NCBI GenBank assembly: GCA_029945665.1
Contig: JAQSCZ010000024.1
Location: forward strand, 1 to 41,554
Source of the DNA: a bacterium
GTDB taxonomy: Bacteria > Bacteroidota > Bacteroidia > NS11-12g > UBA955
Direction of reading: 5' to 3'
Length of the DNA stretch: 41,554 nucleotides
Positions 1 through 41,554 of the stretch are shown piece by piece. Positions within the stretch are counted from its first letter, which is position 1. Each line of letters starts with the position of its first letter. The notes under the pieces are model-generated. The model saw nothing but the letters and a program-made list of their open reading frames with translations. It made no database searches and was not told the DNA's origin. Made by a program: the position numbers and the translations under genes.

Positions 1-107
1 AACTCTGAGGAAAAAATTTCCCTTTCTTTTTTTTAAACGTTTAGGACGCTATTGATTTGAATATGTATAATTCGCATTAATATTTTTTTACCTAAATAAA
101 TCGTCAG

Positions 108-2465
108 ATGAATAATCATAAAATTGGTCCGCAATTGCTACTCGCTCTTTTTGTAAATATGCTTTTTGTTGGTTTCAATCAGCTAAATGCACAAGACTTG
201 AACCCTAGCCAATGGCCGCATTTAAAAGGCTATTGGAAATACCAAAACGCAGCGAATTTAACCAAAGCCACTGCAGGCAAAGATTTGAAATTATTTGGCA
301 CCCAACAGGTGGTGGCCGGACCGGCAATTGGCGATACGGCCATACGCATTGGTATCGGTAGCTATTATGAATGTTTGCATGGCATGGCGCCAAATGGCGG
401 TGGCGACTCAGTAAACCGTTATACATTGATGTTCGATTTTAAAATATTGAGCTTTAAAAAATGGCATACGTTTTTTAAAACTGACAGTGGAAATATTAAC
501 GATGGAGAATGTTTCATTCGGCCAAACACTGGCAGTAATCCTGGTCGAATAGGAGTAGGAGCCACAGGTTATTCGCAAGATTCTATCAGTCCTAACCAAT
601 GGTATCGACTCATGATTTCTGTTAATTTAAATAATTATTATCGCTACTATATCAATGGTAAATTATTTCACGAAGGCGATACACAAGAGGTGGATGGTCG
701 TTTTGCGTTAACACCTAAAATGATTTTTTTTGGAGATGATAACCAAGAAGATGATACCATCGACATTGCCTCTGTTGCAGTTTTTGACACCTGTTTATCT
801 GCAGCCGATATTGCAAAAATTGGGAGCATCGATCCCTGTGTTGTGAAACCTCCAAAACTGAGTTTAGGTCGGGATACCGCATTATGCGATTACAATACCT
901 TTGTTAGAAATGCAGGTGCTGGTTTTAAAAAGTACCAGTGGTTTAATGGCAGTTCGCAAGCCTCTATAACTATTTCAAAAAATATAGGCATGGGTAAAAA
1001 GAATGTGTGGTGCAAGGTTACCGATGCTAATGGTTGTATAGTGGCGGATACTTTTATACTAACCTATAATGCCTCGCCACTTGTCGCTTTGGGCGCCGAT
1101 CAAGCCTTTTGCAAAGGCTTAATTACCAAATTAATTGGAGGCACAGACACTACCCTGCAATATAAATGGCAATATTTACCAAAGGGACAAGTGCTTTCAA
1201 ATAAAAATAATTTGACAACAGATTCAAGTGGAACTTATAAATTAACGGTCACCAATGCCTTTGGCTGTTTTAGTAGCGATACCTTGCTTGTTACAGTTTA
1301 TCCTAGGCCTGCAAAACCATCCATTACTGCCAGTGGTAAAACGCTTTTATGTGCAGGTGAAACTGTGAATTTAATAGGGCCAGCAGGCTATTTTGATTAC
1401 TTGTGGTCCAATGGTGTCAATGGACAAAGTATAGGAGTTAATACCAACAGTACCTTAAAATTAAGAGTGCTCGATCAGAATAATTGCATCAGTTTTTATT
1501 CTGATAGTATGGTTGTAAAGGTGGTAAGTTTGCCTGCTAAACCAAAATTGAAATTGATTGGTCAAAATTATTTTTGCTTTGGTAGCAGTGTTTCAATCGA
1601 AGCACCTTCAGGATATTTTAAATATTTATGGGAAGATGGATCTACTGTTGAAACTAGAAATATTGCCAGTCAGGGTGGCTATTATGTGCGTGTAACCGAC
1701 AGTAATTTATGTACAAGTGCTAATTCTGATACCATCACATTAACAGTGAATCCGCGACCAGCTCAGCAAATAATTAAGGTAAGTGGTAAAACTGATTTAT
1801 GTCCAGGTGATACTTTGCGTTTATCTATTTTATCTGGCAATAACCAATATTTGTGGTCGGACAGTAGTAAAAATAATTTTATACAAGTGTCTCAATCGGG
1901 CAAATACAGTGTGGCTGTTATGAATGGCTATGGTTGCCAAAGTGAATGGTCGGACAGTGTGAAGGTGACATTTCACCCATTTCCACTTAAGCCAACGGTC
2001 GTGAAAATAGCAGGCGATACATTACAGTGTAACAGGGTGGATTCTATTTATAGTTGGGCCCGCAATGGCAGTGTTTTGAATAATAATAAGCGTTTGCTTA
2101 AAACCTTATCGAGTGGCTATTATCAAGTGCAAACGAGCAATGGATGGTGCTTGTCGCCCTGGTCCGATTCGTTTTTGCATGCCAATATAGCATTGCAAAG
2201 AAATAGTGATAATGAGTATCTTTTGAAGGTGTTTCCAAACCCTTTTAATAGTCAATTTATATTAAAATTAAAATCGAATTTGCAAGGGGATGTTTTGGTT
2301 GTAATTATCGATGCCCAAGGCAAAGAAGTATTCAGTTTACAAACAGATTACGCAACTTTATTAAATGGTTTGCCAATTCAAATGGAGCCATTCAATAAAG
2401 GTATTTATCAGTTGCAAATAGTAGGTGCCAATAGTATAGAAAGTACCCGTTTGGTGAAGTATTAA
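108..2465 (+). CDS. Secreted LamG/Ig-like repeat protein with T9SS sorting domain
   Basis: Probable surface or extracellular protein exported by Sec and then the type IX system. It has a signal peptide (about residues 1-29, ending FNQLNAQ). Residues ~40-240 look like a LamG/concanavalin-type fold (YINGKLFHEGD, IDIASVAVFD). Five or six Ig/PKD-like repeats of ~75-85 residues follow, each with a Cys near its start and a Trp in Y-x-W or Y-L-W (YQWFNG, YLWSNG, YLWEDG, YLWSDS). The last ~80 residues form a type A T9SS C-terminal domain, starting near residue 707 with VFPNPFNSQF and ending in TRLVKY. Such proteins are usually adhesins or enzyme scaffolds; no catalytic domain is visible. The ATG at 108 is the natural start because the signal peptide begins there. 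Architecture is clear, ligand unknown. Confidence 0.85.
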   Translation: MNNHKIGPQLLLALFVNMLFVGFNQLNAQDLNPSQWPHLKGYWKYQNAANLTKATAGKDLKLFGTQQVVAGPAIGDTAIRIGIGSYYECLHGMAPNGGGDSVNRYTLMFDFKILSFKKWHTFFKTDSGNINDGECFIRPNTGSNPGRIGVGATGYSQDSISPNQWYRLMISVNLNNYYRYYINGKLFHEGDTQEVDGRFALTPKMIFFGDDNQEDDTIDIASVAVFDTCLSAADIAKIGSIDPCVVKPPKLSLGRDTALCDYNTFVRNAGAGFKKYQWFNGSSQASITISKNIGMGKKNVWCKVTDANGCIVADTFILTYNASPLVALGADQAFCKGLITKLIGGTDTTLQYKWQYLPKGQVLSNKNNLTTDSSGTYKLTVTNAFGCFSSDTLLVTVYPRPAKPSITASGKTLLCAGETVNLIGPAGYFDYLWSNGVNGQSIGVNTNSTLKLRVLDQNNCISFYSDSMVVKVVSLPAKPKLKLIGQNYFCFGSSVSIEAPSGYFKYLWEDGSTVETRNIASQGGYYVRVTDSNLCTSANSDTITLTVNPRPAQQIIKVSGKTDLCPGDTLRLSILSGNNQYLWSDSSKNNFIQVSQSGKYSVAVMNGYGCQSEWSDSVKVTFHPFPLKPTVVKIAGDTLQCNRVDSIYSWARNGSVLNNNKRLLKTLSSGYYQVQTSNGWCLSPWSDSFLHANIALQRNSDNEYLLKVFPNPFNSQFILKLKSNLQGDVLVVIIDAQGKEVFSLQTDYATLLNGLPIQMEPFNKGIYQLQIVGANSIESTRLVKY

Positions 2466-2638
2466 AAGAGAATCGTATTTAAATTAATTTGCATCACTGG
2501 GCAATGTTTAGGAGAACAACTAGAGAACATGGCTAAGCAAGTTAATAGGAAAAGCGCCAGAATGGTTAATTTTAAAGTGCTGCGATTTTGATTTGCTTGT
2601 ATGCCCGCAGGAGCAGAATGTTTGGCCTCGATTTTCAT
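2462..2638 (-). CDS. Possible small lipoprotein, 58 residues
   Basis: This short reading frame begins MKIEAKHSAP and contains one hydrophobic stretch (TLKLTILALFLLTCLAMF) ending in a Bacteroidota-style lipobox, SSC. A short Cys-containing tail follows (SPKHCPVMQI). Its stop overlaps the last bases of the convergent LamG gene. The n-region of ~20 residues is long for a lipoprotein, so it could instead be a single-pass membrane peptide. Small Ser/Cys-tailed lipoproteins of this size are common in Bacteroidota, but this one was recognised only from its shape. Confidence 0.4.
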   Translation of the reverse strand: MKIEAKHSAPAGIQANQNRSTLKLTILALFLLTCLAMFSSCSPKHCPVMQINLNTILF

Positions 2639-2787
2639 ATAGATTCAATTGTTAAAGGAACTCAATTAATAAACTCTAAAATCGGGCCATTTATTGTGAG
2701 GCTGTCAAAAAAAGTCCTAGTTTGTCAAAATGAAGCTTAGTCGAAGTTCCTTTTTGTTAGCGACAGTGCTATCTTTTATAGTAAAAA

Positions 2788-2979
2788 TTATTTGCAGTTG
2801 CAGTGTTTCTTGTCAACATAAACCTTTAGTTTCTTTTTTGTTTTAAGATAAAAACAACCGCCTTTTTCGCCCTTATATAAATTGTGTCCTTGGAAGGTGC
2901 CACACGGTTTTGGTTTGGCAGCATTTGTTAGGCCAATACTTAAAATTGCAATGAGTGATAATGTGATTATTTTTTTCAT
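2788..2979 (-). CDS. Small secreted protein resembling the PBCV-specific basic adaptor domain
   Basis: A 63-residue exported protein. Residues 1-20 are a signal peptide (MKKIITLSLIAILSIGLTNA). The mature part is basic and has four Cys (PKPCGTFQG, KGGCFYL, KKHCNCK). The pattern KGxKGGCFYL, a short Lys-rich stretch, then KVYVDKKHC matches my recollection of the PBCV-specific basic adaptor domain, a short Cys/Lys module found in chlorella-virus and some bacterial exported proteins. No enzymatic role is implied; binding of a polyanionic surface is a guess. It is monocistronic, with a candidate promoter just upstream. Confidence 0.7.
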   Translation of the reverse strand: MKKIITLSLIAILSIGLTNAAKPKPCGTFQGHNLYKGEKGGCFYLKTKKKLKVYVDKKHCNCK

Positions 2980-2983
2980 AAAG

Positions 2984-2991
2984 CAAATGTA
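2984..2991 (-). promoter_or_regulatory. Candidate Bacteroidota -7 element
   Basis: TACATTTG on the minus strand matches TAnnTTTG and ends four bases before the ATG of the small secreted protein, so the transcript would be nearly leaderless. No TTG was found at the -33 distance. Confidence 0.4.
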
Positions 2992-3179
2992 GGATTTGTA
3001 GGTGATAGATTTTAGGATTTAATGATTTCTGTATTTTGGAATTTTATATTAATGAAAACATTGTATGCTTAAGCTCTCTTTTTCGTATGTCTTGATTTAA
3101 TAAGTTTAATATAATTGAAGTGAGATTTTTTTAGTAACTGCCTTTGTCATTAATACATTATTTTTGTTTGATAGTCATA

Positions 3180-4025
3180 ATGAAATTTACTTGCTTAATA
3201 CTCATTTTCGTAGTCTTTAAAATGGATGCCCAAAACAGGTATGATTTCAACCATGCATTTGATTGGGAAGAGGTAGAAAAATGGAACCCCAAATTGATTG
3301 AAAAATTTATTCAATTAACCCCTAAAGAATTTGAATATTACCGAACCAAAGAAGCCTATTATCCCAACCTGGATAGTTTGAAAAAGGTATTGCACGTGGT
3401 TGATTTAAATGGGGATAATTTAGATGATATCGTATTCGCTGGACAAACCTTTGGTGAGCCCAAAGAAGTGAGTCTTTTTGTAAATACTGGCAAGTCCTTT
3501 AAAAAGGTTTTTCGCGATCTTCAAGGTCTGTTGAAAATGGAATTTACTGGAGGTATTTTGTCGCAGTTGAATATCGAAGATTGGGGCTGCTGTGCCGACT
3601 ATCGCACCTTCGTGAAATTTTATAAAGTAAGGCTTGAAAAAGGTGAATTAAAGTTTGAATTGCAAAATAATTTTCAATACCTCCAAAATACACAATTGCC
3701 AACTATGTATAGCGATACTGTTAAGCAAATTCGTATACTCAATGATTTATATAATTTAAGAACGACACCTTTGGTGGACGATTCAACCATAACTGGTTAT
3801 GAGGGGCAAGAAGTGAAGGGCAATGTGTTAGGTAAAATTCCTAAAGGGGCTATGGCCCTGGTATTGGCCCAGGAGGTTGATTCAACTGGCCGGGTTTGGT
3901 ATTTTGTCGCCATTTTGCCAGCCTATGTTTTGAAGCAAACTGTTTTCTTTGATGCCGATACTGCACCTCAATATCACAAATGTGGTTGGATTAGCAGTCG
4001 GTTTGTGGAGGAAATCTCTAAATAA
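3180..4025 (+). CDS. Exported protein with FG-GAP-like and SH3-like regions
   Basis: The frame is open from a TTG at 3144, but the ATG at 3180 gives a proper signal peptide (MKFTCLILIFVVFKMDAQ), so I place the start there (281 residues). The mature protein has a Ca-loop-like FG-GAP/VCBS motif (DLNGDNLDDIVFAG) followed by a β-rich segment. Its last ~80 residues look like an SH3b-type domain (YNLRTTPLVDD, GKIPKGAMALVLAQ, VWYFVAI, CGWISSRFVEEI), a fold that often binds cell-wall peptides. Likely periplasmic or outer-membrane associated. The exact role is unknown. It converges on the outer-membrane protein gene across a shared terminator. Confidence 0.65.
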   Translation: MKFTCLILIFVVFKMDAQNRYDFNHAFDWEEVEKWNPKLIEKFIQLTPKEFEYYRTKEAYYPNLDSLKKVLHVVDLNGDNLDDIVFAGQTFGEPKEVSLFVNTGKSFKKVFRDLQGLLKMEFTGGILSQLNIEDWGCCADYRTFVKFYKVRLEKGELKFELQNNFQYLQNTQLPTMYSDTVKQIRILNDLYNLRTTPLVDDSTITGYEGQEVKGNVLGKIPKGAMALVLAQEVDSTGRVWYFVAILPAYVLKQTVFFDADTAPQYHKCGWISSRFVEEISK

Positions 4026-4061
4026 AAAACTATAAGAACTGAAAGTCAAAGCATAAAAAAA

Positions 4062-4087
4062 AAATGCGGGGATTAATCACCGCATTT
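4062..4087. terminator. Bidirectional rho-independent terminator
   Basis: An 8-bp stem (AAATGCGG with CCGCATTT) encloses a 10-base loop, with an A-run on the left and T-rich sequence on the right. It lies between two convergent genes and can serve both. Confidence 0.85.
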
Positions 4088-4108
4088 CTAATTAAAAATT
4101 ATGTTTGT

Positions 4109-4933
4109 TTACAAGGTAAATCTCAAGCCGATATTGAAACCAATACTGCTAAATGGCACTTTTGTTTTTAAAGAAAGACTAGGTGCTGAATTGGGCCTTT
4201 GGTTATTGGGGTCTGTTGTATAGCTATCCACATACTCACCTTCTTTTTGACTGGTGGTCATGAAAGGCAATCTATCCACACCATTCACTTCGTCTTTGGT
4301 TATAAGCGATTTTGATGGCGCATAGGATAAATTGATTAAACTGATTTCTGCAAATAAGTTAACCTTGTCTTTGATGTTAAATAGGGCACCAATTGCAGAA
4401 TTGAATCCAACGGCAGTGCCGCCATTTGATTTTATCAGGATGTTCTCTATATCATTGTCATCGAAATCATTGATTTCTTGGTTAACTGAACCAATGCCTA
4501 CAATAACACCGAATTTTGCGTATGGATTGATTTTATCCATACCTGTGGCTAATACGATTGTTGGGTTTATGCGAAATTGATTGGCCCAATAATGATAGTC
4601 GGTATAACCATTGTTGTTGCTTCTCGTAGCGCTAACTCGCGCTCCAATTAAATAATTTAAACCTAACTCCATACCAATATTGGGATTAAACATATAGCCT
4701 AACGCACCACCTAATTGTGCACCTTGTCCCAATGATAAATTAATTTGTTCGTAGTGTCTAAGGCTATTACCACCGTTTGAACTATAGTTATTGAAGCCTG
4801 AAATATTTTGTGAACTGCTTTTAAAACCATAGCCGATATTTAAATTGGCATAGGCGCCTTGTGCCGCAATTTTACCACATGAAATGTAAATAAGGGCGAT
4901 AGTAAGGACTACTTTAAAGGGTGTATTTTTCAT
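4109..4933 (-). CDS. Outer-membrane β-barrel protein, 274 residues
   Basis: Begins with a signal peptide (MKNTPFKVVLTIALIYISCG, cut near KIAAQ). A longer frame opens at 4951, but the ATG at 4933 starts the signal peptide and is preferred. The mature protein has alternating hydrophobic β-strands rich in Gly and aromatic residues (YANLNIGYGF, LGGALGYMFNPNIGMELGLNYL, INPYAKFGVIVGIGS, VGFNSAIGALFNI) and ends in aromatic-x-Leu (GLRFTL), as expected for a small OmpA/OMP_b-brl-type barrel. One stretch reads ISCG, but the position is not a convincing lipobox. Its function, structural or porin-like, cannot be read from sequence. Confidence 0.8.
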   Translation of the reverse strand: MKNTPFKVVLTIALIYISCGKIAAQGAYANLNIGYGFKSSSQNISGFNNYSSNGGNSLRHYEQINLSLGQGAQLGGALGYMFNPNIGMELGLNYLIGARVSATRSNNNGYTDYHYWANQFRINPTIVLATGMDKINPYAKFGVIVGIGSVNQEINDFDDNDIENILIKSNGGTAVGFNSAIGALFNIKDKVNLFAEISLINLSYAPSKSLITKDEVNGVDRLPFMTTSQKEGEYVDSYTTDPNNQRPNSAPSLSLKTKVPFSSIGFNIGLRFTL

Positions 4934-5182
4934 GGTCCAAAGGTGCAGCAAGGTGTGTTAATTAACTTATACAATTGCCCATATTTGTTGCATAATTCAC
5001 AGACGTTTGAAGGGCGTTGCGTTATTTTTTGGAGTGTAATAAAAATGCATAATAAGGCCTATAATGCTGTATGATAAACTCATTTTTAAATGTAAGATTT
5101 TTTAATATGCCTGTTGTGTTTGAGTTGACGTGGAGCCCCCAACCCACCTAGGTTAAGGGAAGTTAGAGCTAAGTATATAACG
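4934..5182. other. Intergenic, no gene seen
   Basis: AT-rich DNA upstream of the barrel gene. I see no coding frame and no clear TAnnTTTG element; the closest is a degenerate CACCTTTG just upstream of the barrel-gene ATG. Confidence 0.5.
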
Positions 5183-5522
5183 TTTGAATTTAAACCACAT
5201 AATGAAGTAGCATTGCTTTCAAGTATTTTGAGATTTTATGTCACACTGAGCCTGTCGAAGTGTGTTGATTGGAGTTAATTAATCTTTGTGTCTATTCGCT
5301 TCGTGTTTAAAAAAAGTTTCGAGGTTAATCCCAAATATTTGAAAAATTTAACGCAAAGGACACAAAGGTGGAACCCGCAAAGGACGCAAGGGGATACTAA
5401 AGTATTGAAAATCTTGTTCTATTTATTGCAAGCAATGCTGCTTCGCGGTGTGTGTATTCTCTTCGTGCCCTTTGTGTTTAAAAAAGTGTTTAATTAACCC
5501 GCAGATATTTGGGTTTTTAAAC
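5183..5522. repeat. REP-like repeat unit A (~340 bases)
   Basis: First copy of a unit that recurs at 6411-7020. Landmarks in order: AATGAAGTAGCATT; the hairpin CACACT-GAGCCTGTCGA-AGTGTG (5242-5264); TATTCGCTTCGTG; CGCAAAGGACACAAAGG; GCAATGCTGCTTCGCGG. The segments CTTCGTGTTCTTTGTG and CACAAAGG/CGCAAAGG are roughly inverted copies of each other, so the unit can fold. Short frames inside it lack coding character. Confidence 0.85.
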
Positions 5523-5527
5523 AATCG

Positions 5528-5932
5528 TTAGGGTCTTTCAAACCAATTCTCAATGGTGATTCCATTTAATCTTTTAAAATCTTTTACATTGTCTGTAACC
5601 AGTATAAGTTGGTGCTCGATAGCAGTTACACCTATTAGTAAATCAAACTCATCATTTAAAGGTTTTCCAATTTTTCTGAGTCTTACTTTTTCAATTGCAT
5701 ATCGATTAATAGCCCCAAAAATTGGGAGGATGGTAAGCCCTTTCAAAAAAGCATCGACAGCTTTATGTGATTTTGCAGGATTATCGCTATTCTGAGCGCC
5801 AAATCGAAGTTCAACCACCGTGATCTCGGAAACATAACAATTCTCTAATCCTTTTTCTTTGATTATCTGGTCTAAATTAAGTTTTCCGCGGAGAAAAAAT
5901 ACACAAATACTTGTATCAAGTAAATATTGCAT
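5528..5932 (-). CDS. vapC: VapC-family PIN-domain ribonuclease toxin
   Basis: A 134-residue PIN domain protein, the usual VapC length. The acidic metal-binding residues are visible: D6 (LLDTSIC), E41 (VVELRFG), D97 (NDEFDLLIG) and D114 (VTDNVKDF). VapC toxins are Mg-dependent RNases that cut tRNA or rRNA and are neutralised by a cognate antitoxin. Its ATG overlaps the antitoxin stop as TAATG, indicating translational coupling. The gene ends six bases from the repeat unit on its left, and the pair as a whole sits between direct repeats. The target RNA cannot be predicted. Confidence 0.88.
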   Translation of the reverse strand: MQYLLDTSICVFFLRGKLNLDQIIKEKGLENCYVSEITVVELRFGAQNSDNPAKSHKAVDAFLKGLTILPIFGAINRYAIEKVRLRKIGKPLNDEFDLLIGVTAIEHQLILVTDNVKDFKRLNGITIENWFERP

Positions 5933-6171
5933 TAAAGTTGAATGTCTTTGTTCTTGAATTTTCTGTTCGACTTAATGTCCTTGATAATTTCTTCTGCAGT
6001 TTTTTTTGAGGATAAAGCGCAAAAGGATTTAAATAATCTATTTTCTATGGTTTTATTTCCAACTTTAAGCGACTTGGTGAGCTTTTCAATAAGCTTTTTC
6101 TTGTTGGTTGAACTTAGCCCATCAATTAATCCAGAATAAGTTTCTACGATATGTTTATCGGTGAAGGTCAT
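5932..6171 (-). CDS. Antitoxin partner of VapC
   Basis: A 79-residue helical, basic protein starting MTFTDKHIVETYSGLID. The frame is open further upstream to 6234, but the promoter at 6186-6215 lies in that stretch, which fixes the start at 6171. The middle part (LSSTNKKKLIEKLTKSLK) looks like a dimerising helix, and the tail (TAEEIIKDIKSNRKFKNKDI) resembles toxin-wrapping antitoxin tails known from Bacteroidota PIN modules. It would bind VapC and repress its own promoter. No classical AbrB or MetJ motif is obvious, so the family label rests on position and general resemblance. Confidence 0.75.
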   Translation of the reverse strand: MTFTDKHIVETYSGLIDGLSSTNKKKLIEKLTKSLKVGNKTIENRLFKSFCALSSKKTAEEIIKDIKSNRKFKNKDIQL

Positions 6172-6185
6172 TTTATTTTGTGCTT

Positions 6186-6215
6186 CAAATATACGAAAAA
6201 TATATCTTTTATCAA
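6186..6215 (-). promoter_or_regulatory. vapBC promoter
   Basis: On the minus strand, TTG (6215-6213), 19 bases, then TATATTTG (6193-6186): a full match to the Bacteroidota -33/-7 consensus. The predicted start of transcription near 6180 leaves a leader of about 9 bases before the antitoxin ATG. Confidence 0.75.
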
Positions 6216-6303
6216 TCCCTTTTCGCCATCGCAAATGTTGTTGCTCTCAAAAATCATTGCCACCTCTTTATGGCTTTCGATTTTAAAAATTCAATAAGCT
6301 TTG

Positions 6304-6410
6304 TGCACTTTATTACAAGTAATGCTGCTTCGCGGTGTGTGTATTCTCTTCGTGCTCTTTGTGGTTAAAAAAGTGTTTAATTAACCCCGAAAGCTTGGAA
6401 GTTTTAATAC
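6304..6410. repeat. Partial repeat unit; right-hand direct repeat flanking vapBC
   Basis: Positions 6311-6387 match 5424-5500 over 77 bases with about four mismatches, including GTGTTTAATTAACCC, which the other units lack. The vapBC cassette lies between these two copies. Confidence 0.85.
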
Positions 6411-7020
6411 ACAATGAAGTAGCATTCCTTTCAAGTATTTTGAGATTTTATGTCACACTGAGCCTGTCGAAGTGTATTGATTGGAGTTGGTTAAGCTTTG
6501 TGTGTATTCGCTTCGTGTTCTTTGTGTTTAAAAAAAGGATTGAGTTTAACCCTGTACGTTGGAAATTTCAACGCAAAGGACACAAAGGTGGAGCCCGCAA
6601 AGGACTCAAAGAGGATACCAAGGCATAGAAAACTTTATGCGTTTTATTGCAAGCAATGCTGATTCGCGGTGTGTGTATTTTCTTCGTGTTATTTGTGGTT
6701 AAAAAAAGGATTGAGATTAACCCCGAAAGTTTGGAAGTTTTAAAACACCACGAAGTCGCATTCCTTGCATGTATTTTGAGATTTTATGTCACACTGAGCC
6801 TGTCGAAGTGTATTGATTGGAGTTAGTTAATCTTTGTGTGTATTCGCTTCGTGTTCTTTGTGTTTAAAAAAAAGTTTCGAGGTTAATCCCAAATATTTGA
6901 AAATTTTAACGCAAAGGACACAAAGGTGGAGCCCGCAAAGGACGCAAAGAGGATTACTGTAAAAACTTAGTGCTATTTATTGCAAGCAATGCTGCTTCGC
7001 GGTGTGTGGTATTCTTTTTC
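6411..7020. repeat. Tandem REP-like repeat units B and C (period ~334 bases)
   Basis: Two head-to-tail copies. The landmark AATGCTG...CGCGG falls at 6321, 6655 and 6988 (spacings 334 and 333). The hairpin ACACT-GAGCCTGTCGA-AGTGT is at 6455-6475 and 6791-6811. Unit C is the closest relative of unit A (shared GTTTCGAGGTTAATCCC). No coding sequence is likely. Confidence 0.85.
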
Positions 7021-7061
7021 GGTTTTTTAATGAATTTAATGGAATGATTAATTGGATAATT

Positions 7062-7277
7062 GGGCATTTTAAAAGCTAAAATTGGGTTCTTAAAACTAAA
7101 AATATGCCTCTTAAAAGATAAATTTAGGCTCTTAAAAGTAAAATTTGGATTCTTAAAAGATAAAATATGGTTCTTAAAAGTAAAAATTAACCTCTTAAAA
7201 GCTAAAATTAGGTTCTTAGTTGTTTCTTTTGGGTTCTTAAAAAGATCTTTTAGGTTCTTAAATGGGGGATTTGAGGA
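7062..7277. repeat. 21-base tandem repeat, about ten copies
   Basis: Degenerate copies of GGNTCTTAAAAGNTAAAATTT, period about 21. Because 21 is a multiple of three, the array gives an open frame (repeated FLKxKI), but it has only a TTG start and no ribosome-binding context, so I do not call a gene. Confidence 0.75.
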
Positions 7278-7529
7278 AAAAGCCTAACCTCTAACCCCTT
7301 ATTCGACAGGCTTAGAATGGCTATAAAGGAGAGGGGGACGAGTAAATAGCAGAAATTGAGGGATTTGTCTGCGGATGGTATTGGCTCCTTAAAAGTATGG
7401 CTTTGCCTCCGGTGCTTCGCGGTGGATTATAATTTAAAGATGCTAATAGAAGGATATAAATATTTGAGATTAAAACTCCAAATGGACAAACAATGCAAAA
7501 AAGTCTAATATACGCAATAGCTCTATGAA
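7278..7529. other. Intergenic with one REP-like remnant
   Basis: No gene seen. At 7301-7318 ATTCGACAGGCTTAGAAT is another variant of the GAGCCTGTCGA hairpin on the opposite strand. GGTGCTTCGCGGTGG near 7418-7432 recalls the repeat-unit landmark. Confidence 0.4.
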
Positions 7530-8483
7530 TTATACTAAATGCATTTTAGGTCTTAAATCAATTGAACTATTATAATACTCAAATGGGATATAAAACCTAC
7601 TTATATCTGTGATAGGAATAAATTTAATTTCAGGAAATATTCCTTTAAATCTATTTTGGAGGTTTTCACAAGTTTCAATTATTCTTTCATCTTTATTTTG
7701 ATAGTATATTTTTTTAATTTTAAGTTTTTTTATAATCTCTAAGTCATAAAAATGATTGACCGTAGGAAACGAATAACCTATAGCAACCAAAATATTTTCA
7801 TTTTCGAACTTACTTGCACCTAAAAAATTTTTAAGTTTATCGATTTTTGTCTCTTCCCATGCAAATATTATTTCTGGGATTGATTCTAAAATTTCATTAA
7901 CTCCTTTTATTTCCTCATTATGATTTACAGTTAATGGCTTAATTTCCGCACTGCCATTAATTTTATAATAATTATTGCTGTTAATAGTAATATCGTTGTT
8001 GTTATCATTTTTTAGAAAATTAGCTGCGTGTTCAATCTGATTATCATAATTCCAACTTAAAATTGATAAATTGCTATTTAATTCAAATTTATTATTAATG
8101 AGTGTTAATAAGAATTGACTATAACGACTATCAACATATTTTCCAACAGATTCAATATAAAAAAATAGTAATGAAATGATTCTTTTATATTTTAAAAATA
8201 ATTCTGATTCATTATTGAGATACAATTTTCTCATGGCTTCATCTATTGTATTGTGCTGACTAATAAATTTTGAGAAAATAGTTGTTTCCTTGAATACTCG
8301 CGCAATACTTTCGTAATATTCAGTTGATATATATTTTGAATCTATTATTTCTGAAAAATTATCAGCAAGAGGCATACGTGTGATGCCCAGCTTGTCATGA
8401 AAATTTTTAGATGCATTATTATATTTTTTATTTTGTGCGCTTGCACCTGCACCTAAGAGATAAATGATATTAGGAGTTGACAT
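7530..8483 (-). CDS. SIR2-like domain protein, third gene of a putative defence operon
   Basis: A 317-residue protein. Residues 5-16 carry the Rossmann nucleotide-binding motif of SIR2-like proteins (IIYLLGAGASAQ). Residues 141-151 (ILSWNYDNQIE) correspond to the conserved T/S-x-N-Y-D motif, and ~246-256 (ILVAIGYSFPT) match the C-terminal GYSFP block. In phage defence, SIR2 domains usually cleave NAD+ to abort infection. The K-x-H-G-S motif reads KINGS here (174-178), with Asn where the catalytic His is expected, so it may bind NAD or a related nucleotide without typical hydrolysis. It starts 13 bases after the PLD gene stop, same strand. The gene is markedly AT-rich, suggesting transfer. Fold call good; activity uncertain. 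Confidence 0.72.
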   Translation of the reverse strand: MSTPNIIYLLGAGASAQNKKYNNASKNFHDKLGITRMPLADNFSEIIDSKYISTEYYESIARVFKETTIFSKFISQHNTIDEAMRKLYLNNESELFLKYKRIISLLFFYIESVGKYVDSRYSQFLLTLINNKFELNSNLSILSWNYDNQIEHAANFLKNDNNNDITINSNNYYKINGSAEIKPLTVNHNEEIKGVNEILESIPEIIFAWEETKIDKLKNFLGASKFENENILVAIGYSFPTVNHFYDLEIIKKLKIKKIYYQNKDERIIETCENLQNRFKGIFPEIKFIPITDISRFYIPFEYYNSSIDLRPKMHLV

Positions 8484-8496
8484 TTGTTTAAGGATT

Positions 8497-9219
8497 TTAA
8501 AAAAAATTTAAGCTATTTTGAAGATTAACTGCATCAGCATAGTTTTTATACAAAACTGGATGATTAAAGGATGTTTGACCATTGGAAGGCTCGCCTGAAT
8601 AGTGGCAAAAACTTTCTTCATAATCGCCATTTGACCACCAACTCCATTCATCATATGCAATTTTACAAAACGGTTTATTTATATTAAATGGTATTTCGAC
8701 ACCTGTACGTATACAAAATCCTTTATGACTCATTTTGTAGCTTTTTGTATTTAAGTTATTCGATAATTTTGGTCCCGAATTTTGATTATTTTGTTGTGAT
8801 TTTGACAACTGAGATACTTTGAGAATTTGTTGACATTCTTGTATTGCCTCTGCGAATGCCTCCTCGTCTTCTTTAGAATTTAATAATATGCCTGCTTCAA
8901 AATTGTTTTTTTCGGAATATTCATAAAAGTTCATTGAGCCAATAATACAAATTGATTCATTCGCATATATTTTGGCATGCATGTTTGGACAATAACAAAT
9001 TTGTAAGTTTTTTATATCTTTAATTAAATCTACTGAATCTATTTGTTTACCATAAATTAGTTTTACGATTATTCCTCGCTCGCTTGCCTCCTTTATTCTG
9101 CTTATAAAAATATCGCTAATTTGAAACGAATAGCTAATAAGATAAATTTCTTTTTTAGCTTTTCTAATTATTTCTTCAAGCGCTGCAGATGAGCCTTTTG
9201 TAGTTAAGAATTTTGCCAT
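8497..9219 (-). CDS. PLD-family nuclease-like protein with degenerate zinc ribbon
   Basis: A 240-residue protein. The N-terminal domain (1-135) is a single phospholipase D-type phosphodiesterase domain with an HKD motif: H81-x-K83 (NMHAKIYAN), then G94-S95-x-N97 (IGSMNFYEYS), with E108 after it. Single-HKD proteins dimerise to form the active site; relatives include the Nuc and BfiI nucleases. A polar linker (~138-162) leads to a tail (168-230) laid out like a double zinc ribbon, but only the first Cys of three pairs remains (C169, C185, C205); the partners are Thr, Ala and Ser. It starts three bases after the methyltransferase stop, so is surely co-transcribed. Likely the DNA-cutting component. 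Confidence 0.83.
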   Translation of the reverse strand: MAKFLTTKGSSAALEEIIRKAKKEIYLISYSFQISDIFISRIKEASERGIIVKLIYGKQIDSVDLIKDIKNLQICYCPNMHAKIYANESICIIGSMNFYEYSEKNNFEAGILLNSKEDEEAFAEAIQECQQILKVSQLSKSQQNNQNSGPKLSNNLNTKSYKMSHKGFCIRTGVEIPFNINKPFCKIAYDEWSWWSNGDYEESFCHYSGEPSNGQTSFNHPVLYKNYADAVNLQNSLNFF

Positions 9220-9222
9220 GGA

Positions 9223-11622
9223 TTAATTTTTAAGAAAGCCTAGCTCATAGACTTGAGGTTGGAGTTTTTCTGTTAGGGTATTGTAGGCTTCTTCGAATGG
9301 TTTGAAGCTAACGGGTGCAAAATCGCCACTGGCATTGCGGGCTTGGAGGGCTTTGCGGATTTGATACCAGCCGACATCGGGGCGATTGAGTTTTAATTCA
9401 TCGCGAACTGACCTTACATCTATTTCTGCAAAGTAGGCTTGCCATAGCTTTTTGCCTTCGGCAAGAACTTGATTTGCTTCGGTGGATAGTTTTTTGTTGG
9501 CTAGGTACTTTACCATAAAATCGCTTTCGAAGCGTGAAGGGGCATTTACTTCTTCTTCGGTATATGGAATAAAATGATTGACAATTGTCCATTGTTTATT
9601 GTTCCATTCTAATTCATTAGCAGAAGCAGTTCTTTGACAACGATTAAATAACATCCATGCTAAACAATCTGTTTTAAATTCTTCGCTTAATGGTTTTGTC
9701 GGTTGCAAAAACTGGTCTCGGTCATTCAGCCAAGTTGGTTTAACTAGTCTTCTAATTGAAAAGACAATTGCTGCTTGCCAAAGATTTTCTTGATTAATGT
9801 AAAAGCCATTTCCACCTCCATAAGGTGAAGAGTAAATTATAGTTTGTTGTTCTGCATGTTGCAAATCATTTACACCACAATACATATAAGCTATTGCATT
9901 GTCAGACCATGTTTTTACGCGAGGAATTGTTTCTGATGGTGTGATTGAATTTCTTAAAGGTATTACGGAAATTTTATTTGCTTTAGGTCTATCTATCCAA
10001 ACATTTAAAAATGTGTTATTGGGTAAGTTGTAGAACAATTTATCTCCTATTGGATTTGATTCTTTATCTAAAACCTCTACAGATATTTCTGTGATTATAT
10101 TTTTAATTGTAGCATTTTGATTAGTTTGCCAAATCAAAAAACCAATGGGAAATTTTCCAGTCAAGCCTTCAAATGCTTTATTGTGTACAACAAAACCTCC
10201 AAGAAATTTTGCATTCCAAACTTGTCTGAATTTTTCGAAGTTTGGAGCATTTACGTATTTCATAGTGCTAAACATTGAAATTACTGCTTTGGGGATTTCC
10301 TTTGCAATCCTAGCTAAAAATTGCGTAAATAATTCGTTGCTAGCTTTCCCAAAATCTTTCATTGAAGTTGATGCAATTTTTGTTTTTGCAACGCCTTCCT
10401 TGTTTTCTGCATTTATTCCATTGGCAATGTTTTCAAAATTTGTTGCTTCTGCATAAGGCGGATTAATCAATACTAAAATCTTTTTACCTTGAGCAATTGA
10501 ATCACGCAAGGCTTGAGGTATTTTGTTTGTTAAGGTGTAATCTATATTTCCGTCATCTGTTATATCATCGTTTAAATAATCGTATTGGAAGCGGGTGGCT
10601 GCGACACAAGTTTTAGTAGCTTTCATTACATCGACATCTGCACTATCTAAAGTAGACATAAAGATATTGCGAGGGTTACTATGCTTTACCTCCAAATTGC
10701 CAACGCCACAGCACATATCCCAAACGATGTAATCTTTTTGCCAATTGTTGCCGAGGGTTTCGGTTAATTTATCGTAAGCTTTATCGACCACATTTAATGG
10801 AGTATAATATGCGCCTTTGAAACTTCTTTCATCAATGGGAATTAGACTATCGCGCCTTTCTAATAGATAATTGCGATACTCTGCCTTTGGAGGACGATGA
10901 TAGATGGCCCAAAATTGGCGATAGCCTTCTTTGTTGCCCAATTCATATAATTTGCCACCTAGACTAAATACGGGGGTGTTGCCTTTATGAAGTAGCTCGG
11001 CTGGTAAATCGTTATGAGTGCTTATAGTGCCATCGCTCATAATATCGGCAAAGAAGAGGAGTGCATAGTCTTCGTCTTTAACTCCATTGATTTCATTGCC
11101 TATCATGACTACCCATTTATCGAAGACTTGTTTTAAGTTATCGGGGGTAATTTGGGTACGTATAATATCGCCACTTTTAATGGCATTCTTAATGGTGTTA
11201 ATAAACTCCTCTTCGTGTGTTTCTATTTTAAATGAAACGAAGTGAGTGCCAATATGTGCCGAAACTGCATCTAATGCATCGGGTGTATAGTTGCTTGCAG
11301 ATGTACCCCATTTAATAGTTTTCTTTTCGAGAAAGGGTATAACATCGGCACTCTTCATAATGGCTGCTTTCACTGTATCGATAACGCAAAGAAAAGGGGG
11401 CAGTTCTTCTCCTTTATTTAAGGCTTGCTGCACATAATGCATGAGTTGGGTAAACATTGCATAGGTGGAATGCTTGCCTGTGTCTTTTGCTTCGAACCAA
11501 ATTTCTTTGGTTTGGATATCTATAAGATTTTTGGAATATGATTTAAGGCCAAGTGCTTTTATATATGCATCTTTTACATCTTCTTCGCTTTTGGCTTGTT
11601 GTAGTTTTTGGTATAGGGTCAT
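9223..11622 (-). CDS. Adenine-specific DNA methyltransferase with possible N-terminal PD-(D/E)xK nuclease
   Basis: A 799-residue N6-adenine methyltransferase of the Eco57I/type IIG sort. Motif X-like GAYYTP is at 270-275, the AdoMet motif DMCCGVGN at ~302-309, and catalytic NPPY at ~387-390. The N-terminus has D35 and E44-A-K46 (DIQTKEIWFEAK), a spacing compatible with a PD-(D/E)xK nuclease, so the protein may both modify and cut. Residues ~420-700 would hold target recognition. It is the first gene of the three-gene operon with the PLD and SIR2-like proteins. A possible promoter is TATTTTTG on the minus strand at 11712-11719, without a -33 match. The middle of the gene is visibly more AT-rich than both ends, suggesting a swapped recognition region. 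Confidence 0.85.
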   Translation of the reverse strand: MTLYQKLQQAKSEEDVKDAYIKALGLKSYSKNLIDIQTKEIWFEAKDTGKHSTYAMFTQLMHYVQQALNKGEELPPFLCVIDTVKAAIMKSADVIPFLEKKTIKWGTSASNYTPDALDAVSAHIGTHFVSFKIETHEEEFINTIKNAIKSGDIIRTQITPDNLKQVFDKWVVMIGNEINGVKDEDYALLFFADIMSDGTISTHNDLPAELLHKGNTPVFSLGGKLYELGNKEGYRQFWAIYHRPPKAEYRNYLLERRDSLIPIDERSFKGAYYTPLNVVDKAYDKLTETLGNNWQKDYIVWDMCCGVGNLEVKHSNPRNIFMSTLDSADVDVMKATKTCVAATRFQYDYLNDDITDDGNIDYTLTNKIPQALRDSIAQGKKILVLINPPYAEATNFENIANGINAENKEGVAKTKIASTSMKDFGKASNELFTQFLARIAKEIPKAVISMFSTMKYVNAPNFEKFRQVWNAKFLGGFVVHNKAFEGLTGKFPIGFLIWQTNQNATIKNIITEISVEVLDKESNPIGDKLFYNLPNNTFLNVWIDRPKANKISVIPLRNSITPSETIPRVKTWSDNAIAYMYCGVNDLQHAEQQTIIYSSPYGGGNGFYINQENLWQAAIVFSIRRLVKPTWLNDRDQFLQPTKPLSEEFKTDCLAWMLFNRCQRTASANELEWNNKQWTIVNHFIPYTEEEVNAPSRFESDFMVKYLANKKLSTEANQVLAEGKKLWQAYFAEIDVRSVRDELKLNRPDVGWYQIRKALQARNASGDFAPVSFKPFEEAYNTLTEKLQPQVYELGFLKN

Positions 11623-11742
11623 TGATTAAAATTCTACTGCTTTTATATTCTATATAATTACTATATTTTCTTGTGTTTTATTATGTTTTATTGTTGTTTA
11701 CTAGATTTTAACAAAAATAAGTATTTAAAATAAGCGGATAGA

Positions 11743-11767
11743 AAAAGTAATACACTAAAATTAAACG
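11743..11767. repeat. 25-base direct repeat, left copy
   Basis: AAAAGTAATACACTAAAA followed by TTAAACG. It matches 12259-12283 at 24 of 25 positions and flanks the small secreted-protein gene. Confidence 0.8.
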
Positions 11768-11801
11768 TATTGTTTCAACCTATTATTAATTAAATCGACA
11801 A

Positions 11802-12197
11802 TTATTCAATAGGAGTAATGAATCTCTTTTCGAGATTTATAGACCAATGCACTTGCCAAGTTCTGCCGTCCATTTGATCTAATAATATGAATGTGTAAAT
11901 ATTCTGAGTTGGATAAAGCGTAAATCTGTCGTTAACTTCCTTGTCGGAGGTTACTAAAGGCACTATACTTAAGTTTGTCGTCATGCGATTTTCTTCTTCA
12001 ACTCCAAATTGAACCAGCCACATTTGCCCATTTCTAGTATTAAGTTTTATGAAATTATAAATATTTTGAGTAGGGAAAAGCCGATAAGAAACCGCATTTA
12101 TACTTTGTAGTTTTAAACTATCATTTTGCTTATTTTTATTTTGAGCAAATGAATAAAGGGTAGATAATGTAAAAATAATTGTGACTAAAAACTTCAT
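11802..12197 (-). CDS. Small exported protein with two internal repeats
   Basis: 131 residues with a signal peptide ending SFAQ (residue 18). Two ~45-residue repeats make up the rest: YRLFPTQNIYNFIKLNTRNG then MWLVQFGV, and FTLYPTQNIYTFILLDQMDG then TWQVHWSI. The shared pattern (F/L)(F/Y)PTQNIY-x-FI-x-L-x5-G-x-x-W-x-V matches small Bacteroidota proteins I remember as uncharacterised; no enzymatic motif is seen. A TAATTTTG -7 element lies upstream at 12227-12234. The gene and its promoter lie between two near-identical 25-base direct repeats, suggesting it arrived or duplicated as a unit. Confidence 0.7.
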   Translation of the reverse strand: MKFLVTIIFTLSTLYSFAQNKNKQNDSLKLQSINAVSYRLFPTQNIYNFIKLNTRNGQMWLVQFGVEEENRMTTNLSIVPLVTSDKEVNDRFTLYPTQNIYTFILLDQMDGRTWQVHWSINLEKRFITPIE

Positions 12198-12226
12198 AAT
12201 CTCGTTTAATAATTTATTGTGATTTA

Positions 12227-12234
12227 CAAAATTA
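12227..12234 (-). promoter_or_regulatory. Candidate -7 element
   Basis: TAATTTTG on the minus strand, 29 bases before the ATG of the small repeat protein. No -33 TTG was found. Confidence 0.35.
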
Positions 12235-12258
12235 ATCTATAATGAAATATGAATTAGG

Positions 12259-12283
12259 AAAAGTAATACACTAAAAATAAACG
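12259..12283. repeat. 25-base direct repeat, right copy
   Basis: AAAAGTAATACACTAAAA followed by ATAAACG; one mismatch to 11743-11767. Confidence 0.8.
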
Positions 12284-12495
12284 AGGTAATACGGTAAGCT
12301 CTGAATCAAGTTCAGCGCAAGCCCTACCCCAGATAGAAGCGGCATATTAGAAGACGGATGCATAGTGGTTGGCAGCTAAAGCATAGCGACCAGAGGAAGC
12401 TAATGCCTAGCTAAGCCAATACATGCAGCGGGCTGCTGATATATAGCGAATAGCTGGATTATGGTACGAAAGATTTTAACGCAATACTAAACATT
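12284..12495. other. Non-coding stretch with higher GC, unidentified
   Basis: No gene. It is richer in GC than its surroundings and has repeated short words (CATAGCGA, ATAGCGAA, GCATAGTGG) and a small palindrome (CAGCgGGCTG near 12428). CCCAGATAGAAGCGGCAT (12334-12351) resembles an intergenic element I have seen in other Bacteroidota. It could be a decayed repeat or a small RNA. Confidence 0.3.
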
Positions 12496-12528
12496 ATGTG
12501 GCAGAGAATTATGCTGCTATACATTCAC
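12496..12528. repeat. Palindromic element copy 1, right arm missing
   Basis: ATGTGGCAGAGAATT...CATTCAC matches the copies at 12949-12990 and 13125-13166, but the right arm (GCCACATG/GTCACATG) is replaced by RhuM coding sequence. Confidence 0.65.
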
Positions 12529-12853
12529 AAAGCCTTGTATTAGCCCATTGGCGAAACTTTGTTCCCTGATGACTTTTTACACGATAGCCAACTGAAATTA
12601 TTACATCGAGATTGTAGTAATTAGTGGGTTTAGTAGAAAAATCGGAATTTCCGATTTTTCTCATAGAAAATAAACTATCAAGTTCGCTTTCTTCGTAAAT
12701 ATTTAAAATATGTTCATTGATAGTAGAACGTGATTTTTGAAAAAGTTCAGCCATCTGGTCAATTGTTAGCCATACGGTCTCATCTTCTAATACGGTCTCG
12801 ATTTTAGTAATGCCATCCTCAGTTTGATAAATAATTATTTTCGTGTTTTCCAT
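12509..12853 (-). pseudogene. Truncated RhuM-family gene, N-terminal third
   Basis: Encodes 114 residues that match my memory of the N-terminus of the virulence RhuM family (normally ~330 residues): IIIYQTEDG, VWLTIDQMAELFQKSRSTIN, NYYNLDVIISVGYRVKSHQG, TKFRQWAN. Homology stops after FRQWANTRL, where the full protein would go on with a KEYI-like stretch and a long C-terminal region. The last residues (CECIAA) are encoded by the palindromic element at 12496-12528, so the gene was cut there by recombination or insertion. RhuM proteins have no firm biochemical role. This fragment keeps the DNA-binding-like N-terminal part and may or may not be expressed. Confidence 0.8.
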
Positions 12854-12948
12854 TTTTCTTTATTTGTCAATGTTTTTTTAAATAAGTTATTCTAATTTAC
12901 TACTGTGCTTGCACCACCTAATTGAGTTCTCCACTTTGTTCCGATCAT

Positions 12949-12990
12949 CATGTAGCAGAGAATTCCGTTTCACCACATTCACGCCACATG
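12949..12990. repeat. Palindromic element copy 2
   Basis: Arms CATGTAGC and GCCACATG (one mismatch) enclose AGAGAATTCCGTTTC...CATTCAC. A second small palindrome (GCCACATGGC) follows at 12996-13005. Confidence 0.65.
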
Positions 12991-13055
12991 ATTCCGCCAC
13001 ATGGCCAATAAATTCAATCGCTAACAACTTAGCTAGCCAACTGCCAACTGCTAGT

Positions 13056-13078
13056 CATCCTGAGCTTGTCGAAGGATG
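13056..13078. repeat. REP-like hairpin CATCCT/AGGATG
   Basis: A stem CATCCT/AGGATG around GAGCTTGTCGA, the same core loop as the hairpins at 5242-5264, 6455-6475 and 6791-6811 but with a different matched stem. Confidence 0.75.
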
Positions 13079-13124
13079 CCAACTTTTCCTAATCCACCAA
13101 CTTCTTCAACTCCTGCAGTTTCAC

Positions 13125-13166
13125 CACGTGACAGAGAATTCCGCTTTGCTGCATTCACGTCACATG
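13125..13166. repeat. Palindromic element copy 3, abutting the mutS stop
   Basis: Arms CACGTGAC and GTCACATG (one mismatch) enclose AGAGAATTCCGCTTTGC...CATTCAC. It ends three bases before the mutS stop codon and may form the 3' end of its transcript. Confidence 0.65.
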
Positions 13167-13168
13167 GC

Positions 13169-15772
13169 TCAGTCAACTAATCTCTTTAATTCTTGTAGTT
13201 TCATTAGAGCATCTATGGGCGTAAGACTATTCACCTCCATACTCTTTAATTGCCTGTGCAGCTCCTCTATTTTAGGATCGGAAACACCAAACATGGTGAG
13301 TTGGTATTGGGGTACTTTAATGGTTTTTAGGGTCTCGCGGCCTGAGACTTGCGAGCGGTCTTGCTCTAGCTCTAATAATATTTGTTCGGCACGCTGCACC
13401 ACTGTTAAAGGTACGCCCGCCATTTTGGCTACATGGATACCAAAGCTATGTTCGCTGCCGCCTTTTACAAGCTTGCGAAGGAAGAGAATTTTGTTTTTGG
13501 TTTCTTTAATCGAGATATGGAAATTGCAAATGCCCTCTACATTTTTCTCCAACTCATTGAGCTCATGGTAGTGGGTGGCAAATATTGTTTTAGGGGCTAA
13601 GGGATGCTTGCCTAAATACTCGGCTATGGCCCAAGCCAGGGATACGCCATCGAAGGTGCTAGTGCCACGCCCAATTTCATCTAATAGAATTAAACTGCGC
13701 GCACTTACATTGTTGAGGATGCCTGCGGTCTCAATCATCTCTACCATAAAGGTAGATTCGCCACTGGAGATATTATCGCTAGCGCCTACGCGGGTGTAGA
13801 TGCGGTCGACCATGCCAAACTCGGCATGCTGGGCGGCTACAAAGCAACCTATTTGCCCCATGAGAACGGCCAAGGCGGTTTGTCGTAGAACGGCTGATTT
13901 ACCACTCATGTTAGGACCTGTTAAAATAACAATGCGTTGCTTCTCTTTATCTAATGCAATATCGTTGGGGATATAGGTATCGTCTATTTTTAACTGCTGC
14001 TCGATAACAGGATGGCGGCAATTGGTAAGGTTAAGGTCGAACCCATCGTTAATAATAGGCTTAGCATAATTGTGCTGTTGCGAAACTTCGGCAAAACTTA
14101 CCAAGCAATCGATGCGCGCCAATAGCTGACTGTTGAGTTGCACTGCGGTAATATAACTGCCCATGTAATGCAATAGCTCGCTATACAATCGGTTTTCTAT
14201 TTCGAAAATGCGACTCTCGGCTGTTAATATTTTTTCTTCGTAGGTTTTTAATTCTTGGGTAATATAACGCTCGGCATTGGTAAGGGTTTGTTTGCGAATC
14301 CAATCTTCGGGCACCTTGTCTTTGTGGGTATTGGTAACTTCTAAATAATAACCAAACACAGAGTTAAAGGCAATTTTTAAAGAAGAAATGCCTGTGCGTT
14401 CGGTCTCGCGTTTTTGTATGCCTACTAAATAATCTTTGCCGCTATAGGCCAGGGCTCTTAGCTCGTCTAACTCGGCATCAACGCCATCATTGATAACGCC
14501 TCCTTTATTTACTAGGAGGGGTGAATCTACTTTTACCTCGCGGGTAATTTTATCGATAAGGGTTTGGCATGGATTTAATTGCTCGTTGAGAATTTGCATT
14601 TCGGCGCCTTGCAAAAGCCCTGTAATTTGCTTGATGTTTTTAACACAATCTAAGGCGCGGGCCATTTGCAATACCTCGCGGGGATTGGCGCGCAGTAAGG
14701 ATATTTTAGAGATGATTCGCTCTACATCGCCACATTGTTTCAGTTGTGCAGCAATATCTGTGAAGGCTGTTTTATTTTGAATTAAACTTTCAACTGTATT
14801 GAGGCGGTTGTTAATTTCGGGCAAATCTTTGAGGGGCAATACCAGCCATTTTTTGAGCATGCGACTGCCCATTGGGGTGAGGGTTTTATCGAGCACATCT
14901 ACCAAACATTTGCCGCCTTGGTAGGTAGGGTAGAGGATCTCTAAATTGCGAATGGTAAATTGATCGAACCATACATAATTATCTTCATCGATACGGCTAA
15001 TGGTATTGATGTGGGTGATGTTGTTTTGTTGGTTGTGTTCAAGGTAATACAACGAACTGCCTGCAGCGATAATGGCATTCGGCAAATGGCTAATACCAAA
15101 ACCTTTGAGGGTAGTGGTGCCAAAGTGTGACAACAATTTTTCTTGGGTATAATCCAATTGAAACACCCAATCATCGATGGTGAATTGATAAAATTTTTCG
15201 CCTGTTAATTCTTTAAATTGTTTGGCTTGGTTTTTACTTAAAATAACCTCCGATGGGCGCAGGCTATTGAGTAATTTATCGATGTAATCGAGGGGACCTT
15301 CGGCTACTAAAAATTCGCCTGTAGAGATATCTAAAAAAGAACAACCGGCAATGTTGCCATTGAAATAAATAGCAGCTAAATAATTATTGCTGCGGGTATC
15401 TAATACTTTATCGTTAAATACAACACCAGGCGTTACGAGTTCGGTAACACCGCGTTTAACAATGCCTTTGGCCATTTTAGGATCTTCGAGTTGATCGCAG
15501 ATGGCAACACGCTGTCCAGCACGAACCAGTTTAGGTAAATAGGTGTCTAATGAGTGGTGAGGGAAACCTGCCAATTCAATTTCGCTGCTGCTGCCTGCTC
15601 CGCGTTTGGTGAGTACGATGCCTAAAATTTGAGAAGCACAAATGGCATCTTCGCCAAAGGTTTCGTAAAAATCGCCTACTCTAAACAATAGTAAGGCGCC
15701 CGGATATTTTTGTTTAAATCCGAAATATTGCTTCATCAGCGGTGTTTGAGAATCTGTTATCTTTGCACTCAT
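13169..15772 (-). CDS. mutS: DNA mismatch repair protein MutS
   Basis: 867 residues, full length for MutS1. Binds mismatches and small loops and recruits MutL. The N-terminal mismatch-binding Phe-x-Glu motif is present (GDFYETFGEDA, ~32-42). Connector, core and clamp domains follow. The ABC ATPase has Walker A GPNMSGKS (~618-625), the block STFMVEM, Walker B LILLDEIGRGTSTFDG (~695-710) and the switch FATHYHE. The C-terminus ends in the short helical tail typical of the family (ALMKLQELKRL). It is transcribed divergently from the SpoU-type methyltransferase with 60 bases between. Nothing appears broken. A palindromic element lies immediately beyond its stop. Confidence 0.98.
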   Translation of the reverse strand: MSAKITDSQTPLMKQYFGFKQKYPGALLLFRVGDFYETFGEDAICASQILGIVLTKRGAGSSSEIELAGFPHHSLDTYLPKLVRAGQRVAICDQLEDPKMAKGIVKRGVTELVTPGVVFNDKVLDTRSNNYLAAIYFNGNIAGCSFLDISTGEFLVAEGPLDYIDKLLNSLRPSEVILSKNQAKQFKELTGEKFYQFTIDDWVFQLDYTQEKLLSHFGTTTLKGFGISHLPNAIIAAGSSLYYLEHNQQNNITHINTISRIDEDNYVWFDQFTIRNLEILYPTYQGGKCLVDVLDKTLTPMGSRMLKKWLVLPLKDLPEINNRLNTVESLIQNKTAFTDIAAQLKQCGDVERIISKISLLRANPREVLQMARALDCVKNIKQITGLLQGAEMQILNEQLNPCQTLIDKITREVKVDSPLLVNKGGVINDGVDAELDELRALAYSGKDYLVGIQKRETERTGISSLKIAFNSVFGYYLEVTNTHKDKVPEDWIRKQTLTNAERYITQELKTYEEKILTAESRIFEIENRLYSELLHYMGSYITAVQLNSQLLARIDCLVSFAEVSQQHNYAKPIINDGFDLNLTNCRHPVIEQQLKIDDTYIPNDIALDKEKQRIVILTGPNMSGKSAVLRQTALAVLMGQIGCFVAAQHAEFGMVDRIYTRVGASDNISSGESTFMVEMIETAGILNNVSARSLILLDEIGRGTSTFDGVSLAWAIAEYLGKHPLAPKTIFATHYHELNELEKNVEGICNFHISIKETKNKILFLRKLVKGGSEHSFGIHVAKMAGVPLTVVQRAEQILLELEQDRSQVSGRETLKTIKVPQYQLTMFGVSDPKIEELHRQLKSMEVNSLTPIDALMKLQELKRLVD

Positions 15773-15832
15773 AATTTACCATTTTTACGAGGCGGTAAGT
15801 TATAAAAATTACAATAAATACCACCCGTCAAA

Positions 15833-16357
15833 ATGTTCCGCAAGTTAGCTACACATCAACTGAACCGATTAACAATTTATCAATACCAACAACTCGAAAA
15901 AAAACCGATTGCAATTGTGTTAGACAATGTGCGCAGTTTGAATAATGTAGGCAGTATTTTTCGCACCTCGGATGGGTTTGGAATTGAGAAAATTTATTTG
16001 TGTGGTATTACAGGTACGCCTCCTCACCGCGACATTCATAAAACCGCTTTGGGTGCCGAGAACAGCATGGCTTGGGAGCATGTAGAAAGTACGGTAGAGG
16101 TATGTAAAAAGCTAAAAGCAGAGGGCTACAAATTGGCCGCCATAGAACAAGCGGAAGGCAGTGTGAGTTTAAAAGATTTTACAATTAATGCCAACGAAAA
16201 ATGGGCGATTATTTTTGGCAACGAGGTAGATGGGGTACACAATGATGTGTTGGCCTTGTGCGATGCTTGTGTGGAGATACCGCAGTTTGGAACCAAGCAT
16301 TCTTTCAATGTATCCGTATGTGCGGGCATTATTTTGTGGGAGTTGTTGAAGGCCTAA
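15833..16357 (+). CDS. SpoU/TrmH-family RNA 2'-O-ribose methyltransferase
   Basis: 174 residues of the SPOUT superfamily, which transfers methyl from AdoMet to a ribose 2'-OH in tRNA or rRNA using a deep trefoil knot. Motif 1 is NNVGSIFRTSDGFG (~38-51), with the conserved Asn and Arg. Motif 2 is IIFGNEVDGV (~127-136). Motif 3 is IPQFGTKHSFNVSVCAG (~149-165). The length fits the short TrmH/TrmL-like class without an added N-terminal RNA-binding domain. The substrate nucleotide cannot be assigned. It is divergent from mutS, a spacing that allows shared promoter control. Confidence 0.93.
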   Translation: MFRKLATHQLNRLTIYQYQQLEKKPIAIVLDNVRSLNNVGSIFRTSDGFGIEKIYLCGITGTPPHRDIHKTALGAENSMAWEHVESTVEVCKKLKAEGYKLAAIEQAEGSVSLKDFTINANEKWAIIFGNEVDGVHNDVLALCDACVEIPQFGTKHSFNVSVCAGIILWELLKA

Positions 16358-16521
16358 TATAAAGCTCGCTTGCTGCGTTATGCTTGCCAAACAAAATGCT
16401 CATTTACTGTTTGTAAACTCCGCTTTTATTTGACTCGAATGCCTTGCCATCGCACTTTCTATTAAGCCTTACGGCGTTTGATTTATTGGTTCACATTTAA
16501 AGCTTGCTTTAAATACTTAAG
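16358..16521. other. Intergenic, no gene; probable decayed repeat
   Basis: AAGCTCGCTTGCTGCGTTATG, TTACGGCGTTTG and AAAGCTTGCTTT suggest a dispersed repeat, but I found no second copy in this window. Confidence 0.3.
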
Positions 16522-17038
16522 TGCTCTTGTTGTAGCGCCTTTAATTAACTAAGTAATTCCGCAGCCCGTCATGCTGAAAAACAGGAAGCATGGCAAGCGA
16601 GCAGGCTGTTTATTCAGCATCGGGCAGACCCCACCCCAAATTTCCACCGAAGCCCCTTCCCCCGAATGAGAACCATGGAAATATAGATTCCGGTTACTCC
16701 GCGCGTTCCTGAATAAATATTTTTACAGAGCCACAAATATTTTTCAGGAAGACTTCACTCTAGGAAGTTTGTGGTTAGGTTTTGGCAAAATCCTCAGACA
16801 AATCTTTCATATCCGGATTGACGGATTGGATGGGCTCTATTTTCCATTGTCTGTGCCAATTTTTAAGTTGCTTTTCTCTTGCAATGGTAGCCACAATGGA
16901 TGGAATTGTTTCGAAATAAACCAAATAAAAGCAATTGTAACGCGAAGTAAATTTTCCGCCAATTGAATCTTTGTGTTGAGAAACCCTTCTTTGTAAATTC
17001 GAAGTTACGCCAATATAAAACGAACTTCTTTTTTTGTT
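16522..17038 (-). repeat. GIY-YIG/hairpin block, copy 1 (intact)
   Basis: A 517-base block repeated at 18105-18635. In GIY-YIG sense: the endonuclease gene body, then hairpin 2 (16708-16748; CCTGAA-t-AAATATTT paired with AAATATTTTTCAGG, one bulged T), a GC-rich constant stretch, then hairpin 1 (16565-16624; CCCG-tc-ATGCTGAA paired with TTCAGCAT-CGGG, two-base bulge), then GGCGCTACAACAAGAGCA. The arms are conserved between copies, but the inside of hairpin 1 is not. Confidence 0.85.
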
Positions 17039-17068
17039 CGACATGATGTAAACATAGCCTGTTTTCAT
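16775..17068 (-). CDS. GIY-YIG endonuclease, intact, 97 residues
   Basis: A stand-alone GIY-YIG domain of the UPF0213/YhbQ-like size class. It begins MKTGYVYIMSNKKRSSFYIG, where the GIY block appears as GYVYIM and the YIG block as FYIGVT. The conserved Arg (NLQRRVSQHK) and the catalytic Glu (AIAREKQLKNW) are present. These small nucleases cut DNA at branched or specific sites; some act as homing enzymes. Here the gene is the coding part of a duplicated block with two structured hairpins downstream, a context that looks selfish or mobile rather than a fixed repair role. The start is set by the GIY block, which leaves only three residues upstream. Confidence 0.88.
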   Translation of the reverse strand: MKTGYVYIMSNKKRSSFYIGVTSNLQRRVSQHKDSIGGKFTSRYNCFYLVYFETIPSIVATIAREKQLKNWHRQWKIEPIQSVNPDMKDLSEDFAKT

Positions 17069-17127
17069 AATAGCGAATCTAAAAAAAAATAAAGAAATAA
17101 GTAACGGTCTATTTGCGAGATGCTCCT

Positions 17128-18003
17128 CTAGTTTACTATTTCGTTGTGTTTAAAATTTTTCCTTTTACCGACTGTGATAGGAAGGTTATCGGGATTGAAA
17201 ATGTTGGTATTAATTGCAATGCCAAACATTAATGAGGAATTAGTTATGGCATATTTGTTCGCGTTGTTATAATGTGAAATGACAAAATTTAATTTCAACT
17301 TAAGGTGCTCCGATTTTGAAATACTAAAAGTGAAATTATGTTCAAATAAGTTGGAGCTCCAATGCTTATCTAACGCACTATATTGTTCCCAGTAGGTTGA
17401 ATCATTGTAATTCAAATTTGAAAATTTAAGTTTACTAGCTCTTAAAGAATAAGTAAAACTGGTTCGTTTGTTTGGGGATTGAAAACTGAAATTGGGCATA
17501 ATTCCAATTCTTTGATAGTGCCCACTAAGTTGATAGAATTTTGAAGTATTTCTAGCAGAGAATGTAGTTGCAGATGGATTTCTCCAATGGACTTCATTTT
17601 CGTTGGAGAAATCTCCAATTCTTAAATCTCCAAAAATCTCAAATCTAAAATTTTGACTAAGGCGCTGGTTTAAGAAATAACCAATCCCTAAATTATAGTA
17701 ATCCTGATGATATCTGAATTTTGTATAAGTGGCGGGCCTTAAAATGATAGCATCATTGGATTGGTTGTTAAATCCACCACCAGCCCCGGCATAAAGAGCT
17801 GCAAAATTTGTAAGTGCATATCCTGCGGTAATTTCAGATTTTATAAAGCCAATTGAAAAATCAGTGTAAAAATCACCTTTGTTTTTAAATAAGGGTGTTG
17901 GATTCCTTGTTGGGGCATATAAGAGTGCCTTTTGTCTGCCGCAGCCTGCAATCAAGCTAGATAGAATTATAATTGAAAGAAAGGATATGATTTTTCTGTC
18001 CAT
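17128..18003 (-). CDS. Lipoprotein with outer-membrane barrel-like features, paralogue A
   Basis: The frame opens at 18030, but a TATGTTTG promoter element covers that ATG, and the ATG at 18003 gives a proper lipoprotein signal (MDRKIISFLSIIILSSLIAG then C). The mature 290-residue protein begins with YAPTRNPTPLFKNKGDFY and then has repeating β-strand patterns: AALYAGAGGGF, NLGIGYFLNQ, NFRFEIFGDLRIGDF, GIMPNFSFQ. It is a clear paralogue of the protein at 23092-23877, sharing xxTRNPxPLFK-x-KGD, FRFEIFGDL and GIMPN. The function is unknown; I infer a surface or periplasm-facing β-protein. It lies between two copies of the GIY-YIG block. Confidence 0.75.
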   Translation of the reverse strand: MDRKIISFLSIIILSSLIAGCGRQKALLYAPTRNPTPLFKNKGDFYTDFSIGFIKSEITAGYALTNFAALYAGAGGGFNNQSNDAIILRPATYTKFRYHQDYYNLGIGYFLNQRLSQNFRFEIFGDLRIGDFSNENEVHWRNPSATTFSARNTSKFYQLSGHYQRIGIMPNFSFQSPNKRTSFTYSLRASKLKFSNLNYNDSTYWEQYSALDKHWSSNLFEHNFTFSISKSEHLKLKLNFVISHYNNANKYAITNSSLMFGIAINTNIFNPDNLPITVGKRKNFKHNEIVN

Positions 18004-18023
18004 AATGAGCCGGCCTATTTTTA

Positions 18024-18031
18024 CAAACATA
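18024..18031 (-). promoter_or_regulatory. Candidate -7 element fixing the lipoprotein start
   Basis: TATGTTTG on the minus strand matches TAnnTTTG and predicts transcription from about 18018, downstream of the alternative ATG at 18030. Confidence 0.45.
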
Positions 18032-18104
18032 AGTAAAAATTAAGCTTTTAATAATTTAATTCTATATTTTAAAGCTTGATTGAAAGAGTTTTGTTACTCA
18101 GATA

Positions 18105-18635
18105 TGCTCTTGTTGTAGCGCCTTTAATTAACGTAATGAAGACGCAGCCCGGTATGCTGAACTTTTTTCTTGTAGCGCATCGGAATAAAAATGCTGCTCC
18201 GAGCATTTATTCAGCATCGGGCAGACCCCGCCCCAAATTTCCACCGTAGCCCCTTCCCCCGAATGAGAACCATAGAAATATAGATTCCGGTTACTTCGCG
18301 CGTTCCTGAATAAATATTTGTACAGAGCCACAAATATTTTTCAGGAAGACTTCACTCTAGGAAGTTTGTGGTTAGGTTTTGGCAAAATCCTCAGACAAAT
18401 CTTTCATATCCGGATTGACGGATTGGATGGGTTCTATTTTCCATTGTCTGTGCCAATTTTTAAGTTGCTTTTCTCTTGCAATGGCAGCCACAATGAATGG
18501 AATTGTTTCGAAATAAACGAGGTAGAAACAATTGTAACGCGAAGTGAATTTTCCGCCAATTGAATCTTTGTGTTGAGAAACCTTTCTTTGTAAATTCGAA
18601 GTTACGCCAATATAAAACGAACTTCTTTTTTTGTT
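18105..18635 (-). repeat. GIY-YIG/hairpin block, copy 2
   Basis: A 531-base copy of 16522-17038. Hairpin 2 is at 18305-18345 and hairpin 1 at 18148-18221, with the same arms (CCCG-gt-ATGCTGAA, TTCAGCAT-CGGG). The inside of hairpin 1 is unrelated to copy 1 and holds its own AAATGC/GCATTT stem. Similarity stops abruptly inside the endonuclease gene at 18635. Confidence 0.85.
18372..18635 (-). pseudogene. GIY-YIG endonuclease, 5'-truncated copy
   Basis: In the same frame as the intact copy, it reads NKKRSSFYIGVTSNLQRK through to DLSEDFAKT with only about three residue changes. The first ~10 residues, including the GIY half of the motif, are lost. The frame meets a stop (TAA) six codons upstream of the homologous part, with no start codon between. 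It therefore cannot make an active enzyme. Homology to copy 1 ends at 18635. Confidence 0.88.
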
Positions 18636-18685
18636 GAATTGATTTCTTTAAGTTTGTTTGAAATACCGAATTAATCCAGCCTATT

Positions 18686-19240
18686 ATGACTGAAGAACAA
18701 TCAACCCGCAAAAAAATCTTAGAGAATAAGTTTCTGCCATTGATACTCATGGCATTGAATTTATCTTTTTTCTTTTATTTCATCCCCGATCATGTAGCCG
18801 AGTCCTATTCAACCTTCTTGGCCATACTTGGAGGTGTTATTACCATGGTGCTTGCATTTTGGATTGCCTTATTTGTGTTGCCTAAAGTATTCGATGCTGC
18901 ACCTATTTTTATGGCGTTGCTTTGTATGAGTTCTTTGTTTGTTTTTGGTTATCTTTTTATTGTAAAGACAAGTGATTTTAGTGCGAATGAATTATCAAAA
19001 TATGGGGTTTTAACCAATGCTGTTATAGTTGATAAAACACAATTATACGGAAGGCGAGGTAAGACCATTCAAAGTATGGAAGTTCAATTTACTACCCAAG
19101 ATGCGAAATCTGTTACAGCTAAAATTTTGTTGTCAGAAGGGGAATATGAGCGTTTTCAAGAAGGTATGCAAGTGCCAATCACTTACTCCTCAAAACATCC
19201 GGAAATTGTTGGAATTGCTTATAGTAAAATGAAGCAATAA
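18686..19240 (+). CDS. Membrane protein with DUF3592-like domain
   Basis: 184 residues. Three membrane segments are visible at about 16-34 (FLPLILMALNLSFFFYFI), 42-64 (FLAILGGVITMVLAFWIALF) and 74-92 (IFMALLCMSSLFVFGYLFIV). The soluble C-terminal part (ELSKYGVLTNAVIVDK, MEVQFTTQDAKSVTAKI, MQVPITYSSKHPEIV) has the β-pattern of DUF3592, a domain of unknown function common in membrane proteins. It starts 50 bases from the broken GIY-YIG block. A TAAGTTTG -7 element at 18649-18656 may drive it. Confidence 0.7.
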   Translation: MTEEQSTRKKILENKFLPLILMALNLSFFFYFIPDHVAESYSTFLAILGGVITMVLAFWIALFVLPKVFDAAPIFMALLCMSSLFVFGYLFIVKTSDFSANELSKYGVLTNAVIVDKTQLYGRRGKTIQSMEVQFTTQDAKSVTAKILLSEGEYERFQEGMQVPITYSSKHPEIVGIAYSKMKQ

Positions 19241-19299
19241 AGAGGTTCTTTTTAAATACATAATAAGCTTTCAATTCTGGTTAGGCAATAGACATAAAA

Positions 19300-19333
19300 A
19301 AAGCTGGATCTAACAAATTATAGACCCAGCTTT
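19300..19333. terminator. Bidirectional terminator
   Basis: AAAGCTGG-a-TCTA pairs with TAGA-c-CCAGCTTT (8 + 4 bp with one mismatch, 8-base loop), preceded by an A-run. It serves the convergent genes on both sides. Confidence 0.8.
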
Positions 19334-19352
19334 AGTAAATATTTAGTTTGTT

Positions 19353-22300
19353 TTATTGTATAATCAACTTAATGTTTTTGATGCTGTCGAACATAGTAAT
19401 TTTCACCATGTACATACCAGCAGGTAATTGGTTTAATTCCGTTTGACCATTTACAATGCCACTAACAATTTCTTTGCCATTGATATCCATGATTGAATAG
19501 TTAGCCAATTCACTGGTTTCGATGTTCACAATGCCTTTCGAAGGATTCGGGTATACTTTAACGATTTCGTTTTGTTTCGATTTGAAATCAATTTTAATCA
19601 TATTAGAAAGTGAAGATTTACCATCCATATCGACTTGATTTAATCTGTAAAAATTAATATCAGATGTTGTAGGGTCAATGTATTCATAATTATTAATACC
19701 CGCTGAATTGTTTTTCGCATTGACCGTACCAATGGTTTGCCAATGTAAGCCATCGATGCTTTTTTGTACTTCGAAGTAGGCATTTTCAACCTCGTCTGTA
19801 GTAGCCCATTTAATTAATGATGCGTGTGATTCTTGCAGTGCTTTACCTTCGAAATTGATTAGCATAACAGGAAGCGATGTCAAAGGATTTCCAATTCCAA
19901 AAGGAGAGAAAGTGCCAGTGTAACCTGTATAAGTTAAGCTAGTGCTTGTTGAACTTGTAGTGCCAGTTTGTTTTACCCAATAAGCGCCATCAAAGTGAAA
20001 TAAAGTAGCAGTAGAAATATTATAAGCTTCGCCAGCGTTCCAATTGAATACAAAATTCAAACCGCTACCTGCATTAGGATTGGTTTTACCAATGTCCCAG
20101 GTATGTCTCACGTGGCCATCTCTGCTTGTATCGCCAGAGTAACCATTAAAGTATACTTTGTCATAAACTCTTACCGAGAAATAATCATTGCTACCCGTAT
20201 TATTTGTAATCTTAAGTGGGTTATAGGTGCTTTTTCCAACTGGAATGGTAGTTGATGATAAATTGCTGATATTCGTTTTTACAACACCTGTACCAGTGGT
20301 CTTAATGTAATTGCTGCTATTGGCATTGCTGAAGCTTGAAGCGGTTAAATTGTAGTTGCCAATATCGATGGTGCGATTGGCGCCATTGAAATTTAGATTG
20401 CCTATTATTCTTGTTTGATCTAAGATAACACTGTTAGTAGAAGAACTGCTAATTACAACATCAAGTCCATTGTCTGCAACTCCACCACACCAGTTCGAAG
20501 CGGTTTGCCAAGCATTGCTTGTACCACCGTCCCAACGGCAAACTGTAGTGCCATAAACGGTGATGGTTCCATAGCTGCTATAAGCATTTCCGCAACTGCC
20601 ATTTACTAATTGTGCTCTGTAAAGTCTGTTTGCACTAACGCTTGAATAAGCCAATGAAGCGGTTGTATTGGCAACGTTGGTCCAAATAATTCCGCCATCG
20701 ATTGAATACTGCCATTTTGCAATGGTACCTGTATAGCTGCTAAGTGTTAAAGTGCCTGAGTTGCTTCCGCCACAATGTTCGGCATTGCTAACACTACCAC
20801 CAATGGGTGCGGTTCCAGAGGTTACTGTAATGGTATATCCTGGTGTAAATACGGCACTTCCGCAACCATTGTTTTGAATGGAAGCTCTGAAGTAATAGGT
20901 GCCAGTGGAACCTAATGCATAAGACATCGCGGTAGTGGTATTGCTAATGTCTGTAACAGCACTCGCAAATGTGCTACTAGTAGAAACCTGCCATTTTAAA
21001 ATGGAGCCAGTATTGCCATATAAATTAAATGAAGCAGATGCTCCAGCGCAGATGGTATTATTAGCAGCTACAATATTACCTGCAATTGTTTTATTAACAT
21101 AGATAGGTGTTGAACTTGTTGCTAAACTGCTGCAACCACTTGCTGTATTCACTACTGCTCTATAATAAGTAGTAGTGGTAATGTTTGTAGCAGTATAGGT
21201 TGTTGTTGTATTGCCAATGCTTGTAGCTGCTGTTAAGAAATTATCGAGTGATGATTCCCATCTTGCTACCGTTCCTGATAAGCCAGTTAGGGTGAGGGCT
21301 GTGCTATTCGTTCCTGAACAAACAGAAATATTGCCACCAGTAATAGTTCCCGAAGGTGCGCCGTTGATATAAACACTTCTTGTTGTAACTACTTTAGAAG
21401 AGGTATTGTCATTTGGCATGCCACCAAATTCGATGATACTACCAATAGAACTTGTATTTGGAAAATCGTTCCATAAACCAGTTCCAGTATACATGTGGCC
21501 GTAATCTTCTTCACCTACTGTTCCATTGTTCGGATAGTCATTCGGTTCGCCCGACGACCAGTTGTTGTAAACACCTGAAACAGGTAATACGCCTCCTGAA
21601 GCCCATGCATTTTGTGCAGATATTTTTTGACCTCTCTCAGGTCCTGTTATCCAATAAAAATTGCCGTCTGCGGCAGTTTGATTAGCAAAAGCTGTATAGC
21701 CTAAAGCGGCATTTATTTCCGCATAATTATCGGAGCATCCTATCCATGAATTTTGACCAACCAATACGAAAGAGAAACTGTTTTCTGATTGTGCGTCAAT
21801 AGTGGCTAAATAACCCTCTCGTCCAAAATAGGAATAACCTGATGCATAAGCTTTTGCACCGGTCCAGCTTGTGCCAGTGGCGTAGTATTCATAAAAATGA
21901 CCGTTCAAGATATTGTAGTATTTGATTCCTACAACAAAACTAATAAGTCTGCTTTCAGGGTTACATACCGCCGAAGTAGTGGTAAGTGTTACAGTGCGCA
22001 TTAAGGCTTGCCAATTGGCAGGGGTGGTAGTACCCGAAAATACCAAGCTTCTGGTTGCAGTGTTAAAGGTTGCCACAGTAATACCCGATGGTAAGGTGCC
22101 TGTAACACCAAGAACATCGCCCGAAGTGTAGCTACCTGTAATAGAAACAGTAAATCCTGTAATATTACCATTGGCTGTCAATACAATGTTTGAGTCAACA
22201 ATACTTGAAGTATTATTGACAATGGTCCGTATCGAACTTGATCCATTGATGTTGGCTGAAGTAGCGCTTTGTGCAAACACTTGTTGAAATGAGATTAGGA

Positions 22301-22370
22301 AAAGGAAGCACATAAAGGTCTGCTTTACTCTAATAAATGAATGATTTTTGTAAGGATGTGTATGTTGCAT
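19353..22370 (-). CDS. Large secreted C-type-lectin protein with T9SS sorting domain
   Basis: The frame opens at 22439, but TACATTTG at 22388-22395 puts transcription after that, so the ATG at 22370 (MQHTHPYKNHSF) is preferred, giving 1005 residues. The signal peptide ends QQVFAQ. Next comes a β-rich region, then a C-type lectin-like domain at ~150-330 (NGHFYEYY, YLATIDAQSEN, WSSGEPND, EDYGHMY, LWNDFP). Several Ig-like repeats and a WDGGTSNAWQTASNWCGG segment typical of Bacteroidota surface proteins follow. The type A T9SS signal starts near 940 (VYPNPSKGIVNIE) and ends IKLIIQ. Likely a cell-surface adhesin or carbohydrate binder. Confidence 0.87.
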   Translation of the reverse strand: MQHTHPYKNHSFIRVKQTFMCFLFLISFQQVFAQSATSANINGSSSIRTIVNNTSSIVDSNIVLTANGNITGFTVSITGSYTSGDVLGVTGTLPSGITVATFNTATRSLVFSGTTTPANWQALMRTVTLTTTSAVCNPESRLISFVVGIKYYNILNGHFYEYYATGTSWTGAKAYASGYSYFGREGYLATIDAQSENSFSFVLVGQNSWIGCSDNYAEINAALGYTAFANQTAADGNFYWITGPERGQKISAQNAWASGGVLPVSGVYNNWSSGEPNDYPNNGTVGEEDYGHMYTGTGLWNDFPNTSSIGSIIEFGGMPNDNTSSKVVTTRSVYINGAPSGTITGGNISVCSGTNSTALTLTGLSGTVARWESSLDNFLTAATSIGNTTTTYTATNITTTTYYRAVVNTASGCSSLATSSTPIYVNKTIAGNIVAANNTICAGASASFNLYGNTGSILKWQVSTSSTFASAVTDISNTTTAMSYALGSTGTYYFRASIQNNGCGSAVFTPGYTITVTSGTAPIGGSVSNAEHCGGSNSGTLTLSSYTGTIAKWQYSIDGGIIWTNVANTTASLAYSSVSANRLYRAQLVNGSCGNAYSSYGTITVYGTTVCRWDGGTSNAWQTASNWCGGVADNGLDVVISSSSTNSVILDQTRIIGNLNFNGANRTIDIGNYNLTASSFSNANSSNYIKTTGTGVVKTNISNLSSTTIPVGKSTYNPLKITNNTGSNDYFSVRVYDKVYFNGYSGDTSRDGHVRHTWDIGKTNPNAGSGLNFVFNWNAGEAYNISTATLFHFDGAYWVKQTGTTSSTSTSLTYTGYTGTFSPFGIGNPLTSLPVMLINFEGKALQESHASLIKWATTDEVENAYFEVQKSIDGLHWQTIGTVNAKNNSAGINNYEYIDPTTSDINFYRLNQVDMDGKSSLSNMIKIDFKSKQNEIVKVYPNPSKGIVNIETSELANYSIMDINGKEIVSGIVNGQTELNQLPAGMYMVKITMFDSIKNIKLIIQ

Positions 22371-22387
22371 TTTTGTATAGTGTGCCG

Positions 22388-22395
22388 CAAATGTA
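22388..22395 (-). promoter_or_regulatory. Candidate -7 element of the lectin gene
   Basis: TACATTTG on the minus strand, 17 bases before the preferred ATG at 22370. It argues against the upstream ATG at 22439. Confidence 0.5.
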
Positions 22396-23091
22396 GAAAC
22401 AATTTTGAAAAGAAAAAATCGTAAATAATTGATTTTCAAAGTGTTAGTATTATATACCTATTCATTTGTTTGTATAGCCGCTTTTATTCACTTATAGGAG
22501 TCCTATTTTCGGTATTTGCGAAAAATGGGACTTTCGTATGACTGATAATCAGTTATTTATGTTCGTTTTGTATAAAACAGAAAACGCTAAATTAGTATTT
22601 TTAGTGAGGGTTTATACTCAGGGTTATAAAACTTAAAGATTCAAATGGAATTTATTTTTTAGAGAAAATCCGTTGCGATTTACAGGATGTAATGGGTTTT
22701 AAAACAGTTGATTGTGATAAATATTGTAAGCTATTTACTAGAGGTTTAACCCTGTTGTTATTTATGATCAAAAAAAACGGAATTAAAATTATTTAGGATA
22801 ATAATTGGTCTGAGAATTGATACAAATCAATTAAAATCAATTTAGAAATGGCTTTTAAAACAACATGCAATAGAAAGGTTTTGCAACAAATCGCAAATTT
22901 TAACCTACAGAATTGCTATTGATTTGGAACCAATAATAACCAAAGTCGAAGTTCTTTGGTCAGTTACTGAATGCTAATTTCATCTTTGAGTTTGGGCCAT
23001 GCATTGCTAAAGAAAAATTTGTTCAGAACTACAATGTGGTTAAGTCAGTCTATATGCCTTGAATCTTGTTAGTCCTTAATAAGCTTTTAGC
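22396..23091. other. ~700-base region, no gene seen
   Basis: AT-rich, with stops in all frames. Two small perfect palindromes occur: ATAGGA-G-TCCTAT (22494-22506) and ACTGAT-A-ATCAGT (22541-22553), which could be operators for something unidentified. No tRNA fold and no second copy of known repeats was seen. Confidence 0.4.
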
Positions 23092-23877
23092 TTAAAGCCC
23101 ACTGGTATTTATATTAACCACTAATCCTAACATGATAGAAGCATTCAAAACAGGTACAGCATTCACAAGCTCTTCACTATTTAAACCTTGGTATAATCCA
23201 AACTGCATTTGAAATTTCAATTTTTCTCCACCTGCGCGCATGGTTAAGGCATGTTCTAACAACATGTAATTTGTTTTACTGTTTAGTCGCTTCAAATCGC
23301 TCTGCCAAAAGGTGCTATTGTTATTCGTTGAGTTGGTGAAGGTGATTTGACTAACACGGGCAGAATAGGCAATAGAAAAACTATTGTCGTTACTTGTAAA
23401 ACCGATATTGGGCATAATGCCAATACGCATAAAGTTTCCATTTAAAAAAAGTTTATTGCCATTTTGTACATAGCTATTCCGGTAGTTGCCCATGGCTAAA
23501 TCGCCAAAAATTTCGAATCTAAAATTGGCACTTTCTTCTTGATTCAAAAAATAACCCAGTCCTAAATTGAGCATGTCTCCGCGATATCGGCGGTTTTCAG
23601 TCGTGGTTACTTGGCTTTGGGAGTCGGTGGTGCTTGTGTTTACATTTAATCCCGAACCGCCATAACCAATATAACCGCCAATGTTTTTAGTAATGGCATA
23701 ACCGGCTGTCAAGTCATATTTATTCAAAAAATTTGAGGAACCGTCGATGTATACATCGCCTTTATCCTTAAACAAAGGCACTGGATTGCGATTTGGGGTG
23801 TAAAATCTAGCCCTACATGAGCTAAAAATTAGTACGCATAATATTACACTAACAAATAGATAATCAAGTTTTTTCAT
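23092..23877 (-). CDS. Lipoprotein with barrel-like features, paralogue B
   Basis: 261 residues. The lipoprotein signal is MKKLDYLFVSVILCVLIFSS followed by C21. It shares its whole plan with the protein at 17128-18003: FYTPNRNPVPLFKDKGDVY, DLTAGYAITKNIGGYIGYGG, NLGLGYFLNQ, NFRFEIFGDLAMGNY, GIMPNIGFTS, and a final strand (ASIMLGLVVNI). It has a near-perfect Bacteroidota promoter. The function is unknown; β-strand patterning suggests an envelope protein. It is divergent from the His/Cys protein that follows. Confidence 0.75.
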   Translation of the reverse strand: MKKLDYLFVSVILCVLIFSSCRARFYTPNRNPVPLFKDKGDVYIDGSSNFLNKYDLTAGYAITKNIGGYIGYGGSGLNVNTSTTDSQSQVTTTENRRYRGDMLNLGLGYFLNQEESANFRFEIFGDLAMGNYRNSYVQNGNKLFLNGNFMRIGIMPNIGFTSNDNSFSIAYSARVSQITFTNSTNNNSTFWQSDLKRLNSKTNYMLLEHALTMRAGGEKLKFQMQFGLYQGLNSEELVNAVPVLNASIMLGLVVNINTSGL

Positions 23878-23897
23878 AATGAATTATAATACTTAAA

Positions 23898-23927
23898 CAA
23901 ATTTACTGTTATTATATATAGAAACAA
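23898..23927 (-). promoter_or_regulatory. Promoter of lipoprotein paralogue B
   Basis: TTG (23927-23925), 19 bases, TAAATTTG (23905-23898) on the minus strand: both halves of the Bacteroidota consensus with ideal spacing. Confidence 0.75.
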
Positions 23928-24016
23928 AATATGTCTATTTTAGCACTCTTTTGAGAATTGCTATTGATTACTCTTTTAAGGTTTCCCGTCATCATGGCAC
24001 TATATTTGAAAAATAT

Positions 24017-26053
24017 ATGGGAATGAAAGGCATCTCTACATTTGTCATACTAGTAATTGCAATGGTTGAAAGCCATGCACAGAAACTCGATTTTTCTAAA
24101 TTGGTAGATGCCGAGCAAGACAGAATCGACTTGCTGGATATGAAAGCCGATAAAAATATAGTGATTGGCAATAAAGTTCAAAACCAATTGGCCAACAAAA
24201 TATATTTTAACATGGTAGATCAGTTGCAAGCCGATATTGCGGCCAATCCTGTTGCAACCGAATTAAATTATAAAGCGCTTATAGAATTTTTGAAATTGGT
24301 GCAGCGTCAGAGTGTCTATCACCTGATGGCCAATCAACATGCCATCGCCTTGGCCAATAGAATGATGGTATTAAAGAACGATGCCAAAGAATTGGAATTG
24401 TTAAAAACCGATTTGAAAACAGGTATCCTTATTTCCGATTTTATTAATTCGAAATCGTATGCCAAAGATTATTGGGTGCATGTGGCTGGTTTTTATCCAA
24501 CAGATTTGTTAAACAAGTTTAAAAACTTGGCTTATACTCCCATTGGTACTGCGGTTGTGAATGCTGTAGCCAAGGCCGATCCAAATGCGGTGAAACAATA
24601 TTTTGGCACCAATCATTTGGTTGATCGTGCGCTCAAAAATTCGAAAGATACGGTTGTGCAATTGATTAATACCATTTATAAAACCTATGGTATGCAATCT
24701 AAATCCTATGCGTTGTTGCACTATGTGTATTATAAAAAAATGGATTTACAAGATGCCGAAACATTGAGCAAGAATCCAAAATTGTTTTTTAAAACCTTAA
24801 TTGAATTAAGGAAAAATAAAAATATACTGGCCGATTATACGGTCGATAAGGAGCTCCAAACCATAGGCATGGAGCGGGTGGTAGAAATTAATTTGCGCCA
24901 CGAGGACAAAGAGCCCGTTCGTTTTGAACCTATAAATAACGACAATGCAGCCGAAATATATACCGCTATTGTGTATTGCCCTGAAGAGATTTTTACCTCC
25001 TCGTTTTTGGGTATGTACAAGCGCATGATGGAAAAGAAAAAGGAACCATCGGGGTATTATTTTTTAGCTAGAACCAATTTTAATAAGTTTAGAATCTTTA
25101 TTAAACAATGTGCGGGTTATAACAAATTGGATGATTTTTTTAGTACCATGAACGATAGTCAGGCCAATGCACTCATTACGATGTTTGCTAGTGGTTTGTA
25201 TAACTATGGCGGCGATCTTGGTCCTGCAGTCGATGTTGCAGATACTTATGGTAGTTTAGAAAATGAAAAAATAAAAGCGCTGTTTAAAAAGGTCATTGAA
25301 AGTGAATACAAACAAACCTTGTTGAGCAAGAACGATCATGGCATTAAAATTTATGGCTTACTTTCAAAGTTAATTGGGGGTACCCCCGAAAATTACACCA
25401 GTGCTTATCAGTTTACAATCCCCAATTTAGATAGGGTAAGTACTGCCGAATTGTTTCCTGATAGCGTGCATATTCAACAGCATTTTTTCTTTGACGATGA
25501 AGATGGCGAAACGGCTTTTGCGGCTTGGTTAACACAATATCCTGCCACACTTTATAAAAAAGAAGACAAGGGCAGTTATGTGGTTATGAAAACCATTAAA
25601 GGTAAGCGCATGGAGATATATGCCAACAAACCTGCAAGTGAATTTGCTGGTCGCGAAGACCTGCGTAAATTATTCGAATCGCGCAATCGTTTCCCCGATA
25701 TGATTGTGCACCGTGGACACAGCTATTACATAGAAAATACATTGGCCAATATGACCAATAGCAATCGCATTGCCATACTTGGGAGTTGTGGAGGTTATCA
25801 GAACATTAGCAAAGCGATGGAGAATGCTATGGACGTGCAAATTGTAAGTACTAAGCAAGTAGGAACCATGGCTGTAAACTCAGTGCTCATTAGCGAAATT
25901 ACAGAGACGATTCGTTTGGGAAAGGATATTGTATGGGTTGAATTATGGAAGCAGATTTCAGCCAAGCTTAAAGACAATCCGCAATTCAAAGATTATATAC
26001 CGCCGTATAAAAATTTGGGAGCAAGATTTATTAAAGCATATAATGCTTTATAG
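24017..26053 (+). CDS. Exported protein with a possible clan CD-like His/Cys pair
   Basis: The frame is open from a TTG at 23951; the ATG at 24017 (MGMKGISTFVILVIAM, cleaved near SHAQ) gives a clean signal peptide and 678 residues. Most of the protein is helical and resembles no family I know. The C-terminal part reads MIVHRGHSYYIE (H565, H568), a short helix, then IAILGSCGGYQNI (C591). A His-x-x-His stretch followed ~23 residues later by a hydrophobic strand and SCGG recalls the layout of caspase/gingipain-type (clan CD) cysteine proteases. I remember similar uncharacterised Bacteroidota proteins sharing the GSCGGY block. Location would be periplasmic or surface. Protease activity is inference only. 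Confidence 0.6.
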   Translation: MGMKGISTFVILVIAMVESHAQKLDFSKLVDAEQDRIDLLDMKADKNIVIGNKVQNQLANKIYFNMVDQLQADIAANPVATELNYKALIEFLKLVQRQSVYHLMANQHAIALANRMMVLKNDAKELELLKTDLKTGILISDFINSKSYAKDYWVHVAGFYPTDLLNKFKNLAYTPIGTAVVNAVAKADPNAVKQYFGTNHLVDRALKNSKDTVVQLINTIYKTYGMQSKSYALLHYVYYKKMDLQDAETLSKNPKLFFKTLIELRKNKNILADYTVDKELQTIGMERVVEINLRHEDKEPVRFEPINNDNAAEIYTAIVYCPEEIFTSSFLGMYKRMMEKKKEPSGYYFLARTNFNKFRIFIKQCAGYNKLDDFFSTMNDSQANALITMFASGLYNYGGDLGPAVDVADTYGSLENEKIKALFKKVIESEYKQTLLSKNDHGIKIYGLLSKLIGGTPENYTSAYQFTIPNLDRVSTAELFPDSVHIQQHFFFDDEDGETAFAAWLTQYPATLYKKEDKGSYVVMKTIKGKRMEIYANKPASEFAGREDLRKLFESRNRFPDMIVHRGHSYYIENTLANMTNSNRIAILGSCGGYQNISKAMENAMDVQIVSTKQVGTMAVNSVLISEITETIRLGKDIVWVELWKQISAKLKDNPQFKDYIPPYKNLGARFIKAYNAL

Positions 26054-26109
26054 ATTTAAATCAAAATGATTGAAAAAAGCAATTGTAATTTAACAAGGCA
26101 ATAAAATTT

Positions 26110-26931
26110 TTATTTTCTCAATACATTATCCGTCTGAATATAATCAGGCATTAAATCTTTGGCGATGTTTATTTCGGCTAAATCATTAATTGTCCATAGT
26201 TGAATGCGCAGCCCTTTTGAATGCAATTCTTGAATTTGTTCTTTGGAGATATTCTGATTGATATATTTAAATGAAATGCCATCTAAATTTGCTTTCAACG
26301 CACGATATACACCCTTGTTATAATCGCCATAGGTAGTTAAATAGCATTGTATACTTGGATCTTTTTCTTTGATTCGTTTTAGGCAAATGCCATTCTCACA
26401 TTCCGCTAATAATTGAGCGCCGCAATTGTATTTTACAGAAAGTTTGCCTATCTCATCTGCCAATTTAATAAGGTAGCCTTGTGAGTTAGAATAGCGTGTA
26501 GGCAACCATGGTTTTATATCTAGCGAAATATAATCGGAATTGTTAGTCTGTTGCTTCCATTGTAAAATTTCTTCTAATGTATTTAATTGTAAGCCATTCT
26601 TTTTTGCAATGTTTTTTATCTCTTCATCTTTTAGTCCAGTAATGCGTTTATCGTCGCCATTTTCATCTTGAATTATTTCATCATGAAACAACCACAGGGT
26701 GCCATCTCTACTTTTTTGAATGTCAATTTCAATGCCATCTAAAATACCAAAACTATAAATAGCAGCTTCAAGTGTATTTTCTTTAAAGGGATTGTTGCTG
26801 CCCCCACCAGCCTTATGTGCTATAAATGTTGTTTGCAAATATGGGTTGCTTTTGTCGGCATAGACACTGGCATCTTTTTTACAAGCAGTTAATGCAAGTA
26901 TTATAAAAATAATAGTTATAAAACACCTCAT
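26110..26931 (-). CDS. Glycerophosphodiester phosphodiesterase lipoprotein
   Basis: 273 residues. Lipoprotein signal ending LTAC (C17). The GDPD TIM-barrel motifs are in order: HKAGGG with the first catalytic His (~39), ENTLEAA, GIEIDIQKSRDG (metal-binding Glu/Asp) and LFHDE with the second His. The C-terminal strand is typical (GLRIQLWTINDLAEI, PDYIQTDNV). It hydrolyses glycerophosphodiesters to glycerol 3-phosphate and an alcohol, here on the periplasmic side of a membrane. It precedes nothing on its own strand; the MFS transporter gene lies 57 bases upstream, so the two may be co-transcribed. Confidence 0.9.
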   Translation of the reverse strand: MRCFITIIFIILALTACKKDASVYADKSNPYLQTTFIAHKAGGGSNNPFKENTLEAAIYSFGILDGIEIDIQKSRDGTLWLFHDEIIQDENGDDKRITGLKDEEIKNIAKKNGLQLNTLEEILQWKQQTNNSDYISLDIKPWLPTRYSNSQGYLIKLADEIGKLSVKYNCGAQLLAECENGICLKRIKEKDPSIQCYLTTYGDYNKGVYRALKANLDGISFKYINQNISKEQIQELHSKGLRIQLWTINDLAEINIAKDLMPDYIQTDNVLRK

Positions 26932-26988
26932 GGTATAAATACAATTTTAAGCAACGTATCCCCTAAAAGGACTTTTTGCTTTTCTAAT

Positions 26989-28161
26989 TTAATGAATACT
27001 CTTTTCCGTATAAAAAATAAAATAAAAAATACAAAAGAGCGTAGAAATGCCCGCTACTGCGAATAATGTATTAGCCCCAAACTGAAACCAAATATACCCG
27101 CCAGCACTGCTAGCTATAAGGGCACATATACTCTGAAAGCCTGCAAATGTGCCTATTGCCGTTGCGGTATCTTTTTTATCGGTTACATTGCTAATCCATG
27201 CTTTCGATATGCCTTCGGTAGCTGCCGCATACAAGCCATAAATGATAAAAAGTAAAATGTATGAACTTTTACCCAATTGCATTGAAAATCCTAAATAAAC
27301 AAAGGCGTATAAAAATAGGCCCATAATAAATGTTATTTTCAAGCCCCATTTATCGGCCATTTTACCCAACGGGAAAGCAAACAAAGCATACACGAAATTG
27401 TATAAAATATACAACGCAATGACATGCGTATCGCTCCATCCAAATTGTTTTAATTGCAATAATAAAAATACATCAGAACTATTAAATAGAGCAAAGGCAA
27501 GCAAACCAATCGACAGTTTTTTATAGGCCTTAGGACTTTCTTTCCAAAAATTTAAAAAGGATAAAAAGCTAGGTCGTGATTGTTGAGGGGCTTGTTCTCT
27601 CTTTTTTTCTTTAATTAAAAAAGTAAAAAGCAGTGCGAATACACCTGGGATAAAAGCAATGTAAAACAAAGTAATATAATCTGCGGGGTGGTAGTATAAA
27701 TAAACAAGCGCAAGCAAGGGTCCTATGGCAGCCCCCAAAGTATCCATAGAACGGTGAAATCCGAATATAGCCCCCTTGGTTTTTGGCGTAGCCTCATCGG
27801 AGAGCATGGCATCGCGAGCCCCAGTGCGTATGCCTTTGCCTAATCTATCGATACTGCGCGAAAAGAAAATCCAAAGTGGGGCCATAAAAAAGGCTAACAT
27901 CGGTTTGGAAATGGCACTCAATCCATATCCCAATTGTACAAATGGCAGTCGTTTTTGATACGTGTCGGATACCTTTCCAAAGTAACCTTTGCTTAGTCCT
28001 GCCAATGCTTCGGCTACCCCTTCGAGCACACCAATAATTAAAATTGAAAAGCCAATTGTTTTTAAATAAATAGGCATAATGGGATACAACATTTCGCTTG
28101 CTGTATCCGTAAATAAACTCACCAGCGAGAGGATCCAGACATTCTTGCTGATGATTTTCAT
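26989..28161 (-). CDS. Major facilitator superfamily transporter
   Basis: About 390 residues with 12 predicted membrane helices. The start is the ATG at 28161; a TTG precedes it at 28164. N-terminal SLFTDTASEMLYPIMPIYL and the loop GYFGKVSDTYQKR (motif A region) are typical of MFS exporters. A second half with FPLGKMADKWGLK repeats motif A. A GARDAML segment after RLGKGIRTG is a pattern I recall from a Bacteroidota/Proteobacteria MFS subgroup. Substrate unknown. The start is nine bases after the stop of the gene at 28171-29022, so the two form an operon. Confidence 0.88.
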   Translation of the reverse strand: MKIISKNVWILSLVSLFTDTASEMLYPIMPIYLKTIGFSILIIGVLEGVAEALAGLSKGYFGKVSDTYQKRLPFVQLGYGLSAISKPMLAFFMAPLWIFFSRSIDRLGKGIRTGARDAMLSDEATPKTKGAIFGFHRSMDTLGAAIGPLLALVYLYYHPADYITLFYIAFIPGVFALLFTFLIKEKKREQAPQQSRPSFLSFLNFWKESPKAYKKLSIGLLAFALFNSSDVFLLLQLKQFGWSDTHVIALYILYNFVYALFAFPLGKMADKWGLKITFIMGLFLYAFVYLGFSMQLGKSSYILLFIIYGLYAAATEGISKAWISNVTDKKDTATAIGTFAGFQSICALIASSAGGYIWFQFGANTLFAVAGISTLFCIFYFIFYTEKSIH

Positions 28162-28170
28162 CAAAAAAAA

Positions 28171-29022
28171 CTAGAATTTAATGTTTTCGGTTAACATAGG
28201 CACACCGTTTACATATAGCAATGCTTGGTAATCGCCAAAATCTAAATCGGCATCAGAAATCCAATAACTTTCTTTGTAGTCGCCTTTTGGTTTGTCTTTA
28301 GCGGTTAAAAAATAAAGTACTACATTGCCGGCTTTGTCGTATAAAATTATTTTTACATTCGAAGTATCCGCCAAGGTATAATTGAAATTAACCCTTTGAC
28401 TTACTTTGGCGTTTGCATAAGCTTTGGGCACAGGAATTAATTGTGCTTTGCATACCGATTTGATCAAAGCGGCTGTTTTTACTTTGTCTTTGCATAAATC
28501 AAGTAAGCCAGATAACAGTAAATTGTCTGTTGCACACCAAACGGCATTTTGACCAATGTCATTTTGAAAATTTCCAATTTCTACCTCTTTTATAACCCTT
28601 AGGAGAGGGTCAGCACAAACATCACCCACAGTAAAAATATGATAACCACTTGGGGTCAATTTGGTAAACTCTGAAGAAATGGCCATCACTTTTAGCGTTT
28701 GTTCTTTTTTAGGAGCAACCAAAATATACTTGGTTTTGGTGCATACCATATTTGAAATACTCGCATCCTTGCATTTAAATGTGGTGCCCGTTTTTACGGC
28801 TATTATCAATGGTTTATCAACTAAGCCTGTTATTTTTATTTTTATACATTCCCCAAAGTGAAGCAGATTAGTTCCTTTTAGTGGATCGACGCCATTAATT
28901 AAGGCTGCTATCTTTTTTTTGGTTACTGCTTCGTTCAAAGAAAGAGTATCTGTGGCATTTAGTCGAAATGAACAAAGTACAATCAGTATAACCAGCGTAT
29001 TTTTGAATGTAATTGCTTGCAT
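28171..29022 (-). CDS. Exported protein of unknown function with C-terminal Ig-like region
   Basis: 283 residues with a signal peptide ending RLNA (residue 23). The N-terminal β-domain (~50-175) contains GECIKIKITGL, VGDVCADPLLR and QNAVWCATDN. The C-terminal ~80 residues (VNFNYTLADTSNVKIILYDK, NVVLYFLTAKD, DFGDYQALLYVNG) look like a FlgD/T9SS-type Ig fold but lack the PNP motif of a sorting signal. Six Cys residues could form disulfides. Function not recognised. It heads an operon with the MFS gene. Confidence 0.6.
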   Translation of the reverse strand: MQAITFKNTLVILIVLCSFRLNATDTLSLNEAVTKKKIAALINGVDPLKGTNLLHFGECIKIKITGLVDKPLIIAVKTGTTFKCKDASISNMVCTKTKYILVAPKKEQTLKVMAISSEFTKLTPSGYHIFTVGDVCADPLLRVIKEVEIGNFQNDIGQNAVWCATDNLLLSGLLDLCKDKVKTAALIKSVCKAQLIPVPKAYANAKVSQRVNFNYTLADTSNVKIILYDKAGNVVLYFLTAKDKPKGDYKESYWISDADLDFGDYQALLYVNGVPMLTENIKF

Positions 29023-29026
29023 TAGA

Positions 29027-29034
29027 CAAATGTA
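29027..29034 (-). promoter_or_regulatory. Candidate -7 element, near-leaderless
   Basis: TACATTTG on the minus strand ends four bases before the ATG at 29022, which predicts a leaderless or near-leaderless transcript. Confidence 0.4.
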
Positions 29035-29100
29035 TTGGATTCATTCCAATATTTTCATATTTATTCAAACTTTTTAAACAAAACCATCGTACATATTGTT

Positions 29101-29634
29101 ATGAAATATATTAAATCACAATCAATTTTCACAGCACTGTTTTTCACTGTCTTAGTATTCGTACAATGCAGTAATACAGCCAATACAAATGGCAAAGTAA
29201 CCTTGCTATCAAACAACGACACTATTAAAAAAGACACCATGAAAGTAATTAAAACCGATGCAGAATGGAAAGAACAATTATCTCCTCAAGAATACAAAGT
29301 ATTAAGAGAAAAAGCAACTGATAGACCTTTTACGGGTGAATACGAAAACCATTGGGACAGCGGTATCTATGTTTGCAAGGGTTGCGGAACAGAGTTGTTT
29401 AGAAGTGAAACCAAGTTCGACGCAGGTTGCGGTTGGCCTAGTTTTTATGAAGGTCTGGATTCCTCTAAAATCACCGAGGTTGTAGACATTAGCATGGGCA
29501 TGCGGAGGGTAGAAGTGCTTTGTTCAAAATGCGGAGGTCACCTTGGTCACGTGTTCACAGATGGCTTCGGCACGCCAACTGGCTTGCGTTATTGTATTAA
29601 TTCTTCTAGCTTAGGCTTTAAGAAAAAAGAATAG
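29101..29634 (+). CDS. msrB: Peptide-methionine (R)-S-oxide reductase MsrB, lipoprotein form
   Basis: 177 residues. The ATG at 29101 starts a lipoprotein signal ([20 protein letters not shown] then VQC). The MsrB domain spans ~45-175: [21 protein letters not shown], the Zn sites CKGCG and [15 protein letters not shown], and the catalytic Cys in [10 protein letters not shown]. It reduces methionine-R-sulfoxide in proteins. The lipid anchor places it in the periplasm, where it would repair exported proteins, and it would need an exported electron donor. It is divergent from the operon to the left. Confidence 0.95.
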
Positions 29635-29696
29635 AAGAACTTGTGCAAAAGGTTTGAATGTAATTTCGTAAATTGCTCCATTAAACGAATAAGATT

Positions 29697-30764
29697 ATGA
29701 AAAGTTTATTTATTGCTGTTTTAGTCTGTTTTTTATTTGCTAATCAGTCGTTTGCACAAGGTTTAAAAGTGAGATTAACGGAGCACACTGCCAATGTTGA
29801 AACTGTTGCCTACTCAACCAACGGCCTATATTTTGTTTCAAGTGGTTGGGATGGCGCCGTTAACTTGTATACCATCGATTCTGTTGGTGTTCCTGTTTTT
29901 AAGCAATCTTTTTTAGGGCATTTAGGGGCCGTTACGTCCCTTAATTTCTCAAAAAACAATAAGTTCATTATTAGTTGCGGCAAGGATTACTCGGCGAGGA
30001 TTTGGAATATTGAATTCCCTGATTCTTCTAAAACATTCAACATGCACTATGAATCTGTTACCAATGCCTTTCTAGATGCATCAGGCAAAAATATTATAAC
30101 TTGCAGTGTAGATGGTACCATTAAAAACACCAACATTTACGATTCTCGAAAATCAAAAACCATCAAAGTTGGTAAGTCCATTAACGATTTGGTAATCAGT
30201 AGAGATGGGAAGTTTTATTATGCAGCCCTTAAAGGAGGCACCATTGCAAAAATTGAAACAGGCTCAACAAAGACTATCGCAGAATTCACTGGACACAATG
30301 ACGAAATAAATACACTTGATATATCACCCGATGGTAAATTTTTAGCGAGTGGTAGTAGCGACAAAACCATTATTATATGGGATTTAATAACCGGTAAAGA
30401 ATTGAAAAAACTAATTGGATTTGAATGGAAAGTGACTTGTGTAAAATTTAGTTCAGATGGCCAATTTATCATTGGTGGCTGCAACGATGGTACCACAAAA
30501 TTATTTGATGTCAATACTGGTAAATTAATTTCTGACTTTGCCGAATTAAGTAAAAATGTTCGCGATGTAGCCTTCAGTGCCAATGCCAAACAAATTGCGA
30601 TTGCTACAAATTTAGAATCTGCTAATTATGGTGCTGTAATATATAACAGCGGTGTTTTTATTACAAGTCCCGAACCTGCTAATAGAGTCAAAGGATCCAA
30701 ACCAGTAGTGAAAGGTAATTCTAGGCAAATTGTGAAACCAACCGTTAAAGTTCCTGTTAAATAA
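29697..30764 (+). CDS. Exported WD40-repeat protein
   Basis: 355 residues. Signal peptide MKSLFIAVLVCFLFANQSFA. About seven WD40 blades follow; clearest are EHTANVETVAYSTNGLYFVS, GHLGAVTSLNFSKNNKFIIS with SARIWNIE, and GHNDEINTLDISPDGKFLAS with KTIIIWDLITGKELK. A charged, low-complexity tail rich in Lys, Val and Pro ends the protein. It is probably a periplasmic scaffold; no catalytic part is seen. The next gene starts immediately after its stop (TAAATG), so the two are translated from one message. Confidence 0.9.
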   Translation: MKSLFIAVLVCFLFANQSFAQGLKVRLTEHTANVETVAYSTNGLYFVSSGWDGAVNLYTIDSVGVPVFKQSFLGHLGAVTSLNFSKNNKFIISCGKDYSARIWNIEFPDSSKTFNMHYESVTNAFLDASGKNIITCSVDGTIKNTNIYDSRKSKTIKVGKSINDLVISRDGKFYYAALKGGTIAKIETGSTKTIAEFTGHNDEINTLDISPDGKFLASGSSDKTIIIWDLITGKELKKLIGFEWKVTCVKFSSDGQFIIGGCNDGTTKLFDVNTGKLISDFAELSKNVRDVAFSANAKQIAIATNLESANYGAVIYNSGVFITSPEPANRVKGSKPVVKGNSRQIVKPTVKVPVK

Positions 30765-31187
30765 ATGAGCGATATAAATCAAAGTATTGAATCTAGTAAA
30801 GCACCCGAGCCGGTTGGACTTTACCCACATGCCAAAAGAGTTGGCAATTTATTGTTTTTAAGTGGTGTCGGTCCGCGCGAAAAGGGAACTAAAATAATTC
30901 CAGGGGTTGAATTAGATGAAGATAGAAATATTATCAGTTATGATATTGCTATCCAATGTCGAAGTGTCTTTCAAAATATTAAATACATATTAGAAGATGC
31001 CGGCAGCAGTTGGAATAACATTGTAGATGTTACTGTTTTTCTAACCAATATGAAAGATGATTTCCCGATTTATAATAAAATATGGGCCGAGTATTTTGCA
31101 GAGAATCCCCCTTGCAGAACAACCTTAGAAATTAATTGTCTGCCTACACCTATCGCCATCGAGCTAAAGGTAATTGCTACAGTTTAA
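30765..31187 (+). CDS. RidA-family protein, 2-aminomuconate deaminase-like
   Basis: 140 residues. The RidA/YjgF fold is evident, and the motifs fit the 2-aminomuconate deaminase branch as I remember it: KAPEPVGLYPHAKRVGNLLF, SGVGPRE, IPGVELDEDRN, QCRSVFQNIKYILEDAGSSW, VDVTVFLTNMKDDFP, PCRTTLEINCLPTPIAIELK. In that branch the enzyme removes ammonia from 2-aminomuconate in the kynurenine/3-hydroxyanthranilate route of tryptophan breakdown. No other gene of that pathway is in the window, so generic enamine/imine deaminase activity is an alternative. It starts with no gap after the WD40 gene. Confidence 0.88.
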   Translation: MSDINQSIESSKAPEPVGLYPHAKRVGNLLFLSGVGPREKGTKIIPGVELDEDRNIISYDIAIQCRSVFQNIKYILEDAGSSWNNIVDVTVFLTNMKDDFPIYNKIWAEYFAENPPCRTTLEINCLPTPIAIELKVIATV

Positions 31188-31287
31188 ATATTTAGATAAC
31201 TGCTTAAAATTGGTGCCGATTTTGGCTAACTTACTCTGAGAAATTATTATGGATTTCTTCTTCGAATCTTTGGTTAAATAAAAAAAA

Positions 31288-31809
31288 TTACCACATAAAA
31301 CTCTCTTCAACCCACCATTTCTCTTGTAGCTTAAGCGTTTTTTCAATAATATCTCTAACGCAACCTTCGCCACCCTTAATAGGGGATATATAATCGCAAA
31401 TATTTAAAATATCAATAGCTGCATCGGCTGGGCAGCAGGATACACCAACAATCTTAAGCAAAGGGTAATCGGGTAAATCATCACCCATGTAAATGATATC
31501 TTCGGGTGTTAGTTTGTGTTTTGCAAGAAATTCTTCGAAGGCAGCCTTCTTGTGTTTTTGTCCGGTATAAATGTCTTTTACACCCAATAATTCAAAGCGT
31601 TTATTCATGCCATTGCTCGATCCTCCTGAGATAATAGCCATCGGATAATTCAACTTTGTGGCGTGCTGTATGGCATAGCCATCCTTGATGTTAAAGCTTC
31701 TTAAAAAATGACCATCCTCAGTCCCTATTACCGAGCCATTTGTCATAACGCCATCCACATCGAATATAAAAGCCTTGGCTTTTTTAAGTTTTTGATGAAT
31801 TAATTCCAC
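31288..31809 (-). CDS. kdsC: 3-deoxy-D-manno-octulosonate 8-phosphate phosphatase
   Basis: 173 residues, C0-type HAD phosphatase. FDVDGVMTNG supplies the nucleophile and acid Asp pair, AIISGGSS the Ser/Thr motif, KHKKAAFEEFL the Lys, and YMGDDLPDYPLL the final acidic pair. It makes KDO for lipopolysaccharide and works as a tetramer. The start is GTG at 31809; no ATG is available close by. It begins 14 bases after the SGNH hydrolase gene on the same strand, so the two are probably co-transcribed. Confidence 0.93.
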   Translation of the reverse strand: MELIHQKLKKAKAFIFDVDGVMTNGSVIGTEDGHFLRSFNIKDGYAIQHATKLNYPMAIISGGSSNGMNKRFELLGVKDIYTGQKHKKAAFEEFLAKHKLTPEDIIYMGDDLPDYPLLKIVGVSCCPADAAIDILNICDYISPIKGGEGCVRDIIEKTLKLQEKWWVEESFMW

Positions 31810-31823
31810 TGATTGTATTTTTA

Positions 31824-32879
31824 TTATTTTGTTACCAAGTCTTTGATTTCGTCATATATGATTTCTGATACAAACTCAGCACCTTCCTTGGTAAAATGAT
31901 AGCCATCGTAAAAGAATCTAGAATCCTTTGGTAAGCGGGCAGAAACATTGATAAATGGCAGTTTATTTTCTGTTGCAATATCGAAACTTGTTTTGTTGTA
32001 TTGTTTTAAAAGTAAAGATTTGGCCTTGCCATTGATAGCGCCAGTTTTTAGGGTGCCCAAATCAATATTGGTTACAACATCTTTCTCGTCGCCAAATAAA
32101 ATCGCTTGCGATACCAAGATTAGTTTTATTTGATTGGCTTTGCATGCATCGGCCAATTGTTGTAAATTGTTTTTGTATAGTTCTAACATTGGCTGCTCGC
32201 GGGCTATGCGCTGTAAAATAGCACTGTCTGACATTTCCAAAGTTGGATTTGTTTTTAAATCTAAAGCTTGATGATACAACATGTCTTGCGGACGTGGAAT
32301 ATGTTGACCAAATAGGATTGCAGAAATTGTTTTTGGAATCTGCAAAAATTGATAGGTCCTTTCGGAAAGCGTCAGTTCTTCTATGGGCGTTTCTTCAATT
32401 GGCGCGAGTTTTATATTGTCTAAGCCACACATCAAAATAACAAATCGCGGTTTCAACGGCAACACATTGGTCTTAAAAAATTTTAAATATTTCGAAGATA
32501 TGAGTCCTGCTGTTCCAGCATTGTTTAGCCATATATGCTCATCCTTTTTTTCTAAGGTTTTAAATAATTGTGTAGGCCAATCTGTGCCATCGGTTAAATA
32601 AGGACACTCGGTTGTGCTGCTGCCCATACAAATAATACGGTTGGTTTGTTTCTCATTGGGCTCGTTGCCCCTAAAACCCAAACTATTCGTACTAATGGTA
32701 ATGTCATTTTCCATGTCGATGGTATTAGGAATACCTTTGATAGTGTACGATTTATTAGGAAAAAGTTCGTAGGTTTCGATCGCATTTTTTCTAATAAACG
32801 GGTTGTAAATATGCAATAGAATTTCTGTTCCTAAAGAAATCATAAAGACCCAGTTTAGAATTTTTAGCGTCAATTTCAT
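31824..32879 (-). CDS. Membrane-anchored SGNH/GDSL-family hydrolase
   Basis: 351 residues starting MKLTLKILNWVFMISLGTEI, a single N-terminal membrane segment; a frame extension to 32906 is less likely. The SGNH blocks are present: CMGSSTTECPY (nucleophile Ser), NNAGTAG (Gly), LMCGLDN (Asn), and FYDGYHFTKEGAEF (Asp and His). These enzymes usually remove acetyl or other acyl groups from sugars or lipids. Position upstream of kdsC suggests, but does not prove, an envelope polysaccharide or LPS role. Confidence 0.8.
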   Translation of the reverse strand: MKLTLKILNWVFMISLGTEILLHIYNPFIRKNAIETYELFPNKSYTIKGIPNTIDMENDITISTNSLGFRGNEPNEKQTNRIICMGSSTTECPYLTDGTDWPTQLFKTLEKKDEHIWLNNAGTAGLISSKYLKFFKTNVLPLKPRFVILMCGLDNIKLAPIEETPIEELTLSERTYQFLQIPKTISAILFGQHIPRPQDMLYHQALDLKTNPTLEMSDSAILQRIAREQPMLELYKNNLQQLADACKANQIKLILVSQAILFGDEKDVVTNIDLGTLKTGAINGKAKSLLLKQYNKTSFDIATENKLPFINVSARLPKDSRFFYDGYHFTKEGAEFVSEIIYDEIKDLVTK

Positions 32880-32966
32880 TACTACAAAATTAGTGTTTTC
32901 AAGCATTGAATATTAATTTGTAAATGAATGATATAAACAATGTGCACTATTTAGCGCTAAATATTA

Positions 32967-32974
32967 TAATTTTG
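32967..32974 (+). promoter_or_regulatory. pyrH -7 element
   Basis: TAATTTTG matches TAnnTTTG and ends five bases before the pyrH ATG, implying a leaderless or very short-leader mRNA. No TTG is present at the -33 position. Confidence 0.45.
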
Positions 32975-32979
32975 CAGGT

Positions 32980-33687
32980 ATGAAATATAAAAGGATATTG
33001 CTTAAATTGAGTGGTGAAGCATTGATGGGGGAGAAGGAATTTGGCATCGATGCCAAAGTTTTAGAGGCTTATGCCAACGAGATTAAAGCAACCGTTGCAC
33101 TGGGTGTTCAAGTAGCTATTGTAATCGGTGGCGGCAATATCTTTAGAGGTGTACAAGGTGTTCAAGGTGGTGTGGTAGACAGAGCACAAGGAGATTACAT
33201 GGGTATGTTGGCTACTGTTATTAATGCCATGGCGTTACAAGGTGCTTTAGAAAAATTAGAAGTTAAAACCCGTTTACAGTCTGCCATTAAAATGGAACAG
33301 ATTTGCGAACCTTTCATACGCAGAAGAGCCGTTCGTCACCTAGAAAAAGGACGTGTGGTGATATTTGGCGCCGGTACTGGTAATCCTTATTTTACAACCG
33401 ATACAGCGGCTTCGCTAAGAGCAGTTGAAATTGAAGCCGATGTGATTCTTAAAGGCACACGTGTAGATGGCGTGTATACTGCCGATCCTGAAAAGCACAG
33501 TGATGCTAAAAAATATGATGTGGTGAGTTTCTCCGAGGTTTATGAAAGAGGATTGAACATCATGGATTTGACAGCCATTACTTTGTGCCAAGAAAATAAT
33601 TTACCAATCGTAGTCTTTGATATGAACAAACAAGGAAACCTAAAGCGCCTTATGGAAGGTGAAAAGGTTGGTACTTTGGTGAGTTAA
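32980..33687 (+). CDS. pyrH: UMP kinase
   Basis: 235 residues, the usual length. Amino-acid kinase fold: [14 protein letters not shown] (phosphate-binding Lys), [30 protein letters not shown], the ATP loop [20 protein letters not shown], and [17 protein letters not shown]. It phosphorylates UMP to UDP in pyrimidine nucleotide synthesis and is a hexamer. It stands alone here, without the common tsf or frr neighbours, followed by small unrelated genes on the same strand. Confidence 0.97.
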
Positions 33688-33703
33688 TTTATCTGTTTTT
33701 TGC

Positions 33704-33916
33704 ATGAATAGACAAAAATTAAAAATGGCTATCTTGGTGTGGATTAGTATTTATCCGCTCATTACTTTGGTCTTTCTTTTTTTTGGTCCTTATTTGATTA
33801 AGCTACCATTGCTTTTAAGAACCTTGGTGCTTACTTTATTCTTAGTGCCTACCATGGTATTTGTTTTATTGCCCTTTTGGACCAAGGCGCTCAAAAGGTT
33901 TTTTAATAATTGGTAA
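33704..33916 (+). CDS. Small two-helix membrane protein
   Basis: 70 residues with two membrane helices (AILVWISIYPLITLVFLFFG and LLLRTLVLTLFLVPTMVFVL). The pattern WISIYPLIT...LPLLLRTLVLT...VP-x-MV resembles the membrane tail of some antibiotic-biosynthesis-monooxygenase-type proteins as I recall, here standing alone. Function unknown. It lies 16 bases after pyrH, and the TagI gene begins within nine bases of its end, so the three are likely one transcript. Confidence 0.75.
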   Translation: MNRQKLKMAILVWISIYPLITLVFLFFGPYLIKLPLLLRTLVLTLFLVPTMVFVLLPFWTKALKRFFNNW

Positions 33917-33924
33917 TTAAATAT

Positions 33925-34473
33925 ATGGAAAAGCCAACATCTTATTGTGCTGCAGTGGCTTTAATGGAGGCCGATAACCTCCATAAAATATACCACGATA
34001 CCGCCTATGGGTTTAATATCGACGATGACAATGAATTATTCGAACGTCTGGTTTTAGAAATTAACCAAGCTGGACTTAGCTGGACGACCATCCTTAAAAA
34101 ACAACAAAATTTCAAAAAGGCTTTTCATAATTTCGATATTAAAAAAGTAGCTGCCTATACCGAAAAAGATAGGGAGCGTTTGCTTAACGATGCCGGTATT
34201 ATTCGAAACCGATTAAAAGTAAATGCGGCCATCGTAAATGCGCAAAGACTATTAGAAATCCAGAAAGAACACCAATCATTTAAAAATTGGTTGTTGCTTA
34301 ACCATCCTAAACCCAAAGCCGAATGGGTGAAATTATTTAAGAAAACTTTTCTGTTTACTGGTGGCGAAATAGTCAACGAATTTTTAATGAGTATCGGTTT
34401 ATTAGAAGGCGCCCATATTCCGAGTTGCCCTATTTATAAGCAACTTCAAAATCAGAAGACTAAGGCCAAATAA
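33925..34473 (+). CDS. DNA-3-methyladenine glycosylase I family protein
   Basis: 182 residues from the ATG at 33925; the frame is open from a TTG at 33910. Family marks: SYCAAV (Zn-ligand Cys8), YHDTAYGF (His24), LFERLVLEINQAGLSWTTIL with the substrate-pocket Glu and Trp, and the C-terminal Zn pair GAHIPSC. TagI removes 3-methyladenine from DNA in base-excision repair. The E. coli enzyme has YHDNEWG; the Tyr form here belongs to a subgroup I recall from Bacteroidota. The protein also lacks the KRGFKFVG-type segment of E. coli Tag and has KKTFLFTGGEIV instead. It overlaps the convergent LysE gene by 14 bases. Confidence 0.85.
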   Translation: MEKPTSYCAAVALMEADNLHKIYHDTAYGFNIDDDNELFERLVLEINQAGLSWTTILKKQQNFKKAFHNFDIKKVAAYTEKDRERLLNDAGIIRNRLKVNAAIVNAQRLLEIQKEHQSFKNWLLLNHPKPKAEWVKLFKKTFLFTGGEIVNEFLMSIGLLEGAHIPSCPIYKQLQNQKTKAK

Positions 34474-35089
34474 ATACCAGCGTTAGCTTAATGCCAATGC
34501 CAATGAATACCAGTCCTGATATTTGATTTATTCTTTTTAAAACTAAGGGAGTCATCCATTGTTTGACTTTTGAGGCACCAAATGCAATTACTATTTCAAC
34601 TAAAAAAATACTAAATAAACTGGCTAAGAAGAAATAGGTTTTATCGTTTAAAGTATAGTTAAATCGAATGGTTAACATGGTGCTAATAGCTAGCCAACTG
34701 AAGAAATTAATGGGATTGAGCAGGTTTAATAAAAATCCATTGATAAAGAATATCCAGCCACTTTTTTTTTCTTCACTCATTAAGTGGCCTTCACTCATTT
34801 TTGGTTTTGCTTTAATTACCATCACCAAACCCATAATTATAAGTATTGCACCACCAACTATTGAAATAATGCTTTGATAGGTTTTTAAAAAGATGGCAAA
34901 ACCTTCACTTAGCAATGCCAATGAAATAAAGATAATATCGCATGCAATAACGCCCGAAGCAATATAAAAACCCGTTTTGTAGCCATGTTGTATGCTATTT
35001 CTAAGCAATGCGAAAAACACAGTTCCAAGCATTAAGCTTAGCGCTATGCCTGTCATAAAGCCCTCCCAAACGATGTTAAATAAATGCAT
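34460..35089 (-). CDS. LysE/RhtB-family exporter
   Basis: 209 residues with six predicted membrane helices. N-terminal FMTGIALSLMLGTVFFALLR and the later segment INGFLLNLLNPINFFSWLAI match the LysE family of amino-acid exporters, where a conserved N-x-x-NP motif precedes helix 4. Substrate not predictable. It converges on the TagI gene with a 14-base overlap of the two 3' ends, so antisense transcription is possible. Confidence 0.85.
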   Translation of the reverse strand: MHLFNIVWEGFMTGIALSLMLGTVFFALLRNSIQHGYKTGFYIASGVIACDIIFISLALLSEGFAIFLKTYQSIISIVGGAILIIMGLVMVIKAKPKMSEGHLMSEEKKSGWIFFINGFLLNLLNPINFFSWLAISTMLTIRFNYTLNDKTYFFLASLFSIFLVEIVIAFGASKVKQWMTPLVLKRINQISGLVFIGIGIKLTLVFIWP

Positions 35090-35145
35090 AAAACCGGACT
35101 TGATTTATTTTTATTAAAAAATGTAAAAACACGGATCGCAAATTA

Positions 35146-35153
35146 TAACTTTG
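35146..35153 (+). promoter_or_regulatory. rbfA -7 element
   Basis: TAACTTTG matches TAnnTTTG, 12 bases before the preferred ATG at 35166. It lies in front of the alternative in-frame start at 35151 and so favours 35166. Confidence 0.45.
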
Positions 35154-35165
35154 CATTGGATTTTT

Positions 35166-35552
35166 ATGAGTACACGTACAGAAAAGTTTAACAGAGAAAT
35201 GCAAAGGGAACTTGGCGTTATTTTTCAATCACGCACACACGATTGGTTCGAAGGTGCCTTTATAACAGTAACAGAGGTAACTGCTAGTCCTGACCTAGGC
35301 TATATCAAAGTGTATTTGAGTTTGTATAATACCAAAAACAGAGAGGCTACCATGCAGAATGTGAATTTATACAATAAGCATATTCGCAAAGAATTGGCTG
35401 GAAAAATAAAACACTCTGTTCGCATCATTCCTGAACTCGCTTTCTTCGAAGACAAAAGCTTGGACAATGTCAATAAATTTGAAAAGATTTTTGATAATTT
35501 GGCCAAAGAACGCGAAGACAGGGAAAATAAGAAGCATGATAAGGACAGTTAA
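35166..35552 (+). CDS. rbfA: 30S ribosome-binding factor RbfA
   Basis: 128 residues starting MSTRTEKFNREMQRELGVIF. The KH-fold pattern is typical: ITVTEVTASPDLGYIKVYLS, HIRKELAGKIKHSVRIIPEL, FFEDKSLDNVNKFEKIFDNL, followed by a short charged tail (KEREDRENKKHDKDS). It assists maturation of the 16S rRNA 5' end and cold adaptation. The next gene, a LolC/E-like permease, starts 32 bases later; I recall the same pairing in other Bacteroidota genomes. Confidence 0.93.
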   Translation: MSTRTEKFNREMQRELGVIFQSRTHDWFEGAFITVTEVTASPDLGYIKVYLSLYNTKNREATMQNVNLYNKHIRKELAGKIKHSVRIIPELAFFEDKSLDNVNKFEKIFDNLAKEREDRENKKHDKDS

Positions 35553-35584
35553 ATCAGACCACCAAAAGAAGTGGTAAGCAACCT

Positions 35585-36784
35585 ATGAAAGCCCAATATT
35601 TTATAGCACTTAGGTATTTGTTTGCTAAAAAGAAACGCAATGCAATAAATGTTATTTCAGGCATAGCCATGTTAGCTTTTGCAGTTTGCACCGCAGCACT
35701 TATTATAATTTTAAGCACAATGAACGGATTCGAAGAATTGATTTTTTCGATGTACAACAAGTTTAATCCTGAAATAAAAATCACCCTCAGTGAAGGCAAA
35801 GTATTTGAAGAGCGGTGGGTGCAGAATAAATTAAAAAATATCCAAGGTATTCAATTTATTTCGCCAGTATTAGAAGATAATGCGGTGATACGCAACCGCG
35901 ATTACCAAACCGTTTGTACCATAAAAGGTGTTGATTCTGCTTATTTTATGAAAACAGGTATGAAATCGCAAATCACAGAAGGACAGGCCCTCATTTCAAA
36001 AAATAATATTAATTATGTGATATTAGGTGCGGGAATCAGTCAGAAAGTAAATGCCAACATCAATGGTCCATTTAGTCTACTGTCTTTTATAACGCCAAAA
36101 CGAGGCGATTATAGTGTAAGCGATCCAGATGCCATCAATCAAATGGAAATTGAGCCTTCGGGTGTCATTACCATGGACGAAACCGTGAACAACCGCTATG
36201 TCTATGTGCCAATAGGTTTTGCCCGCGAATTATTCGAACGCCCGAATATGTTAACCTCTATCGAATTAAAATTAAAAGATCCCAATGCCGTTGAATCAAC
36301 AATCGAAAAGCTTGAAGAAACACTTGGAGCCAAATATAAAGTTCAGAACCGCATGCAACAGCAAGCGTCCTTATACAAAATGTTTAAAAGTGAGAAGTGG
36401 GCCAGCTATGCCATCCTTACATTTATTTTATTAATAGCCGCCTTTAATGCTTTAGGTAGTTTAACCATGTTGGTAATCGAAAAGCAAGGCGATATAAAGA
36501 CCTTAACAGGGATGGGTGCTAGTCATGCTTTTATCCGCACCATTTTCTTTAGCAATGGCGTATTAATTGCACTTATAGGCTGTCTAATTGGGTTATTCTT
36601 TGGCATAGGTTTAGTATGGGCCCAGCAAGAATATGGTTTCGTTAAATTAACAGGTGCTATTGTAGAAAGCTATCCTGTAAAATTAATTTTAAATGATGTC
36701 TTATTGGTAAGCGGCACTGCTCTGGGATTGGGTTTGTTAACGGGTATCTATCCTGCACTAAAGTCGGTGAAGGGGGTTAATTAG
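35585..36784 (+). CDS. FtsX-family ABC permease, LolC/LolE-like
   Basis: 399 residues. The first membrane segment follows a basic start (YLFAKKKRNAINVISGIAML), a large periplasmic MacB/LolE-type domain lies at ~50-260, and three C-terminal membrane segments follow (WASYAILTFILLIAAFNALG, FFSNGVLIALIGCLIGLFFG, LLVSGTALGLGLLTGIYPAL). The motif KQGDIKTLTGMGAS next to the cytoplasmic loop is characteristic of LolC/E. Such permeases release lipoproteins from the inner membrane with a separate ATPase, which is not encoded next to it here. Confidence 0.88.
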   Translation: MKAQYFIALRYLFAKKKRNAINVISGIAMLAFAVCTAALIIILSTMNGFEELIFSMYNKFNPEIKITLSEGKVFEERWVQNKLKNIQGIQFISPVLEDNAVIRNRDYQTVCTIKGVDSAYFMKTGMKSQITEGQALISKNNINYVILGAGISQKVNANINGPFSLLSFITPKRGDYSVSDPDAINQMEIEPSGVITMDETVNNRYVYVPIGFARELFERPNMLTSIELKLKDPNAVESTIEKLEETLGAKYKVQNRMQQQASLYKMFKSEKWASYAILTFILLIAAFNALGSLTMLVIEKQGDIKTLTGMGASHAFIRTIFFSNGVLIALIGCLIGLFFGIGLVWAQQEYGFVKLTGAIVESYPVKLILNDVLLVSGTALGLGLLTGIYPALKSVKGVN

Positions 36785-37097
36785 GGGAAACAAATAAGGT
36801 TAAGATTAGAGATTTTACTCTGTAAAAACAGAAACCATTTAACACAAAGCAAAGCTTCATTGACGCAATAATAAAAAATTAAATTGTCAATAATAGTCGC
36901 AAAAGAAGGATGCATTTTCTTTGTGTTCTTTTTTGATTTGTTTTTTATTTTTCAATGGAATCAAAGTTGCATCATGATGTTGTTAAATTGTACTATTCTC
37001 GGTGTTTTTTGCCAACAATTCCATTCTTGTTATTATATTTAAGAAGGTACTTTTGGAATTAACATAATAAGAATGAAAAACGATTGTCTTTTAATAA
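36785..37097. other. Intergenic, decayed REP-like repeat
   Basis: No gene. AACACAAAGCAAAGCTTC and TTTCTTTGTGTTCTTTTTTG look like degenerate, inverted remains of the CACAAAGG/CTTCGTG part of the repeat units near 5-7 kb. Confidence 0.35.
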
Positions 37098-37120
37098 AAA
37101 AAGGGGGTATGTCCCTTTTT
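37098..37120 (-). terminator. Terminator of the exported-protein gene
   Basis: AAAAAGGG pairs with CCCTTTTT across a 7-base loop. On the minus strand it lies 20 bases after the stop at 37141 and is followed by a T-run. Confidence 0.7.
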
Positions 37121-37140
37121 CCCAGAGGGAGGGATACAAT

Positions 37141-38397
37141 TTACAAACCTAATTTAAATAAAAATAAATGAAGATTTTGCCGACCTGTTCTACCATCTTT
37201 TGTGTAGTGAATGGATAAGTCTCCATTCAAGTCAATTTTATCAGACATAATTTTAGGTACTATCATATAGTCACCACATATATTCCATTCTGATTCTATA
37301 CCTATTAAAGGGAAATACAACATTTCCTTTTTCAATTTAGTTACATCTAATCTTTCGCAAATTGAATGGTTATCTAATCTTAATCCCTTATATTTTAACA
37401 GCCATTTTTGGGTTGGTTTATCTAATACCCAAATATCCAAATATTGAGTATACGATTTATTAAACCAATAACAAGTATCACATTTATTTTCATATAGAAC
37501 ACTAAGTATTGAATCTCCACCTAATTTTATTGCATAGATTTGCGATTTATTTTCGCACTGTTTATCTAAGGAATCTAAAAGTGCCAATGTTGGTTTTATT
37601 GAATAACGTGCGTGTATATTTCTAATATATTCTGATGAAACAAATTGAGATTTATCGAAAGTTCTAGAAAGTGTATCGTATTTGTTTAAAATTAAATTTT
37701 TTAATACTATTTCATATTTGTCAGCTGTTGCTTTGGCAATTGTATTATCGGAAATATCTATGTATTTATTACCTCTATTAATACCTAAGAAATTAATCCC
37801 ATTTATTGAAATCTCTTCAATTGTATTTATTTTTTTTGTAGTGGGATCATAGTTTTTTATAGATTTATCCTCAACACTTCTCTCGCCTATTTGCCATTCA
37901 TAAAATGTGATTGAGCTGTTTGAATTAATGAAAAAATGTCTATAATTATTGGTCCACTTTAGATTTAACTCCGATATTTCTTTGCTTTCAAGATTATAAA
38001 AATAAGTCGAATTTCTTGAGAATATACTTAGGATATTTAAAGTGATACTATAATCATAAATTTCATTAAAAGAAATACCTTTCTTTATGTAAAATGTATC
38101 CTTCCTCTCCGATTTAATTTGTTCTCTTATTAAAACTAAATCATTTTCATTTTTTAAATAATCATTTATCAAGATATATATATATCCATTCTTGAACCTC
38201 AATTTTGCTTCTTTTGCAATAGTTGAAGATGGTAAATTAAATGAAATGACTTTTTCCAATTTTAGAATTTGTCCAAAATTATTTGTTTGGGACGTTAATG
38301 ATAAAGAACTTATGAAAACGATGAAAAATTTTATTGCACTAAAAAAAATCCTACCTCCTTTTGGAGGTAGGATTTTTTCAAATCGTATAATTACCAT
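37141..38397 (-). CDS. Exported protein of unknown function (start uncertain)
   Basis: Up to 418 residues. Counting from the ATG at 38397, whose first bases overlap the previous gene's stop (ATGGTAA), the first 21 residues (MVIIRFEKILPPKGGR...) are encoded across a strong terminator stem. A typical signal peptide, KFFIVFISSLSLTSQ, directly follows an ATA codon at 38334-38332, and no ATG, GTG or TTG lies near it in frame. The mature part is rich in β-strands and ends with LHLFLFKLGL. It has no domain I recognise; a β-propeller like those in some Bacteroidota exported proteins is a guess. AT-rich. Confidence 0.6.
   Translation of the reverse strand: MVIIRFEKILPPKGGRIFFSAIKFFIVFISSLSLTSQTNNFGQILKLEKVISFNLPSSTIAKEAKLRFKNGYIYILINDYLKNENDLVLIREQIKSERKDTFYIKKGISFNEIYDYSITLNILSIFSRNSTYFYNLESKEISELNLKWTNNYRHFFINSNSSITFYEWQIGERSVEDKSIKNYDPTTKKINTIEEISINGINFLGINRGNKYIDISDNTIAKATADKYEIVLKNLILNKYDTLSRTFDKSQFVSSEYIRNIHARYSIKPTLALLDSLDKQCENKSQIYAIKLGGDSILSVLYENKCDTCYWFNKSYTQYLDIWVLDKPTQKWLLKYKGLRLDNHSICERLDVTKLKKEMLYFPLIGIESEWNICGDYMIVPKIMSDKIDLNGDLSIHYTKDGRTGRQNLHLFLFKLGL
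38343..38378 (-). terminator. Very strong hairpin terminator after the upstream gene
   Basis: A 16-bp perfect stem with a 4-base loop (arms AAAAAATCCTACCTCC and its complement) ends in a T-run on the minus strand, 12 bases after the stop of the gene at 38391-38996. It also lies inside the 5' end of the downstream frame if that starts at 38397. The stem hides a GGAGGT sequence. Confidence 0.9.
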
Positions 38398-38996
38398 GAA
38401 ATTGACTCTTTATATACGTTAATTGTTTCAAGGCCACTAACTGTAGACCACTCAACTGTAAATCTCCAAGTCTCACCGGAAGTAACATTAACGTAATCAT
38501 CATAATGCGTTCCAGTTATAACACTACCTGAAATTTGGGTTAACGCATATTGGAATTGGGCATTTCCACAAGTTGCATCAAAAGCTGGGCTGACAGGTGG
38601 ATCATTAGGTCTAACCATTGAAGTAGGACAGGAACTTGTTCCAACTCCAGAACAATTAATACTCACTTGATCTATAATTTCAGTTCTACCATTGGCATAC
38701 GTATACTCTACTATTTCAACTGTTCTATCGGCAGTATTACAACCCGGAAAGCAACCAGATTTTAATCTTGAAACTACAAGAGTTCTGTTAGAAAAAGCGG
38801 AATTAGCGAATAATGCAATTGTTAATGTGAGAATTGCAATTTTAAAATTAATTTTTTTTATATTGTTGTATAATTTAATTAAAACAAAGCTAGTAGAATA
38901 TAATTGAAAAACAAATGTAAATAAATCCAAAACTATTTTTTTTATATTAAATAGTTGATATTCAGTGTTAAAAAGTTTGCCAAAATTCAAATTCAT
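38391..38996 (-). CDS. Exported Cys-containing protein of unknown function (start uncertain)
   Basis: Up to 201 residues from the ATG at 38996. The first ~45 of these look like translated AT-rich non-coding DNA. A textbook signal peptide, KKINFKIAILTLTIALFANS then AFS, follows an ATA codon at 38861-38859. From there the protein is ~156 residues. The mature part has five Cys (KSGCFPGCNTA, INCSGVG, SSCPTS, ATCGNA) and a β-rich C-terminus (WRFTVEWSTVSGLETINVYK). No family recognised. It ends in a strong terminator, and its stop overlaps the ATG at 38397. Confidence 0.55.
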   Translation of the reverse strand: MNLNFGKLFNTEYQLFNIKKIVLDLFTFVFQLYSTSFVLIKLYNNIKKINFKIAILTLTIALFANSAFSNRTLVVSRLKSGCFPGCNTADRTVEIVEYTYANGRTEIIDQVSINCSGVGTSSCPTSMVRPNDPPVSPAFDATCGNAQFQYALTQISGSVITGTHYDDYVNVTSGETWRFTVEWSTVSGLETINVYKESISW

Positions 38997-39673
38997 AGTG
39001 TTAAAGTATGATTTAAAGTATTTTAAAGCTTTGCTTTCTTTTTTTAAGCTAATAATACCTTTTTCGCTTTATCAATTCGGTTATCATTTGTTTCAATATT
39101 TTATTTATAGCATAAAGCTAGAAATTAATAATTACATCTCTAAAAAAAACGTTGAGTATCCAATTGTGAAAAGAGAAGTACAAGCAAATTTTCGACTTAT
39201 TTATAAACGCAACTAATTTGTTGAAGAATTATTTTAATAAGACTGTATTTAAGAACTACTTTGCTGTACAATTCAAATGTATATATTTATTTTTGCTTTA
39301 AAATATAAATTATAGATTAGTATTCTATTTATATGATTTACATAGATAAAGTTTGTGGAGTAATTATTGAATAGAGTAATTTTTCCAAAACAATTACATT
39401 ACAATTTACATAAATTCCAATCGTTTTTTATACTGTAGATTTAATTTTATTAGAACAAATAAATCATTCTCCCAATAAGGCTATGCGAGAATCGAGCCTT
39501 GGTACAAGCGATTTTGAATTAATTTGATAGCTCATAAACCATACAAATATATAATAATATCAAGAAAAATATGTTTTCCGAATGGCGCTAGGTTTACAAG
39601 TTAAAAAATGAATGAAAAGATATTGTGTTTTAAAATTCACAGTGGGTTCGGGCCCCTCTTTCTCCTCGGAAGC
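38997..39673. other. ~680-base AT-rich region, no gene seen
   Basis: Stops in all frames except short, GTG- or TTG-started runs of low-complexity residues. At 39642-39670 the sequence GTGGGTTCGGGCCCC followed by CTCTTTCTCCTCGGA resembles the T-arm and acceptor 3' part of a tRNA-Ser but has GGGC where tRNAs carry GAAT or GAGT; it is treated as a possible attachment-site remnant only. Confidence 0.35.
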
Positions 39674-39701
39674 ACAACTTCGCAACTAGTTGCGAAGTTG
39701 T
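39674..39701. promoter_or_regulatory. 28-base perfect palindrome
   Basis: ACAACTTCGCAACT followed directly by its exact reverse complement AGTTGCGAAGTTGT. It lies about 75 bases upstream of the AbiE-type genes and 24 bases from the second inverted repeat. It could be a distal operator or a cruciform/terminator end. Confidence 0.6.
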
Positions 39702-39724
39702 CTATAGTTCATATAATTTCAATA

Positions 39725-39769
39725 TGTCCAGTTTTTTTACTAATAAACTGGACAAAATAATTATATTTG
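39725..39769 (+). promoter_or_regulatory. Operator and promoter of the AbiE-type pair
   Basis: A 10-base inverted repeat (TGTCCAGTTT, 10-base loop, AAACTGGACA at 39745-39754) overlaps the region where the -33 box would lie, and the -7 element TATATTTG is at 39762-39769. AbiEi antitoxins are known to repress their own operon by binding inverted repeats. The -7 box ends five bases before the GTG start, so the mRNA may be leaderless. Confidence 0.65.
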
Positions 39770-39773
39770 TGTC

Positions 39774-40511
39774 GTGAAAAAAGGAATTAAAACTGCTGAT
39801 TATATAGTATTTACAATAGATAGGCTTCGAAAGGGGTATGTATTCACCTATAGTGATTTTATAACAGAGGTTAACAAGAAAGAAGCTGTTATAAAGGCCC
39901 TCAACAGAATGGTAGCATCAGGTAAAATTGCCAAATTAGCTAAAGGTAGATACTATAAACCCGAGAATACTCAATTTGGGAATTTGTTACCTAGCCAAGC
40001 ACAAGTGGTAAAAGACCTGTTGGAAGCCGATGGAAGAATTATTGGTTACCTTACAGGTTACAGTATATACAATAAATTGGGATTAACTACACAAGTGAGC
40101 AATACCATTCAAATTGGAACGAATCAAGTTCGGCCTAATTTCAAAAGAGAACGCTATAACATTTCATGCATCAAACAGAAAAACACCATTACCAAGGAGA
40201 ATATTCCTTTACTTCAAATACTAGATGCTATCCGATATATAAAAAAAATACCTGATGCGAATATAGAATCGCTATGCAGTCGATTTTTAGCTATACTTAA
40301 GAAGCTTTCTGAAAAAGATAAAGGTTCACTTGTACGTTTGGCTTTAAAGTATCCCCCTGCTACAAGAGCGTTAGTAGGAGCATTACTGGAACAATTTCAA
40401 CAAAGAAATTTAGCTGAACCACTATTAAAATCACTGAACCTAATCACAAAATATAAACTGATTGGTGCTGCAAAAGTGTTATCCACCGCTAAAAATTGGA
40501 ATATCATATGA
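39774..40511 (+). CDS. AbiEi-like antitoxin/transcriptional regulator (DUF6088-like)
   Basis: 245 residues starting with GTG. The N-terminal 20-65 region has a winged-helix pattern (YVFTYSDFITEVNKKEAVIK, ALNRMVASGKIAKLAKGRYY), the C-terminal part is helical. This matches AbiEi-type antitoxins, which bind their own promoter and block the toxin. Its stop (TGA) overlaps the next start as ATGA, showing coupled translation. The operator upstream and the nucleotidyltransferase downstream support the assignment. Lacks a feature that would tell which AbiE subgroup it belongs to. Confidence 0.82.
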   Translation: MKKGIKTADYIVFTIDRLRKGYVFTYSDFITEVNKKEAVIKALNRMVASGKIAKLAKGRYYKPENTQFGNLLPSQAQVVKDLLEADGRIIGYLTGYSIYNKLGLTTQVSNTIQIGTNQVRPNFKRERYNISCIKQKNTITKENIPLLQILDAIRYIKKIPDANIESLCSRFLAILKKLSEKDKGSLVRLALKYPPATRALVGALLEQFQQRNLAEPLLKSLNLITKYKLIGAAKVLSTAKNWNII

Positions 40512-41518
40512 AATTGCACGAAAATAAAACATTATTTAGGCAGGCTGTTCAGTTTACAGCCGACCAATTGAAAATTGCAGCTATTTATGTAGAAAAAGAC
40601 TATTGGGTTACTTATGCTTTGTTTACAATTTTCAACAATGGAATTGGAAAAGACACAGTATTTAAAGGTGGAACGGCACTATCAAAGTGTTACAATATGA
40701 TTGAACGCTTTTCGGAAGATATTGATTTGGTAGTTTTGAGACGAGAAGGAGAAACCGACAGTAAACTAAAGTCAAAATTGAAGGCTGTAAGTACAGTTTT
40801 AGAAGCTACTTTGCCAGAAGTTACCATTGAAGGTATTACTCATAAAATGGGGATGAACCGAAAAACGGCACACAGCTTTAACAAAACATTTGGGGGTAAT
40901 TACGGTCAAGTAAGAGATGTAATTATTTTGGAATCAACTTGGTTGGGTTATTACGAACCCTACACCACAAAAAGCATCGTTTCATTTGTAGGCAATATGA
41001 TGCTAAATAATGGGCAAACAGATATTGCTATAGAAAATGGATTACTTCCTTTTGACTTGTTGGCATTAGAACCCACAAGAACTATTTGCGAAAAAATAAT
41101 GAGTTTGGTTCGCTTTTCTTATGGTGAAAATCCAATTGATGATTTAAAGAAAAAGATAAGACACACCTACGATTTACATCAATTACTAAAACAGAAAGAA
41201 TTTTTAGAATTTTTTCATTCAAAGAACTTTGATGATATGTTGCTAAAAGTTGCAAATGATGATGTAGCAAGTTTTAGAAACAATAATAAATGGCTAAATC
41301 ATCATCCTATTGAAGCACTAATCTTCAAAGATTTGGAAATCGTTTGGAATGAATTGAAATCAATTTATACCGATGAGTTTAAAAATTTGGTGTACGGAGA
41401 ATTTCCAAAAGAAACTGCAATATTGGAAACCTTAAAAATGATTCAAGAAAGATTGAAAACAATTTCTTGGACTATAAAAATTGAACCCAAGGAATGGAAT
41501 TTACAGAAGAAAAATTAG
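40508..41518 (+). CDS. AbiEii-family nucleotidyltransferase toxin
   Basis: 336 residues from the ATG at 40508; a TTG-started extension from 40496 is less likely because the ATGA overlap marks the start. The nucleotidyltransferase motif is complete: FKGGTALSK (G54-G55-T56, S59, K60) and the metal pair D71-I-D73 (SEDIDLVV). AbiEii toxins use NTPs to inactivate tRNA or another cellular target and cause abortive infection or growth arrest, kept silent by AbiEi. It ends overlapping the next gene by 25 bases in another frame. Confidence 0.87.
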   Translation: MKLHENKTLFRQAVQFTADQLKIAAIYVEKDYWVTYALFTIFNNGIGKDTVFKGGTALSKCYNMIERFSEDIDLVVLRREGETDSKLKSKLKAVSTVLEATLPEVTIEGITHKMGMNRKTAHSFNKTFGGNYGQVRDVIILESTWLGYYEPYTTKSIVSFVGNMMLNNGQTDIAIENGLLPFDLLALEPTRTICEKIMSLVRFSYGENPIDDLKKKIRHTYDLHQLLKQKEFLEFFHSKNFDDMLLKVANDDVASFRNNNKWLNHHPIEALIFKDLEIVWNELKSIYTDEFKNLVYGEFPKETAILETLKMIQERLKTISWTIKIEPKEWNLQKKN

Positions 41519-41554
41519 AAAAGGCATTTACCGAGTTGTTGCCAGATAGCCCCT
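41494..41554 (+). CDS. Start of a further gene, cut by the window end
   Basis: The frame from ATG at 41494 reads MEFTEEKLEKAFTELLPDSP to the edge. It overlaps the AbiEii coding end by 25 bases, so the gene belongs to the same transcript. The first residues (FTEEKLEKAF-x-ELL) recall the N-terminus of type I restriction or DEAD-box helicase subunits I have seen in Bacteroidota, but 20 residues cannot prove this. Confidence 0.5.
   Translation, partial: MEFTEEKLEKAFTELLPDSP

Follow-up and report, generated by a model that had tools for sequence, protein, structure and literature searches.

Do a methyltransferase (MTase) gene, a PLD-family gene and a SIR2-like gene that follow one another on the same strand constitute a single defence system, or a restriction enzyme to which other genes have been added? 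The question is raised by an operon in a window of 41,554 nt (the whole stretch of DNA analysed), with the following features:

9223-11622, minus strand: MTase gene, encoding by its anatomy a type IIG-like single-chain restriction-modification enzyme (799 aa, ATG to stop)
8497-9219, minus strand: PLD-family protein (240 aa, ATG to stop; PLDc_2 match)
7530-8483, minus strand: SIR2-fold protein of the Asn-Asn type (317 aa, ATG to stop)
13169-15772, minus strand: mutS, the conserved border of the operon's variable site, outside the system

Operon organization

The three open reading frames are intact on the minus strand and are separated by gaps of 3 bases (MTase/PLD) and 13 bases (PLD/SIR2-like), exactly as given in the original prediction. 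Strand and spacing, from which alone co-transcription is deduced, make it probable that the three defence-type genes form one transcription unit. A terminator scan detects no minus-strand site between the three genes; the three sites within the operon all lie inside the MTase gene. Promoter-like matches are scattered over the AT-rich operon stretch (39, vs 28.7 with sd 5.1 in shuffles) and one of them (8522-8494, minus strand) is immediately upstream of the SIR2-like gene, so this gene may have its own transcript, separate from that of the MTase and PLD genes. The co-transcription proposed earlier thus fits strand and spacing, but the promoter-like site before the third gene leaves room for separate transcription. 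At gathering scores, Rfam has no match in the window.

A probable complete type IIG-like enzyme

The first gene had been described as an NPPY methyltransferase. The NPPY motif is present (residues 387-390) together with methyltransferase motif I (WDMCCGVGN), in an order that we take to be that of the gamma class. However, this description is incomplete, since the protein also carries a conserved N-terminal nuclease motif of the PD-(D/E)XK type (D35, E44-A-K46, Q59) that makes it, by anatomy, a whole restriction-modification enzyme, with a target-recognition region at the C-terminus. In an alignment of 85 rows, Q59, the motif I residues and N387-P-P-Y390 are kept throughout, while D35 and E44-A-K46 are kept in all 83 rows that cover them. 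The protein has no family at cut-off in Pfam or NCBIfam and no good sequence match among PDB chains. Its structural model matches DrdV (Z 16.0), LlaGI (14.9), BpuSI (13.9) and BsaXI (13.2), so that type IIG/ISP enzymes are its nearest structures, and the type IIG enzymes DrdV, BpuSI and BsaXI are among its best structural matches. The listed fold matches mostly concern residues 245-794; the DrdV match spans residues 1-586, but with an rmsd of 14.7, so that the putative N-terminal nuclease fold is only loosely covered.

By anatomy, the first protein thus appears to be a complete type IIG-like restriction-modification enzyme, more than a methyltransferase. As in DrdV, BpuSI and BsaXI, a nuclease motif, an adenine methyltransferase and a C-terminal recognition region are combined in one chain; unlike in those systems, the enzyme gene is followed by PLD and SIR2-like genes. 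The methyltransferase domain would mark adenine in the enzyme's own target and the N-terminal nuclease would cut DNA without the mark. Motifs and model both agree with this scheme, which is the usual one for type IIG enzymes; the marking role foreseen for the methyltransferase is supported in this form.

A single scan of genome contigs gives 333 MTase relatives, of which 80 were kept (68-84% identity, several phyla), and members are also found on Acinetobacter and Fluviibacter plasmids; a search of phages gave no match. Judged by this distribution of sequences, the family is mobile and moves horizontally. For its neighbourhoods, 96 other loci were examined, of which 89 show a downstream ORF and 81 have 1 kb or more of downstream sequence.

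The PLD protein and the origin of the cut

Which protein cuts? BfiI-type PLD restriction involves a PLD nuclease with a B3-like DNA-binding domain, and the original prediction assigned the cutting of unmarked DNA to the PLD protein or to an N-terminal nuclease, with NAD depletion by SIR2 as a backup. The PLD protein does match PLDc_2 (Pfam; residues 16-125, E 3.3e-13), with no other family over cut-off, and matches the Nuc-type endonuclease 1byr at E 0.0075. The label of HKD nuclease needs a correction: here the active site reads HxKx4E and occurs once per chain (H81 and K83, in an alignment of 11). By eye, the C-terminal domain (GFCIRTG...) looks like a zinc ribbon that has lost its cysteines.

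A BfiI-like role gains from the position of the PLD gene directly downstream of the MTase gene, here and in a second locus (L078, gap 9). Nevertheless, this pair is the only close one among the 89 other MTase loci with a downstream ORF, and the enzyme's own nuclease motif is conserved. A PLD nuclease is thus not needed for restriction, since the MTase protein has a nuclease motif of its own and is in most cases found without PLD. With the catalytic His of the SIR2-like protein replaced as well (see below), the combination of a PLD restriction nuclease and a NAD-depleting backup is very improbable.

Relatives of the PLD protein are also found near other restriction-type genes, with a type I R-like gene 0.7 kb away in L044 and an adjoining HNH_2 gene in L046. 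The 66 IMG/VR loci with PLD relatives reduce to 15 distinct ones, none of which has a [DNS]PP[YFW] neighbour within three genes. In plasmids, all 616 matching records are partial, none covering over 80% of the protein.

DISARM was considered and rejected. The PLD protein is weakly similar to models of DrmC, but its 49.7 bits fall short of the 133-bit cut-off (NF038319). DrmB of DISARM carries an MZB/DUF1998 domain (PF09369), which has no match in the operon's own genome (98.8% complete), with control matches in 8 of 14 genomes.

A SIR2-like protein without the catalytic His

The third protein has the expected motifs, GAGAS (residues 11-15) and WNYD (144-147) with the NAD-site Asn N145, and a SIR2 fold. 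However, the position of the catalytic His (KxHG of NADase sirtuins) is occupied by N176, within KING. Asn is found there in 20/20 aligned subfamily members, a count that leaves out the weaker relatives L231-L233 as outgroup, two of which show His by profile alignment. N145 is likewise kept in 20/20 and GAGAS in the 19 rows that cover it, and His appears in at most 8 rows of any alignment column. Since plain MAFFT with four outgroup sirtuins left the His region unaligned, a profile alignment was used; it aligns N176 with the KVHG His of L231 and L232, and stops short or is ambiguous at this region in L233 and L054. No PDB chain is matched by sequence with the SIR2 profile.

The closest folds to the protein model are those of SIR2/HerA (8wld, Z 13.6, rmsd 3.7 over 231 aligned residues; 8w9l, Z 13.3). 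The likeness lies in the SIR2 fold and the NAD-site Asn; the difference lies in the operon, which is without a HerA gene, and in the Asn that replaces the catalytic His. The SIR2 fold is also shared with Thoeris ThsA (8bto, Z 10.7), SPARSA (8y80, 10.9) and KomC of Kongming (KomBC, 9v12, 10.5). These tie with the deacetylase sirtuins CobB (10.7) and Hst2 (10.6), so the fold alone says nothing about defence.

Is the protein an NADase? In published work, NADase activity is lost in ThsA H152A and SPARSA H186A; the His that these proteins need is naturally absent from the SIR2-like protein. By its title, PDB entry 9xvc, KomBC(H146N), contains the same kind of exchange as the natural N176. Because Asn replaces the catalytic His in every aligned member, ordinary NADase activity seems doubtful, and with it the backup by NAD depletion. 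The published background comes from PMC10781750, PMC7272460, PMC2610378, PMC10952713 and PMC12700824. A search of the PMC library found no paper on the MTase-PLD-SIR2 trio or on the Asn-type SIR2 subfamily.

Could the SIR2-like protein, alone or together with PLD, instead guard the enzyme and be set free once an anti-restriction protein of a phage puts the enzyme out of action? There is a precedent (PMC2610378): PrrC, a second line of defence linked to the type I enzyme EcoprrI, behaves in this way. The likeness is a defence gene tied to a restriction operon; PrrC differs in being a tRNA nuclease that accompanies a type I enzyme, and coupling in the present operon would be hypothetical. The neighbours of the SIR2 subfamily also offer some support. 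In 4/21 loci, including the window, a member lies directly behind restriction-type or helicase genes (a raw count): a type ISP/IIG enzyme and a 127-aa gene in L040 (gap 3), type III Mod and Res in L144 (gap 29), and a GajB-like helicase in L039 (gap 1). However, L144 has a further same-strand gene 66 bases on, the L039 helicase is without the start of its UvrD domain, and in the other 17 loci, whose neighbours were mostly assigned by eye, genes of this kind are absent from the position immediately upstream. Moreover, the subfamily has no match in 1.33 Mb of sequence around the 96 other MTase loci, and the catalytic His is missing. Coupled backup is consequently a rather unlikely explanation, though the strongest of the rivals.

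Recurrence of the trio and the variable site near mutS

The co-occurrence check does not favour a trio that works as a system. Of 96 further MTase loci, 89 of which have an ORF downstream, none combines the three families. Among 196 related genomes, the MTase family is present in 6 (E limit 1e-20), the SIR2-like family in 5 (1e-5) and the PLD family in 8 (1e-10); a single genome, G187, has two of the three, on different contigs. A richer SIR2 profile yielded no new genome in a second search of the phylum, a second viral scan did not add any locus, and the SIR2-like protein has no match in plasmids. On present data, a recurring MTase-PLD-SIR2 system is rejected. The related DNA examined does not contain the trio a second time, so the trio looks more like genes stacked in a defence hotspot than a three-gene system that recurs.

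The gene downstream of the MTase varies among loci. It encodes Shedu SduA in L119 (gap 31), HEPN_AbiU2 in L117 (gap 3), RhuM in L125 (gap 9) and DUF2971 in L129 (gap 10, over cut-off) and L088 (gap 9, under cut-off); in L054 it encodes a different, SIR2_2-like protein (gap 18, under cut-off). The operon itself occupies a variable defence/toxin-antitoxin site near mutS. At the same site, a sister genome (G014, mutS 96%) carries DUF2971 and DUF4365 genes beside a different SIR2-like gene and is without MTase and PLD, while G001 and G002 have HipA-like genes. The GC contents of the three operon genes (0.369, 0.299 and 0.253, vs 0.428 for mutS) differ as separate origins would make them differ, although low GC can also be related to lineage or function.

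Do the PLD and SIR2-like genes then merely share this site, with no role beside the enzyme? The variable site, the differing GC, the many solitary SIR2 relatives and the IMG/VR PLD loci would all agree with such hitch-hiking. Nevertheless, the gaps are tight and the three frames intact, SIR2 subfamily members lie behind other restriction genes, and PLD relatives are near restriction-type genes in L078, L044 and L046. Hitch-hiking pure and simple is improbable.

The preferred reading: a restriction enzyme with acquired add-ons

The preferred reading, with a probability of about 60%, is that of a self-sufficient mobile type IIG enzyme with separately acquired PLD and SIR2-like add-ons downstream. 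These would be separate defence-type modules attached in the variable site near mutS, probably co-transcribed with the enzyme gene and working beside the enzyme rather than as its subunits. The PLD protein would most likely be a dimeric HKD nuclease acting on DNA that escapes the enzyme. The SIR2-like protein would most likely bind NAD or an ADP-ribose-type nucleotide through the GAGAS/N145 pocket; given the Asn at the catalytic position, it would be no ordinary NADase and might act as a nucleotide-sensing switch or by an altered chemistry. Against the add-on reading, the short gaps and the second MTase-PLD pair may point to selection of this gene order, and so may the SIR2 subfamily members behind other restriction genes in L040 and L144.

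A bolder proposal concerns the Asn-Asn sirtuin subfamily as a whole. It might be an interchangeable add-on behind restriction (IIG, ISP, III) and helicase genes that senses either an NAD-derived nucleotide or a breakdown of restriction and responds by setting off a second defence, with chemistry beyond plain NAD hydrolysis, a speculative and on balance unlikely idea.

What would the arrangement mean? Should the add-ons cooperate with the enzyme, interchangeable partners would give a plain type IIG gene a second line of defence, and the SIR2 subfamily would represent a sirtuin-type defence protein minus the residue that its relatives need for NADase activity. Otherwise, the locus would illustrate clearly how stacking in a hotspot produces operons that resemble defence systems.

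Operon layout and surroundings

The three genes share one strand and are separated by 3 and 13 bases; these coordinates, the strand and the spacing stand as originally predicted.

Features of the operon region
9223-11622, minus strand, first gene, MTase, 799 aa
8497-9219, minus strand, second gene, PLD, 240 aa
7530-8483, minus strand, third gene, SIR2-like, 317 aa
5528-5932, VapC-type PIN gene flanking the operon (NF047863, 111 of 140 bits)
12509-12853, RhuM-family piece flanking the operon, 114 aa (Pfam, profile positions 17-56 of 252 only)
16775-17068, GIY-YIG domain gene on the opposite side of mutS (4.8e-18)

On spacing, the genes are likely co-transcribed, as had been proposed, and a simple scan finds no minus-strand terminator-like site between them, but one promoter-like match lies just ahead of the third gene. 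Such matches are scattered across the operon region (39, versus 28.7 in shuffles, sd 5.1). GC content is 0.369, 0.299 and 0.253 in the first, second and third gene and 0.428 in mutS.

The PIN gene and a 100-aa gene upstream of it (both within 5528-6234) are a probable toxin-antitoxin pair, and the RhuM piece is a likely remnant; in locus L125, the MTase relative is likewise followed directly by a RhuM gene. A 171-base unit is repeated 3.4 times (6336-6909) in the interval separating the VapC-type pair from the operon. A 21-base-unit array lies near the operon (7069-7218, 7.1 copies) and another near an MTase relative (L017, 10233-10488, 12.2 copies), the units being unlike in sequence.

A type IIG-like enzyme with a variable downstream gene

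The reading of the first gene as an NPPY methyltransferase holds in part. Q59, motif I and NPPY are kept in 85/85 aligned rows (window plus 84 other loci; L015, L016 and L017 were left out, being on the same contigs as L059, L075 and L082), but the same chain carries a nuclease motif, D35 and E44-A-K46, kept in all 83 rows covering it. Motifs and layout together predict that the gene encodes a whole restriction-modification enzyme in one chain rather than a solitary methyltransferase. The protein has no Pfam or NCBIfam match at family cut-offs and weak PADLOC type II methyltransferase matches (20 bits), the identical model being matched by 15 of 21 family members. A structural model based on an input of 16 sequences (mean pLDDT 72.3, pTM 0.59) is closest to type IIG and ISP enzymes: DrdV (Z 16.0, rmsd 14.7, 373 aligned, Foldseek E 3.8e-8), LlaGI (Z 14.9, rmsd 4.1, 304 aligned), LlaBIII (Z 14.5), BpuSI (Z 13.9) and BsaXI (Z 13.2). 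M.TaqI and other adenine methyltransferases score only a few tenths of Z from BpuSI, so the methyltransferase core supplies much of the fold score, and the match over the N-terminal domain is a loose one.

The family travels widely. A 9.8-kb plasmid of Acinetobacter carries a relative at 67% identity, and plasmids of Fluviibacter carry relatives at 59-60%; weaker ones (22-30%) are on Lactobacillaceae, Virgibacillus and Helicobacter plasmids. One genome-contig scan with two short patterns gave 333 relatives, the best 80 of which (L053-L132) have 68-84% identity in the best segment and span, by their titles, Bacteroidota, Gamma-, Beta- and Alphaproteobacteria, Campylobacterota, Ignavibacteria and one Patescibacteria bin. 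A match at E <= 1e-20 is present in only 6 of 196 genomes related to the source genome. For an 800-aa enzyme, identity this high over several phyla suggests that the spread is recent or still going on. Some copies are broken, being split into two frames (L093, 404 + 380 aa; L072, 699 + 143 aa).

The gene directly downstream of the MTase varies. This neighbour is visible in 78 of the 84 other loci; in 18 it encodes at least 100 aa, shares the strand and is no more than 30 bases away (upstream, by identical criteria, 9/80). One of the 18 is the enzyme's own broken end (L072), and six of the remaining 17 belong to defence-associated families.

Defence-associated genes directly downstream of MTase relatives
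L054, SIR2_2-like, gap 18, 4.8e-4 (under cut-off)
L078, PLD, 35% identical to the window protein, gap 9
L088, DUF2971, gap 9, 0.0013 (under cut-off)
L129, DUF2971, gap 10, 1e-4 (over cut-off)
L117, HEPN_AbiU2, gap 3, 4.8e-16
L125, RhuM, gap 9, 2.5e-43

Two more (L011, L012) have no PADLOC match, and the other nine resemble housekeeping or unplaced genes, judged by eye. Just past the 30-base limit lie a Shedu SduA gene (L119, gap 31, 9.8e-125) and a DUF559 gene (L097, gap 38, 5.4e-29), and candidate-defence models are matched in L091 and L113. The scan covered 11 of 62 listed close downstream ORFs, two of the 62 being from the window and one a duplicate (L016/L075). An IMG/VR contig (L009, 10174-10398, gap 19) has, behind its MTase relative, a 74-residue SIR2-like remnant followed by stops in all frames, a decayed MTase-SIR2 pair.

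The trio itself does not recur in the loci and genomes examined. In 96 other MTase loci (1.33 Mb; five of them distant at about 24-32% identity, L013, L014 and L018-L020), profile searches over 1,328 ORFs found the PLD family twice, in L078 and, about 6 kb off on the opposite strand, in L079, and gave no match to the SIR2 subfamily. Downstream sequence is at least 1 kb long in 81 of these loci, and seven are cut off ahead of the first downstream ORF, so that in a few a partner gene may have gone unseen. Among the 196 related genomes, beside the six with the MTase, the SIR2-like family is found in 5 (E limit 1e-5) and the PLD family in 8 (1e-10). G187 alone combines two of the families, on different contigs. 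The full trio is absent from both sets. The single three-gene system originally proposed gets no support from these loci; most likely, the type IIG-like enzyme would restrict alone, with the PLD and SIR2-like genes as defence add-ons.

The PLD protein

The second protein, predicted as an HKD nuclease, does belong to the PLD family (PLDc_2, Pfam, E 3.3e-13, residues 16-125), its site being HxKx4E, one per chain. It distantly matches the Nuc-type endonuclease 1byr (E 0.0075), and H81, A82 and K83 are invariant across 11 aligned relatives. As DrmC, it scores far below the cut-off. Nine genome loci of the family were fetched; there are hints of a tie to restriction-type genes in L078, in L044 (a type I R-like gene, HSDR_N 7.8e-13, lies 0.7 kb away) and in L046 (an HNH_2 gene follows, 3.9e-13). 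For 15 distinct IMG/VR relatives, no neighbour within three genes bears [DNS]PP[YFW].

A SIR2 subfamily with Asn for the catalytic His

The third protein has no significant match in Pfam, NCBIfam or PADLOC; PADLOC SIR2 models are matched by 7 of 20 family members (best 6.5e-8) and Pfam SIR2_2 by one (0.0041). Its model (mean pLDDT 79.9) adopts a predicted SIR2 fold, closest to the SIR2 of SIR2/HerA (Z 13.6, rmsd 3.7, 231 aligned) and then PsSIR2 (Z 13.3); the SPARSA, ThsA and KomC sirtuins (Z 10 to 11) are tied with the ordinary sirtuins CobB and Hst2. With this fold and N145 invariant in 20/20 aligned members, the SIR2-like assignment is retained, but the proposed NAD depletion becomes doubtful: position 176 is Asn in 20/20, in the context [KRH]-[IL]-N-G (one A), and no alignment column has His in more than 8 rows. 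In a profile alignment, Asn 176 falls at the His of K-V-H-G in L231 and L232; these two, with L233, were left out as weaker matches (E about 2e-13) and used as outgroup. Also left out were L147, a duplicate of L146, and L042, whose gene is cut by the contig end and has Asn at this place in a separate comparison.

In the cited passages, NADase activity is tied to this His by H186A in SPARSA (PMC10781750), by H152A in ThsA, which also disturbs oligomers (PMC7272460), and by FAM118B H206A or FAM118A H191A (PMC12700824); the SPARSA authors suggest that the dyad controls access of water, with no direct role (PMC10781750). A PDB entry titled KomBC(H146N) has an exchange of the same kind, presumably, from its title, made as an inactive mutant. 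Given the natural Asn and these mutants, ordinary NAD depletion would not be the default expectation, and an altered mechanism is possible.

Neighbours were compared in 21 loci of the subfamily. L147 was dropped; L145 and L152 were both retained, with 96% identity over 10 kb between them. The set includes L230, whose gene has a frameshift, and L042, truncated where its contig ends. In four, window included, the gene is directly preceded, at 29 bases or less, by defence genes: in L040 by a type ISP/IIG enzyme (PADLOC E 8.1e-299) together with a 127-aa gene, in L144 by type III Mod and Res, and in L039 by a GajB-like UvrD helicase (1.5e-49). This helicase is missing the beginning of its UvrD domain, and its own start is 166 bases from the end of the contig. 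In three further loci, a gene of defence type follows within 100 bases, AbiH in L229 (gap 92, 4.4e-31) and DUF2971 in L041 (gap 68, 1.8e-6) and L142 (gap 73, 0.0017, under cut-off). The other 14, mostly judged by eye, have neither; among all loci, a weak Abi_2 match is found 153 bases past the gene in L228, and the upstream gene of L043 (gap 31) encodes a thioredoxin-like DUF255 protein.

The main rival to independent add-ons is a guard-type coupling, by analogy with PrrC-EcoprrI, for which precedent is described in the cited passage (PMC2610378). That the subfamily sits behind three kinds of restriction genes would be compatible with such coupling. Add-ons beside a self-sufficient enzyme are still the most likely reading.

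The mutS site

The operon begins 1.5 kb from the end of mutS. At the same place, the sister genome G014 (mutS 96% identical) has a SIR2-subfamily gene (24.6% identity), DUF2971 and DUF4365, with neither MTase nor PLD, and G001 and G002 have HipA-like genes. By eye, nothing of a defence kind is seen there in G007, G012, G013 and G015; the G008 contig stops before the site. The stretch 3' of mutS is variable within the genus (window 5528-15772; L255, L260, L262). The differing gene content in sisters, the RhuM and VapC flanks and the GC differences give the picture of a variable defence and toxin-antitoxin site where modules stack.

In general terms, the mixing of defence domains common to several systems has been described before in the cited passage (PMC10952713), and neither the trio nor the Asn-Asn SIR2 subfamily was found in the parts of the PMC literature searched. 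What is new, as far as those searches reach, is the combination of the three genes and, more so, the Asn-Asn SIR2 subfamily.
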